This document shows, piece by piece, positions 1-64,000 of a stretch of DNA of 64,000 bases. Below the pieces are notes generated by a model. It was given only the letters and a program-made list of their open reading frames with translations, was not told the origin of the DNA and made no database searches. Positions within the stretch are counted from its first letter, which is position 1. The number at the start of each line of letters is the position of its first letter. The DNA comes from Allobosea sp. (lineage in GTDB: Bacteria > Pseudomonadota > Alphaproteobacteria > Rhizobiales > Beijerinckiaceae). A program made the translations under genes and the position numbers. The stretch spans positions 1 through 64,000 of the forward strand of contig NZ_JAFKFW010000013.1 of assembly GCF_017308015.1 (NCBI RefSeq), in the 5' to 3' direction.

Positions 1-713
1 TGGGCCGGCGCATACATCCAGCCGATGCGCAGATTGGCGAGGCCGTAAATCTTCGAGAAGGTTCGGGTCATCACGACATTCTCGCTCTCGGCGACGAGCT
101 CGATACCGGAGGCGTAGTCGTTGCGGCGAACATACTCCGCATAGGCCGCGTCGAGCACGAGCAGGACATGCGGCGGCAGGCCGGCCTGCAGGCGCTTGAC
201 CTCGTCGAAGGGCAGATAGGTGCCGGTCGGGTTGTTCGGATTGGCGAGGAAGACGATCTTCGTCTTCGGCGTCACCGCCGCCAGGATGCCGTCGACATCG
301 GCCGTGTAGTTCTTCTCGGGCACGATGACCGGCTTGCCGCCCATCGCGAGGATGGCGATGCGGTAAACCAGGAAGCCGTACTGGCTGTAGATGCCCTCGT
401 CGCCGGCGCCGAGATAGGCCTTGGTGACGAGCTCCAGCAGTTCATCCGAACCGTTGCCGCAGATGATCCGCGCGGGGTCGAGGCCGTAGCGGCCGGCGAT
501 CGCCTGCTTGAGCTTGGTCGACGTCCCATCGGGATAGAGCTCCAGCTTGGCGGCGAGGCCTTCGAAGGCGGCGATCGCCTTCGGGCTCGGGCCGAGCGGG
601 GTTTCGTTGGAGGAGAGCTTGTGCAGCTTCACGCCGGCGGGCGCGGCGGATTTGCCGGGGACATAGGCCTCGATATCGAGGACGCCGGGACGCGGGGTGG
701 GACGGGTCGCCAT
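1..713 (-). CDS. hisC: histidinol-phosphate / aromatic aminotransferase HisC (3' end outside window)
   Basis: PLP-dependent class I/II aminotransferase of the HisC family. It converts histidinol phosphate with 2-oxoglutarate, and in this gene context may also act on prephenate or aromatic keto acids. The translation from the ATG at 713 reads [20 protein letters not shown], then [24 protein letters not shown] and a DAAYAEY stretch. The PLP-lysine motif [15 protein letters not shown] lies near the window edge. About 237 residues are visible and roughly the last third is cut off. The gene lies 36 bp downstream of chorismate mutase on the same strand, which points to an aromatic amino-acid unit, probably continued by a tyrosine-branch dehydrogenase outside the window. 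The family is certain; histidine versus aromatic role is inferred. Confidence 0.9.
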
Positions 714-749
714 GACGATTGACCTTGCAGGAAGCGATACGAGCCCGGT

Positions 750-1583
750 TCAGCGGGCAGACTTGACAGAGAAGCGGGCGGCGTGGCTGCCGACCTCGGC
801 GAAATCGCTCAAGCCCGCCGGCACGAGGGCCTGCCGGATCGCGGCCTGGTCGACCTCGCCGGAGGCCGCGACCAGCAGCGACAGGTGCGAGCCGTCGGCC
901 GCCGAGGCCGAGACCTCGGCCAGATGCTCGGCAAGGCTGTGGCGCAAAGCTTCCGACCAGCGCTCGACGCGGGCGGCATAGAGCACGATCTCGCGCACGG
1001 CGGCGTCCGCCAATGGCTTGGCGATGCAATAGACCGGCGTTCCCGCAGGGTGGTTCGGACGCTCGACGAAAGGCAGGCGCGCGATGATCTTGGGCGCATC
1101 GGCCCCGATCAGGTCGCGCCACCAGATGCCGGCGCTGGCCCCCTGATCCATACGGAAGATACCGAGATCGCCAGCCGACTCAGCCACGGCACGGATGACC
1201 GAGCGCGCATCCTCATGCGGGAGGTAGGGCACGGTGAAACCGAAATGGAAGCGGGCGGAATCGCGCATCGCCGCATCGCCGCCGGACGTGTCGGCGTGAA
1301 CGGAGTAGTTCGCCTGCACATAGGTGAAAGTCGCGATGATGATGCGCCAGACGCTCTCGACCGTGTCGAGCGGCAGCAACCCCTTATGACTGAGGGCCAG
1401 CCGCTTCATGATGTCGGCCTCGCGGCCGGGGCGGAAGGCGGAGCCGGAGGCCTGCGTCTTCTTGATCGAGATCAGCGTCTCGATGACCTGCGAGCGCTCC
1501 ATCAGCAGCGCATGCATCGCGCTGTCGATGCGATCGATTTCACCGCGCAGGTCGGCAAGGGTGGTCGGGGCGGCTTCGGTCAT
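750..1583 (-). CDS. chorismate mutase (AroQ) with C-terminal PDT-like domain
   Basis: This 277-aa protein converts chorismate to prephenate for phenylalanine and tyrosine synthesis. Residues 1-95 are a typical AroQ helical domain, with LRGEIDRID, the basic residues R13, R30, K41/K42 and R51, and a closing ESVWRIIIATFTYVQ helix. The remaining 180 residues are not part of a stand-alone mutase. They include AVAESAGDLGIFRMDQ...SAGIWWRDL (about 132-158), which resembles the prephenate dehydratase pattern seen in pheA of this window (AVSDGKARYGMIPIDNSIAG). The last 50 residues (SHLSLLVAASGEV) could be a degenerate ACT-like fold. I chose the ATG at 1583 because upstream in-frame sequence loses family character. 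hisC follows, and metX is divergent. Confidence 0.85.
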   Translation of the reverse strand: MTEAAPTTLADLRGEIDRIDSAMHALLMERSQVIETLISIKKTQASGSAFRPGREADIMKRLALSHKGLLPLDTVESVWRIIIATFTYVQANYSVHADTSGGDAAMRDSARFHFGFTVPYLPHEDARSVIRAVAESAGDLGIFRMDQGASAGIWWRDLIGADAPKIIARLPFVERPNHPAGTPVYCIAKPLADAAVREIVLYAARVERWSEALRHSLAEHLAEVSASAADGSHLSLLVAASGEVDQAAIRQALVPAGLSDFAEVGSHAARFSVKSAR

Positions 1584-1752
1584 GGCAACGCGCTTTCCAG
1601 CAAGGCCACGCTCCTTAGCGCTCCCGCAACGCCTTGGCAAAGCCGGCTGCGCAGTCCCGCGTTGACAGAAGCGCTTTGGCGCGGCATCGCTAGAGTTCGA
1701 TTTTCCGAACGCCTGGACCGGCAAGACAAATCCTACTGCCGAAGCGGACGAT
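1584..1752. promoter_or_regulatory. divergent chorismate mutase / metX intergenic region
   Basis: This 169-bp region separates two divergent operons and must hold both promoters. A TTGACA hexamer at 1662-1667 points toward metX. No convincing -10 box lies at 16-18 bp, and TAGAGT at 1691 is too distant, so the promoter call is weak. I looked for a SAM-II riboswitch, common before metX/metA in this class, and could not recognise its conserved core. Confidence 0.3.
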
Positions 1753-2922
1753 ATGAGCGACCTCTCCCCGAACCTGGCCGATCCGCAGAAGGAGGCGAAC
1801 GAGCCCTCCAGCCCGGTCGCGCGCTTCGGGCCTGACACGCCCTTGCTGATGGACTGCGGCATCGTGCTCGACCACTGGCAGATCGCCTATCAGACCTACG
1901 GCACGTTGAATGCCGAGAAATCGAACGCAGTGCTGGTCTGCCACGCGCTGACCGGCGACCAGTATGTCGCGAGCCGCAATCCGATCACCGGCAAGGGCGG
2001 CTGGTGGACGGCGATGATCGGGCCGGGCAAGCCTGTAGATACCGACCGCTTCTTCGTGATCTGCGCCAATGTCATCGGCGGCTGCACCGGCACGACCGGG
2101 CCGGCCTCGACCGACCCGACGACCGGCAAGCCCTGGGGCCTGTCCTTCCCGGTCGTGACCATCCGCGACATGGTGCGGGCGCAGGCCGCGCTGGTCGATT
2201 CACTGGGCATCGAGACGCTGTTCTGCGTCGCCGGCGGCTCGATGGGCGGCATGCAGGTGCTGCAATGGGCGGCGAGCTATCCGAACCGCGTATTCTCGGC
2301 GCTGCCGCTCGCGACGGGCGCCAAGCACTCGGCCCAGAACATCGCTTTCCACGAAGTCGGCCGGCAGGCGGTGATGGCCGATCCGGAATGGCGGCAGGGG
2401 CGCTACCTCGAAGAGGGCACGCGCCCGGCCAAGGGGCTCTCGGTCGCGCGAATGGGCGCTCATATCACCTATCTCTCGGAGCAGGCGCTGCACCGCAAAT
2501 TCGGCCGCAAATTGCAGGACCGGGAGGCACCGACCTTCTCCTTCGACGCTGACTTTCAAGTGGAAAGTTATCTCCGCCACCAAGGGCTGAGCTTCGTCGA
2601 GCGCTTCGACGCCAATTCCTATCTCTACGTGACGCGGGCGATGGATTATTTCGACCTCGCCGCCGACCATGACGGCGTGCTGGCGCGCGCCTTCGCCGGT
2701 ACCAAGACGCGCTTCTGCGTGGCCTCCTTCACCTCGGACTGGCTGTTCCCCACGGCGGATTCACGCGCGATCGTGCATGCGCTCAACGCGGCCGGCGCCT
2801 CGGTCTCCTTCGTCGAGCTGGAGAGCGACAAGGGCCACGACGCCTTCCTGCTGGAAGAGCCCAATCTCTTCGCCACGACGCGCGGCTTCATCGGCGCTGC
2901 GGCCCGGGCGCGCGGACTTTAG
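1753..2922 (+). CDS. metX: homoserine O-acetyltransferase MetX
   Basis: Alpha/beta-hydrolase-fold acyltransferase that activates homoserine with acetyl-CoA (some MetX proteins use succinyl-CoA) in methionine synthesis. The 389-aa length is normal for the family. The nucleophile motif GGSMGGMQ places the catalytic serine at S163. The acid and base are D329 in SDWLFPT and H362 in KGHDAF. The N-terminal [12 protein letters not shown] strand-turn and [11 protein letters not shown] are family signatures. The stop is followed after 3 bp by the metW start, the usual alphaproteobacterial metXW arrangement. Acyl-donor preference cannot be settled from these features. Confidence 0.93.
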
Positions 2923-2925
2923 ACC

Positions 2926-3549
2926 ATGGCCTTCAGCGACAACCAGACCAACCGCATCGACCTCAGGCTCGTCGCCGAGATGGTGCAGCCCGGCACGCGC
3001 GTGCTCGATGTCGGCTGCGGCGACGGCGCTCTGCTCGCGCTGCTGGCCGAAAGCCGCCAGGTCGATGCGCGCGGCATCGAGTTGTCCCGCGAGGGCGTGG
3101 CCGATTGCGTCGCACGCGGGCTCTCGGTGATCCAGGGCGACGCCGATACCGACCTCGGCGACTACCCGGACGATAGCTTCGATTACGTCATCCTCTCCCA
3201 GACGATCCAGGCAACGCGCAATCCGCGGCTCGTGCTGGAGCAGATGCTGCGTATCGGCCGGCACGCCATCGTCTCTTTCCCGAATTTCGGGCATTGGCGG
3301 ATGCGCAGCCAGGTGTTCTTCCAGGGGCGGATGCCGGTGACGGATGCCCTGCCCTATGCCTGGTGGGACACACCCAACATCCATTTCTGCACGATCCGTG
3401 ACTTCGTCACGCTCTGCGACCAGATCGGTGCCCGCAAGGAGCGCGCGGTCGCGCTCGACGCAGCCGGCGGCAAGGTCGGTGTCAACGCGCCCTGGTGGTT
3501 CTGGAACCTGTTCGGCGCGCAGGCGGTGTTCCTGTTGAAGCGCGGCTGA
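2926..3549 (+). CDS. metW: methionine biosynthesis protein MetW
   Basis: This 207-aa class I methyltransferase-fold protein is known as the partner of MetX, which it stimulates in several proteobacteria. The SAM-binding glycine loop LDVGCGDGALL is near residue 27. It is followed by ARGIELSREG, then DFVILSQ-like (DYVILSQTIQA), and the typical FPNFGHWRMR and LPYAWWDTPNIHFC motifs of MetW. The start lies 3 bp after the metX stop, so the two are almost certainly co-transcribed. A strong hairpin at 3565-3588 ends the region between metW and the convergent clpB. Confidence 0.92.
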   Translation: MAFSDNQTNRIDLRLVAEMVQPGTRVLDVGCGDGALLALLAESRQVDARGIELSREGVADCVARGLSVIQGDADTDLGDYPDDSFDYVILSQTIQATRNPRLVLEQMLRIGRHAIVSFPNFGHWRMRSQVFFQGRMPVTDALPYAWWDTPNIHFCTIRDFVTLCDQIGARKERAVALDAAGGKVGVNAPWWFWNLFGAQAVFLLKRG

Positions 3550-3564
3550 GCCGCCAAAGATAAA

Positions 3565-3588
3565 AAAGGGCCGCTCACGCGGCCCTTT
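3565..3588 (-). terminator. Rho-independent terminator between metW and clpB
   Basis: A perfect 10-bp stem AAAGGGCCGC/GCGGCCCTTT (3565-3574 and 3579-3588) has a 4-nt TCAC loop. Read on the minus strand, the stem runs into TTTTTT, so it serves clpB best. It can also stop metW transcripts. Confidence 0.85.
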
Positions 3589-3612
3589 CCTCATCGATCG
3601 ACTCGGCGGATT

Positions 3613-6231
<2,619 letters not shown>

Positions 6232-6306
6232 TCAAGTCACTCCGCCCGCAGGACGCGCCCCGTAGCGACGCGAACCCGCTGCCCTTTCATCAGGATGGGG
6301 CGCCGC

Positions 6307-6331
6307 GATGGGCCGCCCCTCGTCCTTCAAG
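6307..6331 (-). promoter_or_regulatory. sigma-32 (RpoH) heat-shock promoter of clpB
   Basis: On the minus strand, CTTGAA (complement of 6326-6331) is followed after 13 bp by CCCATC (complement of 6307-6312). This closely fits the known sigma-32 pattern CTTGAA-N11-16-CCCAT. It lies about 75 bp upstream of the clpB ATG, a sensible leader length. Heat-shock control of clpB is established in other proteobacteria; here it is inferred from the motif. Confidence 0.75.
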
Positions 6332-6406
6332 ATAGTGTGGCATCGGCGCAACGGAAGAGGGCCGGCCCAGATTTGACCTGGCGCAAAGGGCAGGCCCAGA
6401 TCGGGC

Positions 6407-6715
6407 ATGGCCGGGACCAAGCGACAGCAGGCGATTCGCAAAACGTTAAGGGCGCTGGCGCCAGGCATTCCGCTCTCCGACGCCGAGGCCGTGGTGGCGC
6501 TGGCCGAGCGGCGCCACATGAAGGACCTGCCGCCTTCGACCGCGCTCTGGCTCGCCCTCGGCAGCCATGTCCGCCACGTCCATACCGATTACGAGCGGTT
6601 GCTGAGCGAAGGCTACGACCGCGACGCTGCCCGCTTCTTCGTCGCGGATGACACCGACGCCGTGCTCGCCGGCTGGGGCTGCCAGCGTTCGGTCAGCGAT
6701 GGCGAGGATGAGTAG
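6407..6715 (+). CDS. DUF2293 domain protein
   Basis: This 102-aa cytoplasmic protein has no known function. The pattern RKTLRALAPGIPLSDAEAVV, then HMKDLPPSTALWLAL, HVRHVHTDYERLL and GYDRDAARFFV matches the DUF2293 family, which is common in alphaproteobacteria. There is no signal peptide or membrane segment. It stands alone on the plus strand between divergent clpB and a MOSC gene. Its ribosome-binding site is poor, but codon use is like that of its neighbours. Confidence 0.7.
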   Translation: MAGTKRQQAIRKTLRALAPGIPLSDAEAVVALAERRHMKDLPPSTALWLALGSHVRHVHTDYERLLSEGYDRDAARFFVADDTDAVLAGWGCQRSVSDGEDE

Positions 6716-6814
6716 TGCGACATCGGCTCCCCAAAAGCCGGTCCCCACTTGTCGGGACAATACCTAGGACCAATCAAAACAGACGCAAGATTTGATCTGT
6801 CAGAGGTTCGCAAG

Positions 6815-7651
6815 ATGGATATGGTCCCTGCCGACCTGACTGCCCTTCAACGACCGGACATGATCATGCGCATCGAAACGCTCTGCCGCTATCCCGTGAA
6901 GGGTCTGTCGCCGGAACGGATCAGGCATGCTGCGCTCTCGGCCGGCGGCTATTTTCCGGGCGACCGCCTCTTCGCGATCGAGAACGGGCCCTCGGGCTTC
7001 GATGCGGCCGAGCCGGTGCACCAGCCCAAGATCAAATACCTCATGTTGATGCGCAACGAGTCGCTGGCACGGCTGAAGACCCGCTACGATGACGCCAGCG
7101 GCGATCTGGTCATCCATGAGGGCGGGCTGGAAGTGCTGCGTGCGGCGACGGCCAACGACGATGGCCGCGCCGCGATCTCGCGTTTCTTCACGGGCTTCAT
7201 GCCCGAGGAATTGCGCGGCACCCCGAAGCTGCTGACGGCGCCGCCGAGCTATCGCTTCACCGATTCGCGCTCGGGCTTCGTCTCGATCATCAACCTCGCC
7301 AGCGTCGCCGATCTCGAAGGCCGGCTCGGGCAGCCGGTCGATCCCCTGCGCTTCCGCGGGAACCTGATGGTCAGCGGGCTTGCGCCATGGGCCGAGAACG
7401 ATCTCGTCGATCGGGAGATCACCGGGCCGGGCGGGCTGCGCCTGCAGGTGATCAAGCGGATCGAGCGCTGCGCCGCGACCAATGTCGATCCCGAGACGGG
7501 CGCACGCGACATGCAGATCCCGAAAGCGCTGATGAAAAACTATGGCCATGTCGACTGCGGCATCTATTGCCGCATCCTCGCCAAGGGCTCGCTCGGCGAA
7601 GGGGATAACCTGGCCGTCGCGGATGCGCCAGCCGAACCCGGCATCTCCTGA
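6815..7651 (+). CDS. MOSC domain protein
   Basis: A beta-barrel N-terminal domain (IETLCRYPVKGLSPERI, GDRLFAIENG) is followed by a MOSC domain. MOSC proteins bind sulfurated molybdenum cofactor; relatives include mARC and YcbX reductases. The motifs FRGNLMV, ...WAENDLV and the cysteine in IKRIERCAATNVDPETG are the hallmark C-terminal part, with C as the probable cofactor ligand. No ferredoxin domain follows, unlike YcbX. I prefer the ATG at 6815, preceded by AGAGG. ATGs at 6860 and 6866 are possible and would start directly at the conserved barrel; an upstream TTG at 6749 is unlikely. Confidence 0.82.
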   Translation: MDMVPADLTALQRPDMIMRIETLCRYPVKGLSPERIRHAALSAGGYFPGDRLFAIENGPSGFDAAEPVHQPKIKYLMLMRNESLARLKTRYDDASGDLVIHEGGLEVLRAATANDDGRAAISRFFTGFMPEELRGTPKLLTAPPSYRFTDSRSGFVSIINLASVADLEGRLGQPVDPLRFRGNLMVSGLAPWAENDLVDREITGPGGLRLQVIKRIERCAATNVDPETGARDMQIPKALMKNYGHVDCGIYCRILAKGSLGEGDNLAVADAPAEPGIS

Positions 7652-7670
7652 TCGCTATCGAGCAAAGAAA

Positions 7671-7690
7671 AAGGGCCCTAAAGGGCCCTT
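7671..7690. terminator. bidirectional terminator between MOSC gene and DUF4167 gene
   Basis: An 8-bp perfect stem AAGGGCCC/GGGCCCTT has a TAAA loop. It is preceded on the plus strand by an A-rich run (AAAGAAAA) that becomes a T-tract for minus-strand transcripts. It lies between two convergent genes. Confidence 0.75.
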
Positions 7691-7721
7691 CTCCATATCC
7701 AACTGCTGACCCGGCAACGGC

Positions 7722-8750
7722 TTACTCGGCCGAGCCGTCCGTCTCCGAACCCAGCGCGTCCATGACCTCGCGCGGCGAGCGGCGGCGGCGGGTGCGCTTC
7801 GGCGCCGCTTCCGCGGCCTCCTCGGCGGGCGCGACGGCTGCGACCGGCTCGGCCACGGGGGCCTCGACCGGCTCCGGCGCCACGACACGCACGGGGTTGG
7901 TCAAGAAGGACGGCAAAGAGGCTGCGACGTCGTCACCCGCATCGGCCTCGACCTCGCGTTCACGGCGCGGACGGCGCTCGCGCTGGGGACGTTCACTCCG
8001 CTCCGGACGCTCGAAGCGGCGCTGTTCACCCTGCGGTTGCTCGGGAGCGGCCTCGATGGCCCCGCCTTCGCTCACCGGGATGTCGGAACGCGGCGCGTCG
8101 GGGCGCGGCGCGTAACCGCCGGAAGCGCCCTGGCCGCCTTCGGCATTGCGGTCGAAACGGCGTTCGCCACGATCCGGGCGATCGAAACGGCGCTCGTTGT
8201 TATTGTTGTTGCGGTCGTTGTTAAAGCGCTCGCGGCGATTCTGGCGGTCGAAGCGCTGGCCGCCCTGCTGGCCCTCTCCCGCTTCACCCTCGGTGCGCTG
8301 GCCTCCACCATGGCCGTTATAGCCATTGGGGTTGCCATAACCGTTGGAGCGCATCTCCGGCTGCGGGCCGGTGCCGGGCTGGAAGGGCTGGCCCTCCTCG
8401 TCACCCTCTTCCTCACCCTCGTCCGCGTCTTCGACGAAGGCGCGATTCGGCGGGAAGGAATGGCCGAACTGCTGAGCCATCTGCTCCTGCGCCGCGAGCA
8501 GGATGCGATAGTAATGCTCGGCGTACTGGAAATAGCTCTCGGCCGCGACAGTGTCGCCCGAAGACTGGGCATCGCGCGCAAGCTGCAGGTATTTTTCCGC
8601 GACATGCTGCGCCGTGCCGCGAACCTTTACGTCCGGACCGTTGGATTCGTAGCTGCGCTGCAACGGATTCGGAGATTTGCGATTACCGTTATTGTTGCCG
8701 CCGCCGCTATTATTGCGGCCGCGCATACGCCGGTTCTGACCTGGTCTCAT
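7722..8750 (-). CDS. DUF4167 protein, low-complexity basic, RNA-binding-like
   Basis: This 342-aa protein has a conserved N-terminal DUF4167 domain (about 22-95, containing NPLQRSYESNGPDVKVRGTA, AEKYLQLARDAQ and QYAEHYYRILLAAQEQ). A long tail of low complexity follows, rich in Asn, Arg, Gly, Asp and Pro, with repeated RFDR/ERRFDRP units around residues 165-215. The extreme N-terminus (GQNRRMRGRNNSGGGNNNGNR) and the repeats look like RGG-type RNA-binding regions. That is inference; the family has no established function that I can name. It is typically found near prfA/prmC in Rhizobiales, as here. The C-terminus is Ala/Val/Pro/Glu-rich and ends in a short basic then acidic segment. Confidence 0.8.
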   Translation of the reverse strand: MRPGQNRRMRGRNNSGGGNNNGNRKSPNPLQRSYESNGPDVKVRGTAQHVAEKYLQLARDAQSSGDTVAAESYFQYAEHYYRILLAAQEQMAQQFGHSFPPNRAFVEDADEGEEEGDEEGQPFQPGTGPQPEMRSNGYGNPNGYNGHGGGQRTEGEAGEGQQGGQRFDRQNRRERFNNDRNNNNNERRFDRPDRGERRFDRNAEGGQGASGGYAPRPDAPRSDIPVSEGGAIEAAPEQPQGEQRRFERPERSERPQRERRPRREREVEADAGDDVAASLPSFLTNPVRVVAPEPVEAPVAEPVAAVAPAEEAAEAAPKRTRRRRSPREVMDALGSETDGSAE

Positions 8751-8894
8751 TCGCGTCTGTCTCGCGCTTCTGTGTTCAAAACAACCGTGGTGCCGTCATG
8801 CGCGTCGCGAAGCACAGCGGGTTGTGACGCTGTGTCGGGCTAAGTTGACCTGAAGGGGCGATCCGCCGTTCCTGGTCTTCACGCGCTCTTTTCC

Positions 8895-8913
8895 AAAAAG
8901 GGGTTTCAACCCC
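8895..8913 (-). terminator. probable terminator downstream of prmC
   Basis: On the minus strand, GGGGTTGAAACCCC is followed by TTTTT (complement of 8895-8899). The stem is short (5-6 bp) but GC-rich with a clear T-tract. It lies about 218 bp past the prmC stop and could end the prfA-prmC transcript. The rest of 8751-9130 holds no gene I can support. Confidence 0.5.
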
Positions 8914-9130
8914 ATGAGCCGATCGGCGACACGCGCCTTCGGGGCTCCATCCGGCTTATCAGCTGCATCGCCTCGGGAACACGCCCGCAAACGATGCCGA
9001 ACTCGAGCAAATCCTGCAAGATCGGGAACTGCCCAGAGGCCCGGCTCTGACGCCACCAGCTTCGGCTGGGAGCTGCATAGCTGCTTTTGGCGGCTTCTCC
9101 AAGCGAAATCGACCAAAAGCCTGTGCATTC

Positions 9131-9970
9131 TCAAGCGAGCGTGAAGATCAGCGCCCGCTCATGCCCACCGAGATCGTGGCGGCTACCCCGGAATTCAAGC
9201 CCTCCCCCCCGCATCAACGCGACGACATCCGGCCCCTGCCCCGCCCCGATCTCCAGAACGATGATGCCATCGGGCGCCAGCAAGGGCGGCAGTGCAGATG
9301 CGAAGAGCCTGTAGGGTCCAAGCCCGTCCTGCCCTCCATCCAGTGCCAGCAGCGGATCATGCTCGCGCACCTCGACGGAGAGCGTCGCGATCTCGGTCGA
9401 CGGTATATACGGCGGGTTCGAGACGATGAGGTCGAAGCGGCCAGTCAGCCCCTCGGTCCAGTTACCCTGCCGAAAAGTCACCCGGCCGTCGACGCCATTG
9501 AGAGCGGCGTTACCGGCAGCGGTACAGCAGGCCTCTCCGGACAGGTCGACGCCGACACCTCGCGCCAGGGGCAGTTCGCTGAGCAGTGAGATCAACAGGC
9601 AACCGGTACCCGTGCCAAGATCGAGCAGCGCCAGCTCCTCGTCACGGCGCCCGGTCAGTTCGGCGAGCGCCGTCTCGACGATCGTCTCGCTGTCGGGCCG
9701 CGGCTCCAGGGTCGCCGGTGACAGACGGAACGGCAGCCCCCAGAATTCGCGCTCTCCAAGGATACGCGAGACCGGCTCGCCTGCGACGCGTCGGGCCATG
9801 AAACCCTTCAGCCGGGCGCATGCCTCGGCCGTCAGATTCATGGCGGAATCGGCATGCTCCACTCCTAGGCTGCCCTCGACCAGCAAGCGCGCATCGAGCC
9901 CCGGACTGGCCGAGCCGGCGCGCTGAAGCTCTCTCGCAAGCAGGCGCCGCACCTCCCTGACGGTCGGCAC
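9131..9970 (-). CDS. prmC: peptide chain release factor N5-glutamine methyltransferase PrmC
   Basis: Methylates the glutamine of the GGQ motif of release factors RF1 and RF2, raising termination efficiency. The 279-aa protein has an N-terminal helical substrate-binding domain with PVSRILGEREFWGLPF and a SAM-binding domain with LDLGTGTGCLLISLL. The signature NPPYIPS is the glutamine-binding NPPY motif. The start is a GTG at 9970, with AGGGGAGG 5-6 bp upstream; longer in-frame extensions would overlap the PsiF-like gene and carry no family sequence. Its substrate gene prfA lies just upstream on the same strand, separated only by that small secreted-protein gene. Confidence 0.92.
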   Translation of the reverse strand: MPTVREVRRLLARELQRAGSASPGLDARLLVEGSLGVEHADSAMNLTAEACARLKGFMARRVAGEPVSRILGEREFWGLPFRLSPATLEPRPDSETIVETALAELTGRRDEELALLDLGTGTGCLLISLLSELPLARGVGVDLSGEACCTAAGNAALNGVDGRVTFRQGNWTEGLTGRFDLIVSNPPYIPSTEIATLSVEVREHDPLLALDGGQDGLGPYRLFASALPPLLAPDGIIVLEIGAGQGPDVVALMRGGGLEFRGSRHDLGGHERALIFTLA

Positions 9971-10035
9971 GGCGCCCTCCCCTGACAGATTTTCAGCAAA
10001 GGCCTCGAAGAGCTTCGCAGTTTCCCAACCCGCGG

Positions 10036-10284
10036 CTAGTTGCCGTTCATCTTCAGGTCCATGCAGGTTTTCATCTTCTTGTTGATCGCGGCCTTGCTCT
10101 CGCGAGTGCCGCCCATCTCCATCCGGCATGCCTTGCGCGCCTGCGACTGCGTCATCGCGCCCTGCAAGGCGGCCGGCTGCCCCGCCGTCATCTTGCGGAA
10201 GGTCTTTTCCTGAGCCTGCGAGACGCCGCTCATCGCCAGCGTCATCAGCCCGGCCACGGCCATCGTCGAAAACATCTTGATCAT
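10036..10284 (-). CDS. small exported protein, PsiF-like
   Basis: This 82-aa protein has a signal peptide (MIKMFSTMAVAGLMTLAMSG, cleavage probably after SQA-Q). The mature part is about 58 residues, with two cysteines in RKACRMEMGG...KKMKTCMDLKM. The spacing and basic character resemble one PsiF repeat, a phosphate-starvation-linked exported family, but the match is short and the name tentative. I chose the ATG at 10284 because GGGGGGA lies just upstream and it begins the signal peptide. It sits between prfA and prmC, two genes that normally adjoin, so it is either an insertion into or a member of that transcript. Confidence 0.6.
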   Translation of the reverse strand: MIKMFSTMAVAGLMTLAMSGVSQAQEKTFRKMTAGQPAALQGAMTQSQARKACRMEMGGTRESKAAINKKMKTCMDLKMNGN

Positions 10285-10358
10285 GAGAGGGTCCCCCCTT
10301 CGCTGGTGTCGATGCCTTATCAACGCGGGGCGAGGATTTTGGTTTCATCGCGAGCGCC

Positions 10359-11444
10359 TCACGCCATGCCCTCGGCCGCCAGCAGCTTCGCCTGATGCTC
10401 TGCGGTCAACGCATCCACGATCTCGTCGAGAACGAGACCCTGCATCATCTCGTCGAGCTTGTAGAGCGTCAGGTTGATGCGGTGGTCCGTGACGCGTCCC
10501 TGCGGAAAATTATAGGTGCGGATGCGCTCCGAACGATCGCCGGAGCCGACCTGCGAACGCCGGTCCGCCGAGCGCTCGGCATCGATGCGCATGCGCTCCA
10601 TGTCGAAGAGCTTCGCACGCAGCAATTCATATGCTCGCGCCTTGTTCTTGTGCTGGGAGCGCTCGTCCTGAACCAGCACGACGGTGTTGGTGGGGATGTG
10701 AGTGAGGCGCACGGCCGATTCCGTCTTGTTGACGTGCTGGCCACCGGCACCACCCGAACGCAGCGTGTCGATACGGATATCGGCCTCGTTGAGCACGACA
10801 TCGACATCGGTCGCGAGCGGCAGCGTCGCCACCGTCGCGGCAGAGGTGTGGATGCGCCCGCTTCCTTCGGTATCCGGCACGCGCTGGACGCGATGGACAC
10901 CGGATTCGAACTTGAGCCTGGCATAAACTCCGCGGCCATTGATCTCGGCGATGACCTCCTTGAAGCCACCCATCGTTCCCTCGCTCTCGGAGAGGATGTC
11001 GACGCTCCAGCCCTTCTGAGCGGCGTGACGCTGGTACATGCGCAGGAGATCACCGGCGAAGAGCGAAGCCTCGTCGCCGCCGGTGCCCGCCCTGATTTCC
11101 AGGATGACGCCACGCTCGTCGGCTGCATCCTTCGGCAGCAGGGCGACGAGAATCTCGCGGGCGCGCGCCTCGATCTCGGCGCGGGCGGCGTCGCGCTCCT
11201 CGTAGGCGAGATCGCGGAACTCGGAGTCGGTGGCGGGGTCGGCGATCAACCCCTCGGCCTCCTCCAGCGAGGCTTGCGCCTGCCGCCATGAGGCGATCGC
11301 GGCGACGACGGGATCGAGCTCCGCCAGTTCCTTCGCCAGCTCGACGGTGCGCGCCGCCTCGGTCGCGTGATTGATCTCGTCGGTCGCAGCGGCATGGCGC
11401 GCCACGATGACGTCAAGACGATCCTGGGGGAGCTGGAGGGACAT
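10359..11444 (-). CDS. prfA: peptide chain release factor 1
   Basis: RF1 recognises UAA and UAG stop codons and triggers peptide release on the ribosome. The 361-aa protein contains the GGQ tripeptide in [20 protein letters not shown] and the codon-reading loop [19 protein letters not shown]. The tripeptide there is PDT, where E. coli has PAT; this is the form I expect in alphaproteobacteria. [16 protein letters not shown] is also diagnostic. The ATG at 11444 gives the usual RF1 N-terminus and has GGAGGG a few bases upstream. It precedes the PsiF-like gene and prmC on the same strand and follows ptsP by 55 bp. Confidence 0.96.
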
Positions 11445-11499
11445 GCGGGAACTCGTGGAACGACAGGGAAAGGCGGCAGAGACGGCGCAAGCAGCGTCG

Positions 11500-13767
11500 C
11501 TAGACCGGAATCTTGAACTCGGTCGCGAAGGCGGAGAGCTGCGGGCGCAGATTGGTGGCCCCCTCCGGCGCAGCCAGCATCCAGTCCATGCGCTCGCGCA
11601 ACTTGCCGGCATCGAGCGCCCGCAGCATCGCCTTGACCGGGCCGATCGAGGCGGCCGACATCGAGAAGCCGCGATAGCCCAGACCGATCAGGGCCATGGT
11701 TTCCAGCGGCTTGCCACCCATCTCGCCGCAGACAGTGACCGGGCAGCCGGTCTCGGCAGCCGCCTCGACGATACGCCGGAGAGCCCGGAGCGAGCCGACA
11801 CCGAGAGGATCGAAGCGGTCTGCGACGCGCTTGTTCTCACGGTCCGCTGCAAAGAGGAACTGCATGAGATCGTTGGTGCCGATCGACAGGAAATCAGCCT
11901 CTCGCGCGATCTCGGGCAACTCGAACAGCAGCGAGGGCACCTCGACCATCACCCCGACCCTGAGGTCGCGCGGCGGCGTGACGCCCTGCTTTTCCAGCAT
12001 CGCCTGCTCGCGGCGGATGATCATGCGGGCGCGGCGGAACTCCTCGGTGGTCGCGACCATCGGCAGCATGATCTTGAGATCGCGGCCCGCCCCGGCGCGC
12101 AGCATCGCGCGCACCTGCGCCCTCAGCAACCGCGGCTTGTCGAGGCCGATGCGGATCGCGCGCCAACCGAGCGCCGGGTTCTCCTCCTCGACACGCTCCA
12201 TATAGGGCAGCACCTTGTCGCCGCCGATATCGAGCGTACGGAAGGTGACGGGCCGTTCCGCCGCGGCGTCGAGCACCGTGGCATAGAGCGCCTGCTGCTC
12301 GGCCGTTGTCGGCATGTGCTGCGCCACCATGAACTGCAGTTCGGTACGGAACAGGCCGATCCCGGACGCGGCAGTGGCTTCCAGATTCGGCAGGTCGACG
12401 AACAGACCGGCATTGATCTGCAGCGTGATCTCGACCCCGTCGCGGGTCACCGCCGGGAGTTCCTTCAGCTTCTGATACTGCTTCTGTTTGCGGGCGCGCA
12501 GCCGCGCCTTGTCCTTATAGGCATTCTCGACGTCGGGTTGCGGGCGGATCTGCACTTCGCCGGCCTGGCCATCGACGATGATGGCATCGCCCGCTTCGAC
12601 CAGCGCGGTCGCATTGACGACCTCCCCGACGGCGGGAATGCCGAGCGCACGGGCGACGATGGCGATATGGCTGGCCGGGCCGCCCTCCTCCAGCACGAGC
12701 CCGCGCAAATGGGCCCGGTCGTAGTCCAGCAGCGCCGCCGGCCCCATCGACCGGGCGACGAGGATCGCGTTCTCCGGCAGGTTCTCGCGGGCGACGCCGT
12801 TGGCCTTGCCGACCAACGTGCGCAACAGCCTGTCGGCGAGATCGTCGAGATCATGCAGCCGCTCGCGCAGATAGGGGTCGGTCTGGCGCAGCATCTTGGC
12901 ACGGGTGTCGGACTGGACGCGCTCGACCGCCGCCTCGGCGGTGAGACCGGTCATCACGACTTCGCGCATGCGGCGCAGCCAGCCCTGATCGTGAGCGAAC
13001 ATGCGGAAGGTCTCGAGCACGTCGCGATGCTCGCCGGTATGGGCGATGTCGCCGCGCTCGACCAGTTCGTCGATCGAGGCCCGCATCTCGCTTATCGCCG
13101 CTTCGAGACGGCCGACCTCGGCCGCCGGATTCTCTGCGATGAGATTGGTGATCGCGACCCGCGGCTCGTGCAGCACGACATGGCCGAGGCCGACGCCATC
13201 GGCCAGCGCCACGCCAACGCCGTGGATCGGCCGGTCGAGGCCGATCGAGGCGCCGGGCGCCGCCAGAGACTTGAGGCCGCCAGCCGCGATCATCTCCGCC
13301 ATCAGCATGGCTGTGGTCTGGAGCGTCTCGATCTCGTCCTCGGAATAGAGCCGCGAGGCGCGGTTCTGGATGACGAGCACGCCCATCACGGCGCCGCCGC
13401 GCAGGATCGGCACACCGAGGAAGGAGCGGTAGACCTCTTCGCCCGTCTCCGGACGATAGGAGAAGGAGGGATGCGCCTGCGCATCCGACAGCGCCAGCGG
13501 CTCTGCCTCGCTCGCGATCAGACCGACGAGGCCTTCGCCCGCCCGCATGGTGGTGAGATGGACCGCCTCGCGATTGAGGCCTTCGGTTGCGTAAAGTTCG
13601 AGAGAGCCGTCCTCGCGCAGGACATAGACCGAACAGACCTCGGCGACGAGATTGCCGGCGATCAGCACGACGAGCCGGTCCAGCCGCTCCTGCGGGCTGA
13701 TCGATGCCGCCATGACCTCACGGAGACGGCGCAACAGAACGCCCGGTCCTCCGAGAGCGCCTCGCAT
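11500..13767 (-). CDS. ptsP: phosphoenolpyruvate-protein phosphotransferase PtsP (EI-Ntr)
   Basis: First enzyme of the nitrogen-related PTS. It takes phosphate from PEP and passes it to NPr (PtsO) and then EIIA-Ntr, a regulatory rather than sugar-transport chain. The 755 aa carry an N-terminal GAF domain (about 20-160, with [14 protein letters not shown] and [20 protein letters not shown]). The phosphohistidine domain contains [19 protein letters not shown], and the C-terminal PEP-binding barrel contains [20 protein letters not shown] and the cysteine motif [11 protein letters not shown]. The GAF domain distinguishes it from sugar EI. I chose ATG 13767 (MRGALGGPG), which has GGAGGG upstream and gives the normal length; ATG 13800 is possible. 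otsA lies upstream; the lysC often seen next to ptsP in the order is absent. Confidence 0.93.
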
Positions 13768-13950
13768 CGATCTCAGCCCTCCGCCCGCCTCCTCAGCCAT
13801 CGACGATACGATGCCTGTCCAGACCCTGAGTCGCCCGCTCCGGTCATGCTGCCTTCTAGCGACGAAAGACCTTATTCGGCAAGGGCCGCGAACGAGCTAT
13901 GCAGCATCCCCCCAAGATTTCAGCCGTTTTCCTGACGCAAGAGCCAAGTC

Positions 13951-15516
13951 TCACGGCCGCACCAATGCCAGATGAGAGCCCCCGGCAGCGCTCCGCTTGC
14001 CGCGCGATCCTGCCGACATCTTGCCCACACCGGCTTCCGAAGGCGGCGATGACGCGGCCGATGCCTCGCCCCGGCCCGCGCGCCGCGCGCCTGCACGGGG
14101 CTCCTTGCGCAACCCACCGGCAGCCAATGTCTCCGCCGAGGGCTTATCCCCCGACAGCGCGAGCAGATATTGCCGCGTCCACCAATCGATATCGGTGGCG
14201 GCGATAAGAGCGTAGAGCCGTTCAAAACGGCGGATGCGCTCCGTTTTCGGCATCGCGAGCGCGGTGCGGATCGCCTCCGCCACCTCATGGGAATCGAAGG
14301 GGTTGACGATCAGCGCTTCGCCCATCTGCTGAGCAGAGCCGGCAAAGCGCGAGAGCACCAGAACGCCCGGATCGGCAGGGTTTTGCGCGGCAATGTACTC
14401 CTTGGCGACGAGGTTCATGCCGTCACGCATCGGCGTGACCAGCCCGACCTGGGCACGGCGGTAGAAGCCGGCCAGCGCCTTGCGCGAATAGGCCTTCTTG
14501 ACCACGCGGATCGGCGTCCAGTCGAATTCGCCGAGCTGGGCATTGAGGCGGCCGGCAACCTCGTCGGACTGGCGGTCGAGCTCGGCATATTCGGGCACAT
14601 CGCTGCGCGAAGGGGGCGCGACCTGCAACAGGCTGACCCGGCCGCGCTCCTCGGGATGGTTGCGCAGGAACTCGCCGAAGGCTTCGAGGCGCTGAACGAT
14701 GCCCTTGGAATAATCGAGCCGATCGACGCCGATGACGAGCTTGCGCTCGCCAAGGGATTCCCGTGTTGCCCGCAGCGGCGTCGCCGCCTGGCGGACGGAA
14801 GCAGCCGCGAGCTTGCGGAAGCCCTCGACATCGATGCCGATCGGGAAGGCCTGCACCGACGTCTCGCGCGAACCGAGCCGGACCCGCCTTCCATCCGTGC
14901 GGCCACCGCAAAGGGAGACCAGTCCCCCGATCAGGTTGCGGGCGTCGACCTCGGTCTGCATCCCGACGAGATCATAGGCGGCCATGGTACGGATCAGCGT
15001 CGCGCTGAAGGGCAAGGCGTCGATGACCTCAGCCGCCGGCCAGGGAATGTGATGGAAATAGCCGATGCGGTTGGTGACGCCGCGCCGGCGCAACTCCGCT
15101 GCCAGCGGAATCAGGTGGTAATCGTGGATCCAGATGAGATCGTCGGGCTTGATCAGTCCGGCGAGCGCGCGGGCAAAGCGGCGGTTAACGCCGAGATAGC
15201 CCATATAGTCGCTGCGCTGGAACTCGGTCAGGCCCAGCCGGTAGTGCATCAGCGGCCAGAGCGCGCGGTTCGAGAAGCCGAGGTAATAACTCTGGCGCTC
15301 GGCCTCGCTGAGATCGGTCACCGCATAGGTCACGTTACCGTGCTGGACCTGCCGAATCTGCGTGGGCGAGCCTTCGCTCACGGCGCCGCTCCAACCGAAC
15401 CAGAGACCGCCTCGCTGCTCCAGCGCCTCGCGCAGGGCGACGGCCAGCCCTCCCGCCATCACCTTTTCATGGCGATCGGGAATCGTGACGCGGTTGGAAA
15501 CGACGACAAGACGCAT
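13951..15516 (-). CDS. otsA: alpha,alpha-trehalose-phosphate synthase OtsA
   Basis: GT20 glycosyltransferase that makes trehalose 6-phosphate from UDP-glucose and glucose 6-phosphate for osmotic and stress protection. Motifs in order are RLVVVSNRV at the start, YLGVNRRFA, IWIHDYHLIPLAAEL, IGYFHHIPWP, VDRLDYSKGIVQRLEAF and MRDGMNLVAKEYIA. At 521 aa it is about 50 residues longer than the typical enzyme. The extra C-terminus (about 465-521) is rich in Arg, Ala, Gly and Ser and looks disordered. The ATG at 15516 gives the conserved N-terminus; an ATG four codons upstream is an alternative. It is divergent from otsB. Confidence 0.94.
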   Translation of the reverse strand: MRLVVVSNRVTIPDRHEKVMAGGLAVALREALEQRGGLWFGWSGAVSEGSPTQIRQVQHGNVTYAVTDLSEAERQSYYLGFSNRALWPLMHYRLGLTEFQRSDYMGYLGVNRRFARALAGLIKPDDLIWIHDYHLIPLAAELRRRGVTNRIGYFHHIPWPAAEVIDALPFSATLIRTMAAYDLVGMQTEVDARNLIGGLVSLCGGRTDGRRVRLGSRETSVQAFPIGIDVEGFRKLAAASVRQAATPLRATRESLGERKLVIGVDRLDYSKGIVQRLEAFGEFLRNHPEERGRVSLLQVAPPSRSDVPEYAELDRQSDEVAGRLNAQLGEFDWTPIRVVKKAYSRKALAGFYRRAQVGLVTPMRDGMNLVAKEYIAAQNPADPGVLVLSRFAGSAQQMGEALIVNPFDSHEVAEAIRTALAMPKTERIRRFERLYALIAATDIDWWTRQYLLALSGDKPSAETLAAGGLRKEPRAGARRAGRGEASAASSPPSEAGVGKMSAGSRGKRSAAGGSHLALVRP

Positions 15517-15567
15517 AAGCTTTAGCATTCTCCGGCAGAGGCCGCCCGCATTTCGCCATCGGCGGCA

Positions 15568-15592
15568 GGAACAGAACACTTCCGAAAGCGTA
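15568..15592 (+). promoter_or_regulatory. candidate EcfG (general stress) promoter in the otsA-otsB gap
   Basis: GGAAC at 15568-15572 is followed after 16 bp by CGTA at 15589-15592. This is close to the alphaproteobacterial EcfG pattern GGAAC-N16-17-CGTT, with one mismatch in the -10. It points toward otsB, about 210 bp away. Trehalose genes are known general-stress targets in this class. The distance and the mismatch keep this tentative. Confidence 0.35.
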
Positions 15593-15799
15593 ATGTTTCC
15601 GTGGTGCGGACGCGGTCACATGGCAGCCCTGTGGCAGCCGTGCGGTGAAATCGCGACAACCATGGTAGGCTTTCGACAGATCGAGGCAACCCCTCGCACC
15701 GAATTTTCGACACGGCCGTCGCCAGTCGATAAGACAGAAAAGGATATCACCGGCTGAACGGCCGCTCTTCTGCCGCCTTCTCTGCCCAGATACGAAACG

Positions 15800-16600
15800 A
15801 TGACGACCCTGACCGAACCCGATATCGCCGCAAGGCCCGACGAGATCGTTCCCTCCGATCGCGAAATCGCTCTTTTTCTCGATTTCGATGGCACACTCGT
15901 GGAAATCGCGCCCTCGCCGGAAGACGTGCATCTCGACCGCCGCGTGGCGCCAGCGCTGACGCTACTGCGCGCGCAGCTCGGCGGGGCACTCGCCCTGGTC
16001 TCGGGCCGCCCGATCGCCTTTCTCGACAGAATCCTGGCCCCGCACCGCTTCGACATCGCCGGGCTGCACGGCGCCCAGATCCGCGTCGACGGCGAAATCC
16101 GCTCGCAGGCCGACACGCACGATGGCATGCGGGAGGCGCTGCGCGACCTCGTCCGTTTCGCCAACAGCCATGTCGGCATCATCGTCGAAGACAAGCGCAT
16201 TTCCGTGGCGTTGCACTGGCGCCTGGCACCTTCACTGGAGGAAGAGGCCCTGGCCCTGATGCGTCGTATCGCGGCGAGGTTGGGGCCGGGCATGCGGCTG
16301 CAGGAGGGGAAAGCCGTCGCCGAACTGGTTCCGGCCGGCGCCAGCAAGGGTAGTGCGGTCGCCTGGCTGATGGCGACCCCGTCCTATGCCGGACGTCGAC
16401 CGGTCTTCATCGGCGACGACATCACCGACGAGGACGGGTTCGAAGCCGTCAACGCCATGGGCGGCGTCTCCGTCCGAATCGGCACGGACCGCGAAAGCCA
16501 CGCCACCTTCCGGCTCGCCTCGCCCACAGCGCTCAGGCACATCCTTCTCGAAGCCGCCGAAGGCGGCCATCTTTCCGCTTCCAGCTTCAAGCAGGACTGA
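15800..16600 (+). CDS. otsB: trehalose-6-phosphate phosphatase OtsB
   Basis: HAD-superfamily phosphatase that removes phosphate from trehalose 6-phosphate. The 266-aa protein starts its catalytic domain with LFLDFDGTLVEIAPSPEDV; the first Asp of DFDGT is the nucleophile and the second the general acid. Motifs LVSGRPIAFLDRI, GLHGAQIRV and the C-terminal FIGDDITDEDGFEAVN (magnesium-binding aspartates) complete the family pattern. It is divergent from otsA and followed after 6 bp by a GH15 gene, so both are probably on one transcript. Confidence 0.94.
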   Translation: MTTLTEPDIAARPDEIVPSDREIALFLDFDGTLVEIAPSPEDVHLDRRVAPALTLLRAQLGGALALVSGRPIAFLDRILAPHRFDIAGLHGAQIRVDGEIRSQADTHDGMREALRDLVRFANSHVGIIVEDKRISVALHWRLAPSLEEEALALMRRIAARLGPGMRLQEGKAVAELVPAGASKGSAVAWLMATPSYAGRRPVFIGDDITDEDGFEAVNAMGGVSVRIGTDRESHATFRLASPTALRHILLEAAEGGHLSASSFKQD

Positions 16601-16606
16601 CCGACC

Positions 16607-18448
16607 ATGACCGTGACGACTTCGACTGCGGGGCAGCACTCGGCCTCGCTCGACCTCGGCGTGATCGGCAATTGCTCGATCGCCGCCCTCATCGACCGCC
16701 GCGCCCGCATCGTCTGGGGCTGCTTCCCGCGCTTCGACCGCGACCCCGTCTTCTGCTCGCTGATCGACAACCAGCCCGAGGATGGCGACGCCGAGCCCGA
16801 AAAGGGCGTTTTCGCCATCGAGCTCGTCGGCATGACGCGTTGCGAGCAGAGCTATCTCGACAACACCGCGATCCTCTCCTCGGTGCTCTCTGACGACCAG
16901 GGCAATGCAATCGAAATTCTCGATTTCGCGCCGCGCTTCGTGCGCTACGAGCGCTTCTTCCGGCCGCCGCAACTGGTGCGCCGGGTTCGACGCGTCTCCG
17001 GCCGGCCGCGCATCCGCGTGCTGGCCAGGCCCTGCCTCGGCATCGGTGAAGAGCCCGACGAGATCACGCGCGGTTCCAACCATGTCCGCTTCGTGGGGGC
17101 CGATCAGACCATCCGGCTGACGACCAACGCGCCGCTCTCCTATGTCGTGGAAGGCACGCCGTTCGCCGTCGACCAGGCCTACTCCTTCTTCATCGGCTCC
17201 GACGAAGCCCTGCGCGCCGAAATCGAGACGACCTCGCGCGAGTTCCTCGACAAGACCACAGATTATTGGCGCGACTGGGTGCGCTCGCTCTCGATCCCCT
17301 TCGAATACCAGAAGGAGGTGATACGCGCGGCGATCACGCTGAAACTCTGCTCCTTCGAGGAAACGGGCGCGATCGTCGCGGCATTGACCACATCAATTCC
17401 CGAGGCTCCGGGCACGCAACGCAACTGGGACTATCGCTATTGCTGGCTACGCGACGCCTATTTCGTCGTGCATGCGCTGAACCGCCTCGGCACGACGCGG
17501 ACGATGGAAGACTACCTCGGCTTCATCACCAATATCGTCGACACCTTCACCGAAAGCGGCGCCGAGCACCTGCCCCCGCTCTACCCGATCACGCGGGGCG
17601 GCTCGCTCGTCGAGTTCGAGGCGAAGAACCTGTCGGGCTATCGCGGGCACCAGCCGGTGCGTTTCGGCAATGGCGCGGCGGTGCAGATCCAGAACGATGG
17701 CTATGGCGCGGTCGTGCTGGCGGCGACGCATGCCTTCTTCGACCGCCGCCTGATCCAGCCCGGCAAGGAAACCTTGTTCGGGCAGCTCGAACGCATGGGC
17801 GAGATCGCCATCGCCGTATTCGACAAGCCCGATGCCGGCCCCTGGGAGTTGCGCGAGAAGGAGGCCGTGCATTCCTTCTCCAGCGTGATGTGCTGGGCCG
17901 CCTGTGACCGGCTCGCCCGCATCGCCGGCACGCTCGGGCGCGCCGACCGCAAGGAATACTGGAAGGGCGAGGCGCGCCGGCTGAAGGACATCATCGCCGA
18001 GCAGATCTGGAACGAGAGCAAGGGCCATTTCGTCTCGACCTTCGGCGGCGAGGACCTCGACGCGACGCTGCTGCTGCTGGCAGAACTCGGCTTCGTCAAG
18101 CCGGACGACGCCCGCTTCGTCGCCACCGTCGAGGCGATCGGCCGCGATCTCAAGCGCGGCGACCTCCTGCTGCGCTACGCGACGCAGGACGATTTCGGCT
18201 ACATGCATACCGGCTTCCTGATCTGCGCCTTCTGGTATGTCGAGGCGCTGAACGCGATCGGGCGCAGCGAAGAGGCGAAGGAACTGTTCGGGCGCATCCT
18301 GCAGCGGCGCAACAGCTTCGGCCTGCTCTCGGAGGATGCCGACCTCAAGACCGGCGAGCTGTGGGGCAATTTCCCCCAGACTTATTCGCATGTCGGCCTG
18401 ATCAATTGCGCCATGCGCCTGAGCCGGGACTGGGAAGAGGCGTTCTGA
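16607..18448 (+). CDS. glycoside hydrolase family 15 protein
   Basis: This 613-aa cytoplasmic (alpha/alpha)6-barrel hydrolase belongs to the GH15 family, which includes glucoamylases and bacterial trehalases. Residues 15-250 form the N-terminal beta-sandwich (LGVIGNCSIAALIDRRARIV, WGCFPRFDRDPVFCSLID). The catalytic barrel has RNWDYRYCWLRDAYFVVHAL, YRGHQPVRFGN and, near the end, GELWGNFPQTYSHVGLINCA with the expected catalytic-base glutamate. There is no signal peptide, so it acts on an internal sugar. The position 6 bp after otsB suggests trehalose hydrolysis, or action on a related alpha-glucan, coupled to trehalose turnover. The substrate is inferred from context only. Confidence 0.88.
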   Translation: MTVTTSTAGQHSASLDLGVIGNCSIAALIDRRARIVWGCFPRFDRDPVFCSLIDNQPEDGDAEPEKGVFAIELVGMTRCEQSYLDNTAILSSVLSDDQGNAIEILDFAPRFVRYERFFRPPQLVRRVRRVSGRPRIRVLARPCLGIGEEPDEITRGSNHVRFVGADQTIRLTTNAPLSYVVEGTPFAVDQAYSFFIGSDEALRAEIETTSREFLDKTTDYWRDWVRSLSIPFEYQKEVIRAAITLKLCSFEETGAIVAALTTSIPEAPGTQRNWDYRYCWLRDAYFVVHALNRLGTTRTMEDYLGFITNIVDTFTESGAEHLPPLYPITRGGSLVEFEAKNLSGYRGHQPVRFGNGAAVQIQNDGYGAVVLAATHAFFDRRLIQPGKETLFGQLERMGEIAIAVFDKPDAGPWELREKEAVHSFSSVMCWAACDRLARIAGTLGRADRKEYWKGEARRLKDIIAEQIWNESKGHFVSTFGGEDLDATLLLLAELGFVKPDDARFVATVEAIGRDLKRGDLLLRYATQDDFGYMHTGFLICAFWYVEALNAIGRSEEAKELFGRILQRRNSFGLLSEDADLKTGELWGNFPQTYSHVGLINCAMRLSRDWEEAF

Positions 18449-18455
18449 TCTGCCC

Positions 18456-18555
18456 CGTCATGGCCGGGCTTGATCCGGCCATCTCGTGACGAGATCGCCC
18501 CGCCTGACAACACTCCGCTCTGCCTGAGATGCCCGGGTCAAGCCCGGGCATGACG
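18456..18555. repeat. two inverted copies of an intergenic palindromic repeat
   Basis: The copy at 18456-18485 contains ATGGCCGG-GCTTGAT-CCGGCCAT. The copy at 18526-18555 contains ATGCCCGGG-TCAAG-CCCGGGCAT in the opposite orientation. Related units occur at 26928-26957, 28192-28221 and 28241-28271. They look like a dispersed REP/BIME-type element and may shield 3' ends of transcripts; here they lie between GH15 and the convergent M20 peptidase gene. Confidence 0.7.
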
Positions 18556-18582
18556 CCGGAGACGTGACAGCGACTCGTGCCG

Positions 18583-19806
18583 TCACTCCACCCTGGCTGC
18601 CGCACGCATCACGGCGAGCGCCAGAACCTGTGCCGCCGGGACGATGCTCTCGACCTCCAGGAACTCGTCCGGGGTATGAGCCATGCCGCCGATCGGGCCG
18701 ACGCTGCAGAGCGTCGGAGTGCCCTGTGCGGCGGTGAAGCCGGAATCGGCGCAACCGCCGGTGAATTCCGCGGTGACGCCGATGCCGAAGCTGGCAGCCG
18801 CCTCGCGATAGGTGTCGTAGAGCGCGGCCGATTCCGGGGAGCGCTCCAGCGGCAGGAACTCGCCCTTGATCGAGAGCACGGCGCTGGTGCCGGCAACTTC
18901 GGGGGCTTCGACGATCGCCTTGATCTTGCCGACCATCTCATCGCGCTGGGCGGCGGTGACATAGCGCAGGTCGATCTCACACCAGGCGCTGGGCGCGATG
19001 GTGTTGACGGTCTGGCCGCCGCCGATCAGGCCGACATTGACGGTCACGCCCTTCTCCAGATCGGTGAGGCCCTGGAGCTTCGGGATCTTGTGGCCGAGAT
19101 CGACGATAGCCGAAGCTCCCTTCTCGTAATTCGCGCCGGAATGAGCGGGCTTTCCGGTGAAGTCGGCCCGCATGAAGACGCCGCCCTTGCGGCCGCTGGT
19201 AACGGACTGCTTCTGATCCCTGGCGAATTCGGTGCCCGCCGGCAGACGGCTGGGCTCGGCATTGAAGACACAGCGCGACTCGCGTGCCGCCGCCTCGATC
19301 ACCGGCCGCGAGGACGGCGAGCCGATCTCCTCGTCGCTGGTCGTCAGCATGAGGAGCGGCGCGGCGAGGCCGCCGCATTCGGCGAAGGCTGCCGCGACGA
19401 AGGCCGAGATCATCACGCCCGCCTTCATGTCGGCGACGCCCGGGCCATAGGCCCGCGAGCCCTTGATCGTGAAGGGCCGGCGCGTCGGCTCGCCCTGCGG
19501 GAAGACGGTGTCGCGATGGCCGAGCAGCATGACCGGGCGCTGATCGTTGGCCGTTGGGTTGGGCAGGCGAGCCCGGACCGCATCGCCGAAGCGGCTGTCC
19601 GGCACGATCTCGACCTCGAGCCCGTTCGCCCGGTGGAAGCGTGCGACGACATCGCCGGCCCGATCGACGCCGGCTTTGTCATAGGAGCCCGAGTCGGTGT
19701 CGACCAGCTCGCGCAGCAGTGCGACCATGCCTTCCTTGCGACTCGCCAGCCACTCGGTGACCTTCTTCTCCTCTGGGGTCAGGGCGCTGTGGCTCGGGGC
19801 GCTCAT
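18583..19806 (-). CDS. M20 family metallopeptidase (carboxypeptidase G2-like)
   Basis: This 407-aa zinc-dependent hydrolase of the M20/ArgE/DapE/CPG2 group removes C-terminal amino acids or acyl groups from small peptides and conjugates. The metal ligands are visible in MLLGHRDTVFP (His), GPGVADMKAG (Asp), TSDEEIGSP (the catalytic Glu and the bridging ligand) and CVFNAEPSR (Glu), with the final His in GGMAHTPDEF. The dimerisation domain lies between, with GKPAHSGANYEKGASAI. I chose the ATG at 19806 (MSAPSHSALTPEE); in-frame sequence upstream is unlike the family. No signal peptide is seen, unlike secreted CPG2, so it is probably cytoplasmic. The substrate is unknown. Confidence 0.85.
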   Translation of the reverse strand: MSAPSHSALTPEEKKVTEWLASRKEGMVALLRELVDTDSGSYDKAGVDRAGDVVARFHRANGLEVEIVPDSRFGDAVRARLPNPTANDQRPVMLLGHRDTVFPQGEPTRRPFTIKGSRAYGPGVADMKAGVMISAFVAAAFAECGGLAAPLLMLTTSDEEIGSPSSRPVIEAAARESRCVFNAEPSRLPAGTEFARDQKQSVTSGRKGGVFMRADFTGKPAHSGANYEKGASAIVDLGHKIPKLQGLTDLEKGVTVNVGLIGGGQTVNTIAPSAWCEIDLRYVTAAQRDEMVGKIKAIVEAPEVAGTSAVLSIKGEFLPLERSPESAALYDTYREAAASFGIGVTAEFTGGCADSGFTAAQGTPTLCSVGPIGGMAHTPDEFLEVESIVPAAQVLALAVMRAAARVE

Positions 19807-19946
19807 GGGCTCGCTCGCATTCGTTCCGGATGGGATAATGCAGGCGAGCTTATCGCCATTGCCGCGAGCGGCAATGGCGGGCGGCGACGCCCATGCCATT
19901 CACGACGCGCATAGCCGCGGCGGCGGATTCCGGCAGGACTGCGAAC

Positions 19947-20486
19947 TCAGGCGATACCGGCATACCAGGCGAGGACATAGGCCAGCGTACCGACTGCCAT
20001 AGGCACAAGCGGGTTGACCTTCGAGCGATAGGTCGCCAGCGCCGTGGCGGCCGTGATCGCATAACCGACGAGGCCGGCGTCAGCGGCCAGCGTCGCAACC
20101 ACGCCGCTCGCCAGCATCAGACCGAGCGCGATCGGCACCAGCGCCAGCGTGACGATCCGGACCACGCGGCTGCCGCCGAAACGCTGGAGGCCACGGCTGG
20201 AGGCGAGCGCCAGCAGGCAGGACGGCAGCAAGAGTGCGGCCGTTGCAACAAGCAAACCGGCCGCACCTGCGACATGCCAGCCAATGACGCTGCCAAGCAT
20301 GATATTGGGGCCGGGCGCCGTCTGCGCGATGGCGAAGAGGCGGGCAAAGGTCGGCGCATCCATCCAGCCGAGAATATCGACGACCTGGCGATGGATTTCG
20401 GGCACGACAGCATTGGCGCCGCCGATCGCCATCAGCGAGATTGTGCCGAAGGTGACGATCAACTGGAAGAAGACGCCGCGCTCCAT
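19947..20486 (-). CDS. chromate transporter, second half (ChrA family)
   Basis: This 179-aa integral membrane protein is one CHR domain. It opens with FFQLIVTFGTISLMAIGGANAVVPEIHRQVV, followed by FARLFAIAQTAPGPNIM, the family's PGP signature, and several hydrophobic helices. Its ATG overlaps the stop of the preceding ChrA half by one base (TGATG), so the two halves are translationally coupled. Short-chain CHR proteins work as pairs with opposite membrane topology. Family members export chromate or carry sulfate-like anions; the true substrate here is not shown by the sequence. Confidence 0.85.
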   Translation of the reverse strand: MERGVFFQLIVTFGTISLMAIGGANAVVPEIHRQVVDILGWMDAPTFARLFAIAQTAPGPNIMLGSVIGWHVAGAAGLLVATAALLLPSCLLALASSRGLQRFGGSRVVRIVTLALVPIALGLMLASGVVATLAADAGLVGYAITAATALATYRSKVNPLVPMAVGTLAYVLAWYAGIA

Positions 20487-21052
20487 CAGACCCGCCGCGC
20501 TCCTAGCGTCGCCGCCACGAGGCCAAGCGGCACGAGCACCAGCAGGGTCGGCAGCATCGGCAGGCGCAGCAGGCCCACCGCAACGAAGGCGGCCGCAGCC
20601 ATGACCCAGGCCCAGCGCGCGAGACCGGCCTTCGCGAGCAGCCGCAAGGCCGTACCGAGGATAAGCCCAGCGGCGCTGGCGGCGGCACCGGTCAAAGCGA
20701 TCTGCGCGAGCGGATGGCCGGATACGGCGTCATAGCCATTCGCGAGCGCGACCAGGCAGAGGAGCGGCATCGCCATCAGGGCGAAGACACAGGTCAGCGC
20801 GCCGATGCCGCCACGGAAGCGGTCGCCCAGCATCACCGCCGCATTGACCGTGTTGGCACCGGGCAGCGCCTGACAGATGCCGATCAATTCGGCATAGCCG
20901 CGATCATCGAGCCAGTTGCGCTCGGTGACGATGACGTGGCGCGCGACCGGCCCGACACCGCCGAAGCCCATCAGGCCGATCTTGAGGAACCCGGCGAACA
21001 GGTCCGGCAGGCTCGGCCGGGGCGCTTCCGATGCGGTTTCGAGGGCCGACAT
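20486..21052 (-). CDS. chromate transporter, first half (ChrA family)
   Basis: This 188-aa membrane protein is the first of a split ChrA pair. The domain begins LPDLFAGFLKIGLMGFGGVGPVARHVIV, then WLDDRGYAELIGICQALPGANTVNAAVMLG, where PGA stands in place of the usual PGP. Five or six hydrophobic segments follow. It is coupled to the second half at 20486. A LysE-family gene lies 9 bp upstream on the same strand, so these three transport genes may be co-transcribed. Confidence 0.85.
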   Translation of the reverse strand: MSALETASEAPRPSLPDLFAGFLKIGLMGFGGVGPVARHVIVTERNWLDDRGYAELIGICQALPGANTVNAAVMLGDRFRGGIGALTCVFALMAMPLLCLVALANGYDAVSGHPLAQIALTGAAASAAGLILGTALRLLAKAGLARWAWVMAAAAFVAVGLLRLPMLPTLLVLVPLGLVAATLGARRV

Positions 21053-21061
21053 CCGGAGTGG

Positions 21062-21694
21062 CTAGCGCCGCGTTTCCATCGCCATGCGCAAGGCAAAGCC
21101 GGCGAGCACCGTCCCCATCAGCCAGCGCTGCACCAGCGACCAGAAGGGCCGCGTCCGCAGGAACAGCGCGATGCTGCCGGCCGCCGTGGCGATCAGGGCA
21201 TTGACGCTGCCGCTGATCGCAATCTGGACGAAGCCGAGCACGACCGACTGGCTGAGGACATGGCCGGCGGTCGGATCGATGAATTGCGGCAGCAGCGCGA
21301 GATAGAACATCGCGATCTTCGGGTTGAGCAGGCTGGTCAGAAAGCCCATCGCGAAGAGCTTACGCGGCCCGTCATGGGGGAGGTCGCGGACATGGAACGG
21401 CGAGCGCCCGCCCGGCCGCACCGCCTGCCAGGCGAGCCAGAGCAGATAGGCCGCGCCGCCGAGCCGCAGAGCATCATAGGCATAAGGCACTGCGAAGAGC
21501 AGAGCCGTAATGCCGAAGGCGGCGCAGAACATGTAGACGAAAAAACCGAGGATCACGCCGCAAAGCGAGATCAGCCCTGCTCCCCGACCCTGCGCGATCG
21601 AGCGCGAAATCAGGTAGATCATGTTGGGGCCGGGCGTCAGCACCATGCCGAGCGCGATCAGCGAGAAGGTGATGAGCGTCGTCGTCTCGGGCAT
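21062..21694 (-). CDS. LysE/RhtB family amino-acid exporter
   Basis: This 210-aa inner-membrane exporter opens with LITFSLIALGMVLTPGPNMIYLISRSIAQGR, the classic LysE N-terminus, and has GLISLCGVILGFFVYM and FAMGFLTSLLNPKIAMFYLALLPQF, the NPK loop of the family. Six membrane helices are expected. I chose the ATG at 21694, since the conserved N-terminus starts there and the upstream in-frame extension is not family-like. The substrate (lysine, homoserine, threonine or other) cannot be read from sequence. It lies directly upstream of the two ChrA genes. Confidence 0.88.
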   Translation of the reverse strand: MPETTTLITFSLIALGMVLTPGPNMIYLISRSIAQGRGAGLISLCGVILGFFVYMFCAAFGITALLFAVPYAYDALRLGGAAYLLWLAWQAVRPGGRSPFHVRDLPHDGPRKLFAMGFLTSLLNPKIAMFYLALLPQFIDPTAGHVLSQSVVLGFVQIAISGSVNALIATAAGSIALFLRTRPFWSLVQRWLMGTVLAGFALRMAMETRR

Positions 21695-21864
21695 GTGAAG
21701 CGCTCCGGCGGAACTCTGCGCTTGGATCACGGATCGCGATAGCCGGCAATCGGCTGCACCGTGAGAGCGGCCATGCAAGCTCTGCCATTCGGGAGCCTGA
21801 CCCCACCGCGACGGAACCCAGCGGACTGCCAACGGTTGTGGCCACCAGGCGCATCGGAGGAAAC

Positions 21865-22422
21865 ATGACGCTGTTCAGCCGGCTGCTCTACACCATCATC
21901 TCCTTCGCGCTGCTCGGCGCCTCGATCGTGCTGATCAGCGTCGCGGTCTGGCGGACCTCGCAGGGCTTCTGGACCGGCGAAGGCGCGCTCGACACGATGC
22001 TCGACGCGATCGGGCTCGTGATCATCGCGGTCGCGGTCGCCGATGTCGGCAAGTTCCTGTTCGAGGAGGAAGTCGTCGCCGATCGCGAGATGCGCCGCCC
22101 TGCCGAGGCGCGGGGCTCGCTGACCAAGTTCATGTCGATCCTGATCGTGGCGCTGTCGCTGGAATCGCTGGTGCTGATCGCCAAGACCTCACGCGAGGCG
22201 ATTGGAGACATCGTCTATCCGGGCCTCTTGATGCTGCTCGCCGTGCTGACACTGGTCGGACTCGGCCTGTTCCAGAAGCTCAGTCAGAACGCGACGGCGG
22301 CCGTACCTCCGGATCGGGAGAAAGACGATAGCGACGATATCGGTGATCGCCCGATCGAAGCGAAAAAGTCGGCTGCGCGTTCCAAACGCCGCAATGGCTT
22401 GCCCGCAGCGAGCCCTGCCTAG
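21865..22422 (+). CDS. inner-membrane protein of unknown function
   Basis: This 185-aa protein has four likely membrane helices: about 3-27, 45-62, 93-112 and 120-142. The loop between helices 2 and 3 is charged (DVGKFLFEEEVVADREMRRPAEARGS). The C-terminal 40 residues are hydrophilic and basic (SKRRNG near the end) and probably cytoplasmic. The start ATG has a strong CGGAGG 5 bp upstream, which supports a real gene. I do not recognise a named family. It converges on and overlaps the dinB-like gene by 4 bp, so no terminator separates them. Confidence 0.7.
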   Translation: MTLFSRLLYTIISFALLGASIVLISVAVWRTSQGFWTGEGALDTMLDAIGLVIIAVAVADVGKFLFEEEVVADREMRRPAEARGSLTKFMSILIVALSLESLVLIAKTSREAIGDIVYPGLLMLLAVLTLVGLGLFQKLSQNATAAVPPDREKDDSDDIGDRPIEAKKSAARSKRRNGLPAASPA

Positions 22423-22925
22423 CGCGGCTCATCGACCAAAAAGAGATCGGTATCATCGGGCTTCGCGCCCGCCGCCGTGAGCATGGCATGGATCTGGCCG
22501 CGATGATGGGTCTGGTGGTTGAAGAAATGGGCCATCACGAAGCCGCGCGGCCGGCCCATCTCGCGGCCGGCCGCACCGGAATACCAGATCAGCGTGCCGC
22601 GCAGCCAATCGGCCGTGACTTTGTCCGCCCAGTCGAGAATGAACTGGTCACGCTGGCGCCGGCGCGCGCAGAACGGCGCCCAGCCCTCGAAATACAGGGC
22701 GGAATCACGTCCCCCGACGGAGGGCTTCTCGCTGCCGGTGAGGCGGCCGAGCCAGGTCTCGTCGGCCCAGAGGATGTGGTTGAAAGTGCCGTGGATCGAC
22801 TTGAAAAAGGCGCCGCGATCGAGCTTGCGCGCCTCGTCGGTCAAGCCGTCTGCCGCCGCCATCAGGCTGCGGTTCTGCCAGGCATTGTAGCAAGCCATGG
22901 TCTGGACGAAAGCGGGATCGACCAT
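22419..22925 (-). CDS. DinB family protein
   Basis: This 168-aa four-helix-bundle protein of the DinB/YfiT group has putative divalent-metal ligands in SIHGTFNHILWADETW and in FFNHQTHHRGQIHAML. Members act as thiol-dependent or metal-dependent transferases and detoxification enzymes; no specific activity can be assigned here. The ATG at 22925 is preceded by GAGGAGG. The gene starts 13 bp after the stop of the FAD oxidoreductase on the same strand and is probably co-transcribed with it. Confidence 0.85.
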   Translation of the reverse strand: MVDPAFVQTMACYNAWQNRSLMAAADGLTDEARKLDRGAFFKSIHGTFNHILWADETWLGRLTGSEKPSVGGRDSALYFEGWAPFCARRRQRDQFILDWADKVTADWLRGTLIWYSGAAGREMGRPRGFVMAHFFNHQTHHRGQIHAMLTAAGAKPDDTDLFLVDEPR

Positions 22926-22938
22926 GGCGGCCTCCTCG

Positions 22939-24162
22939 TCAGATGACGTTGGCCTCCTTGAGCGGCCGTCCCGCAACGATGCGCTCGTGGCCGAGATCGG
23001 CAAGGTCGAGCGAGCGATAGCGGCCATGCGCGATATGCTCGGCGAGCCCGCGCCCGACCGCCGGCGCCTGCTGCAGGCCGTGGCCGGAGAAGCCGTTGGC
23101 GAGATAGAGGTTGGGCAGGCCGACCGCCGGGCCAATGATGGCGTTATGGTCGAGCCCGCACATGTCGTAGGGGCCCGCCCAGGCGCGGCCGGGCTTGATC
23201 TGCTCGAAGGCCGGGATGCGCGTGGCGAGCGAGGGCCAGACCACCTCCTCGAAGAAGCCCCAGTCGACATCCTCGGCAGCGGGATCGGTCTCGATCCACT
23301 CGACATCCTGCTCAGGCGTCAGCGGCGAGCAGCTACCGATGAAGAGCTGGCCTTCCGACGTGCGCTTGCCCTCCTGCCGGCACCAGGCTCCGGTCGTATC
23401 GATCAGGAGCGGGCAGCCATCGACATCGCCCTTGCAGGTGAAGGTGAAGACATAGCGCTTCATCGACTTCACTGGGATCTCAATCCCCGCCGTCGCGGCG
23501 AGCTTCGCGCCGTGGGTACCGCTGGCATTGACGACGGCACCGCAGGAGATGCGGCTGCCATCGGCGAGCTCTACCGCGGTGACCCGACCGCCTTCGGTGA
23601 CGTGACGGGCAACCTCGCCCTGCCGATATTCGACGCCGAGGCTGCGCGCCCTCTTGCGGAAGGCCTGGAGCAGCGCCCAGCCGTCGAACCAGCCTTCGCC
23701 GCTGACGCCGAAGGTCCCGCAGGCGAGGTCCTCGGTGTTGAGCCAGGGGAAGCGCTGCTTCAGCGTGGCGGGGTCGTAGAGCGCGATATCGGCACCCTCG
23801 GCAGCCTGCAGCTTCTGGTTGGCTTCGAGGATCGGCGCGCCGGCTTCGCTGGCGAGATAGAGATAGCCGCCCTCGTGCAGGTCGATCGCCGGAACGTCGC
23901 CATCGACCGCTAGGTGCTGGCCGATATTGCGCAAGAAATCGACGCCGAAGAGCGAGATCCGAATGTTCACCGCGCTGGAGAATTGCTGGCGGATAGAGGC
24001 CGCCGAGAGCGCGGAAGCCGAAAAGCGGTAGGTTGGGTCCTTCTCGATCACCACGACCTTGCCGGTGAAACCTGGATCGGCGGCGAGATGATAGGCGACG
24101 GAGGAGCCGATCGCGGCGCCACCGCAGATCACGACATCGGCGCTTTCGGAGACGGGCAGCAT
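22939..24162 (-). CDS. FAD-dependent oxidoreductase (DAO family)
   Basis: This 407-aa flavoprotein of the D-amino-acid oxidase / sarcosine oxidase / glycine oxidase group has an N-terminal Rossmann FAD site (ADVVICGGAAIGSSVAYHLA) followed by VVVIEKDPTYRFSAS. The DAO core includes GWFDGWALLQAFRKRARSLG and CGAVVNASGTHGAKLA. The C-terminal FAD loop is NLYLANGFSGHGLQQAPAVG. It likely oxidises an amine or amino acid, giving an imine and H2O2 or reduced acceptor. It sits downstream of a LysR gene that is divergent from a lysine-type catabolic cluster, so L-pipecolate or a related lysine intermediate is a plausible but unproven substrate. Confidence 0.85.
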   Translation of the reverse strand: MLPVSESADVVICGGAAIGSSVAYHLAADPGFTGKVVVIEKDPTYRFSASALSAASIRQQFSSAVNIRISLFGVDFLRNIGQHLAVDGDVPAIDLHEGGYLYLASEAGAPILEANQKLQAAEGADIALYDPATLKQRFPWLNTEDLACGTFGVSGEGWFDGWALLQAFRKRARSLGVEYRQGEVARHVTEGGRVTAVELADGSRISCGAVVNASGTHGAKLAATAGIEIPVKSMKRYVFTFTCKGDVDGCPLLIDTTGAWCRQEGKRTSEGQLFIGSCSPLTPEQDVEWIETDPAAEDVDWGFFEEVVWPSLATRIPAFEQIKPGRAWAGPYDMCGLDHNAIIGPAVGLPNLYLANGFSGHGLQQAPAVGRGLAEHIAHGRYRSLDLADLGHERIVAGRPLKEANVI

Positions 24163-24256
24163 GGCAGGCCTCGCGCAGCCGGCTTCGCTGGGAAAAGCCG
24201 GGTTGGTGAATTTCGCGCATGAATGAACGAGCGAGGCGCGCTTGTCGAGAGGCGCT

Positions 24257-25171
24257 TCAGCTCGCTGGCGCGCATTCCCCGAGCAGCCAGTCGCGGAAGG
24301 CGATAACCGTCGGCAGATTGGCCTTCTCCTCGGGATAGACGAGATAGTACCCGTCCTTGCCGGTCACAGGCCGGTCGATCGGGATGACCAACGAACCCGA
24401 GCGCAATTCTTCCTCGACCAGAAAGCGCGGCACGATGGCGAGCCCGAGTCCCGCCACTGCCGCCTGCGCGATCATGGCGAACTGCTCGAAGCGCGGGCCC
24501 ATCAAGGCCCGCTCCGGCGCCAGTCCCTGCTGCTCCAGCCAGTTGGCCCAGGCTCGTGGCCGGGTCGATTGCTGGAGCAAGGGCGCGCGCAGCATGTCGG
24601 CCGCCTCGGTGATCCCGACGCGTGCCAGCAGGGAGGGGGCGGCGACGGGCACGACTTCCTCGCCCATCAGGCGGTGGAGCCTTGCTCCGGGCCAGTTCTC
24701 CGCGCCGAAATGCACGGCGGCATCGACCTGCTCGCGGGCGAAATCGAAGGGCACCAGCCGCGTGGTGAAATTGATGGTGATGCCGGGATGAGCCTCGGTG
24801 AAACGCGGCAGCCGCGGGATCAGCCAGCGTGTGCCGAAGGTTGGCAATGTGGCGAGATTGAGCACACCAGCCGCGCCGCGGAAGGCCATGGCGGAGACCG
24901 TCGCCGCGGCAAGCCGGGACAGCCCGTCGCGGATATCGTTGGCATAGGCCGCCCCCGCCGCCGTCAGGCTGACGCGCTTCTTGACGCGCTCGAACAGACT
25001 GACGCCGAGCACCTTTTCGAGATGCGCGACCTGCCGGCTGACCGCGCCCTGGGTCAGGTTCAGTTCCTCCGCCGCGCGCGTGAAACTGCCGTGCCGGGCC
25101 GCGGCCTCGAAGGCGGCGAGCGCGGAGAGCGAAGGCACCGAGAGGCGGCCGGGAACGAGCGCATCATCCAT
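24257..25171 (-). CDS. LysR-type regulator (GcvA-like), probable regulator of the lysine/glutaryl-CoA cluster
   Basis: This 304-aa regulator has an N-terminal winged helix-turn-helix (LSALAAFEAAARHGSFTRAAEELNLT, GAVSRQVAHLEKVLG) and a GcvA-type effector domain with WPGARLHRLMGEEVVPVAAPSLL and GLGLAIVPRFLVEEEL. It is divergent from the ALDH7-gcdH cluster. A 20-bp imperfect palindrome at 25178-25197 begins 7 bp from its ATG, ideal for autoregulation and control of the divergent operon. The ATG lacks a clear Shine-Dalgarno sequence. Comparable LysR regulators next to glutaryl-CoA dehydrogenase genes (GcdR in Pseudomonas) respond to glutarate. Confidence 0.88.
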   Translation of the reverse strand: MDDALVPGRLSVPSLSALAAFEAAARHGSFTRAAEELNLTQGAVSRQVAHLEKVLGVSLFERVKKRVSLTAAGAAYANDIRDGLSRLAAATVSAMAFRGAAGVLNLATLPTFGTRWLIPRLPRFTEAHPGITINFTTRLVPFDFAREQVDAAVHFGAENWPGARLHRLMGEEVVPVAAPSLLARVGITEAADMLRAPLLQQSTRPRAWANWLEQQGLAPERALMGPRFEQFAMIAQAAVAGLGLAIVPRFLVEEELRSGSLVIPIDRPVTGKDGYYLVYPEEKANLPTVIAFRDWLLGECAPAS

Positions 25172-25177
25172 GATTAA

Positions 25178-25197
25178 TTCTCATCAAGTGGTGAGAA
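25178..25197. promoter_or_regulatory. LysR operator in the divergent promoter region
   Basis: TTCTCATCAAGTGGTGAGAA is an inverted repeat with 9-bp arms and one mismatch (TTCTCATCA against TGGTGAGAA). It lies 7 bp upstream of the LysR ATG and 140 bp upstream of the divergent ALDH gene, the usual place for a LysR recognition site. Confidence 0.7.
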
Positions 25198-25336
25198 CAT
25201 ATCGGTTGCCCAAGCGACGCGAAAGAGGGCATTGTTCCGGCCTCAAGCGCGGCGGCCTCCGGTTCCCGCGCCTTTATGTCATGCGCCCCAGGGCATGCGC
25301 CCTCGGGCTCCCGCCCGCGACCGCTGGAAGACAACG

Positions 25337-26857
25337 ATGGCCACATCCCTGCCGAAAGACACGCTCGCCCTGCTCAAGCGCCTCGGCGTCGCCGATTCGG
25401 CCTACGCCGATGCCGGCCTCTCGGCCCGCTCGCCGATCACCGGCGAGGCCATCGTGACCCTGCGTGAGACCTCACCGGCCGAGGCCGAGGCCGCGATCGG
25501 CCGGGCCCAATCCGCCTATCTCGCCTGGCGCAAGGTGCCGGCGCCGCGCCGCGGCGAATTCGTCCGCCTGCTCGGCGAGGAGCTGCGCGCCGCCAAGACC
25601 GATCTCGGCCTGCTGGTGACGCTCGAAGCCGGCAAGGTGACTTCCGAGGGCCTCGGCGAGGTCCAGGAGATGATCGATATCTGCGACTTCGCCGTCGGCC
25701 TGTCGCGCCAGCTCTACGGCCTGACCATCGCCACCGAGCGCCCGAACCATCGCATGATGGAGACCTGGCATCCGATCGGCGTCGTGGGCGTGATCTCGGC
25801 CTTCAACTTCCCGGTCGCGGTCTGGTGCTGGAACGCGGCGCTCGCCTTCGTCTGCGGCGACAGCGTCGTCTGGAAGCCCTCCGAGAAGACCCCGCTGACC
25901 GCGCTCGCCGTGCAGGCCATCGTCGAGAAGACGATGAAGCGCTTTGGTTCGGAAGCTCCGATCGGCCTCTCGGAAGTCCTCGTCGGCGGCCGCGAGCTCG
26001 GCGACATCCTGGTCCAGGATCATCGCGTCCCGGTCGTCTCGGCCACCGGCTCGACCCGCATGGGCAAGGAAGTCGGCCAGAAGCTCGCCGCGCGCTTCGC
26101 CCGCGCCATCCTGGAGCTCGGCGGCAACAATGCCGCGATCGTCGCCCCCTCGGCCGATCTCGACATCGCGCTGCGCGGCATCGCCTTCGCGGCGATGGGC
26201 ACCGCCGGCCAGCGCTGCACCACGCTGCGCCGCCTGATCGTGCATGAAAGCGTCTATGACGCGCTCGTGCCGAAGCTCGCCAAGGTCTACGGCTCGGTGA
26301 AGATCGGCGATCCCCGCGAGGCGGGTGTGCTGGTCGGCCCGCTGGTCGACGAGGCCGCCTATCAGGGCATGCAGAAGGCGCTCTCCGAGGCCAAGGCCGA
26401 GGGCGGCAAGGTCCATGGCGGCGAGAAGGTCGATGTCGGCTCCGGCGGCTTCTATGTCCGCCCGGCCCTGGTCGAGATGCCCAGGCAGTGCGGCCCGGTC
26501 GAGCGCGAGACCTTCGCGCCCATCCTCTATGTGATGAAGTACAAGTCCATCGACGAGGCGATCGCGATCCAGAACGCCGTCGGCGCCGGCCTGTCCTCCT
26601 CGATCTTCACGCTGAACATGCGCGAGGCCGAGCTCTTCGTCTCCGACGAGGGCTCCGACTGCGGCATCGCCAACGTCAATATCGGCCCCTCGGGCGCCGA
26701 GATCGGCGGCGCGTTCGGCGGCGAGAAGGAGACGGGCGGCGGCCGCGAGGCCGGCTCGGACGCCTGGAAGGCCTATATGCGCCGCGCCACCAACACGCTG
26801 AACTACGGCACCACTCTGCCGCTGGCGCAGGGCGTCAGCTTCGACGTGGATGCGTGA
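25337..26857 (+). CDS. ALDH7-type aldehyde dehydrogenase (2-aminoadipate semialdehyde dehydrogenase-like)
   Basis: This 506-aa NAD(P)-dependent aldehyde dehydrogenase closely resembles antiquitin (ALDH7A1) and bacterial AmaB, which oxidise 2-aminoadipate 6-semialdehyde (piperideine-6-carboxylate) in lysine breakdown. Signs are LLKRLGV at the start, HPIGVVGVISAFNFPVAVWC, VVWKPSEKTPLTA, catalytic glutamate E260 in ILELGGNN and catalytic cysteine C294 in AGQRCTTLRR. The C-terminal GGAFGGEKETGGGREAGSD motif is typical of ALDH7. I chose ATG 25337 because GGAAG precedes it and the length then fits. gcdH follows on the same strand, supporting the lysine assignment. Confidence 0.88.
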   Translation: MATSLPKDTLALLKRLGVADSAYADAGLSARSPITGEAIVTLRETSPAEAEAAIGRAQSAYLAWRKVPAPRRGEFVRLLGEELRAAKTDLGLLVTLEAGKVTSEGLGEVQEMIDICDFAVGLSRQLYGLTIATERPNHRMMETWHPIGVVGVISAFNFPVAVWCWNAALAFVCGDSVVWKPSEKTPLTALAVQAIVEKTMKRFGSEAPIGLSEVLVGGRELGDILVQDHRVPVVSATGSTRMGKEVGQKLAARFARAILELGGNNAAIVAPSADLDIALRGIAFAAMGTAGQRCTTLRRLIVHESVYDALVPKLAKVYGSVKIGDPREAGVLVGPLVDEAAYQGMQKALSEAKAEGGKVHGGEKVDVGSGGFYVRPALVEMPRQCGPVERETFAPILYVMKYKSIDEAIAIQNAVGAGLSSSIFTLNMREAELFVSDEGSDCGIANVNIGPSGAEIGGAFGGEKETGGGREAGSDAWKAYMRRATNTLNYGTTLPLAQGVSFDVDA

Positions 26858-26864
26858 CGCAGAA

Positions 26865-26957
26865 CGTCATTCCCGGGCGCCGCACGGCGCGGCCCCGGAA
26901 TCTCATGACAGTAAGACACTGGTTTCCGTGATGGTCGGGTCAAACCCGGCCATGATG
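26865..26957. repeat. intergenic palindromic repeats between the ALDH gene and gcdH
   Basis: A unit at 26865-26904 has CATTCCCGGG and CCCCGGAATCTC arms around a GC-rich centre. A second unit at 26928-26957 (GATGGTCGGGTCAAACCCGG) is related to those at 18.5 and 28.2 kb. Confidence 0.6.
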
Positions 26958-26983
26958 GTCTGAATATCAGGGAGACGAACACC

Positions 26984-28180
26984 ATGGCCGGCAGCCACAA
27001 GCTCGCAAAGTTCACCTGGGACGATGCCTATCTGCTCGACGAGCAGTTGAACGAGGACGAGCGGCTGATCCGCGACACAGCCCGCGCCTATGCGCAGGAG
27101 AAGCTCGCTCCCCGCATCCATGACGCTTATCTCGACGAGAAGACCGACCGGTCGATCTTCAACGAAATGGGCGAGCTCGGCCTGCTCGGCGTCACCGTGC
27201 CCGAGGAATATGGCTGCGCCGGCGCCAACTACGTCTCCTACGGCCTCGTCGCCCGAGAGGTCGAGCGCATCGACTCCGGCTACCGCTCGATGATGTCGGT
27301 GCAGTCCTCGCTGGTGATGTACCCGATCTACGCCTATGGCAGCGAAGAGCAGCGCAAGAAGTACCTGCCGAAGCTGGGCTCGGGCGAATGGGTCGGCTGC
27401 TTCGGCCTGACCGAGCCGGATGCAGGCTCCGATCCCGGCGGCATGAAGACCCGCGCCGAGAAGGTCGCCGACGGCTACAAGCTGATCGGTTCCAAGATGT
27501 GGATCTCGAACTCGCCGATCGCCGACGTCTTCGTCGTCTGGGCAAAATCGGCAGCGCATGACAACCAGATCCGCGGCTTCATCCTCGACAAGGGCATGAA
27601 GGGCCTCTCCGCGCCGAAGATCGGCGGCAAGCTCTCGCTGCGCGCCTCGATCACCGGTGAGGTCGTCATGGATGGCGTCATCGTGCCGGAAGAGAATCTG
27701 CTGCCGAACGTCTCGGGCCTGTCGGGCCCGTTCGGCTGCCTCAACCGCGCCCGCTACGGCATCTCCTGGGGCGTGATGGGCGCCGCCGAGGACTGCTTCC
27801 ACCGCGCCCGCCAGTACGGGCTCGACCGCAAGCAGTTCAACAAGCCCCTCGCCCAGACGCAGCTCTACCAGAAGAAGCTCGCGGACATGCTGACCGAGAT
27901 CACCCTCGGCCTGCAGGGTAGCTTGCGCGTCGGGCGCCTGCTCGACGACGGCAAGATGGCCCCGGAAATGATCAGCCTCGTCAAGCGCAACAATTGCGGC
28001 AAGGCGCTCGACATCGCCCGCCAGGCCCGCGACATGCACGGCGGCAACGGCATCCAGATCGAGTATCAGGTGATGCGCCACGCCGCGAACCTCGAGACGG
28101 TCAACACCTATGAGGGCACGCATGACGTCCACGCGCTGATCCTCGGGCGGGCCATCACCGGTCTGCAGGCGTTCTTCTGA
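26984..28180 (+). CDS. gcdH: glutaryl-CoA dehydrogenase
   Basis: FAD-dependent acyl-CoA dehydrogenase that oxidises and decarboxylates glutaryl-CoA to crotonyl-CoA and CO2, the last committed step of lysine, hydroxylysine and tryptophan breakdown. The 398-aa protein has R101 in [15 protein letters not shown], which in this family contacts the substrate carboxylate. The catalytic base is E377 in [20 protein letters not shown], nearly the same as in the human enzyme. [15 protein letters not shown] and [18 protein letters not shown] are the FAD-binding loops. GGGAGAC lies 9 bp before the ATG. It is flanked by the ALDH7 gene and a glutarate-type CoA-transferase on the same strand. Confidence 0.96.
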
Positions 28181-28191
28181 GCCTGAACCTC

Positions 28192-28271
28192 CGTCATGCC
28201 CGGGGCTGCCCCGGGCATCTCATCCCGCGTGAATCTCCCCGGAGATGGTCGGGTCAAGCCCGACCATGACG
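28192..28271. repeat. paired intergenic palindromic repeats between gcdH and the CoA-transferase gene
   Basis: 28192-28221 carries ATGCCCGGGG-CTG-CCCCGGGCAT; 28241-28271 carries ATGGTCGGG-TCAAG-CCCGACCAT. The same family as at 18.5 and 26.9 kb. They sit inside a presumed operon. Confidence 0.65.
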
Positions 28272-28288
28272 CCCGAGTCGAACCCACC

Positions 28289-29476
28289 ATGACGCCCCCA
28301 CCGCTTACCGGCCTGCGCGTTCTCGAACTGGCGCGCATCCTCGCAGGTCCCTGGATCGGCCAGCTCCTGGCCGATCTCGGCGCCGATGTCGTCAAGGTCG
28401 AGGCGCCCGAGGGCGACGACACCCGCAAATGGGGCCCACCCTTCGTCGAAGGCGCCGGCGACGAACATCTCTCCGCTGCCTATTTCCACGCTGCCAATCG
28501 CGGCAAGCGCTCGATCACGGCCGATTTCCGCACGGCCGAGGGGCAGGCGCTGGTCCGGCGCCTCGCCGCCAATGCCGATGTGGTGGTCGAGAACTTCAAG
28601 GTCGGCGGCCTCAGCAAATACGGGCTCGATGCGGCCTCGCTGCGCAAGGAGTTCCCGCGCCTGGTTTATTGCTCGGTCACCGGCTTCGGACAGGACGGCC
28701 CCTATGCGCCGCGTGCCGGCTACGACTTCCTCGTCCAGGGCATGGGCGGGGCGATGTCGATCACCGGCGAGCCCGAGGGAGCGCCGATGAAGGCGGGCTA
28801 CGCCGTCGCCGACATCTATACCGGGCTCTATGCCACGGTCGGCATCCTCTCGGCACTGCGCCAGCGCGATACAACCGGCGAAGGCGCGACGCTCGACCTC
28901 GCCTTACTCGACTCGCAGGTCGCGGTGCTCGGCAACCAGGCGATGAACTATCTCGTCGGCGGCAACCCGCCGCCACGGCTCGGCAACGCCCACCCGAACA
29001 TCGTGCCCTATGACGTGTTCCCGGTCGCCGACGGCCATATCATCATCGCGACCGGCAATGACGGGCAGTGGCGCAAGCTCTGCGAGGTGCTGGGCGAGCC
29101 GGCCCTGGCCGACCATCCCGACTATCTCGACAACAAGTCGCGCGTGAAGAACCGCGTCGCGCTGACGGCCAAGCTGCATCTGCTCTGCCAGCGCTATGCC
29201 AAGCTCGATCTGCTGACAGCGCTGGAGAAGGTCGGCGTGCCCGCCGGCCCGATCAACGATATCGGCGAGGTCTTCGCCGACCCGCAGGTGATCGCCCGCG
29301 GCGTCAAGGTCGACCTGCCGAGCGAAGCCGCGAAGGCAGGCCACATTCCGACCGTCGCCTCGCCGATCGTCATGAACGGCGTGCGGCAGGTCGCCGACCG
29401 TCCGAGCCCGCGGCTCGGCGAGCACGCAGACGACATTTTGAACGATCCGGCCTGGGGAGGGCCGCAACATGGCTAA
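28289..29476 (+). CDS. CaiB/BaiF (class III) CoA-transferase, glutarate CoA-transferase-like
   Basis: This 395-aa class III CoA-transferase probably makes glutaryl-CoA from glutarate, as the human SUGCT enzyme does, and so feeds GcdH. Family signs are LTGLRVLELARILAGPWIGQ, LADLGADVVKVEAP, KRSITADFRTAEG, VVENFKVGGLSKYGLD and YCSVTGFGQDGPYA. The expected acyl-accepting aspartate is D146 in RAGYDFLVQGMGG. PLLDSQ-like (ALLDSQVAVLGNQAMNYL) is also conserved. The ATG at 28289 has a weak ribosome-binding site but gives the right N-terminus; upstream in-frame codons run through a repeat. The stop overlaps the next gene by 8 bp. Confidence 0.87.
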   Translation: MTPPPLTGLRVLELARILAGPWIGQLLADLGADVVKVEAPEGDDTRKWGPPFVEGAGDEHLSAAYFHAANRGKRSITADFRTAEGQALVRRLAANADVVVENFKVGGLSKYGLDAASLRKEFPRLVYCSVTGFGQDGPYAPRAGYDFLVQGMGGAMSITGEPEGAPMKAGYAVADIYTGLYATVGILSALRQRDTTGEGATLDLALLDSQVAVLGNQAMNYLVGGNPPPRLGNAHPNIVPYDVFPVADGHIIIATGNDGQWRKLCEVLGEPALADHPDYLDNKSRVKNRVALTAKLHLLCQRYAKLDLLTALEKVGVPAGPINDIGEVFADPQVIARGVKVDLPSEAAKAGHIPTVASPIVMNGVRQVADRPSPRLGEHADDILNDPAWGGPQHG

Positions 29477-31145
29477 TCGTACTGGCGGGCAGATCCTCGT
29501 CGACCAGCTTCTGATCCACGGCGCCACCGACGCCTTCTGCGTGCCGGGCGAAAGCTATCTCGCCGTGCTCGATGCGCTGCACGACGCTTCGATGAAAGTC
29601 ACCATCTGCCGGGCCGAAGGCGGCGCCTGCATGATGGCGGAAGCCGCCGGCAAACTCACCGGCAAGCCCGGCATCTGCTTCGTGACGCGCGGCCCCGGCG
29701 CCACCAATGCCTCGCCCGGCATCCATATCGCCGATCAGGACTCGACCCCGCTCATCCTCTTCGTCGGCCAGATCGACGGCAGCATGCGCGAGCGCGAGGC
29801 CTTCCAGGAGCTCGATTACCGCGCCGTCTTCGGCACCATGACCAAGTGGGCGACCGAGATCGACGATGCCGCGCGCATTCCCGAAATCATCAGCCGCGCC
29901 TTCCATGTCGCGACCTCGGGCCGGCCCGGCCCGGTCGTGATCGCTCTGCCCGAGGACGTCCTGACCGACCTCGCCGATGTCGCGGATGCCGAGCCCTATC
30001 AGGTCACCGAGCAGCATCCCTCGCCGGTGCAGATGGACGATCTCGCCAAGCGCCTTGCTGCGGCCAAGTCGCCGATCGCGATCCTCGGCGGCTCGCGGTG
30101 GAGCCCGGAGACGATCGCCGACTTCCAGGTTTTCGCCGAGCGCTTCGACCTGCCAGTGGCGGTCTCCTTCCGCCGGCAGATGCTGTTCCCGGCCGACCAC
30201 CCGAACTTCGCCGGCGATCTCGGCATCGGCCCCAACCCGAAGCTGCTCGCCCGCATCAAGGAGAGCGACCTCGTCCTGCTGGTCGGAGGACGCCTCTCGG
30301 AGATGCCGAGCCAGTCCTACACCCTGTTCGGCATCCCCAATCCGGGCCGGCCGCTGGTGCATGTCCATGCCGATCCGGAAGAGCTCGGCCGGGTTTACCG
30401 CCCGACGCTCGCGATCAACGCCTCGCCCGCCGGCTTCTGCGCTGCGCTCAAGACGATCGAGCCGCCAAAGACTCCCGTCTGGAAGGGCGCCAGCGCTGTT
30501 GCGCATGAGGCCTATATCGCCTGGAGCGAGCAGCCGGCGCCTGTGCCAGGCGAGTTCCACCCCGGCGAGATGGTGCGCTGGCTGCGCAGCCAGCTCCCGA
30601 ACGATGCCATCCTATGCAACGGCGCCGGCAACTACGCCGTCTGGGTGCACCGCTTCCACCGCTTCAACACGTTCGCGACGCAGCTCGCACCAACCTGCGG
30701 CTCGATGGGCTATGGCGTGCCGGCCGCGGTCGGCGCCAAGCGGATGTTCCCGGAGCGCACCGTGATCGCCTTCGCAGGCGATGGCTGCTTCCTGATGAAC
30801 GGCCAGGATTTCGCGACGGCCGTACAGTACGACCTGCCGGTCATCGTCATCGTGGTCGATAACGGCATGTACGGCACGATCCGTATGCATCAGGAGCGCG
30901 AATATCCCGGCCGCGTCTCGGCGACCACGCTGAAGAACCCGGATTTCGCCGCCTATGCCAAGGCCTTCGGCGGCCATGGCGAGCGCGTCGAGAAGACCGC
31001 CGACTTCGCACCGGCCTTCGAGCGCGCGGTGAAGAGCGGCAAGCCCGCGATCATCCACTGCCTGCTCGACCCCGAGGCGATCACGCCGGCCAAGTCGCTT
31101 TCGACGATCCGGGCCGAGGCTTTCGCAGCCAAGAGCAAGGCCTAA
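29469..31145 (+). CDS. thiamine diphosphate-dependent enzyme, candidate 2-oxo-acid decarboxylase
   Basis: This 558-aa ThDP enzyme has the three-domain layout of acetolactate synthase, benzoylformate decarboxylase and oxalyl-CoA decarboxylase. The Pyr domain has catalytic E50 in CRAEGGACMMAEAAGKLTG and RGPGATNASPGIH. A central Rossmann-like domain contains AILGGSRWSPET. The PP domain binds Mg-ThDP through AGDGCFLMNGQDFATAV ending in VIVDN-like VVVDNGMYG. It overlaps the CoA-transferase gene by 8 bp, so translation is coupled. Automatic annotation would probably call it acetolactate synthase, but no small subunit is nearby. Given its partners, non-oxidative decarboxylation of 2-oxoadipate to glutarate semialdehyde is an attractive inference. 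Confidence 0.8.
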   Translation: MANRTGGQILVDQLLIHGATDAFCVPGESYLAVLDALHDASMKVTICRAEGGACMMAEAAGKLTGKPGICFVTRGPGATNASPGIHIADQDSTPLILFVGQIDGSMREREAFQELDYRAVFGTMTKWATEIDDAARIPEIISRAFHVATSGRPGPVVIALPEDVLTDLADVADAEPYQVTEQHPSPVQMDDLAKRLAAAKSPIAILGGSRWSPETIADFQVFAERFDLPVAVSFRRQMLFPADHPNFAGDLGIGPNPKLLARIKESDLVLLVGGRLSEMPSQSYTLFGIPNPGRPLVHVHADPEELGRVYRPTLAINASPAGFCAALKTIEPPKTPVWKGASAVAHEAYIAWSEQPAPVPGEFHPGEMVRWLRSQLPNDAILCNGAGNYAVWVHRFHRFNTFATQLAPTCGSMGYGVPAAVGAKRMFPERTVIAFAGDGCFLMNGQDFATAVQYDLPVIVIVVDNGMYGTIRMHQEREYPGRVSATTLKNPDFAAYAKAFGGHGERVEKTADFAPAFERAVKSGKPAIIHCLLDPEAITPAKSLSTIRAEAFAAKSKA

Positions 31146-31684
31146 GAACGGCCGAACCAGATCCGCTGCATCAACCCGTCCCGGAGGACGAACTGGTGCA
31201 GCAGGGCCGCGCCCGCATGAATCAGGGCGAGCGCAGCCATGATGTCGAACAGCGTCGCATGCGCCCGCAGCATCGCATCGTAGACCCTCTGGTCCGGGCC
31301 GATCGGATGCGGCACGGAAAAGAGCCCGAAGAAGAGCGTCGGGATCTGAACCGGCGCGGCGGCGGCCATCAGGAAGCCGGTGGCCGGCAAAACCAACAGG
31401 CAAAGATAGAGCCCGCCCTGAACCACCACCGCCACGACATGCTGCAAGCGCGGCATCGTCGGTGGCGCTGGAGCCTGCAACAGACGTCGGGCGGCAAGAC
31501 GCAACAGGACCAGCCCCGCGAGCGTCAGACCGCAGGATTTATGCCACTGGTAGAGGGTGAAGCGGGAAAGCAGGTCGCGCGTCTCGTCACCCATGAGCCG
31601 GGCGAGCCCGTATTGCGACAGGATCAGCAGCACCGTCCCCCAATGCAGCAGGACGATCAGCGGGTGCCAGTTTCGGGGCCGCAT
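31142..31684 (-). CDS. cytochrome b561 family protein
   Basis: This 180-aa membrane protein has four helices and paired histidines for two b-type hemes: HPLIVLLHW (helix 1), YQWHKSCGLTLAGLVLLRL (helix 2) and RAHATLFDIMAALALIHAGAALLHQF (helices 3-4). It carries electrons in the inner membrane, in E. coli oxidising ubiquinol to reduce superoxide. Its start lies 10 bp after the stop of a YceI gene, a common operon pairing. Its stop overlaps that of the convergent ThDP gene. Confidence 0.9.
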   Translation of the reverse strand: MRPRNWHPLIVLLHWGTVLLILSQYGLARLMGDETRDLLSRFTLYQWHKSCGLTLAGLVLLRLAARRLLQAPAPPTMPRLQHVVAVVVQGGLYLCLLVLPATGFLMAAAAPVQIPTLFFGLFSVPHPIGPDQRVYDAMLRAHATLFDIMAALALIHAGAALLHQFVLRDGLMQRIWFGRS

Positions 31685-31694
31685 CGCGAGTGTC

Positions 31695-32261
31695 CTAGCG
31701 CGAGATCGCACCCTTGATGTCGATCTCGACCTGATCGTCGACGATGTTGACCTCGCGACCGATCGCAAAGGCTGCGCGCGAGAAACTCGTGCTGGCATGG
31801 AAGGGCAGGTTGCCGCCAGCCCGCACGCTCGCGGGATCGCTCTCGGCAATAGCGGTGACCGTGACCGGCTGCGTGGCGCCGCGGATAGTGAGCTGCCCGG
31901 AGATCGAAAGGCTGCGCTCGCCGGTGCGGACCACTTGCTGCGACACGAAGCTGGCGACCGGATAATGCGCGACGTCGAGCATTGTCTGCCCCTTGATGAA
32001 GCCATCGACAAGATCGGCGCCTGTACGCAGGGATCCGGTCTGGATCGTCATCCTGACCCGGCTGCGCTCCGGACGGTCGAAATCGAACGCAAAAGTGCCT
32101 TCGACGGTACCGAAGCGCCCGGCCGCGGTCTGGATTCCGAAATGGCGCGCCACGAAGGCGACCTCGCCGCCATCTTTCGAGAACGACCAGTTTTCCTGAG
32201 CCGTAACCGAGGCCGATGAAACCCCAAGGAAAGCGACGGCAAGCAGCGCACGCATCGTCAT
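31695..32261 (-). CDS. YceI family periplasmic protein
   Basis: This 188-aa lipocalin-like protein has a signal peptide (MTMRALLAVAFLGVSSASVTAQ). YceI proteins form a beta barrel that binds long polyisoprenoids or quinone-like lipids in the periplasm. Family patterns include ENWSFSKDGGEVAFVARHFGIQ, GRFGTVEGTFAFD, FIKGQTMLDVAHYPVASFVSQ and ISGQLTIRGATQPVT. The ATG at 32261 has GAGGAG 7 bp upstream. Co-transcription with cytochrome b561 suggests a shared role in quinone or redox handling. Confidence 0.9.
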   Translation of the reverse strand: MTMRALLAVAFLGVSSASVTAQENWSFSKDGGEVAFVARHFGIQTAAGRFGTVEGTFAFDFDRPERSRVRMTIQTGSLRTGADLVDGFIKGQTMLDVAHYPVASFVSQQVVRTGERSLSISGQLTIRGATQPVTVTAIAESDPASVRAGGNLPFHASTSFSRAAFAIGREVNIVDDQVEIDIKGAISR

Positions 32262-32409
32262 GGCATGGCTCCTCGGTAACCGGACCGCGCGCATCCTATG
32301 CCCGGCACCCTGCCCGCCGGCAGGGGCGGACACGCAGTTGTGAGGAAGCGCGGGATCCGCCGTGAAGATTCTTAACCGCTTTCGTGAACCCGGATCGAAC
32401 CTTTCGCGA

Positions 32410-32438
32410 CCACTCGTCGTTGGTAAGGCGACGAGTGG
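32410..32438 (+). promoter_or_regulatory. 5'-leader hairpin before a small secreted-protein gene
   Basis: A perfect 10-bp stem CCACTCGTCG/CGACGAGTGG with a 9-nt loop ends right at the GGGAGA ribosome-binding site, 11 bp before the ATG at 32450. CGAAC (32396-32400) and CGTT (32418-32421), 17 bp apart, could also be a weak EcfG-type promoter, which would place transcription start downstream of the hairpin. Confidence 0.5.
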
Positions 32439-32449
32439 GAGACAATGCG

Positions 32450-32941
32450 ATGGCGCGAGCAGGGATGACGCGATGGGCTATGGTCGCAGCGCTTGCCTTC
32501 TCGGCTGCGCCCAGCGCCCAGGCCGCGGGTCTCTTCGACGACCTCGCCCGCGCGCTGTTCGGCGGCGGGCCCAGGCTGCGCGCGTCCCCGATCTATGAAT
32601 ACGATGAGCCGCGCGTACGGGCGCCCCGCCCCCGCGCACCCGAGGTTTCCTCGAAACCCAAACCCCCTGTCGTGCAGCTTGATCCCCAGGCCGACAAGCA
32701 GTGGTATCTGAAGGATCCGACGCTGCGGCGCGGCGATATCGTCGTCACGGCCCGCGGCGTTCTGGTCTATCAGGGGCGCGATGCCGACGCCTCGCGCCCG
32801 GTCGATTTCGTCGCGCTCGGCGGCAGCGACGCGAAGGGCTGGAAACAGCAGTTGCAGACGGCCGCAGCCGGTGGGCGCGCCCGCTTCAGCGATCTCAGCA
32901 CACCGGCCAAGGCCTCCGTGACGGCCGAAGCCGCCGAATGA
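32450..32941 (+). CDS. small secreted protein with GDIVVT...DFVAL motif
   Basis: This 163-aa protein has a signal peptide (TRWAMVAALAFSAAPSAQAA, cleaved near AQA-A). A proline- and arginine-rich linker follows (about 45-72, with RVRAPRPRAPE). The conserved C-terminal part is LRRGDIVVTARGVLVYQG, then VDFVAL. The same motif occurs in the secreted protein at 45820-46368, so the two are paralogues. I know no function for the family. GGGAGA precedes the ATG. A hairpin at 32410-32438 sits in the leader and a terminator-like stem follows the stop. It is divergent from yceI. Confidence 0.72.
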   Translation: MARAGMTRWAMVAALAFSAAPSAQAAGLFDDLARALFGGGPRLRASPIYEYDEPRVRAPRPRAPEVSSKPKPPVVQLDPQADKQWYLKDPTLRRGDIVVTARGVLVYQGRDADASRPVDFVALGGSDAKGWKQQLQTAAAGGRARFSDLSTPAKASVTAEAAE

Positions 32942-32950
32942 ATTTCTGAA

Positions 32951-32981
32951 GAGGCCCGCGCTTCGTCGAGGCGCGGGCCTC
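32951..32981. terminator. hairpin between secreted-protein gene and hdeD-like gene
   Basis: A perfect 11-bp stem GAGGCCCGCGC/GCGCGGGCCTC has a 9-nt loop, 10 bp after the stop codon. The downstream T-tract is weak (TCCCGTTAATT). It lies between convergent genes. Confidence 0.65.
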
Positions 32982-33047
32982 TCCCGTTAATTCGAATGCG
33001 CCGCGCTCCCGCGAACCGATACCCGGTTCGCTGGAAAATGCACGAGA

Positions 33048-33647
33048 TCAGCGCGGCTTCACACCGTCAAAGGTCGAGCGGATGGCGCGGGCCAGCGCGA
33101 TCGCGGCCCAGCCCTGGAAGATCAGTTCGATCGCGAAGAAGGTGCCGAGCACCCAGAGGCTTGAGCCCGGCCATTGCGCCAGGATCATGCCGCCGAGCAA
33201 AAGCGACAGCACACCCGAGAGGGCGAGCCATCGCCAGGCAGGCAACTCCCGGTTCTGGAAGGCGACGACGAGGCGCAGCACGCCGGTCGCCACCAGCGCG
33301 GCGCCGGCCAGGAGCGTCAGCGAGGCCGTGGCGAGGAGCGGGTTGGCAAACGTCATCAGGCCGACCGCGACATACAGCAGTCCGATGAGGATGTGCAGCA
33401 GGCGGCTCTTCCAACCCTGATGGCGGAAGGCGTCGATCAGCACGACGATGCCCCCGACAAGGATCATCGCACCGAACCAGATCGCACTGGCGAGACTGAG
33501 CAGTGCAACCGCACCAAGGCCGAGCACGCCCAGAATGACGAGGGCGATGCCGGCCGCCAGCAGCCAGCCCGCGTTGCGCCGGAGCGGGACGAGATGCGTG
33601 GCGAGCGAAGAGCCCGGACGGGGGATGGATTCTGCAGGCGTAGTCAT
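33048..33647 (-). CDS. HdeD family membrane protein
   Basis: This 199-aa inner-membrane protein has six hydrophobic helices in three pairs, the DUF308/HdeD pattern. Repeats are visible in GWLLAAGIALVILGVLGLGA, HILIGLLYVAVGLMTFANP and LALSGVLSLLLGGMILAQWP. HdeD of E. coli is part of the acid-resistance set; elsewhere its role is unclear. It is monocistronic as far as I can see, with no clear ribosome-binding site beyond a GGA-rich stretch. Confidence 0.85.
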   Translation of the reverse strand: MTTPAESIPRPGSSLATHLVPLRRNAGWLLAAGIALVILGVLGLGAVALLSLASAIWFGAMILVGGIVVLIDAFRHQGWKSRLLHILIGLLYVAVGLMTFANPLLATASLTLLAGAALVATGVLRLVVAFQNRELPAWRWLALSGVLSLLLGGMILAQWPGSSLWVLGTFFAIELIFQGWAAIALARAIRSTFDGVKPR

Positions 33648-33757
33648 GGCCGACTCCGGTTGGGCGGGCCGCGACAGCCGTGGCGGCCTCGTCAGGACAT
33701 CGTCCCATCAGAAGCCCGTATGCGGGCCGCGTCAATGATCTGCCGCAAAGCGCGGTC

Positions 33758-34468
33758 TCAGTAGGTCGCGCGGCCGCCTGACAGATCGAACACGGCACCT
33801 GTCGAGAAGCTGCAGCGCTCGCTTGCGAGCCAGGCGACGAACTCCGCCAGCTCGTCGACGGTCCCGAGCCGCTTCAAGGGGCTCTTGCCGATCATCGTCG
33901 CCACCGTCTCGGGGCTCATCTGCTGGAGCAGATCGGTCTCGATCGCCGCCGGCGCAACGGCATTGACGAGAACGCCGGTGCCAGCCAGCTCCTTGCCGTG
34001 TGCCTTGGTAAAGGCGATGACGCCGGCCTTGGCGGCACTGTAGGCGGAGAGCGTCGGCGTGCCCTCCTTGCCGGCGAGCGAGGCGATATTGACGATGCGG
34101 CCATAGGCCCGCGGCACCATCATGCCCGCCACGGCCCGCGAGCAGAGGAAGGTGCCGGCCAGGTTGATCGCCAGCACCTTCTGCCATTGCGCAAGCGGCG
34201 TTTCCGCCACCGTGGTCGAAGGGCCGGTCAGCCCTGCATTGTTGACGAGCACTGCGATGGGGCCATGCTCGCACTCGGTCGCAGCGAGGGCCTGCGCGAC
34301 CGAATTCTCATCGGAGACATCGCAGACGAGATGCAAGCGCCCGGGCGTGATCGGCGCTGCGATATCCCAGACGACCGGAAGCAGGCCGTCCTGCTCCAGC
34401 CGTTCGGCCACGGCGGCGCCGATCCCCTTGGCGCCACCGGTGACGACGGCGACCTTCCGCCCCGTCAT
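33758..34468 (-). CDS. SDR family oxidoreductase
   Basis: This 236-aa NAD(P)-dependent short-chain dehydrogenase has the cofactor motif TGGAKGIG near residue 10, LVNNAGL, and the catalytic set with S in IVNIASLAG and Y-x3-K in SAYSAAKAG. The C-terminal AVAPAAIETDLLQQ and GAVFDLSGGRATY resemble 3-oxoacyl-ACP reductase-like and sugar/polyol dehydrogenases. It starts 7 bp after the transaldolase stop, and the genes share a strand with the sugar ABC system upstream, so a sugar or polyol substrate is plausible. The ATG at 34468 directly precedes the Rossmann strand. Confidence 0.87.
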   Translation of the reverse strand: MTGRKVAVVTGGAKGIGAAVAERLEQDGLLPVVWDIAAPITPGRLHLVCDVSDENSVAQALAATECEHGPIAVLVNNAGLTGPSTTVAETPLAQWQKVLAINLAGTFLCSRAVAGMMVPRAYGRIVNIASLAGKEGTPTLSAYSAAKAGVIAFTKAHGKELAGTGVLVNAVAPAAIETDLLQQMSPETVATMIGKSPLKRLGTVDELAEFVAWLASERCSFSTGAVFDLSGGRATY

Positions 34469-34475
34469 GGCGATT

Positions 34476-35444
34476 TCAGCCGAGCTTCGCGGCAACCAGC
34501 TTGCGCAGGCCGCGCAGGTCCTTGACGAAGCCGCGGATACCCTCGGCCAGCTTCTCGGTCGCCATCGCGTCCTCGTTCATGGCGAAACGGAAGGCCTTCT
34601 CGTCGAAGCCGAGCTTCCTGCTGACACCTCCTTCCATCTGCGGCGAGGAAGCCGGCGAGAGACGGCGCGGCAGCTCGCCGGTCGCGGCGGCGAGCTCGTC
34701 GAGCAGGCCCGGTCCGATCGTCAGGCGATCGCAACCGGCCAACGCCTCGATCTCGCCGGTGTTGCGGAAGGAGGCGCCCATCACGACCGTCTTGATGCCG
34801 AAGGTCTTGTAATAGGCATAGATGCTCTTGACCGAGACGACGCCGGGATCGGTCTCGGCAGTGTAGGGGCCGCCGCCGGCCTTGACGTGCCAGTCGAGGA
34901 TGCGGCCGACGAAGGGCGAGATCAGGAAGGCATCGGCCTCGGCCGCCGCGACCGCCTGCGGCAAGGCGAAGAGCAGGGTCAGGTTGCAGTCGACGCCCTC
35001 GCCCTGCAGCACCTTGGCGGCCTGCAGGCCCTCCCAGGTCGAGGCGATCTTGATGAGGATGCGATCCTTCTCGACACCGCGCTCCTTGTAGGCGGCGATA
35101 ACGGCACGCGCCTTCGCGATGGTCGCTTCGGTGTCGAAGGAGAGATCGGCGTCGACCTCGGTCGAGACGCGGCCGGGGACGATCCTGGTCAGTTCCGTGC
35201 CGAAACTCACGGCAAGGCGGTCGCAGACGGCATGAACCGCCTTGTCGCCACCGCCCTGCTTCTTGCCCCAGCCGATCGCCTCGTCGACGAGATGGGCATA
35301 GGCCGGCGTCTCCACCGCCTTGAGGATCAGGGTCGGGTTGGTCGTGCAGTCGACGGGCTTCAGACGGCGCACCGCCTCGATATCGCCGGTATCGGCGACG
35401 ACGGTGGTCATCTGGCGGAGCTGGTCGAGCTTGGAGGCGGTCAT
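34476..35444 (-). CDS. tal: transaldolase
   Basis: Non-oxidative pentose phosphate enzyme that transfers a dihydroxyacetone unit between sugar phosphates. The 322-aa class I protein has the signature [10 protein letters not shown] and the Schiff-base lysine in [27 protein letters not shown] and [13 protein letters not shown] are further family motifs. Length fits the TalA/TalB group. It is followed after 7 bp by an SDR gene. Upstream lie intergenic repeats and then a sugar ABC importer on the same strand, so the set may feed imported sugar into the pentose phosphate pathway. Confidence 0.95.
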
Positions 35445-35499
35445 CGGTCTATCCTCGGCAATTCTTCTTGTCGCAACGCAATCACTGTGACGCTTGTAT

Positions 35500-35653
35500 A
35501 TCGCCATTGCGAGAACAATGAAGCAATCCGGCCATGCGGCGAGCTGACGCCGCGCGTCATGCCCGCGATCGCCCCAGGCATATCGTGAAGGAAGAGCACT
35601 TTTCCGGCTTCAGATTCCCGGGCCGAAGCTCAGCTTCGCACCGGGAATGACGT
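35500..35653. repeat. cluster of three intergenic repeat units
   Basis: CGCCATTGCGAGAACAATGA plus AGCAATCCGG (35502-35531) matches the common proteobacterial CATTGCGAG...GAAGCAATCC repeat. 35556-35585 is a degenerate CGTCATGCCC unit. 35614-35648 is a nested palindrome: outer ATTCCCGG/CCGGGAAT, inner GAAGC/GCTTC. They lie between the permease gene and transaldolase. Confidence 0.6.
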
Positions 35654-35666
35654 GCAGGGGACTTCC

Positions 35667-36503
35667 TCAGCTTTTCACCGCGCCCGAGGTCAGGCCACCG
35701 ACCATGTTCTTGCGGAACACATAATAGATCACTGCCGGCGGGATGGCATAGAGAAGGCCGGCCGCCATCAGCAGATTCCAGGGAGCGTCGTCGGCCGAAA
35801 GGAAGAGGCCGAGCCCCACCGCCAGCGGAACCGCCTTTTCCGAGGAAAGCAGCAGGAAGGCGTAGAGATACTCGTTCCAGGCAAGCAGCAGGGCATAGAT
35901 GCCGATCACCACCATCGAGGGCTTCATCAGCGGCAGATAGACCAGCCGGAAGAGCTGGATCGAGGTTGCGCCGTCCATGACCGCGGCCTCGTCGAGCTCC
36001 TTGGGCAGCTTGTCCGAGGCCTGCTTCAGCACCCAGATCGCATAGGGCGACGCCAGAGCGACCATAGCCAGAATCAGGGAGGCCTGCGTGTCGAGCAGCC
36101 CGTAGGAGCCCATCGCCTTGTACATCGGGATCGCGAGGAAGGCTGCCGGGATCAGATAGGTCGCCAGCGCGAGATTCATCATCGTGCGGCCGCCGCGGAC
36201 CTTGAGCCGAGCAATGGCAAAGGCTGCGAAAGTCGCGACGAAGAGCGTGATCAGCCCCGTCGCGATCGCGATGAAGAAGCTGTTCAGGAGCTGCCGCCAG
36301 AAATTGTGCAGGTAGTAGTGCTGCTGCTTGAAGACGATCTGGAAATTCTGCAGCGTCGGCTCGTCCGGCCAGAGCTTGCCGGCCAGCATCGATTCCTGAT
36401 TGGAGATCGAGAGCACGAAGAGATGGTAGATCGGCAGCAATGTCCAGACCAGGACGGGGGCCGCGATCAGGAGCAGCTTGCCTTCGTCGAGGAACCTCTT
36501 CAT
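35667..36503 (-). CDS. CUT1 sugar ABC transporter permease (MalG-type)
   Basis: This 278-aa inner-membrane permease has six helices and the EAA loop ELDEAAVMDGATSIQLFRLVYLPLMKPS, which docks to the ATPase. Its start overlaps the stop of the partner permease by 4 bp. The C-terminus GGLTSGAVKS is typical of MalG-like proteins. It takes part in uptake of a sugar or polyol with the binding protein at 37494-38876. No ATP-binding subunit gene is present in this operon or elsewhere in the window that fits this class. Confidence 0.92.
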   Translation of the reverse strand: MKRFLDEGKLLLIAAPVLVWTLLPIYHLFVLSISNQESMLAGKLWPDEPTLQNFQIVFKQQHYYLHNFWRQLLNSFFIAIATGLITLFVATFAAFAIARLKVRGGRTMMNLALATYLIPAAFLAIPMYKAMGSYGLLDTQASLILAMVALASPYAIWVLKQASDKLPKELDEAAVMDGATSIQLFRLVYLPLMKPSMVVIGIYALLLAWNEYLYAFLLLSSEKAVPLAVGLGLFLSADDAPWNLLMAAGLLYAIPPAVIYYVFRKNMVGGLTSGAVKS

Positions 36504-37390
36504 GCGTCCGGCCCCTTCGACAGGCGCTTCACCATCACGAAGACCATCGGCAGGATCAGCGGCATGGCGACGATGATCGAGGCGATGCCGAGATCCAGGT
36601 TGTTGTTGCGCATGTAGCGGATGCCAAGCGTCGACAGCACATGGTTGAGATCGCCGGGGCCGCCGCTGTTGAGCAGGTAGACGCTGTTGAAGTCCCCCAG
36701 CGTCCAGATCATCGAGAGCATGGTCGAGGTGACATAGAGCGTCGCCAGGGAAGGCCAGGTGATGAAGCGGAACTGCTGCCAGCGATTGGCGCCGTCGACG
36801 CTCGCGGCCTCGTAGAGATCCTGCGCGATGGCGAGACGGCCGGTGATCAGGATCAACGTCCAGAACGGCAGCGACTTCCAGATATGCACGACGATCGACA
36901 TGGCGAAGGCCAACGTCGGGTCGGTCAGCCAGCCCGGCCCCTCCATGATGCCGAACCACTGGAAGAGCTGCTGGTTCACCATGCCGTTCTCAGGGTTCAG
37001 CATCACCCGGAATGACAGGATGGTCGGGATCGAAGGCACCGCCCAGGGCAGGATGAACAGCACCAGCACGATACGAATCCAGGCCCGCTGCTGCACGAAG
37101 AATCCCGAGAGCCCGAGCGCAATCAGGAATTTCAGGTTCACCGCCACGAACAGGAAGATGACCGTGTTGACGACGGTGCGCAGGAAGATCGGATCGGCGA
37201 AGAGAGCCCGGTAGGAATTCCAGTTGAGGCCGAGCCAGAGGCCATAGGCCACCGGGTAGACCACCATGACGGCGAAGACGAGCACATAAGGGGCCAGCAT
37301 GATCGCGCCCCATATCGCGCGGTCGCGGGTGAACCCCGATGCGTCCTCGCGCGGTGCCGCAAGCGGCGCTGTCATGGCGGCTGTGCTCAT
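36500..37390 (-). CDS. CUT1 sugar ABC transporter permease (MalF-type)
   Basis: This 296-aa permease has six membrane segments, starting with IWGAIMLAPYVLVFAVMVVYP. The EAA loop is DLYEAASVDGANRWQQFRFITWPSL. The N-terminal 25 residues are hydrophilic. The ATG at 37390 gives the normal N-terminus. It is coupled by a 4-bp overlap to the MalG-type gene. The binding-protein gene lies 103 bp upstream, with a strong hairpin between them. Confidence 0.92.
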   Translation of the reverse strand: MSTAAMTAPLAAPREDASGFTRDRAIWGAIMLAPYVLVFAVMVVYPVAYGLWLGLNWNSYRALFADPIFLRTVVNTVIFLFVAVNLKFLIALGLSGFFVQQRAWIRIVLVLFILPWAVPSIPTILSFRVMLNPENGMVNQQLFQWFGIMEGPGWLTDPTLAFAMSIVVHIWKSLPFWTLILITGRLAIAQDLYEAASVDGANRWQQFRFITWPSLATLYVTSTMLSMIWTLGDFNSVYLLNSGGPGDLNHVLSTLGIRYMRNNNLDLGIASIIVAMPLILPMVFVMVKRLSKGPDA

Positions 37391-37437
37391 GGACTCTCCG
37401 TCTTTGTCAGAGGCTGTCGTCACCCTGTGAAAGATAC

Positions 37438-37460
37438 GCCGCGGCAATCCTTGCCGCGGC
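37438..37460 (-). promoter_or_regulatory. intercistronic hairpin between binding-protein and permease genes
   Basis: A perfect 10-bp stem GCCGCGGCAA/TTGCCGCGGC with a TCC loop and no T-tract lies 34 bp past the binding-protein stop. Such stems in ABC operons often protect the binding-protein mRNA so that it is made in excess over the permeases. Confidence 0.6.
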
Positions 37461-37493
37461 GGGTCGTCGATGCAAGCAGAACGAGCGCCGGGC

Positions 37494-38876
37494 TCAGCCC
37501 GCGATCTGCTTGATGCGGGCGATCATCTCGTCCACGGCCTGCTCGGCGGGGATCTTGTCCTGAACGACGCGATTCACGGCCTTGGCCCAGACGTTCTCGG
37601 CGTTCACGGTCGTGAAGTTGTAGTTGTAGACGAACTGGAACGGCACCGTGCCGTCCTTGTATTGCTTGTAGACGACAGCGCGATGCGGGTCCTTGCCGTC
37701 GGACCAGAACGGCGCCTCGATCGCCTTCAGCGTCGTCGGCACCCAGCGGCCGGCCGAGCCTTCGACGAAGGGCCGCAGGTTCTCGTCCTTCATGAAGAAG
37801 GCCATGAACTCCTTGGCGCGCTTCTTGTTCTTGGCATCGGCGAAGATCACCGCGGTCTTGACGGCGGCGAGGTTGGTCATCTTGCTGCCGTCTGCCTTGA
37901 GCGGGAACTCGGCGGTGCGGATGTTGTCCTCGTAGTTCTTCTTCGCCGCCGCGCGCTGCTCGGCGGTGAGCGCAGCATTGTTCATGTCGTCCATGTGCTT
38001 GCCGGCGATCGAGATCGTGGCGTTATGCGTGGCGACGGTGGTGCGGTTGTGGAAGGCGACGTTGTTGTCGGGGTCCAGCCAGTTCACCGAGGACGGCGGG
38101 GTGCAGCCGCGCTGGAAGATGTTGGCGTAGGACTTCACCGCCTCGACCATCGCCTTCTTGTTCGCAGGCTGGTCGAGCACGATCTTGCCGTTCTCGTCGA
38201 CGACCTGCGCGTTATAGGCGTTGGCGAAGGTCAGGAACGAATAGAAGGTGTCGGACGCCGCGATGCCCATCGGATGACCGATACCGTAGACGCGCTTGCC
38301 CTTGGCGCGCATCGCGCCCTGGACCTTGTCGCACCAGAAATCCCAGTAGCCGTTCCAGGTCTTCGGGATGTCGGCCTCCTTGAAGCCGGCCTCCTCCAGC
38401 ATGTCCTTCCAGTAGGTGATGTGCATCATCTGCTGCTCGACCGGGAAGGCATAGTATGACTTCTTGCCGGCCTTGCCGTTCATCAGGAAGGTGGTCGAGA
38501 GCGCCATCGGCTGGAACTCACCCTTCAGCGGCTCGATCACGTCCGAGACGTCCTCGAGCTTGCCGTCATAGGCCCATTTTCCGGTGGTGCGGAAATCATA
38601 GGTGGTGCAGAAGCCGACATCCGGGGGCGTCCCGGCATCGACCGCGCCGACCGATTTCGTGACGCAATCCTCGGTGGCGTAGAGCGAAAGCTCGACCTTG
38701 ACGCCCGTCGCCTTCTGGAACTTGTCGACGACCGCGAGCAGCGCGTCGTCCTCGCCCTTGTAGAAGCCCTTGGTGAACCAGGCGGTCAGCGTCTCCTGCG
38801 CCATCGCAGCGCCGGACCAGCCCGCGACCACCGCCGCGACAGCCGTTCCCAAGGCGAAATGCCGTACAAGCTTCAT
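37494..38876 (-). CDS. sugar ABC transporter substrate-binding protein
   Basis: This 460-aa periplasmic solute-binding protein of the CUT1 type (family 1) has a signal peptide (LALGTAV-like: HFALGTAVAAVVAGWSGAAM, cleaved after AMA-Q). The mature part begins ETLTAWFTKGFYKGEDDALL. Motifs such as DVGFCTTYDFRTTGKWAYDG, YYAFPVEQQMMHITYWKDML and GRWVPTT fit sugar or polyol binders. Cysteines at DCVTK, DVGFCTT, FWCDK and QRGCTPP could form two disulfides. GGGAGG precedes the ATG. A LacI-type operator lies 15 bp upstream. Confidence 0.9.
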   Translation of the reverse strand: MKLVRHFALGTAVAAVVAGWSGAAMAQETLTAWFTKGFYKGEDDALLAVVDKFQKATGVKVELSLYATEDCVTKSVGAVDAGTPPDVGFCTTYDFRTTGKWAYDGKLEDVSDVIEPLKGEFQPMALSTTFLMNGKAGKKSYYAFPVEQQMMHITYWKDMLEEAGFKEADIPKTWNGYWDFWCDKVQGAMRAKGKRVYGIGHPMGIAASDTFYSFLTFANAYNAQVVDENGKIVLDQPANKKAMVEAVKSYANIFQRGCTPPSSVNWLDPDNNVAFHNRTTVATHNATISIAGKHMDDMNNAALTAEQRAAAKKNYEDNIRTAEFPLKADGSKMTNLAAVKTAVIFADAKNKKRAKEFMAFFMKDENLRPFVEGSAGRWVPTTLKAIEAPFWSDGKDPHRAVVYKQYKDGTVPFQFVYNYNFTTVNAENVWAKAVNRVVQDKIPAEQAVDEMIARIKQIAG

Positions 38877-38890
38877 TCGGTAACCTCCCG

Positions 38891-38906
38891 TTTAAACCGT
38901 TTTAAA
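38891..38906. promoter_or_regulatory. LacI-family operator upstream of the sugar ABC operon
   Basis: On the minus strand TTTAAAACGGTTTAAA is a 16-bp palindrome with one mismatched pair and a central CG, the hallmark of LacI/GalR operators. It lies 15 bp upstream of the binding-protein ATG, where bound repressor would block transcription. No lacI-type gene is in the window. Confidence 0.65.
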
Positions 38907-39108
38907 GCGACCTTATGATCGTCTTGCCGCGACCCTAGTCGAAAAGCCCCGCACGAAACAAGCCGGCGCGCCCACACAAATAGTATTTTTAATTCCAGGG
39001 CACGCAAGCGGCCGGGAAGTGGAAACCTGCCGCCCGTTTCATGGACCTGTCATCTGACAGAGCTACCGGCAGCGCCATCTCGCAACAGCGACCAAGATGG
39101 AGTCCAAC

Positions 39109-40089
39109 ATGCAGCGCAAGGCCCTGAGCGCCTTCACCCTCGCCGCCGCCCTCGCCGCCGCGCCGCAGGTTCTCGCCGCCGAAGGCAAGCTGGTGCTGTA
39201 TACCAGCCAGCCCAATACCGACGCCCAGCAGACGATCGACGCTTTCAAGGCGAAATATCCGAAGATCGAGGTTTCCTTCGTCCGCGACGGCACGCCGCGC
39301 GTCATGGCCAAGCTCAAGGCCGAGTTCGAGGCCGGCGCGCCGCAGGCCGACGTGCTGCTCATCGCCGATGCCGTGACCATGGAGGGCCTCAAGAAGGACG
39401 GGCGCCTGCTCGCCCATGACAAGGCCGATCTCGTCGCCTACCCCGCCGGCATCCACGACCCGCAGAAGATGTGGTTCGCGACCAAGCTGATCACCACCGG
39501 CATCGTCTACAACACCAAGGCTGCGATGAAGCCCGCGAGCTGGACGGACCTCATCAAGCCCGAGGCGAAGAACCAGCTGGCGATGCCGAGCCCGCTGAAT
39601 TCGGGTGCCGCGCTGATCCACACGATCACCCTGACCAGCAACCTCAAGGAAGGCTGGGGCTTCTACGAGAAGCTCAAGGAGAACGGCACGCTCGCCGCCG
39701 GCGCCAATGGCGACATCCTGCGCCAGGTCGCCACCGGCGAAAAGCTCTACGGCATGATCGTCGACTTCATGCCGATCCGCGAAAAGGCCAAGGGCGCGCC
39801 GGTCGAGTTCGTCTTCCCGAGCGAGGGCGTCTCCGCCGTCAGCGAGCCGGTCGCGATCCTGAAGTCCACCAGGAACCCGGAAGCCGCCAAGGCCTTCGTC
39901 GACTTCCTGCTCTCGAAGGAGGGCCAGGAACTTGCGCTGAAGCAGGGCTATGTCGCCGCCCATCCCGACGTCGCCCTGCCGGCCGGCTATCCCGCCCGCA
40001 GCGCGATCAAGCTGATGACCTTCGATGCCGCCAAGGCCCTGGCTGACGAGACGGCGGCCCGCAAGCGCTTCGGTTCGATCTTCGAGTGA
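39109..40089 (+). CDS. ferric iron ABC transporter substrate-binding protein (FbpA-like)
   Basis: This 326-aa periplasmic binding protein of the FbpA/AfuA and 2-aminoethylphosphonate-binder superfamily has a signal peptide (MQRKALSAFTLAAALAAAPQ, cleaved after VLA-A). The mature chain starts EGKLVLYTSQPNTDAQQTID. The ligand-hinge motifs ADVLLIADAVTMEGLKKDGRL, GIVYNTKA and SPLNSGAALIHTI match this group. Iron binders carry a C-terminal tyrosine pair; that signature is not clear here, so a phosphonate or other anion is possible. I prefer the ATG at 39109 (GGAG 7 bp upstream) over 39097. A two-domain permease gene follows. Confidence 0.82.
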   Translation: MQRKALSAFTLAAALAAAPQVLAAEGKLVLYTSQPNTDAQQTIDAFKAKYPKIEVSFVRDGTPRVMAKLKAEFEAGAPQADVLLIADAVTMEGLKKDGRLLAHDKADLVAYPAGIHDPQKMWFATKLITTGIVYNTKAAMKPASWTDLIKPEAKNQLAMPSPLNSGAALIHTITLTSNLKEGWGFYEKLKENGTLAAGANGDILRQVATGEKLYGMIVDFMPIREKAKGAPVEFVFPSEGVSAVSEPVAILKSTRNPEAAKAFVDFLLSKEGQELALKQGYVAAHPDVALPAGYPARSAIKLMTFDAAKALADETAARKRFGSIFE

Positions 40090-40120
40090 GAGCAGCCTTG
40101 CTATCGCGGCGGCCAGTGCG

Positions 40121-41872
40121 ATGACGCTGGCCCTTGCCCGAAACAACCGGCGGGAAGCCGCGATCGCAGCCCCGCCGGTTTCGCGTCTGCGTCTGCCGGA
40201 AGGCTGGGGCCTGCCGGCGCTCGTCGTCGCGGTCGCGCTGCTGCTCGGCGGCCTGCCCTTTTTGCGACTGGTCGCGGCGGCCTTCGCGCCCGGCTGGCAG
40301 TTCGCGCCGGGCGAAGCCGTTGCCGAGATGACGAGCCGCACGGCGGCGGCGGCGACCTGGCATACGCTGGAGACGGCCGCGCTCTCGGCGCTCGGCGCAC
40401 TCTTCGTCGGTGGCATCGTCGCTTTGGCGCTCGGCGTCACCAATGTCAGGGGCAAGCGCCCGCTGGCCTTCGCCTTCGTCTTCTCGATGATGATTGCGCC
40501 CCAGGTGGCCGCTCTCGCCTTCCTCAGCCTGCTCGCGCCGAACTCGCAGATCCTTTCGCTGATCGGGCTTGCGCCGCCACCGGGCACGCCGAACCCTCTG
40601 CTCGGGCGGGGTGGCATCATCCTCGTCATGGCTCTGCACCATGCGCCGCTCGTCGCGATCACACTCTGGACGGGGCTGCGCAGCATCCCGCAATCCCTGA
40701 TCGAAGCCGCGCAGATGGAAGGCGCTGCGCCCGCGACCATCACCGCGCGGATCGTCGTCCCGGTGCTGCGGCCGCAGATCATCGCCGGCGGGCTGATCGC
40801 CTTCGTCGCAGGCGTCGGCAATTTCGGCATCCCTGCCCTGCTCGGCCTGCCCGTGAACTACCTGACGCTGCCGACGCTGATCTATCGCCGGCTGTCGAGC
40901 TTCGGCCCGTCGAGCCTCGGCGAGACGGCGGCGCTCGCCATTCTGGTCGGCGTCATCGCCACGCTCGGTATCGTCGCAGCAGCATTCGCTGGCCGCAACC
41001 AGCACGGCAAGATCGAGATCGAGCGGCCGCTCGAGCCGTATTGGCTGCTCGGCCCGGCCCGGCCCGTCGTCGTCGCCGGTCTCTGGCTGCTGCTCACGTT
41101 GAAACTCGGACTGCCGCTGCTCGCCCTGCTGAGCGAGGCGCTGACGCCAGCGCTTGGCGTGCCGCTTTCCTGGCAGGTTCTGACCTTCGACAAGTTCACG
41201 GAAGTTCTGCTCCGTCAGACCGTAACCATGCGCGCCTTCCGCAACTCGCTGCTCTTCGCCGGCAGCGCCGCGCTGATCCTCGCAGTCCTCGCCATCGTCT
41301 TCGCCTATGCGCTCGAGCGGCGGCTCGGCAAGCTCCGGCGCGCCGTCGAGCTGATGATCGAACTTCCCTATGCCCTGCCCGGCATCGTCCTCGCCATAGC
41401 CTGCATCCTGATCTTCCTGAAGCCGCTGCCATTGATCGGCGTCAGCATCTACGGCACGCCCTTCATCATCCTCTTCGCGTATCTCGCCCGCTTCCTGCCG
41501 CTGGCGCTGAAAGCACCGCTCGCCGCGATGACCCAGATCGAGGCGCATCACGAGGATGCCGCGAAGCTCGACGGCGCCAGCCTCACGCAGATGCTGCGCT
41601 TCATCGTCGCTCCGATTCTGGCCCCGGCGGCAGCCGTCTCGGCGCTGATGGTCTTCCTCGTCGCCTTCAACGAACTGACGGTCTCGGCACTGCTCTGGTC
41701 GTCGGGCACGGAGACGCTCGGCGTCGTGCTGTTCAGCCTCAAGGAAGCGGGCCTCGCCGGCGAGGCCGCGGCGGTGGCGATCAGCGCCTGCGCCGTCATC
41801 CTCACTGTCATGCTGCTGCTCGACCTGATCGGCCGCAACCGGAAGCACAATATCCTGCCCTGGCGGATTTGA
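40121..41872 (+). CDS. ferric iron-type ABC transporter permease (FbpB-like, two fused halves)
   Basis: This 583-aa permease has about 12 membrane helices, two permease domains in one chain as in FbpB/SfuB. There are two EAA loops: LIEAAQMEGAAPATITARIV in the first half and HEDAAKLDGASLTQMLRFIV in the second. The ATG at 40121 lies 31 bp after the binding-protein stop; its ribosome-binding site is weak, and a TTG at 40100 is an alternative. No ATPase gene follows; the next gene is a diguanylate cyclase. The transporter therefore needs an ATPase encoded elsewhere. Confidence 0.88.
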   Translation: MTLALARNNRREAAIAAPPVSRLRLPEGWGLPALVVAVALLLGGLPFLRLVAAAFAPGWQFAPGEAVAEMTSRTAAAATWHTLETAALSALGALFVGGIVALALGVTNVRGKRPLAFAFVFSMMIAPQVAALAFLSLLAPNSQILSLIGLAPPPGTPNPLLGRGGIILVMALHHAPLVAITLWTGLRSIPQSLIEAAQMEGAAPATITARIVVPVLRPQIIAGGLIAFVAGVGNFGIPALLGLPVNYLTLPTLIYRRLSSFGPSSLGETAALAILVGVIATLGIVAAAFAGRNQHGKIEIERPLEPYWLLGPARPVVVAGLWLLLTLKLGLPLLALLSEALTPALGVPLSWQVLTFDKFTEVLLRQTVTMRAFRNSLLFAGSAALILAVLAIVFAYALERRLGKLRRAVELMIELPYALPGIVLAIACILIFLKPLPLIGVSIYGTPFIILFAYLARFLPLALKAPLAAMTQIEAHHEDAAKLDGASLTQMLRFIVAPILAPAAAVSALMVFLVAFNELTVSALLWSSGTETLGVVLFSLKEAGLAGEAAAVAISACAVILTVMLLLDLIGRNRKHNILPWRI

Positions 41873-41939
41873 AGGATCGCATAAGGCCGGGCGGACAGAT
41901 GTGACGGAAAATTAAACGTGCGGGCGCCCTAGATGGACC

Positions 41940-43241
41940 ATGGATGCCTATCAGACATTGCAGGCCAAGGCAGAAACCGTTCCGGACGACCGCCAGATCC
42001 TCGTCATCGAGGACTCCCGGACCTTCTCGCTGGCGCTGCGGCAGCTTCTCCACGCCGAGACCGGGCTGCCCGTCACGACCTGCGCGTCGCTGAAAGAGGT
42101 CAGCGACCTGATCGTCGCCGCGCCCGGCGCCTACGCGATCGCCGTCGTCGACCTCAACCTGCCCGACGCCCCGCGCGGCGAGGCTCTGGACTGGACCGTG
42201 ACGCACGGCATTCCTTCCGTCGTCTTCACCGCCACTTTCGATCTCGCCACACGCGGGCGGATCATGGAGCGGGAGGTCATCGATTACGTCTTGAAGGACA
42301 ACGAGTTCGCCCTTCCCAATATCGTCGCCACGGTCAAGCGCGCGCTCAACAACCGTAACACCCGCATCCTCGTGGTCGACGATACCCGCACGACCCGCAA
42401 GGTGCTCGCGCGGATGCTATCGATCCAGCAATACGCCGTGGTCGAAGCCGGCTCCGGGCATGAGGCGCTGGCGATTCTGGAGAGCAATCCCGACATCCAG
42501 CTCGTCGTCAGCGACTACTACATGCCTGACATGGACGGCTTCGAGCTGGCGCGGCGCATCCGCCGGCAGCATCCGAACGTACGCGTCCTCGGCATCTCCT
42601 CATCGACCGACCGGCAGACCTCGGCAGGCTTCCTCAAGGCCGGCGCGCATGATTTCGTCTCGCGCCCCTTCGTGCTCGAGGAACTGCAATGCCGCATCGC
42701 CTCCAATGTCGAGGTGCTCGACCAGCTCAGGCAATTGCAGGACCTCGCCGCGCGCGATTTCCTCACCGGCCTGTTCAACCGCCGCCACTTCTTCGCGCGC
42801 GGGCGGCAACTCATCAGCGAAGCGCGCGAAATGGGCCTGCCGATCTCCGTCGCCATTCTCGACATCGATCACTTCAAGCAGCTCAACGACCGCCACGGCC
42901 ATGACGGCGGTGACAAGGCGCTGACCGCCGTCGCAAGAACACTCGGCTCCATGGCAGAGCGCGGCTTCAACCTGCTGGCCCGCATCGGTGGCGAAGAGTT
43001 CGCGATCATCTTCCCCGGTGCCGATCTCGCCGAGGCCGAGCGTCTGTGCGACGGCATCCGGACGGCCATCGCGAGCAAGCCCCTGACGATCGAAGGGGAG
43101 CCTCTGCCGCTTACCGTTTCAATCGGCGTCGCCGCGCTGGCTCCCGATGCCCTGCTCGAAACCTGCCTCGGCCAGGCGGACGAGGCACTCTACATCGCCA
43201 AGCAGGACGGGCGCGACAGAGTCCGCTCCGCCGCTGCCTGA
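41940..43241 (+). CDS. PleD-like response regulator, diguanylate cyclase
   Basis: This 433-aa protein has two receiver domains and a GGDEF domain, the layout of PleD, which makes cyclic di-GMP when phosphorylated. Receiver 1 has acidic E24/D25 and D71 in AVVDLNLPD. Receiver 2 has D147/D148 and phospho-acceptor D192 in VVSDYYMPDMDG, but Arg (R242, SRPF) replaces the conserved lysine. The cyclase domain has DFLTGLFNRRHF, DIDHFKQLNDRHGHDGGD and active-site GGEEF at 350-354. The inhibitory-site RxxD is not in its normal place upstream of GGEEF, so product inhibition may be absent. It is convergent with a LysR gene (6-bp gap). Confidence 0.93.
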   Translation: MDAYQTLQAKAETVPDDRQILVIEDSRTFSLALRQLLHAETGLPVTTCASLKEVSDLIVAAPGAYAIAVVDLNLPDAPRGEALDWTVTHGIPSVVFTATFDLATRGRIMEREVIDYVLKDNEFALPNIVATVKRALNNRNTRILVVDDTRTTRKVLARMLSIQQYAVVEAGSGHEALAILESNPDIQLVVSDYYMPDMDGFELARRIRRQHPNVRVLGISSSTDRQTSAGFLKAGAHDFVSRPFVLEELQCRIASNVEVLDQLRQLQDLAARDFLTGLFNRRHFFARGRQLISEAREMGLPISVAILDIDHFKQLNDRHGHDGGDKALTAVARTLGSMAERGFNLLARIGGEEFAIIFPGADLAEAERLCDGIRTAIASKPLTIEGEPLPLTVSIGVAALAPDALLETCLGQADEALYIAKQDGRDRVRSAAA

Positions 43242-43247
43242 CCCCCG

Positions 43248-44177
43248 TTACTCTGCCGCGGCCCGCGGCTCGGCTCTCTGCTCGCCCATCAGCAGGGCCC
43301 GGGACGCCTTCACCTCTCGGACGACGAAGTCGACGATGGCGCGCACCCGCGCCACATCCTTCAGGTCGGCATGAACGAGCAGCCAGAAGGAACGCGTGAT
43401 CGAGACCGTTTCGGGCAGAACCGGCACGAGCCGCTTCTGCCCCTCGGCCATGAAATGATGGATCACGCCGATACCGGCACCGGCCACCACCGCATTCATC
43501 TGGGCGATGACGCTGGAACTCTGGACATGGGCACGCAGGCCCTTCGCGACCTCGTCGAGATAGTCGAGCTCAGGCGAGAAGATCAGGTCGTCGATATAGC
43601 CGATGATGCGGTGCTCGAAGAGATCCTCCGGTTTCGCCACCGGCGGCATCGAGGCCAGATATTCCGGCGAGGCATAGAGGCCGAGGCGGTAGTCCGAGAG
43701 CTTGCGGGCGACGACCTTGCCTTCCTTGGGCGGGGCCAGCGTGATCGCGACATCGGCCTCGCGCTTCGAGAGCGAGAGCAGACGCGGCATGGCGATGAGC
43801 TGGATCTCCAGGCCGGGATAGGACTTCGCAAAGAGCGCCAGTCGCGGCGCCAGGAACGACGTGCCGAAACCATCGGGCGCGCCTATCCTGACCGTGCCGG
43901 AGAGCGCCATGTCGGCGCCGCCGATATCGCTCTGGATCGCCAGCGCCTCGGTCTCCATGCTCTCGGCCTTGGCGAGCAGGCGCTCGCCATGGGCGGTCAG
44001 CGTATACCCTTGAGGGCGGCGCTCGAAGAGCTTGGCCTTGAGCGCCTCCTCCAGCGAGGTGATGCGGCGCGAGACGGTGGCGTGGTCGGCTCCGAGCCGG
44101 CGCGCAGCCGCGGTCAGGCGCCCGGAACGCGCCACGGCGAGGAAGAAACGGAGATCGTCCCAGTCGAAGCGCTCCAA
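43248..44177 (-). CDS. LysR-type regulator, probable regulator of the mms (valine) cluster
   Basis: This 309-aa LysR protein has its DNA-binding domain at the N-terminus (DDLRFFLAVARSGRLTAAARRL, then DHATVSRRITSLEEAL). The effector domain includes VRIGAPDGFGTSFLAPRL and SREADVAIT-like KREADVAITLAPP. I place the start at a TTG (44177), since GGGGAGAGG lies just upstream and the length then matches the family; an ATG at 44240 would add unrelated residues. It is divergent from mmsA, with a large inverted repeat in the gap. Control of the valine genes is inferred from position. Confidence 0.86.
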   Translation of the reverse strand: MERFDWDDLRFFLAVARSGRLTAAARRLGADHATVSRRITSLEEALKAKLFERRPQGYTLTAHGERLLAKAESMETEALAIQSDIGGADMALSGTVRIGAPDGFGTSFLAPRLALFAKSYPGLEIQLIAMPRLLSLSKREADVAITLAPPKEGKVVARKLSDYRLGLYASPEYLASMPPVAKPEDLFEHRIIGYIDDLIFSPELDYLDEVAKGLRAHVQSSSVIAQMNAVVAGAGIGVIHHFMAEGQKRLVPVLPETVSITRSFWLLVHADLKDVARVRAIVDFVVREVKASRALLMGEQRAEPRAAAE

Positions 44178-44196
44178 GGCCCTCTCCCCATATTTG

Positions 44197-44245
44197 CGTT
44201 TGCGCACGGCCAACGTTCTACTCTCGCTATAGCCGTGCACAAACG
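44197..44245. promoter_or_regulatory. inverted-repeat operator between LysR gene and mmsA
   Basis: CGTTTGCGCACGGC (44197-44210) and GCCGTGCACAAACG (44232-44245) are 14-bp arms with one mismatch, 21 bp apart. The centre-to-centre spacing is 35 bp, suitable for a LysR tetramer. A TATAG sequence lies in the spacer at 44229-44233. This is the likely shared control region. Confidence 0.65.
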
Positions 44246-44300
44246 TGAATGGTAGGGAAGTGGCAAGATCAACGCACCATCAGTTCGTAGGGAGGGCGCG

Positions 44301-45797
<1,497 letters not shown>

Positions 45798-45819
45798 GGC
45801 GCCACCGACGGAGGAGGCC

Positions 45820-46368
45820 ATGGAGCGACCGCTGCGGATCATCGCATCGTCGCTCGCCCTTCTCTGCGGCCTGGCCATGCCGGCCTTTCCGCAGGAGGCC
45901 CCGCCGCCCACCTCGCCCGGCGATGCCCTCTGCGAAACAGGCATCGTCGAGCACCTGACCCTCGACGATGCCCAGCGCAGCCATTGCCAAAGGCTCTGGC
46001 AAAGACGGATCGAGGAAAGCCGCCAGCGCAGTAAGGCGCATGTCGCGCGCATCATCGAGGGAAACCGGCTGCGGCGGGAGCTGGAAGCCAGCCTGCCGCC
46101 GCCACCGCCTCCGCCGGTAACCGTCGAGAGCTTCCTCGGCGGCGATCTCGCCTATGGCGACGTTGTCGTGACCGACAAGGGACCCCGCGTCTTCGTCGGC
46201 AAAGCAGGCGAGCCTGCGTCGGTCGAGGATTTCGTGGCCCTCGACTCGGCCCGGTCTCCGCATCGCGGCCGGGCCAAACCTTACGACGGGGCCTATCCGC
46301 AGGCACAGCGTCCCCAGGCTGCAAAGCCGCGGATTACCGCCCCAAGCCAGCAGGAGCGCAAGCCTTGA
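45820..46368 (+). CDS. small secreted proline-rich protein with GDVVVT...DFVAL motif
   Basis: This 182-aa protein has a signal peptide ([20 protein letters not shown], cleaved near AFP-Q). A helical segment with two cysteines follows ([21 protein letters not shown]), then a polyproline run (PPPPPPP, about 88-94). The conserved C-terminal motif is [20 protein letters not shown]...DFVAL (about 105-140), and the tail is basic and Pro/Gln-rich. The motif recurs in the protein at 32450-32941. GGAGGAGG precedes the ATG. Its stop overlaps the TTG start of isobutyryl-CoA dehydrogenase (TTGA), so the two are coupled despite acting in different compartments. I know no function. Confidence 0.75.
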
Positions 46369-47519
46369 GCCCGTTTTCCCTGACAGAGGACCAGATCGCC
46401 ATCCGCGACATGGCGCAGGACTTCGCCGCCGAGGCGCTGGCGCCCCATGCCGCGCGCTGGGACGAGGAGAAGCATTTCCCGGTCGAGGAGATGCGCGCCG
46501 CCGCGGCGCTCGGCATGGGCGGCATCTATATCCGCGACGATGTCGGCGGCTCGGGCCTCACCCGGCTTGACGCCGCCCTGATCTTCGAGGCGCTTTCGAC
46601 GGGATGCCCGACGGTGGCGGCCTATATCTCCATCCACAACATGTGCGCCTGGATGATCGACCGCTACGGCTCGGACGAGCAGCGCCAGAACTTTCTGCCC
46701 AAGCTCTGCACGATGGAGCATCTGGCGAGCTACTGCCTGACGGAGCCCGGGGCCGGCTCCGATGCCGCCGCACTGAAGACCAGGGCCGTGCTGGACGGTG
46801 ATCACTATGTCCTCGACGGACAAAAGCAGTTCATCTCCGGCGCCGGGGTCTCCGATATCTATGTGGTGATGGCCCGCACCGGCGAGGCCGGCCCTTCCGG
46901 CATATCGACCATCGTCATCGAGAAGGACACGCCCGGCCTCTCCTTCGGTGCCAACGAGAAGAAGATGGGCTGGAACGCCCAGCCTACGCGGGCCGTGATC
47001 CTCGAGAATTGCCGCGTCCCGGTGGCGAACCGCCTCGGCCCCGAGGGCATCGGCTTCAAGATCGCCATGGCCGGGCTCGACGGCGGCCGTCTCAATATCG
47101 GCGCCTGCTCGCTCGGCGGTGCACAAGGAGCACTCGACCGGTCTCTGGCTTATGCCCGGGAGCGCAAGGCCTTTGGCAGCGCGATCGCCGATTTCCAGGC
47201 GCTTCAGTTCAAGCTCGCCGACATGGCGACGGAGCTTGAAGCAGCGCGTAGCCTGCTCTGGCGCGCCGCCGCCGCGCTCGATGCCAAGACGCCGGACGCG
47301 ACGAAGCTCTGCGCCATGGCCAAGCGCATCGCGACCGATACCGGTTTCGATGTCGCAAATGACGCCCTGCAGATCCACGGTGGCTACGGCTATCTCGCCG
47401 ATTACGGGATTGAGAAGATCGTCCGGGATCTGCGCGTCCACCAGATTCTGGAGGGCACCAACGAGGTCATGCGCATGATCGTCGCACGCGGACTGGTGGG
47501 CCGGTCGAAGGGGAACTGA
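46365..47519 (+). CDS. isobutyryl-CoA dehydrogenase (ACAD8-like)
   Basis: FAD acyl-CoA dehydrogenase that forms methacrylyl-CoA from isobutyryl-CoA in valine breakdown. The 384-aa protein has [18 protein letters not shown] and [20 protein letters not shown] as FAD/substrate loops. The catalytic glutamate is E363 in [37 protein letters not shown] and the context (mmsA, mmsB) favour isobutyryl-CoA over other short acyl-CoAs. The start is TTG at 46365 overlapping the previous stop, with AGGAG 10 bp upstream. Confidence 0.9.
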
Positions 47520-47520
47520 C

Positions 47521-47607
47521 GCGGGTCGGCGATCCGGGACAACAAGACGAGAAAGCTCTTTTCCGATGCGATCCCGCGGCTGCTCTTAGCACGGCCCGGG
47601 ATGACAC
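47521..47607. repeat. intergenic repeat unit inside the valine cluster
   Basis: GATCCGGGACAAC and, further on, GGCCCGGGATGACA form divergent arms of a CCGGGATGAC-type repeat related to the palindrome at 50038-50068. It separates the dehydrogenase and mmsB by about 110 bp. Confidence 0.4.
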
Positions 47608-47630
47608 CAAGAACGACGGGAGGATACGAC

Positions 47631-48518
47631 ATGACCAACATCGCCTTCATCGGCCTCGGCAATATGGGCGGCCCGATGGCCGCGAACCTCGTCAAGGCGG
47701 GGCATAGCGTCAAAGCCTTCGACCTCGTGCAGGCGTCGAAGGACGCTGCCGCCGAGATGGGCGTCGGCATCGCCGGTTCGGCGAAAGAGGCGGTGGCCGA
47801 GGCGGAGGTCGTGGTGACGATGCTCCCTGCCGGCAAGCACGTTCTCGCCGTTTGGGCCGACATCCTGCCAACGGTGAAGCCCGGAACGGTGCTGATCGAT
47901 TCCTCGACCATCGATGTCGAGAGCGCCCGCAAGGCCCATGCGCTGGCGGGCGAGCGCGGCTGCCTCTCGCTCGATGCTCCCGTCTCCGGCGGTACAGGCG
48001 GCGCCAAAGGCGCGACGCTGACCTTCATGGTCGGCGGTACGGAGGATGCCTTCGCCAAAGGCCAACCGATCCTCGCCAAGATGGGCCGCAAGATCGTGCA
48101 TTGCGGCGGCGCCGGCAACGGACAGGCGGCCAAGATCTGCAACAACATGATTCTCGGCATCTCGATGATCGGCGTCTCCGAAGCCTTCGTACTCGGCGAA
48201 AAGCTCGGACTGTCGCATCAGGCGCTGTTTGACGTCGCCTCGACCTCGTCGGGTCAGTGCTGGTCGCTGACGACCTATTGCCCGGTGCCGGGGCCGGTGC
48301 CGACCTCGCCGGCCAACAACGAGTACAAGCCCGGTTTCGCCTCGGCGCTGATGCTGAAGGACCTGAAGCTTTCGCAGGAAGCCGCGCAGGCCGCGGGCGC
48401 CTCGACCCCTCTCGGCGCGGCCGCGGCGCAGCTCTTCGGACTGCACAATGCCTGGGGCGAGGGTGGCACGGATTTCTCCGGCATCATCCACCTTCTGCGC
48501 GGGCGCGGGGAAGCGTGA
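47631..48518 (+). CDS. mmsB: 3-hydroxyisobutyrate dehydrogenase
   Basis: NAD-dependent oxidation of 3-hydroxyisobutyrate to methylmalonate semialdehyde, which MmsA then uses. The 295-aa protein has the Rossmann motif IAFIGLGNMGGPMAANLVKAG and DAPVSGGTGGAKGATLTFMVGG, the substrate-binding loop. GNGQAAKICNNM contains the catalytic lysine. The C-terminal ALMLKDLKLS is typical of the beta-hydroxyacid dehydrogenase family. GGGAGGAT precedes ATG 47631. The enoyl-CoA hydratase and 3-hydroxyisobutyryl-CoA hydrolase needed between Ibd and MmsB are not in the window. Confidence 0.95.
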   Translation: MTNIAFIGLGNMGGPMAANLVKAGHSVKAFDLVQASKDAAAEMGVGIAGSAKEAVAEAEVVVTMLPAGKHVLAVWADILPTVKPGTVLIDSSTIDVESARKAHALAGERGCLSLDAPVSGGTGGAKGATLTFMVGGTEDAFAKGQPILAKMGRKIVHCGGAGNGQAAKICNNMILGISMIGVSEAFVLGEKLGLSHQALFDVASTSSGQCWSLTTYCPVPGPVPTSPANNEYKPGFASALMLKDLKLSQEAAQAAGASTPLGAAAAQLFGLHNAWGEGGTDFSGIIHLLRGRGEA

Positions 48519-48561
48519 GACGCGCTTGCGCGGCATGGCGTCGCGGGTCTAGACCCAAGGC

Positions 48562-49518
48562 ATGAACGACGCCCCGCCCCGCCGCGAACGCTCCTCCCTT
48601 ACCGGCTTCGCGATCAACCGGCTCGACCGGCGCGAAGACCTGCGCAACAAGCCCGATGCGGTAACGGCTCTGCGCCACCGTTCGGATACGCGGATCGCGG
48701 TCGTCGCCGGCGAGACGCCGATCCTGAAGCGCCTCGACGGCGAGGCGCTGACCGTCTGGTTCAGCCATGGCGAAACCGAGATGCTCGGTGCGGCGGCCGA
48801 GGAAATCTTCATGGGGCTGGCCGAGGACGGAACGCCCCGCTTCGGGCGCCTGCTCGACAAGGCCCTGGTCGAGCCTTTGAAGGAGCGGGCGGAGCTGTTC
48901 GTCACGGATCTGCGCTCGGTCGCGCTGAAGCGCATCGTACCGGAGGACGAGGCGGGCCCGCTCGGCGAGGCCAAGGCGGTGCTCGACTGGCACGCCCGCC
49001 ACCGTTTCTGCGCCCAGTGCGGCGGGCCGACGGTTGCCGGCGCCTCGGGCTGGCGGCGAGAATGCACATCTTGCGGCGCGCTGCATTTCCCGCGCACCGA
49101 CCCGGTCGTGATCATGCTGGTGACGCGCGGCGATGCCTGCCTGCTGGCGCGTCAGGCCCGGTTCGCACCGGGCATGTATTCCTGTATCGCCGGCTTCGTC
49201 GAGCCGGGGGAGACGATCGAAGACGCGGTCCGGCGCGAGAGCTGGGAGGAGGCCGGCCTCAGGGTCGGCAGCGTCCGCTATCTCGCCTCGCAGCCCTGGC
49301 CCTTCCCCTCCTCGATCATGATGGGCTGCATCGCGGAAGCTCTCGGCGACGAGATCACACTCGACATGACCGAGCTGGAAGAGGGCCGCTGGTTCCCGCG
49401 CGAGGAGGTGCTGCAGATGCTGGAGGGCAAGCATCCCGATGGGCTCGCCTGCCCGCAGCACATCGCCATCGCCAATACGCTGGTGCGGGCCTGGGCAGTG
49501 GAAGGCGAACGCATCTGA
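48562..49518 (+). CDS. nudC: NAD+ diphosphatase NudC (NADH pyrophosphatase)
   Basis: Nudix hydrolase that splits NAD(H) to NMN(H) and AMP and, in E. coli, removes NAD caps from RNA. The 318-aa protein has a zinc ribbon (FCAQCGG...RECTSCGALHFPR, four cysteines). The Nudix box is GFVEPGETIEDAVRRESWEE. The NudC-specific SQPWPFPSSIMMG follows. The N-terminal 140 residues are the usual NudC domain. It is followed after 31 bp by a thioesterase gene. Confidence 0.93.
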   Translation: MNDAPPRRERSSLTGFAINRLDRREDLRNKPDAVTALRHRSDTRIAVVAGETPILKRLDGEALTVWFSHGETEMLGAAAEEIFMGLAEDGTPRFGRLLDKALVEPLKERAELFVTDLRSVALKRIVPEDEAGPLGEAKAVLDWHARHRFCAQCGGPTVAGASGWRRECTSCGALHFPRTDPVVIMLVTRGDACLLARQARFAPGMYSCIAGFVEPGETIEDAVRRESWEEAGLRVGSVRYLASQPWPFPSSIMMGCIAEALGDEITLDMTELEEGRWFPREEVLQMLEGKHPDGLACPQHIAIANTLVRAWAVEGERI

Positions 49519-49549
49519 TCCGCCCGATCCTGCCCCGGGAGAGCGAAAC

Positions 49550-49996
49550 ATGTCCTCTGAACTACGGGGTGTCGAGCAGCGCATCGGGACGAGCTTTGCC
49601 AAACAGGGCCTGATGGCGACATTGGGCGCAAGTCTCGGCGCGGTTACACCGGGCTTCGTGGAGATCGTCCTGACGCCGGGTCCGACGGTTTCCCAGCAGC
49701 ACGGCTTCGTCCATGCCGGCGCCGTCAGCGCCATCGCCGATTCCGCCGCCGGCTACGCGGCTCTGAGCATGATGCCGCCCGGACGCGGCGTGCTCACCAC
49801 GGAATTCAAGATCAATCTGGTCGCGCCCGCCGCAGGCGAGCGTATCATTGCACGTGGCGAAGTCGTGAAGGCCGGTCGAACGCTGACGCTGGCTCAGGCC
49901 AAGGTCTTCGCCGAGTCTGGCGGGCAGGAGAAGCTCGTCGCCCTGCTAACCGCGACGCTGATGGCGATCGACGGGCGAGAAGACGTCAGCGACTAA
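49550..49996 (+). CDS. PaaI-type hotdog-fold thioesterase
   Basis: This 148-aa single hotdog-domain protein hydrolyses acyl-CoA or a related thioester in the cytoplasm. The family motif HGFVHAGAVSAIADSAAGYAAL holds the catalytic region, with LTTEFKINLVAPAAGERIIARG as the following strands. The start ATG at 49550 has GGGAGAG about 7 bp upstream. The substrate is not evident. It is probably co-transcribed with nudC and is followed by a palindromic repeat. Confidence 0.87.
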   Translation: MSSELRGVEQRIGTSFAKQGLMATLGASLGAVTPGFVEIVLTPGPTVSQQHGFVHAGAVSAIADSAAGYAALSMMPPGRGVLTTEFKINLVAPAAGERIIARGEVVKAGRTLTLAQAKVFAESGGQEKLVALLTATLMAIDGREDVSD

Positions 49997-50037
49997 GCGC
50001 CGCCACCCGCGGCTCCCATTCATCGGCTGAACACGCC

Positions 50038-50068
50038 GTCATCCCGGACCTGACTGTGCCGGGATGAC
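50038..50068. repeat. palindromic repeat between thioesterase gene and pheA
   Basis: GTCATCCCGG (50038-50047) and CCGGGATGAC (50059-50068) form a perfect 10-bp stem with an 11-nt loop. It lies between convergent genes and may act as a terminator for either. No T-tract follows. Confidence 0.6.
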
Positions 50069-50126
50069 CCGCATTTCCGAACGGGCCTTTGCCCCTCGAC
50101 GAACGGAGAGGTTCCGGACTTGCGTC

Positions 50127-50981
50127 TTACTCGCCGGCTTCCTCGATCGTCGAGCGGAAGTCGTTGGCGGGATAGACGCCCATGATCTTCATCTCCTTGG
50201 AGAAATAGGAGAGCTCGTCGAGCGCGCGCCGCAGCGCCGGATCGTCGGGATGGCCCTCGACATCGGCATAGAACATCGTCGCCGAGAAATGGCCGTCGAC
50301 CATGTAGCTTTCCAGCTTGGTCATGTTGATGCCGTTGGTGGCGAAGCCACCCATCGCCTTGTAGAGCGCCGCGGGAATGTTGCGAACGCGGAACATCAGG
50401 GTCGTGACGGTCTTCGCCCCGCCCTGACGCGCGTATTCCGGATATTTCGAGAGTACGACGAAGCGGGTCGTGTTGTGCTTCTCATCCTCGATGTCCTCCA
50501 TCAGGATGTCGAGACCATAGACCTCCGCCGCGATCCGCGGGGCGATGGCAGCACGCGTAAGATCATTGGCCTCGGCGACCTGACGGGCGGAGCCGGCCGT
50601 GTCAGCCGCGACCTCGGCCTTGAGGCCGAGCTTGCGGATGATCTTCCGGCACTGGCCGAGCGCGTGGATATGGCTCTGCACGGTCTGGATCGTCGCCAGC
50701 GTCGCGCCTTTCGCCGCCATCAGGTGGAAGCGGATCGGCAGGAAATGCTCGCCGATGATGTGCAGCCCCGAACGCGGCAGCAGGTGGTGGATATCCGCGA
50801 CACGGCCGGCGATCGAATTATCGATCGGAATCATGCCGTAGCGGGCCTTGCCGTCGCTCACCGCCGCAAGCGCGTCCTCGAAGGTAGCGCAGGGCAGAAG
50901 CTCGCAGTCCGGAAACACCTGGAGGGCCGCCTGCGAGGAGAAGGCTCCGGGCTCACCCTGATAAGACACGACGAAGGACAT
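50127..50981 (-). CDS. pheA: prephenate dehydratase
   Basis: Converts prephenate to phenylpyruvate for phenylalanine synthesis. The 284-aa protein has a PDT domain starting VSYQGEPGAFSSQAAL, with GMIPIDNSIAGRVADIHHLL and the catalytic TRF motif at 172-174 (HNTTRFVVL). A C-terminal ACT domain (about 193-270) has the phenylalanine-binding GFATNGINMTKLESYMVDG, where ESYM stands for the usual ESRP. No chorismate mutase domain is fused; the mutase is the separate gene at 750-1583. It lies 79 bp downstream of kdsB on the same strand. Confidence 0.95.
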   Translation of the reverse strand: MSFVVSYQGEPGAFSSQAALQVFPDCELLPCATFEDALAAVSDGKARYGMIPIDNSIAGRVADIHHLLPRSGLHIIGEHFLPIRFHLMAAKGATLATIQTVQSHIHALGQCRKIIRKLGLKAEVAADTAGSARQVAEANDLTRAAIAPRIAAEVYGLDILMEDIEDEKHNTTRFVVLSKYPEYARQGGAKTVTTLMFRVRNIPAALYKAMGGFATNGINMTKLESYMVDGHFSATMFYADVEGHPDDPALRRALDELSYFSKEMKIMGVYPANDFRSTIEEAGE

Positions 50982-51060
50982 GGGACGACTTCTGGCTCCT
51001 CAGCTTCTTGTTATCCGCCATTGCACCGGCGAAACCGCTATCGGCCCCGCCAGGATGGCT

Positions 51061-51795
51061 CTAGCGGGATTTCAGGATCGCGCGGGCACGATCGAGATCA
51101 GGAGGCGTGTCGACGCCGCGCGGCACATGGTCGATGACCATGACGTCGATCCGCATGCCATCTTCCAACGCGCGCAATTGCTCCAGCTTCTCGCGCAGTT
51201 CCAGCGGCGACTGCGGCAGGCTGACGAAACGGTCGAGCGCGGCGCGGCGATAGGCGTAGAGGCCGACATGATGGTAAAGTGGTCCCTCGCCCGAGGGCGC
51301 CGTCGCCCGGGTGAAGTAGAGCGCACGCATGTGGCCGGGCGCGATCTCGCTGCCGATGAGCTTCACGACGCTCGGCGCCGTCTTCTCCTCCTCGTCGTCG
51401 ATCACGCCCGCCAGCGTTGCGATATCCACAGCCGGATCGGCGAGCGGCTTCACCGCAGCGGCGATGGCCGAGGGCGCCAGCGTCGGAAAATCGCCCTGCA
51501 CATTGACGATGATGTCGTAATGCCTGTCAGGGTCGAGGATATCTGCTGCTTCCTTGATCCGGTCCGAGCCGGTCTGGTGATCGGCGCTGGTCATCACCGC
51601 CTTGCCGCCGGCCGCCTCGATCGCGGCCGCAATCTCCGGCGCATCCGTGGCGACAGCGACGTCTCCGGCGCCCGATTCGACCGCACGCCGCCAGACATGG
51701 ACGATCATCGGCTCGCCATGGATGTCGGCGAGCGGCTTGCCGGGCAAGCGCGTCGCCTGCATGCGGGCGGGGATCAGGATCAGCGGACGGGCCAT
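51061..51795 (-). CDS. kdsB: 3-deoxy-manno-octulosonate cytidylyltransferase
   Basis: Activates Kdo as CMP-Kdo for lipopolysaccharide inner-core synthesis in the cytoplasm. The 244-aa protein starts [21 protein letters not shown], the nucleotide-binding signature. It continues with [31 protein letters not shown] and [14 protein letters not shown], where the aspartate binds Mg. [20 protein letters not shown] is the usual late motif. It is divergent from a membrane cytochrome c gene and precedes pheA, a conserved Rhizobiales order. Confidence 0.95.
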
Positions 51796-51998
51796 TTTCT
51801 GAAGCGTGCTCGGCTGGGCTGCCGCCGGTGAAAGCCGGTGGCGGCAAAAAGTCTCAAACGGTGCGTGCTTATACGAGTTGCAATGAAGCGCGCAAAGCGG
51901 TTAAGCAACGGCGGAAGCTGGAGCCTTTCAAGACTCCGGCCAAGCGCTATCTCGTCTCCCGGGCCTCGGCCGCGGAGGGCACCCAGGGTTCGGATACG

Positions 51999-52541
51999 AT
52001 GAACATCGAAGCCAACAAGATCGCCGGCGCGGTTCTCTCGACGCTGCTTGTCGTGATGGGTCTCAGCATGACGGCCGGTATCGTCTTCGCGCCGCAGAAG
52101 CCGGCAGTGCCGGGCTTCGACCTGCCAAGCGAGGAACCGGCCGCCGGCGGCGCCACGGCCGCCGCGCCCGCAGCCGAGGAGCCGATCGCGGTGCGCCTCG
52201 CCAAGGCCGACCCCGCCAAGGGCGAAAAGGCGACGGCCGCCTGCAAGGCCTGCCACACGTTCGAGAAGGGCGGCGCCAACAAGGTGGGTCCGCATCTCTT
52301 CGACGTCTACGGCCGCAACGAGGGCTCGGTCGCCGGCTTCGGTTACTCGGCCGCGATGAAGGGCCGCAACGACAAGACCTGGGATGCCGACGCGCTCGAT
52401 CATTTCCTGAAGAACCCGAAGGCCTATGTGCCCGGTACGATCATGGCCTTTGCCGGCATCGCCAAGCCCGAGACCCGCGCCGATGTCGTGGCCTACCTGA
52501 ACACGCTGGCCGACGCGCCGAAGCCCCTGCCGAAGCCCTGA
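51999..52541 (+). CDS. membrane-anchored cytochrome c (CycM/c552-like)
   Basis: This 180-aa class I cytochrome c has one N-terminal membrane anchor (AGAVLSTLLVVMGLSMTAGIVF, residues about 9-30) that is probably not cleaved. An Ala/Pro/Glu linker (42-62) follows. The heme motif is CKACH at 82-86 and the sixth ligand is M149 in VPGTIMAFAG. CycM of Bradyrhizobium, with this layout, carries electrons from the bc1 complex to the aa3 oxidase. The ribosome-binding site is weak. An intrinsic terminator follows. Confidence 0.92.
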   Translation: MNIEANKIAGAVLSTLLVVMGLSMTAGIVFAPQKPAVPGFDLPSEEPAAGGATAAAPAAEEPIAVRLAKADPAKGEKATAACKACHTFEKGGANKVGPHLFDVYGRNEGSVAGFGYSAAMKGRNDKTWDADALDHFLKNPKAYVPGTIMAFAGIAKPETRADVVAYLNTLADAPKPLPKP

Positions 52542-52572
52542 GGCAGAGACGAGCGGCCTATCCACGATCACG

Positions 52573-52596
52573 AAGCCGGGCTTTGCCCGGCTTTTT
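52573..52596 (+). terminator. Rho-independent terminator after the cytochrome c gene
   Basis: AAGCCGGGC-TTT-GCCCGGCTT is a 9-bp perfect stem followed by TTTTT (52592-52596), 32 bp past the stop codon. Confidence 0.88.
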
Positions 52597-52717
52597 CATT
52601 TCTCCGTCTTGCTCCCGCCCTGCGCAGCCCCGCACAATCCGCCTCCTGCCAGCCATTGCCGTAGCCTTCCGCGCAGGCGACACAGGACAACGGCGAATCA
52701 GACGGAGACGCGAAACG

Positions 52718-54586
52718 ATGGCGATGCGCATCACACGCCGCAGATTGCTGGAAGCAGCAGGAGCCGCGACCGCCGCGGGCGCCCTGCCCCAGCTTCCCGG
52801 AACAGCGCTGGCGCAGGATGTCGAATCGCACGGGCTCTCGACCTTCGGCGAGCTCGCCCTGCCGCCTGACTTTCCACATTTCGCCTATGTGAACCCCAAG
52901 GCGCCGAAGGGCGGTTCCATCACCGTCCAGATCAAGCGCGGCGGCGGGAACCAGAGCTTCGATACCTTCAACACGCTCAACACCTATGTGCTGCAAGGCG
53001 ACGGCGCGGCTGGTATGGATGCCTGCTTCGACAGCCTGATGGCCGGCTCCGGCGACGAGCCGGGCTCCGCCTACGGCCTGCTGGCGAAGAGCGTCGCGGT
53101 CTCCGCGGACAAGCTGACCTATCGCTTTCGCCTGCGACCCGAAGCCAAATTCCATGACGGTTCGCGGGTGACGGCCCGCGACGTCGCCTTCTCGATGAAC
53201 ATCCTCAAGGCGAAGGGTCATCCATCCTATCGCCTGCTGCTCAACGAACTCGTCTCAGCGGAAGCGGAGGGCGACGACATCTTCGTCGCGAAATTCTCGC
53301 CGAAGCGCGGGCGCGACCTGCATCTCGTCGTCGCCGGCCTGCCGGTCTTCTCGGAAAAGTACTGGTCGACGCGGGACTTCACAGCCTCGACGCTGGAGCC
53401 GCCGCTGGGCTCCGGCGCCTACAAGGTTGGGCGCCTCGAACAGGGCCGGTTCATCGAGTTCGAGCGCGTGCCGGACTACTGGGCGAAAGACCTGCCGGTG
53501 AATATCGGCACCAATAATTTCGACCGGATGCGCTGGGAGTATTTCCGCGACCGGCAGGTGGCGTTCGAAGCCTTCAAGGGCGGCGCCATCACCTTCCAGG
53601 AGGAATTCACCTCGCGCATCTGGGCGACGGGCTACGATTTCCCGGCCGTGCAGGAGGGCAAGGTCAAGAAGGAGACCCTGCCGAAGACCGAGCCGGTCGG
53701 TTCGCAGGGCTGGGTCTACAATACAAGGCGCGAGAAATTCGCCGATCCGCGCATCCGCGAGGCACTGGGCCTGGCCTTCGATTTCGAGTGGACGCGCAAG
53801 AACATCATGTTCGGCTCGTTCGAGCGTATGACGTCCTATTTCGAAAATTCGGATTCGAAGGCGGTCGGCAAGCCTTCACCTGAAGAACTGAAGCTGCTGG
53901 AACCCTGGCGCGGCAAGGTCCCCGACGAGGTCTTCGGCGAGCCCTTCCTGCCGCCGGTCTCGGACGGTTCCGGCAGCGACCGCAACCTGCTGCGCAAGGC
54001 CGACGAAATGCTGCGCGCTGCCGGCTGCAAGCGCGACGGCAATGTCATGAAACTGCCGAACGGCCAGCCCTTCGAGATCGAGTTCCTCGACTCCAACCCC
54101 GCTTTGCAGCCGCACACGCAGCCCTTCCAGGCCAATCTCAAGCGGCTCGGCATCAACGCCACCTCGCGCCTCGTCGACCCCGCGCAGTATCAGCGCCGCC
54201 TCGACGAATTCGATTTCGACATCATCAGCCGGGCGCTCTCGGGCGGATCGATCCCGAGCGACACGCTGAGTATCGTCTATGGTTCGGAAGCGGCGAAGAC
54301 CAGGGGCTCGCGCAATGTCGGCGGCATCAGCCACCCGGCCATCGACGCGATGATCCAATCCATCGGCCAGGCCAAGACCTATGCCGACTGCATCGTCGCC
54401 GCGAAATGCCTCGACCGCCTGCTGCGCGCCGGGCGCTACTGGATTCCGATGTGGTGGAACGACGAGGAATGGCTGGCCTACTGGGACATGTACGACCGGC
54501 CGGCGACCAAGCCGAAATACTCGTCCGGCGCGCCGGGCATCTGGTGGTACGACGCCGAGAAGGCCAAGCGGATCGGAAAGGCGTGA
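52718..54586 (+). CDS. yejA: peptide ABC transporter substrate-binding protein (YejA-like)
   Basis: This 622-aa periplasmic binding protein of the SBP_bac_5 family has a Tat-type signal ([20 protein letters not shown], cleaved near ALA-Q). The mature chain has [21 protein letters not shown], typical of Yej[21 protein letters not shown] and [21 protein letters not shown] are family motifs. In E. coli the Yej system imports microcin C and oligopeptides; in Brucella it takes part in resistance to host peptides. GGAG precedes ATG 52718. yejB follows after 7 bp. Confidence 0.92.
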
Positions 54587-54593
54587 GCGAGGC

Positions 54594-55679
54594 ATGCTGA
54601 GCTATATCGCCCGGCGCCTCGCGCTGATGGTGCCGACCCTGTTCGGCATCCTGCTCGTCTCCTTCGTCATCGTGCAGTTCGCGCCGGGCGGACCGGTCGA
54701 GCGCGTGATCTCGCAGCTCCAGAACCCCAATAGCGGCGCGGCCGACCGCGTCGGCGGCGGCCAGGGTGGCGATGCCGGCGCGCAGGGCGATGGTGCCGCC
54801 TATCGTGGCGCGCAGGGGCTCGACCCCGCCTTCATCAAGGAGCTTGAGAAGCAGTTCGGCTTCGACAAGCCGGCGCATGAGCGCTTCCTGAAGATGCTCG
54901 GCGACTATGCGCGCTTCGATTTCGGCCGCTCCTATTTCCGCGACGCGCCGGTGCTCCAGCTCATCAAGGAGAAGCTGCCGGTCTCGATCACGCTCGGCCT
55001 GTGGATGACGCTGATCTCCTACGCGATCTCGATCCCGCTCGGCATCCGCAAGGCGATGAAGGAGGGTTCGCGCTTCGACACCTGGACAAGCGCCGTCGTC
55101 ATCGTCGGCTACGCCATCCCGAGCTTCCTGTTCGCGATCCTGCTGATCGTGCTCTTCGCCGGCGGCTCGTTCTGGCAGATCTTTCCGCTGCGCGGCCTGA
55201 CCTCCGACAACTGGGCCGATCTCAGCCTGTTCGGCAAGGCGAAGGACTATCTCTGGCATATCGCCCTGCCGGTGTTGGCCATGGCGCTTGGCGCCTTCGC
55301 CACCTCGACGCTGCTGACCAAGAACTCCTTCCTCGACGAGATCCGCAAGCAATACGTCCTGACCGCCCGGATGAAGGGCTTAAGCGAGCGGCGCGTGCTC
55401 TACGGCCATGTCTTCCGAAACGCGATGCTGATCGTCATCGCCGGCTTTCCCGGCGCCTTCGTCCATGCGCTCTTCGCGGGATCGCTCCTGATCGAGACGA
55501 TCTTCTCGCTGGACGGGCTCGGCCTCCTCTCCTTCGAGGCGATCGTCAATCGCGACTATCCGGTCGTCTTCGCCAATCTCTTCATCTTCTCGCTGATCGG
55601 CCTTGTCGTGCACCTGATCACCGACCTGACCTATAGCTGGGTCGATCCCCGCATCGATTTCGAGAGCCGGGAGGCGTGA
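54594..55679 (+). CDS. yejB: peptide ABC transporter permease YejB
   Basis: This 361-aa inner-membrane permease of the DppB type has an N-terminal helix [20 protein letters not shown] and a periplasmic Gly/Ala-rich insert (about 45-80, [19 protein letters not shown]), a YejB feature. Five further helices follow. The EAA-type loop is [20 protein letters not shown]. The C-terminus is [20 protein letters not shown]. It is almost contiguous with yejA and yejE. Confidence 0.93.
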
Positions 55680-55681
55680 GC

Positions 55682-56854
55682 ATGGACACGCTGATCGACG
55701 CCCCGCCGCCGGCCCTGCGCAGCGATATTCCGCTCGCGCCGGCTGAAGCCAAGCAGGGCTGGCTCAAGCTCTCGCCGATCAACCGGCGCCGGTTCAACAA
55801 CTTCAAGGCCAACAAGCGCGGCTGGTGGTCGCTCTGGCTCTTCCTCGCGCTGTTCATGCTGACCCTCTTCGCCGAGTTCATCGCCAACGACCGGCCGCTC
55901 GTCGTGCGCTACAAGGACGAGTGGCTGTTCCCGGTCGCCGTGAACTATCCGGAGGAGAAGTTCGGCGGCTTCCTCGCCACGACCGATTATCGCGACCCGG
56001 TCATCGCCAAGGAGATCGCGGCCAACGGCTTCGCGATCTGGCCGCCGATCCGCTATTCCTACCGCACCCATAATCTCGACCTGCCGGTGCCGGCCCCCGC
56101 CCCGCCGACCTGGCTGCTCAAGGACGAACAGTGCAGGGCGATCGCGGAGCGTACGGGCGGTGCGACCTGCCGCGACCTCGAATGGAACTGGCTCGGCACC
56201 GACGACCAGGGCCGCGACGTGGTCGCGCGCCTGATCTACGGCTTCCGCATCTCCGTGCTGTTCGGGCTGATCCTCTGTGCCTTCTCCTCGGTGATCGGCA
56301 TCGCGGCCGGCGCCATCCAGGGTTATTTCGGTGGCTGGACCGACCTGATCTTCCAGCGCCTCATCGAGATCTGGACCTCGATTCCCGCGCTCTACCTGCT
56401 GATCATCGTCGCGGCGATCATCACGCCGGGCTTCTTCGTGCTGCTCGGCATCCTCCTGCTGTTCTCCTGGGTGGCGCTGGTCGGCGTCGTGCGCGCCGAG
56501 TTCCTGCGGGCCCGCAATTTCGAATATGTCCGCGCGGCCCGCGCGCTCGGCCTCTCCAACCGCACCATCATGGTCAGGCACCTGCTGCCCAACGCGATGG
56601 TGGCGACGCTGACCTTCCTGCCCTTCATCCTCAACGGCTCGATCACCACGCTGACCTCGCTCGACTTCCTCGGCTTCGGCCTGCCGCCGGGATCGCCTTC
56701 GCTCGGCGAATTGCTGGCGCAGGGCAAAGCGAACCTGCAGGCGCCCTGGCTCGGCCTATCCGGCTTCATCGTGATCGCATTGATGCTGTCGCTGCTGATC
56801 TTCATCGGCGAGGCCGTGCGCGACGCCTTCGACCCGCGGAAGACCTTCGCATGA
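55682..56854 (+). CDS. yejE: peptide ABC transporter permease YejE
   Basis: This 390-aa permease of the DppC type has a first helix at about 48-68 (WWSLWLFLALFMLTLFAEF) and a large periplasmic loop before WLGTDDQGRDVVARLIYGFR, the conserved start of the permease core. The EAA loop is FEYVRAARALGLSNRTIMVR. GGGAGG lies 8 bp before ATG 55682. The stop overlaps the yejF start (ATGA). Confidence 0.93.
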   Translation: MDTLIDAPPPALRSDIPLAPAEAKQGWLKLSPINRRRFNNFKANKRGWWSLWLFLALFMLTLFAEFIANDRPLVVRYKDEWLFPVAVNYPEEKFGGFLATTDYRDPVIAKEIAANGFAIWPPIRYSYRTHNLDLPVPAPAPPTWLLKDEQCRAIAERTGGATCRDLEWNWLGTDDQGRDVVARLIYGFRISVLFGLILCAFSSVIGIAAGAIQGYFGGWTDLIFQRLIEIWTSIPALYLLIIVAAIITPGFFVLLGILLLFSWVALVGVVRAEFLRARNFEYVRAARALGLSNRTIMVRHLLPNAMVATLTFLPFILNGSITTLTSLDFLGFGLPPGSPSLGELLAQGKANLQAPWLGLSGFIVIALMLSLLIFIGEAVRDAFDPRKTFA

Positions 56855-58479
56855 CCGCGCCCCTCCTTTCCGTCGAAGACCTCTCCGTCGCCTTCCGCCA
56901 AGGCGGGCGGGAGACGCTCGCGGTCGACCGCGTCTCCTTCTCGATCGCCAAGGGCGAGACCCTGGCGCTCGTCGGCGAATCCGGTTCCGGCAAATCGGTC
57001 TCGGCGCTGTCGATCCTGAAACTGCTGAACTATCCGGCGGCGCATCACCCTTCCGGCAAGATCCTGTTCAACGGGCAGGACCTGATCGCGGCCGACGAGG
57101 ACGCGATGCGCAAGGTGCGCGGCAACGACATCACCATGGTGTTCCAGGAGCCGATGACCTCGCTCAACCCGCTCCACACGATCGAGCGACAGATCGGCGA
57201 GATCCTCGAGCTGCACAAGGGCCTGCGCGGCGAGAAGGCGCGAGCCCGCACGCTGGAACTGCTCGACCTCGTCGGCATCCGCGACGCGAAGAGCCGACTC
57301 GATGCCTATCCGCACCAGCTCTCGGGCGGCCAGCGCCAGCGCGTGATGATCGCGATGGCGCTCGCCAACGAGCCCGAATTGCTGGTCGCGGACGAGCCGA
57401 CCACCGCGCTCGACGTCACCGTGCAGGCGCAGATCCTGAAGCTGCTGAAGGAGCTGCAGGGCCGACTCGGCATGGCGATGCTGTTCATCACCCATGACCT
57501 CGGCATCGTCCGGCGCATCGCAGACCGGGTCTGCGTGATGCTGAAGGGCAAGATCGTCGAGCACGGTCCCGTCGCCGAGATCTTCGGCAACCCGCAGCAC
57601 GACTACACCAAGCGCCTGCTCGCAGCGGAACCGAAGGGCCGCCCCTCCCCTGTCCCGGCTGACGCTGCGACGCTGCTGGAGGCCGGGCCGGTCAAGGTCT
57701 GGTTCCCGATCAAGTCCGGCCTGCTGCGCCGTACGACTAGTCATGTGAAGGCCGTCGACGGCATCTCGGTCAAGGTCCGCGAGGGCGAGACGCTCGGCGT
57801 CGTCGGCGAATCCGGCTCGGGCAAGACCACGCTCGGCCTCGCCATCCTCAGGCTGACCGCCTCGGAAGGGCCGATCGTCTTCCTGGGTGACCGGATCGAC
57901 GGGCTCTCCAGCAAGCAGGTGCGGCCGAAGCGCAAGGACCTGCAGGTCGTCTTCCAGGACCCCTATGGCTCGCTCTCGCCTCGCATGTCGGTGGCCGAGA
58001 TCGTGGCCGAAGGGCTCGCCATCCAGCAGCCGGACCTGAGCTATCAGCAACGCCGCGCGATCGTGGCGCAGGCACTGGTCGACGTCGGCCTGGACCCCGC
58101 GGCGATGGATCGCTACCCGCACGAGTTCTCCGGCGGCCAGCGCCAGCGGATCGCGATCGCGCGAGCGATGGCGCTCAATCCGAAATTCGTCGTGCTGGAC
58201 GAGCCGACCTCGGCGCTCGACATGTCCGTGCAGGCGCAGATCGTCGAATTGCTGCGCGGGCTGCAAAGCAAGCGTAAGCTGGGCTATCTCTTCATCAGCC
58301 ATGACCTGAAGGTGGTCAGGGCGCTGTCGCACCGGGTGGTGGTGATGCAGAACGGCAAGGTGGTCGAGGAAGGCCCGGCCGAGGCGATCTTCACATCGCC
58401 ACGCGAGGCCTACACCCAGGCGCTGCTGGCGGCGGCGCTCAATCTCGATACCGCCAATGACAGCGCGGTGAGGAGCTGA
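56851..58479 (+). CDS. yejF: peptide ABC transporter ATP-binding protein YejF
   Basis: This 542-aa protein is two ATPase domains in one chain. The first has Walker A GESGSGKS (42-49), signature [15 protein letters not shown] and Walker [13 protein letters not shown]. The second has [24 protein letters not shown] and [12 protein letters not shown]. Each is followed by the oligopeptide-type C-terminal element. It powers YejABE uptake. It is the only ABC ATPase gene in the window; its peptide-type architecture makes it an unlikely partner for the sugar or iron systems. deoB follows 2 bp later. Confidence 0.95.
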
Positions 58480-58481
58480 GC

Positions 58482-59699
58482 ATGGCGCGGGCGCTCCTGA
58501 TCGTGCTGGACTCGGTCGGCTGCGGCGGAGCGGCCGATGCGGCCGCCTATGGCGATGCCGGCTCCGACACGCTCGGCCATATAGCCGAGGCTTGCGCCGA
58601 TGGGCGCGGCGACCGCGAGGGTCTGCGTCGCGGGCCGCTGCAACTGCCGAACCTCGTGCGTCTTGGCCTCGCCCATGCCTGCGAAGCCTCGACCGGCCGG
58701 CGGCTGGCCGGCATAACGAAGCCCGCCAGCCCCGAAGGGCGCTGGGGCTATGGCGTCGAAATCAGCCAGGGCAAGGACACGCCTTCGGGCCATTGGGAGA
58801 TCGCCGGCTGCCCGGTGCCGTTCCGGTGGGGCTATTTCACCGATCACGAGAATGCCTTCCCGCCCGAGCTGATCGCCGGCATCATCAAGGAAGGCGCCCT
58901 TCCCGGCATCCTCGGTAACAAGCACGCGTCAGGCATCGCGATCATCGACGAGCTCGGTCCTGAGCATATCCAGACGGGCAAGCCGATCTGCTATACCTCC
59001 GTCGATTCCGTGCTGCAGATCGCTGCGCATGAGGAGCATTTCGGGCTCGACCGGCTCTATGCGCTCTGCAAGACCGTGCGCGGGCTCGTCGATCCCCTAC
59101 GGATCGGTCGCGTCATCGCGCGGCCCTTCGTCGGATCGCCGGAAGAAGGCTTCACCCGCACCGGCAACCGCAAGGATTTCGCCATTCCGCCGCCGGACGA
59201 GACGATCCTCGACCGCCTGACGGCGCAAGGACGCACGGTCGTCACCGTCGGCAAAATCGGCGACATCTTCGCCCATCGCGCCACCGGCACCGAGATCAAG
59301 CCCTACGGCAATGCGGCCATGCTCGATGCTACGCTTGAGGCCTGGGACAGCCTGCCGGATGGCGGTTTCTGCTTCGTCAATCTCGTCGATTTCGACACCG
59401 AGTTCGGCCACCGGCGCGATATCCCGGGCTACGCGGCGGCACTGGAGGCCTTCGACCGCCATCTACCCCATATCGAAGCGGCCTTGAGGCCGGGCGATAT
59501 TGCCGTGGTCACCGCCGATCACGGCAACGATCCGAGCTGGCCCGGCAGCGACCATACGCGCGAGCATGTGCCGATCCTGGCCTTCGGCCCGGGCATCGGG
59601 GCAGAGCCGCTCGGGCGTCGTGGCAGCTTCGCCGATATCGCGGCGAGCCTCGGCAGTTTCCTCGGTATCGGGCCCGTCGGTCCCGGCCGCGCCTGGTAA
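58482..59699 (+). CDS. deoB: phosphopentomutase
   Basis: Interconverts (deoxy)ribose 1-phosphate and 5-phosphate in nucleoside salvage. The 405-aa alkaline-phosphatase-fold protein starts [21 protein letters not shown] with the first metal aspartate. [15 protein letters not shown] contains the phospho-acceptor threonine region. Late metal ligands are in [15 protein letters not shown] and [20 protein letters not shown]. The start is 2 bp after yejF, so the two are on one transcript, linking peptide or antibiotic uptake with nucleoside salvage. The convergent chemoreceptor gene ends 5 bp away. Confidence 0.95.
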
Positions 59700-59704
59700 A
59701 ATTC

Positions 59705-61162
59705 TCAGGCCGTAGCGACCCGCCCGCAGAAGCTCGCGACCTCCTGACGGATGTCCTGCGCCTGCTGCGCGAGCGTGCTGGCGGCACTCTGCAATTGCTG
59801 GGCGGCGCCATGTGTCTGGCGGGTCATGACCTCGAAACCTCCGGCAACGTCGGCGCTGCGCTGCGCACCCTCGAAGGACAACCGGACCTGATGCGCGATC
59901 TCGGCGGTGGCGCGGCTCTGCTCGTCAACGGAGAGCGCGATTGCATCGGCTACGCTCTCCACCTCGCCGATTGCCACGACGATATCGCGGATCGCCTTGA
60001 GCGAGCGCTGCGACGCCTGCTGCATCGCACCGATCTGATGCGAGACCTCGTCGGTCGCCCTGGCGGTCTGGGCCGAGAGCGTCTTGACCTCGCTGGCAAC
60101 GACCGCGAAGCCGCGGCCCATCTCGCCGGCGCGGGCCGCCTCGATCGTGGCGTTGAGCGCCAGCATGCTGGTCTGGGCGGCAATGCCACGGATGATCTCG
60201 ACGACTGCGCCGACATTCTCGCTGCTCTGCGCGAGATGCTCGATCTCGGCGCTGGCGCGCCGCGCGAGCTCCGCCGCGGCCTTCGAGCCATCGGCAGATT
60301 GTCCGGCATTGCGGCCAATCTCGCTGATGGAGGCGACGAGCTCCGTACTGGCGGCCGAGAGATGGTCGATGCTGTCCATCGTGCCGGCTGCGGAATCGGA
60401 GACCATCGCGGTCTGGCGCCGGACATGATCGGAGGTCTCGGTCAGCGCCCCGGCCTCGGTCGTCATCGCCGCAGCGGAATTGTCGAGCACGGCCATCGCC
60501 TGCTCCATCTGCGAGCGGAAGCCGGCGACGACATCTCGCATCATCTCGGCACGCCGACCTAGCTCTTCGGCGAGATTGCGCTCCTTCTCACCGGCGATCC
60601 GTTCGCGCTCCGCCACTTCCTGCGCCCGCGCCAGATTCTGCTCGTTCACGGCGAACATGCGCTGCAACACCACGGCGAAGACCGCGAGAAACGCCGTCTC
60701 GATGACGACGATCACGGCATGAAGCAGCACGCGCAGCAGGCTGCCGCCCTGATAGAACACGGCCGCAGGCAGGACATATTGCAGCACGAGATGATGCGCA
60801 GCCGTGAGCACGGCACCCATCAGGATCGGCCGCCAGTCGCAGAAGCCGGCCAGCAGCGCCAACACCGCGAAATAATACATGTGGATGTCCGGCTGCCAGG
60901 AATGGCCGGCAAAGCTGAAAACCAGGATCGAGACCTGCCCGATCAGCACAGACGCGATGACGAGTTGAGTCACGATCGCGGGACCCGCCAGGCGATAAAC
61001 CAGAACGGCGGCAATGACCGCCAGCGTCGCCATCAGCACCGGGACGATGCCTGAGGCCCCGTTGGCCCAGAAGGACAGTGCGAGCAACGGCAGATGAAGC
61101 AGCCCGAGCGCAAGCAGGGCCTGCGCGACCCGATGGCGCACTGCCGACAACGTCCAGATCAT
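59705..61162 (-). CDS. methyl-accepting chemotaxis protein with multi-helix membrane sensor
   Basis: This 485-aa chemoreceptor has five or six membrane helices at residues 12-170 in place of a periplasmic ligand domain. Histidines lie at 23, 87, 94, 123, 124 and 148, the core being [13 protein letters not shown] and [18 protein letters not shown]. No HAMP domain is clear; a coiled coil (172-210) links to the signalling domain. The receptor tip motif is [20 protein letters not shown], then [15 protein letters not shown]. The sensor probably reads a membrane or redox signal. Its ATG overlaps the stop of a small membrane-protein gene (ATGA). Confidence 0.9.
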
Positions 61163-61533
61163 GACGATGCACCTGTTCGGCCGGGGCGGTCGAGACATCC
61201 GGCAAGGCCAGCCAGAACGACGGAGAACCACGCGCCTTGCGGCAGGGAAGGTGCTTGCCCGCTCAGCGTCGGGGCCACGACAACGACTGCACTCAAACGG
61301 CCGCTACGCAGGACGCGATGACCGGCTGCAAAGCTCAGCGCCACGGCTTCCGCGCCATCGGTCCAGGGCGGAAAGACGATCGCCACCGGCTCGGTGCCGT
61401 CGGCTGCCGCCGGCAGGCTCGCAAGGGCCCCGAAACTGACCAGCAGACAGACCAGTCCGACGAAGAGACCGCCGGCAGGGGACAAGCGTTCCGCGGGCGC
61501 CGCACCAGGTTCCGCTGGAGAAGTCGAAGGCAT
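61159..61533 (-). CDS. small membrane-anchored protein coupled to the chemoreceptor
   Basis: This 124-aa protein has one hydrophobic segment (about 21-45, [20 protein letters not shown]) that could be an anchor or signal. The following domain of about 75 residues is [22 protein letters not shown]...LSAVVVVAP...[14 protein letters not shown] do not recognise a named family. The stop codon overlaps the chemoreceptor start (ATGA), which argues for a real, co-translated gene. Its likely periplasmic domain could present a signal to the receptor's membrane sensor; that is inference. The ribosome-binding site is weak. An AT-rich intergenic region lies upstream. Confidence 0.65.
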
Positions 61534-62007
61534 TGGCAGGGATCACTCGGGGCAACGGCGGCGTCCAGGCGAAGCAACCGTAGCTGCGTAAAATTTCGCT
61601 TAACCCGTTCGTTCGGACCGAGGGTCGACTGCTCGGCCCGCAAGCTGCGCATCATTCATGAACGAGAGAAAATTACAATCCTACGCTGCATTCAATTGCA
61701 ATCCTACCGTTTGTCTCTCTCCGCAAAACTGAAGGATTTCACCGCTATAAGCGGCATTTTATACAATTGTTGATTTTTTTGATACATTTTACAAACAATC
61801 CGGCCCATAACCGCCTCAGCCGCAGGAGGCAATTTTTACAATTACTGATTGAATTTTTGCGATGGCGCAGCAAGGTGGATATCCCACGGCTTTCGCGATC
61901 TCAAGCCAGGAGGGCATGCAGTCTCAGGACAAGGCACCGGCCTGAAGCAGTTTCCGTTCCATCGCATTTTCTTCACGCGAACCGGATCCGTCTCCCTCGA
62001 ATATGCT
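61534..62007. promoter_or_regulatory. AT-rich intergenic island with direct repeats, probable control region of the chemoreceptor pair
   Basis: This 474-bp gap holds no gene I can support. From about 61590 to 61860 it is far richer in A+T than the rest of the window. AATTACAATCCTAC (61671-61684) recurs as AATTGCAATCCTAC (61694-61707). TACAATTGTTGATT (61762-61775) recurs as TACAATTACTGATT (61837-61850). A+T runs such as GATTTTTTTGATAC (61772-61785) could carry -10 boxes. A 27-codon ORF starting at 61862 is too short to claim. Confidence 0.5.
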
Positions 62008-62448
62008 CTAACCCTGGAGCCGCTGCTTGATCCGCCTGGTCAGGCCGTCCCGGACATCACGATAGGCATCGAGTTTCTGCTCGCGCGAGCCCTGGAACAC
62101 GGTGGGATCGACCGTCGGCCAGTATTCCACTTCGGCCGCATGGGTTCTTGTCAGGTCCAGAGCCTTATGGTGCGCTTCCGGCGAGAGCGTGATGATCAGG
62201 TCGAAATTGAGCCCTTCCCACTCCTCCAGTTCCTCGATCGATTTCGGCTTGTGGCGGCTCAGATCGATGCCGATCTCCTCCAGCACCGTCTGCGCGAAGC
62301 CGTCTGCCTCGCCTTTGCGAGCACCGGCCGACTGGACATAGACCGACTTGCCGAAAAAATGCTTGGCCAGGGCTTCCGCCATGGGCGAGCGCACAGCATT
62401 CATCGCGCACATGAAGAGCACGCTCTGCACCTTACGCGGCGGCTCCAA
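62008..62448 (-). CDS. low-molecular-weight phosphatase family protein
   Basis: This 146-aa protein of the LMW protein-tyrosine phosphatase / arsenate reductase fold has the catalytic loop C14-x5-R20 (CAMNAVRS) near the N-terminus, as in the family, and the acid-loop aspartate D114 in PTVDPTVF. The start is a TTG at 62448; GTG at 62430, preceded by GGAG, is an alternative. It follows UPF0262 by 5 bp. This hisD-UPF0262-phosphatase order is widespread in Rhizobiales, often leading to infA. Whether it acts on tyrosine-phosphate or arsenate is unknown. Confidence 0.87.
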   Translation of the reverse strand: MEPPRKVQSVLFMCAMNAVRSPMAEALAKHFFGKSVYVQSAGARKGEADGFAQTVLEEIGIDLSRHKPKSIEELEEWEGLNFDLIITLSPEAHHKALDLTRTHAAEVEYWPTVDPTVFQGSREQKLDAYRDVRDGLTRRIKQRLQG

Positions 62449-62453
62449 GCGCG

Positions 62454-62942
62454 TCAGCCCTTCCAGTGCAAGGCGTAGATCAGCGTGAAGAGGCGGCGCG
62501 CCGTGTCGAAATCGACCTCGACCTTATTGGCCAGCCGCTCCGCCAGGATACCGGCGGCCTCGTCATGCAGGCCGCGCCGCCCCATGTCGATCGCCTCGAT
62601 CTGCGCCGGGGTCGAGGTCCTGATCGCCGCGTAATAGCTGTCGCAGACCAGTTCATAGTCCTTGATGATGCGCCGGAACGGGCTGAGCGAGAGATGATGC
62701 GTCACGACAGGCGCGCCATCCGCCGCCTTGATCTCAAAGACGAGGCGTCGCTCGACCATCGCGAGGTGCGCCAGATACGGCCCCCCGTCGTGCTCGGGGA
62801 TGACGAAGCTGTTGCGCTCGATCAGATCGTAGATCGCGACGGCGCGCTCGTGCTCCTGATCGGGCGTGCCGCGGCCGAGGGAATTCTCGTCGAGGGTCAG
62901 GCCCACCAGGCGCTTGGTGGGGGCAGTCGAGACGTCGGACAT
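62454..62942 (-). CDS. UPF0262 family protein
   Basis: This 162-aa cytoplasmic protein belongs to a family conserved in alphaproteobacteria and without known function. Signature stretches are [56 protein letters not shown] and [15 protein letters not shown] at the end. ATG 62942 is preceded by GGAGGAG, which fixes the start over an ATG five codons upstream. It lies between hisD and a phosphatase gene. Confidence 0.9.
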
Positions 62943-63045
62943 CGCTCCTCCGGCCATGGCACCGTCTGTCGAACGGAGCCGGTATCACTAAGCCTTAGGG
63001 TATTGCTCTTGCGGAAAACCGGTTCCCGCTTTCTCGCGCGATACT

Positions 63046-64000
63046 CTAGAGATTCAACCTGATCGTCACGGATCGGCCGTGCGCCTGCAAGCCCTCGGCT
63101 TCGGCCAGTTGCGTGGCGGCGGAAGCGAGCACGCGCAGGCCCTCGGGGCCGCATTTCAGGAGCGAGGTCCGCTTCATGAAATCGCCGACGCCGAGACCCG
63201 ACGAGAAGCGGGCCGAGCGAGCGGTCGGCAGGACGTGGTTGGGGCCGCCGACATAGTCGCCAATCGCTTCCGGCGTATGGCCGCCGAGGAAAATCGCGCC
63301 GGCATTGCGGATCAGCCCGGCGAGGCGGTCCGGATCGGCCGTCATGATCTCCAGATGTTCGGGCGCAAGCCTATCGACCAGCGGCACCGCGGCCTCAAGA
63401 TCGGCAACGAGCAGGATCGCGCCGAATTCCCGCCAGCTCTTGCCGGCGATCTCCGCCCGCGGCAGCGTCGCGAGCTGAGTGGCCACCGCCTTCTCGACCT
63501 CGGCGGCGAGTGCTGCATCGTCCGTCATCAGGATCGATTGGGCGGAGACGTCATGCTCGGCCTGCGCCAGCAGGTCGGCGGCGATCCAGTCCGGATTGGC
63601 GCTGCGGTCGGCGATCACCAGCACTTCCGAGGGGCCGGCGATCATGTCGATGCCGACCTGGCCGAAGACGCGACGCTTGGCAGCGGCGACATAGGCATTG
63701 CCGGGGCCGACGATCTTGGCGACCGGTGCGATCGAAGCCGTACCATAGGCGAGCGCGGCGACGGCCTGCGCGCCGCCGATACGATAGACCTCGTCGACGC
63801 CGGCGAGCCGGGCGGCCGCGAGCACGAGCGGATTGGTCTCGCCGCGCGGCGTCGGCGCGACCATGACGATGCGCGGCACGCCGGCAACCTTGGCCGGAAT
63901 AGCGTTCATCAGCACCGAGGAGGGATAGCTCGCCGTGCCGCCGGGCACATAGAGCCCGACCGCCTCGACCGCGCTCCAGCGCCAGCCGGCGCCGACACCG
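63046..64000 (-). CDS. hisD: histidinol dehydrogenase HisD (5' end outside window)
   Basis: Catalyses the last two oxidations of histidine synthesis, L-histidinol to L-histidine, with NAD and zinc. About 317 C-terminal residues are visible; roughly 110 are missing beyond 64000. The frame reads through the edge with [20 protein letters not shown]. Later motifs are [49 protein letters not shown] and [20 protein letters not shown], including the conserved Glu/His residues for zinc and catalysis. Confidence 0.96.

Follow-up and report, generated by a model that had tools for sequence, protein, structure and literature searches.

Which reaction is catalyzed by a ThDP enzyme whose gene sits among genes of lysine breakdown? 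The question is raised by a gene cluster in the window (the whole stretch of DNA analysed, 64,000 nucleotides from an Allobosea sp.). Because this gene lies beside lysine-breakdown genes in several orders and in distant bacteria, we consider it probable (roughly 70%) that the enzyme is a 2-oxoadipate decarboxylase in a pipecolate/lysine catabolic unit.

Known enzymes acting on 2-oxoadipate

To our knowledge, 2-oxoadipate is decarboxylated only by enzymes of other kinds. The 2-oxoadipate dehydrogenase complex is of the ThDP type. This complex (DHTKD1; PMC9367764) also decarboxylates 2-oxoadipate toward glutaryl-CoA, but it is a multi-enzyme system that yields glutaryl-CoA and NADH directly, leaving a CoA-transferase unneeded. 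HglS (DUF1338), as described in PMC7286885, likewise acts on 2-oxoadipate in lysine catabolism, with specificity achieved through one arginine, and converts it to D-2-hydroxyglutarate; it differs in its unrelated fold and its use of Fe(II) and O2, and it leads to 2-oxoglutarate and not to glutarate. A search of the Bosea-like host genome gave 0 HglS matches at E 0.001, and HglS was rejected as the host's own 2-oxoadipate route since the gene was not found. No 2-oxoadipate decarboxylase of the ThDP kind was found in a literature search with subscription journals mostly outside its scope, which is weak evidence of absence; the excerpt of PMC10164729 concerns beta-ketoadipate and not a 2-oxoadipate decarboxylase, and that of PMC7842363 concerns the dehydrogenase complex in a fungus.

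The gene cluster

The cluster and its 5' flank contain the following features:

22939..24162, minus strand: DAO-family FAD-dependent oxidoreductase, candidate L-pipecolate (or related imino acid) oxidase (Pfam DAO, 8e-52)
24257..25171, minus strand: LysR-type regulator of the GcvA subfamily, divergent from the operon (NF008352, 304.7 bits, cut-off 288)
25337..26857, plus strand: L-piperidine-6-carboxylate / 2-aminoadipate-6-semialdehyde dehydrogenase, ALDH7 type (NF050084, 810.7 bits, cut-off 730)
26858..26983, no strand: spacer with a palindromic REP-like repeat
26984..28180, plus strand: glutaryl-CoA dehydrogenase, GcdH (1siq, E 4.1e-175; 3gnc, E 8.9e-187)
28181..28288, no strand: spacer with copies of a palindromic REP-like repeat
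28289..29476, plus strand: family III CoA-transferase, SUGCT-like (best NCBIfam family NF052585, 588.4 bits, cut-off 750)
29469..31145, plus strand: ThDP enzyme of PRK08199/NF006052, proposed 2-oxoadipate decarboxylase (909.3 bits, cut-off 539)

The four plus-strand genes were confirmed as open frames (25337-31145), and the CoA-transferase and ThDP frames share 8 bp (29469-29476), as the original prediction had it. The longest ALDH frame runs from 25232 and the longest CoA-transferase frame from 28196; for the latter, 28289 is preferred as the start because the added N-terminus falls inside the palindromic repeat. Pfam and NCBIfam matches of the cluster proteins were far above chance.

Solved structures of antiquitin, ALDH7A1 and aminoadipic semialdehyde dehydrogenase were matched by the ALDH with E-values no worse than 3e-138. 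Judged from its sequence, it is the L-piperidine-6-carboxylate (P6C) dehydrogenase, which would act before 2-oxoadipate, and not an obvious glutarate-forming enzyme. The ALDH7 type named in the original prediction is confirmed, but the locus is left with no obvious glutarate-semialdehyde dehydrogenase. A second ALDH or an aminotransferase was not found in the cluster. We judge the locus to be incomplete, with the aminotransferase and the glutarate-semialdehyde dehydrogenase encoded elsewhere, and the proposal that these four genes alone make up a complete route was not confirmed.

GcdH is the sole match at E 1e-130 in the host genome; it does not reach NF045552 (NCBIfam, Acd type; 216 of 470 bits). 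NF052585, the succinate--glutarate CoA-transferase family, is the best family for the CoA-transferase, yet its cut-off is not reached; the solved succinate--hydroxymethylglutarate CoA-transferase 9br6 was matched at E 1e-86. The DAO oxidoreductase reached no NCBIfam cut-off and has only distant solved relatives (sarcosine oxidase, 3e-21), and L-pipecolate is a candidate substrate. This gene and the GcvA-type LysR gene, which lie 5' on the opposite strand and were not listed originally, travel with the unit in relatives. In Bosea, Microvirga, Acidovorax and Rhizobium, DAO homologues accompany the ThDP gene; in Azospirillum a GcvA-type LysR homologue is divergent from the ThDP genes, and in Acidovorax it is divergent from the ALDH7 gene.

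Family and active-site residues of the ThDP enzyme

By curated score the ThDP protein belongs to PRK08199/NF006052, a family that is named and functionally blank. The Pfam TPP domains PF02775, PF02776 and PF00205 are all over their cut-offs. An AlphaFold2 model (pLDDT 90) has the acetolactate-synthase fold, which is also what automatic tools see, and the protein could be an acetolactate synthase large subunit placed here by chance. We regard this as very improbable: the large-subunit model TIGR00118 is not reached (332.3 bits, cut-off 538.35), PRK08199 is exceeded by a wide margin, and the linkage described below is conserved. The catabolic acetolactate synthase AlsS (PDB 4rjj, 4rjk) shares the fold (25-26% identity, Foldseek TM 0.89) but differs at two sites, with Ser in place of R74 and Ala in place of R472 in the alignment.

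In the arginine transaminase pathway, AruI decarboxylates 5-guanidino-2-oxopentanoate. It is a similar case, a ThDP 2-oxo acid decarboxylase that acts after an aminotransferase and before a semialdehyde dehydrogenase and is easily annotated as acetolactate synthase; its substrate class is different and so is its family by score. AruI identity was rejected, as the ThDP protein gave 234.2 bits with NF005712 (cut-off 500).

We take E50 to be the catalytic Glu and GDG 437-439...N465 to be the cofactor motif. E50 is present in 179 of the 180 main rows of the ThDP alignment, and D438 and N465 in all 180. R74 and R472 are also invariant (180/180) and could hold the distal carboxylate of the substrate; both also occur in a group of low identity, most of whose gene contexts do not resemble lysine catabolism. 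The family-level gene identities, the conservation of active-site residues and the conserved linkage are observed in this analysis.

Gene context in relatives

Among relatives, eight arrangements place the ThDP gene next to lysine-route genes, with partner genes encoding P6C dehydrogenase, DAO oxidase, a saccharopine-dehydrogenase-like enzyme, an aminotransferase, a SUGCT-like CoA-transferase (CoAT) and GcdH:

ALDH7-GcdH-CoAT-ThDP: Bosea, Chelatococcus, Alsobacter
saccharopine-dehydrogenase-like-ALDH7-ThDP: 13 Microvirga
ALDH7-oxidase-binding protein-aminotransferase-ThDP: Acidovorax
ThDP-ALDH7: Azospirillum
saccharopine-dehydrogenase-like-ThDP-ALDH7: locus L063
ThDP-GcdH: an Alcaligenaceae
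GcdH-CoAT-ThDP: locus L073, Aquabacter
CoAT-ThDP: Mesorhizobium, Phyllobacterium, Rhizobium

Since the partner genes bracket one reaction, the ThDP step would be the conversion of 2-oxoadipate to glutarate semialdehyde. The context is conserved across alpha- and betaproteobacteria, and it supports well the original proposal that the ThDP enzyme decarboxylates 2-oxoadipate ahead of the CoA-transferase and GcdH. The nearest named relatives comprised 80 loci, of which two, L215 and L236, were dropped for want of a full stop-free ThDP row. In 54 of the remaining 78, at least one lysine-route gene lies within 7 kb; the CoA-transferase is the sole marker in 13 of these 54, and P6C dehydrogenase or GcdH itself lies within 7 kb in 41 of the 78. 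The context label switches 22 times across a 197-row tree, so this is not one inherited cluster. Gene calling recovered the ThDP frame in 116 of 121 stretches (window included), and four annotated plasmid neighbourhoods were examined among 60 listed of 198 matching records.

A second set of relatives was sampled evenly by class, and 3 of its 120 loci were dropped by the same rule. The outcome that would have refuted the original prediction, a lack of genomic association with gcdH/SUGCT-type genes, was not seen, though the association is not universal: in this sample a lysine marker lies within 7 kb in 10 of 117 relatives (in three of these the sole marker is a weak CoA-transferase, and residue 385 differs) and no marker was nearby in 107. 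Outside the window's family, a directly adjacent same-strand P6C dehydrogenase occurs in 2 loci against 0.009 expected (a rough estimate), and GcdH within 7 kb in 2 against 0.38, which is not significant (P 0.057). CoA-transferase III was the commonest Pfam family (5) among the 98 genes directly next to the ThDP gene on its strand, and Aldedh (4) was tied second with two others.

The unrelated neighbours of many relatives would fit an enzyme with a different 2-oxo acid as its substrate, or a carboligase, that has only a loose tie to lysine catabolism, with 2-oxoadipate handled by the 2-oxoglutarate dehydrogenase (OGDH) complex. The one OGDH-sized E1 frame of the host genome could encode a promiscuous enzyme, and the fold of the ThDP protein is closest to acetolactate synthases. 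We nevertheless think this unlikely, given the repeated and re-ordered linkage to lysine-route genes on either side of the 2-oxoadipate step; there would also be no need for the CoA-transferase if glutaryl-CoA came straight from the complex.

The ThDP enzyme has pyruvate oxidases among its relatives in both sequence and structure, and an oxidative enzyme of that kind might convert 2-oxoadipate to glutarate directly, passing electrons to quinone or oxygen, so that no glutarate-semialdehyde dehydrogenase would be needed. The lack of a second ALDH in the cluster and the position of the CoA-transferase directly 5' of the ThDP gene in many loci agree with this. It is rather less likely still, as a non-ALDH7 aldehyde dehydrogenase directly adjoins the ThDP gene in four loci (L203, L133, L135 and Diaphorobacter L257), which fits a free aldehyde product. 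The adjoining ALDHs of L203, L133 and L135 are nearest to KGSADH families, below their cut-offs; the L257 version is a 72% relative, and a 65% relative is present in the host genome. Two things kept a 67% relative of the L203 ALDH in the L175 and L186 stretches from being counted: how far it lies from the ThDP gene, and a neighbour that looks unrelated.

At the level of whole genomes, GcdH co-occurred with the ThDP family in 99 of 102 genomes, compared with 53 of 139, and in all 68 genomes typed as G385 (23 weaker family matches were left out of residue 385 typing, so genomes known only by those are untyped). This first looked strong and was rejected as proof of function: two control ThDP families, much rarer than PRK08199 and so poorly matched, showed the same (18/19 and 6/6), and the co-occurrence, not being specific, is given little weight. 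P6C dehydrogenase was absent at the threshold used in 38 of the 68 G385 genomes. HglS-family genes also occur in 5 G385 genomes, and mutual exclusion of HglS and the ThDP family was not seen across the sampled genomes. For the host genome itself, the lack of HglS and the single OGDH-sized E1 frame favour the decarboxylase reading.

Proposed pathway

We infer the substrates, the order of the steps, and which enzymes serve as aminotransferase and glutarate-semialdehyde dehydrogenase. As a 2-oxoadipate decarboxylase, the ThDP enzyme would act midway. The DAO oxidase would convert pipecolate to piperideine-6-carboxylate, the ALDH7 enzyme would convert this to 2-aminoadipate, and an aminotransferase encoded elsewhere would give 2-oxoadipate. 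The ThDP enzyme would then release CO2 non-oxidatively to form glutarate semialdehyde, which would be converted to glutarate by a dehydrogenase elsewhere (a candidate ALDH lies on contig C45 at about 17.9-19.4 kb) or by ALDH7 itself. The CoA-transferase would form glutaryl-CoA, and GcdH crotonyl-CoA.

More tentatively, PRK08199 of the G385 type may be widespread as a decarboxylase of 2-oxoadipate and define a further bacterial lysine/pipecolate branch (2-oxoadipate, glutarate semialdehyde, glutarate, glutaryl-CoA), fed in some Rhizobium by a lactam branch. There, P6C dehydrogenase would be replaced by an oxidase, an NAD(P) oxidoreductase and a HyuAB hydrolase resembling caprolactamase, which would lead to 2-aminoadipate via 6-oxopipecolate. 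For the main reading it is an adverse point that L133, L135 and a Rhizobium cluster, L259, contain hydantoinase-type genes and that no P6C dehydrogenase was seen in these three.

Implications

The ThDP family occurs in 113 of 241 sampled Alphaproteobacteria genomes (weaker subgroup included), and among the matches listed the usual product name, where annotated, is 'thiamine pyrophosphate-binding protein'. If the proposed activity is correct, at least the lysine-linked part of a gene family present in almost half of these genomes would gain a function. HglS and the dehydrogenase complex would then be joined by a third way of carrying out the 2-oxoadipate step, and the presence of a glutarate-type CoA-transferase alongside GcdH would be accounted for. 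The enzyme would also be a natural 2-oxoadipate decarboxylase for the production of C5 chemicals such as glutarate.

The locus and the predicted reaction

The four forward-strand genes of the original prediction were confirmed, including the 8 bp overlap of the CoA-transferase and ThDP frames. Family scans assigned these genes and their neighbors as listed below.

25337-26857, forward: ALDH7, an L-piperidine-6-carboxylate (P6C) dehydrogenase (NF050084, 810.7 bits; cut-off 730)
26984-28180, forward: acyl-CoA dehydrogenase, nearest to glutaryl-CoA dehydrogenases (GcdH) in scans and comparison
28289 (probable start)-29476, forward: SUGCT-like family III CoA-transferase (588 bits, under the cut-off of 750)
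29469-31145, forward: ThDP enzyme, PRK08199/NF006052 (909.3 bits; cut-off 539)
Strand opposite to the four-gene run: DAO-family oxidoreductase and GcvA-type LysR regulator
26858-26983 and 28181-28288 (both inner operon spacers), and 18455-18564: palindromic REP-like repeats, with further copies in Bosea relatives and elsewhere in the window

In the proposed pathway, an aminotransferase, P6C dehydrogenase, an oxidase and a saccharopine-type dehydrogenase would lead to 2-aminoadipate and 2-oxoadipate, and the CoA-transferase and GcdH would take over from glutarate. The gap from 2-oxoadipate to glutarate consists of a decarboxylation, which the ThDP enzyme would perform, and an aldehyde oxidation, which would fall to a separate ALDH. 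Gene context and pathway knowledge suggest that the ThDP enzyme fills the single missing reaction flanked on both sides by steps of the neighboring genes. The original prediction of a complete route from 2-oxoadipate to crotonyl-CoA is thus likely right about the ThDP enzyme, as the neighbors bracket that step, but the route is likely incomplete at this locus, as the ALDH of the cluster likely acts before 2-oxoadipate.

Gene order in relatives

Gene orders seen in relatives of the ThDP locus
ARRANGEMENTS
Bosea, Chelatococcus, Alsobacter: divergent oxidase and LysR; then ALDH7, GcdH, CoA-transferase, ThDP
Microvirga (n=13): divergent oxidase; saccharopine-dehydrogenase-like protein, ALDH7, ThDP
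Acidovorax (e.g. strain GW101-3H11, L178): divergent LysR; ALDH7, oxidase, amino-acid binding protein, class I/II aminotransferase, ThDP
Azospirillum: divergent LysR; ThDP, ALDH7
Stretch L063: saccharopine-dehydrogenase-like, ThDP, ALDH7
One Alcaligenaceae bacterium: divergent LysR; ThDP, GcdH
Aquabacter; stretch L073: GcdH, CoA-transferase, ThDP
Mesorhizobium, Phyllobacterium, Rhizobium: CoA-transferase, ThDP

Linkage was counted within 7 kb of the ThDP gene for P6C dehydrogenase (at least 55% identity), GcdH (58%), CoA-transferase (40%) and DAO oxidase (45%). For the first set, 241 genomes were sampled evenly across the class, and the 120 stretches surrounding their best PRK08199 matches were taken (23 weaker matches were left out); 117 of the stretches had a full ThDP row. 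Any marker was present in 10 of the 117: P6C dehydrogenase in 3, GcdH in 2, CoA-transferase in 6 and DAO oxidase in 2. P6C dehydrogenase is the immediate same-strand neighbor of the ThDP gene in L063 and L067, GcdH and CoA-transferase lie near it in L073, and the oxidase, P6C dehydrogenase and CoA-transferase do so in L052, which belongs to the family of the window. Outside that family, adjacent same-strand P6C dehydrogenase was observed twice against ~0.009 expected under crude random placement, and GcdH within 7 kb was not significant (2 vs 0.38 expected, P 0.057). Among 98 direct same-strand neighbors, CoA-transferase III was the top Pfam family (5) and Aldedh (4) was second, tied with two others.

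The second set took the 80 closest relatives from named genomes (78 usable) and is biased toward the window; at least one marker was found in 54/78, with P6C dehydrogenase in 38, DAO oxidase in 32, CoA-transferase in 25 and GcdH in 12. P6C dehydrogenase or GcdH was present in 41, and CoA-transferase alone in 13, two of which (L192 and L203) have a weak or distant one. When 197 ThDP rows were placed on a FastTree tree, the state of having at least one of the four markers (65 rows) switched 22 times, and linkage has therefore been repeatedly gained or lost.

The direct neighbor of the ThDP gene in L203 (Candidimonas), L133 and L135 is an ALDH nearest to KGSADH families, below their cut-offs, and a Diaphorobacter plasmid has an ALDH 72% identical to the L203 protein adjoining the ThDP gene. 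On a plasmid of Rhizobium sp. CIAT894 (NZ_CP020952.1, 1-7674 of L259) the ThDP gene ends a run encoding hydantoinase/oxoprolinase A and B (HyuAB; the closest family to the B subunit is caprolactamase beta, 170 bits with a cut-off of 1000), an aminotransferase sharing 51% identity with that of Acidovorax, an NAD(P) oxidoreductase, and a DAO oxidase that shares 48% identity with that of the window. HyuB (67%) is likewise near the ThDP gene in L133 and L135. We speculate that in CIAT894 a lactam route via 6-oxopipecolate feeds the ThDP step.

The host genome

Bosea thiooxidans ranks first among named relatives, at 94% for ThDP and 95-97% for the remaining five genes. Across its 56 contigs, the host genome has a single GcdH at E 1e-130 and a single PRK08199 gene at E 1e-150. 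Of its three Sacchrp_dh_C proteins, one shares 51% identity with the Microvirga protein that is linked to ThDP. Four strong E1_dh matches include a long one (1023 residues) of 2-oxoglutarate-dehydrogenase size, typed by frame length alone. An ALDH on contig C45 (~17.9-19.4 kb; L255:7931-9391) is 65% identical to the ALDH adjoining the ThDP gene in Candidimonas, which makes it a candidate glutarate-semialdehyde dehydrogenase. Elsewhere in the window, at 44301-48518, an additional ALDH (292 bits with the SSADH profile, under its cut-off) is followed by frames whose beginnings, by look, resemble those of an acyl-CoA dehydrogenase and of an NAD-binding dehydrogenase; so judged, this is perhaps a valine-catabolism run.

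HglS and co-occurrence across genomes

HglS converts 2-oxoadipate to D-2-hydroxyglutarate, with one arginine mediating specificity (PMC7286885). The search of the host genome gave no HGLS/DUF1338 match. Since HglS-family genes occur in just 10/241 genomes (6 as weak matches) and overlap with PRK08199, HglS does not explain the pattern and there is no mutual exclusion. Three genomes of one genus have weak HGLS/DUF1338 matches (~90 bits; G136:C1:482030-482731, G026:C17:36315-37016, G217:C3:340789-341490) that lie ~750 bp or less from the gene for P6C dehydrogenase and may be a divergent HglS. A 2-oxoadipate decarboxylase of this ThDP type was not found in a literature search whose coverage excluded most subscription journals.

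GcdH is present in 99/102 PRK08199 main-group genomes vs 53/139 others. It is also common with the control ThDP families PRK08266 (18/19) and glyoxylate carboligase (6/6), and large, versatile genomes may therefore account for much of this co-occurrence. The PRK08199 family divides at residue 385, which is Gly or Asp. All 68 genomes with the Gly type have GcdH, and P6C dehydrogenase is found in 30/68 of them vs 33/173 others (odds ratio 3.3, p 1.4e-4) and is not linked to genomes with the Asp type only (9/33 vs 54/208, odds ratio 1.1), both comparisons ignoring relatedness and genome size. The Asp group, untied from P6C dehydrogenase, may have a different role. The other 38/68 Gly-type genomes are without P6C dehydrogenase at the strict threshold, so 2-oxoadipate there would need another source, one of which is tryptophan via 2-aminomuconate.

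The arginine transaminase route uses an aminotransferase, a ThDP 2-oxo acid decarboxylase and a semialdehyde dehydrogenase. The proposed PRK08199 route would apply the same logic to lysine, with the ThDP enzyme, as predicted from context, likely acting as a 2-oxoadipate decarboxylase before the CoA-transferase and GcdH.
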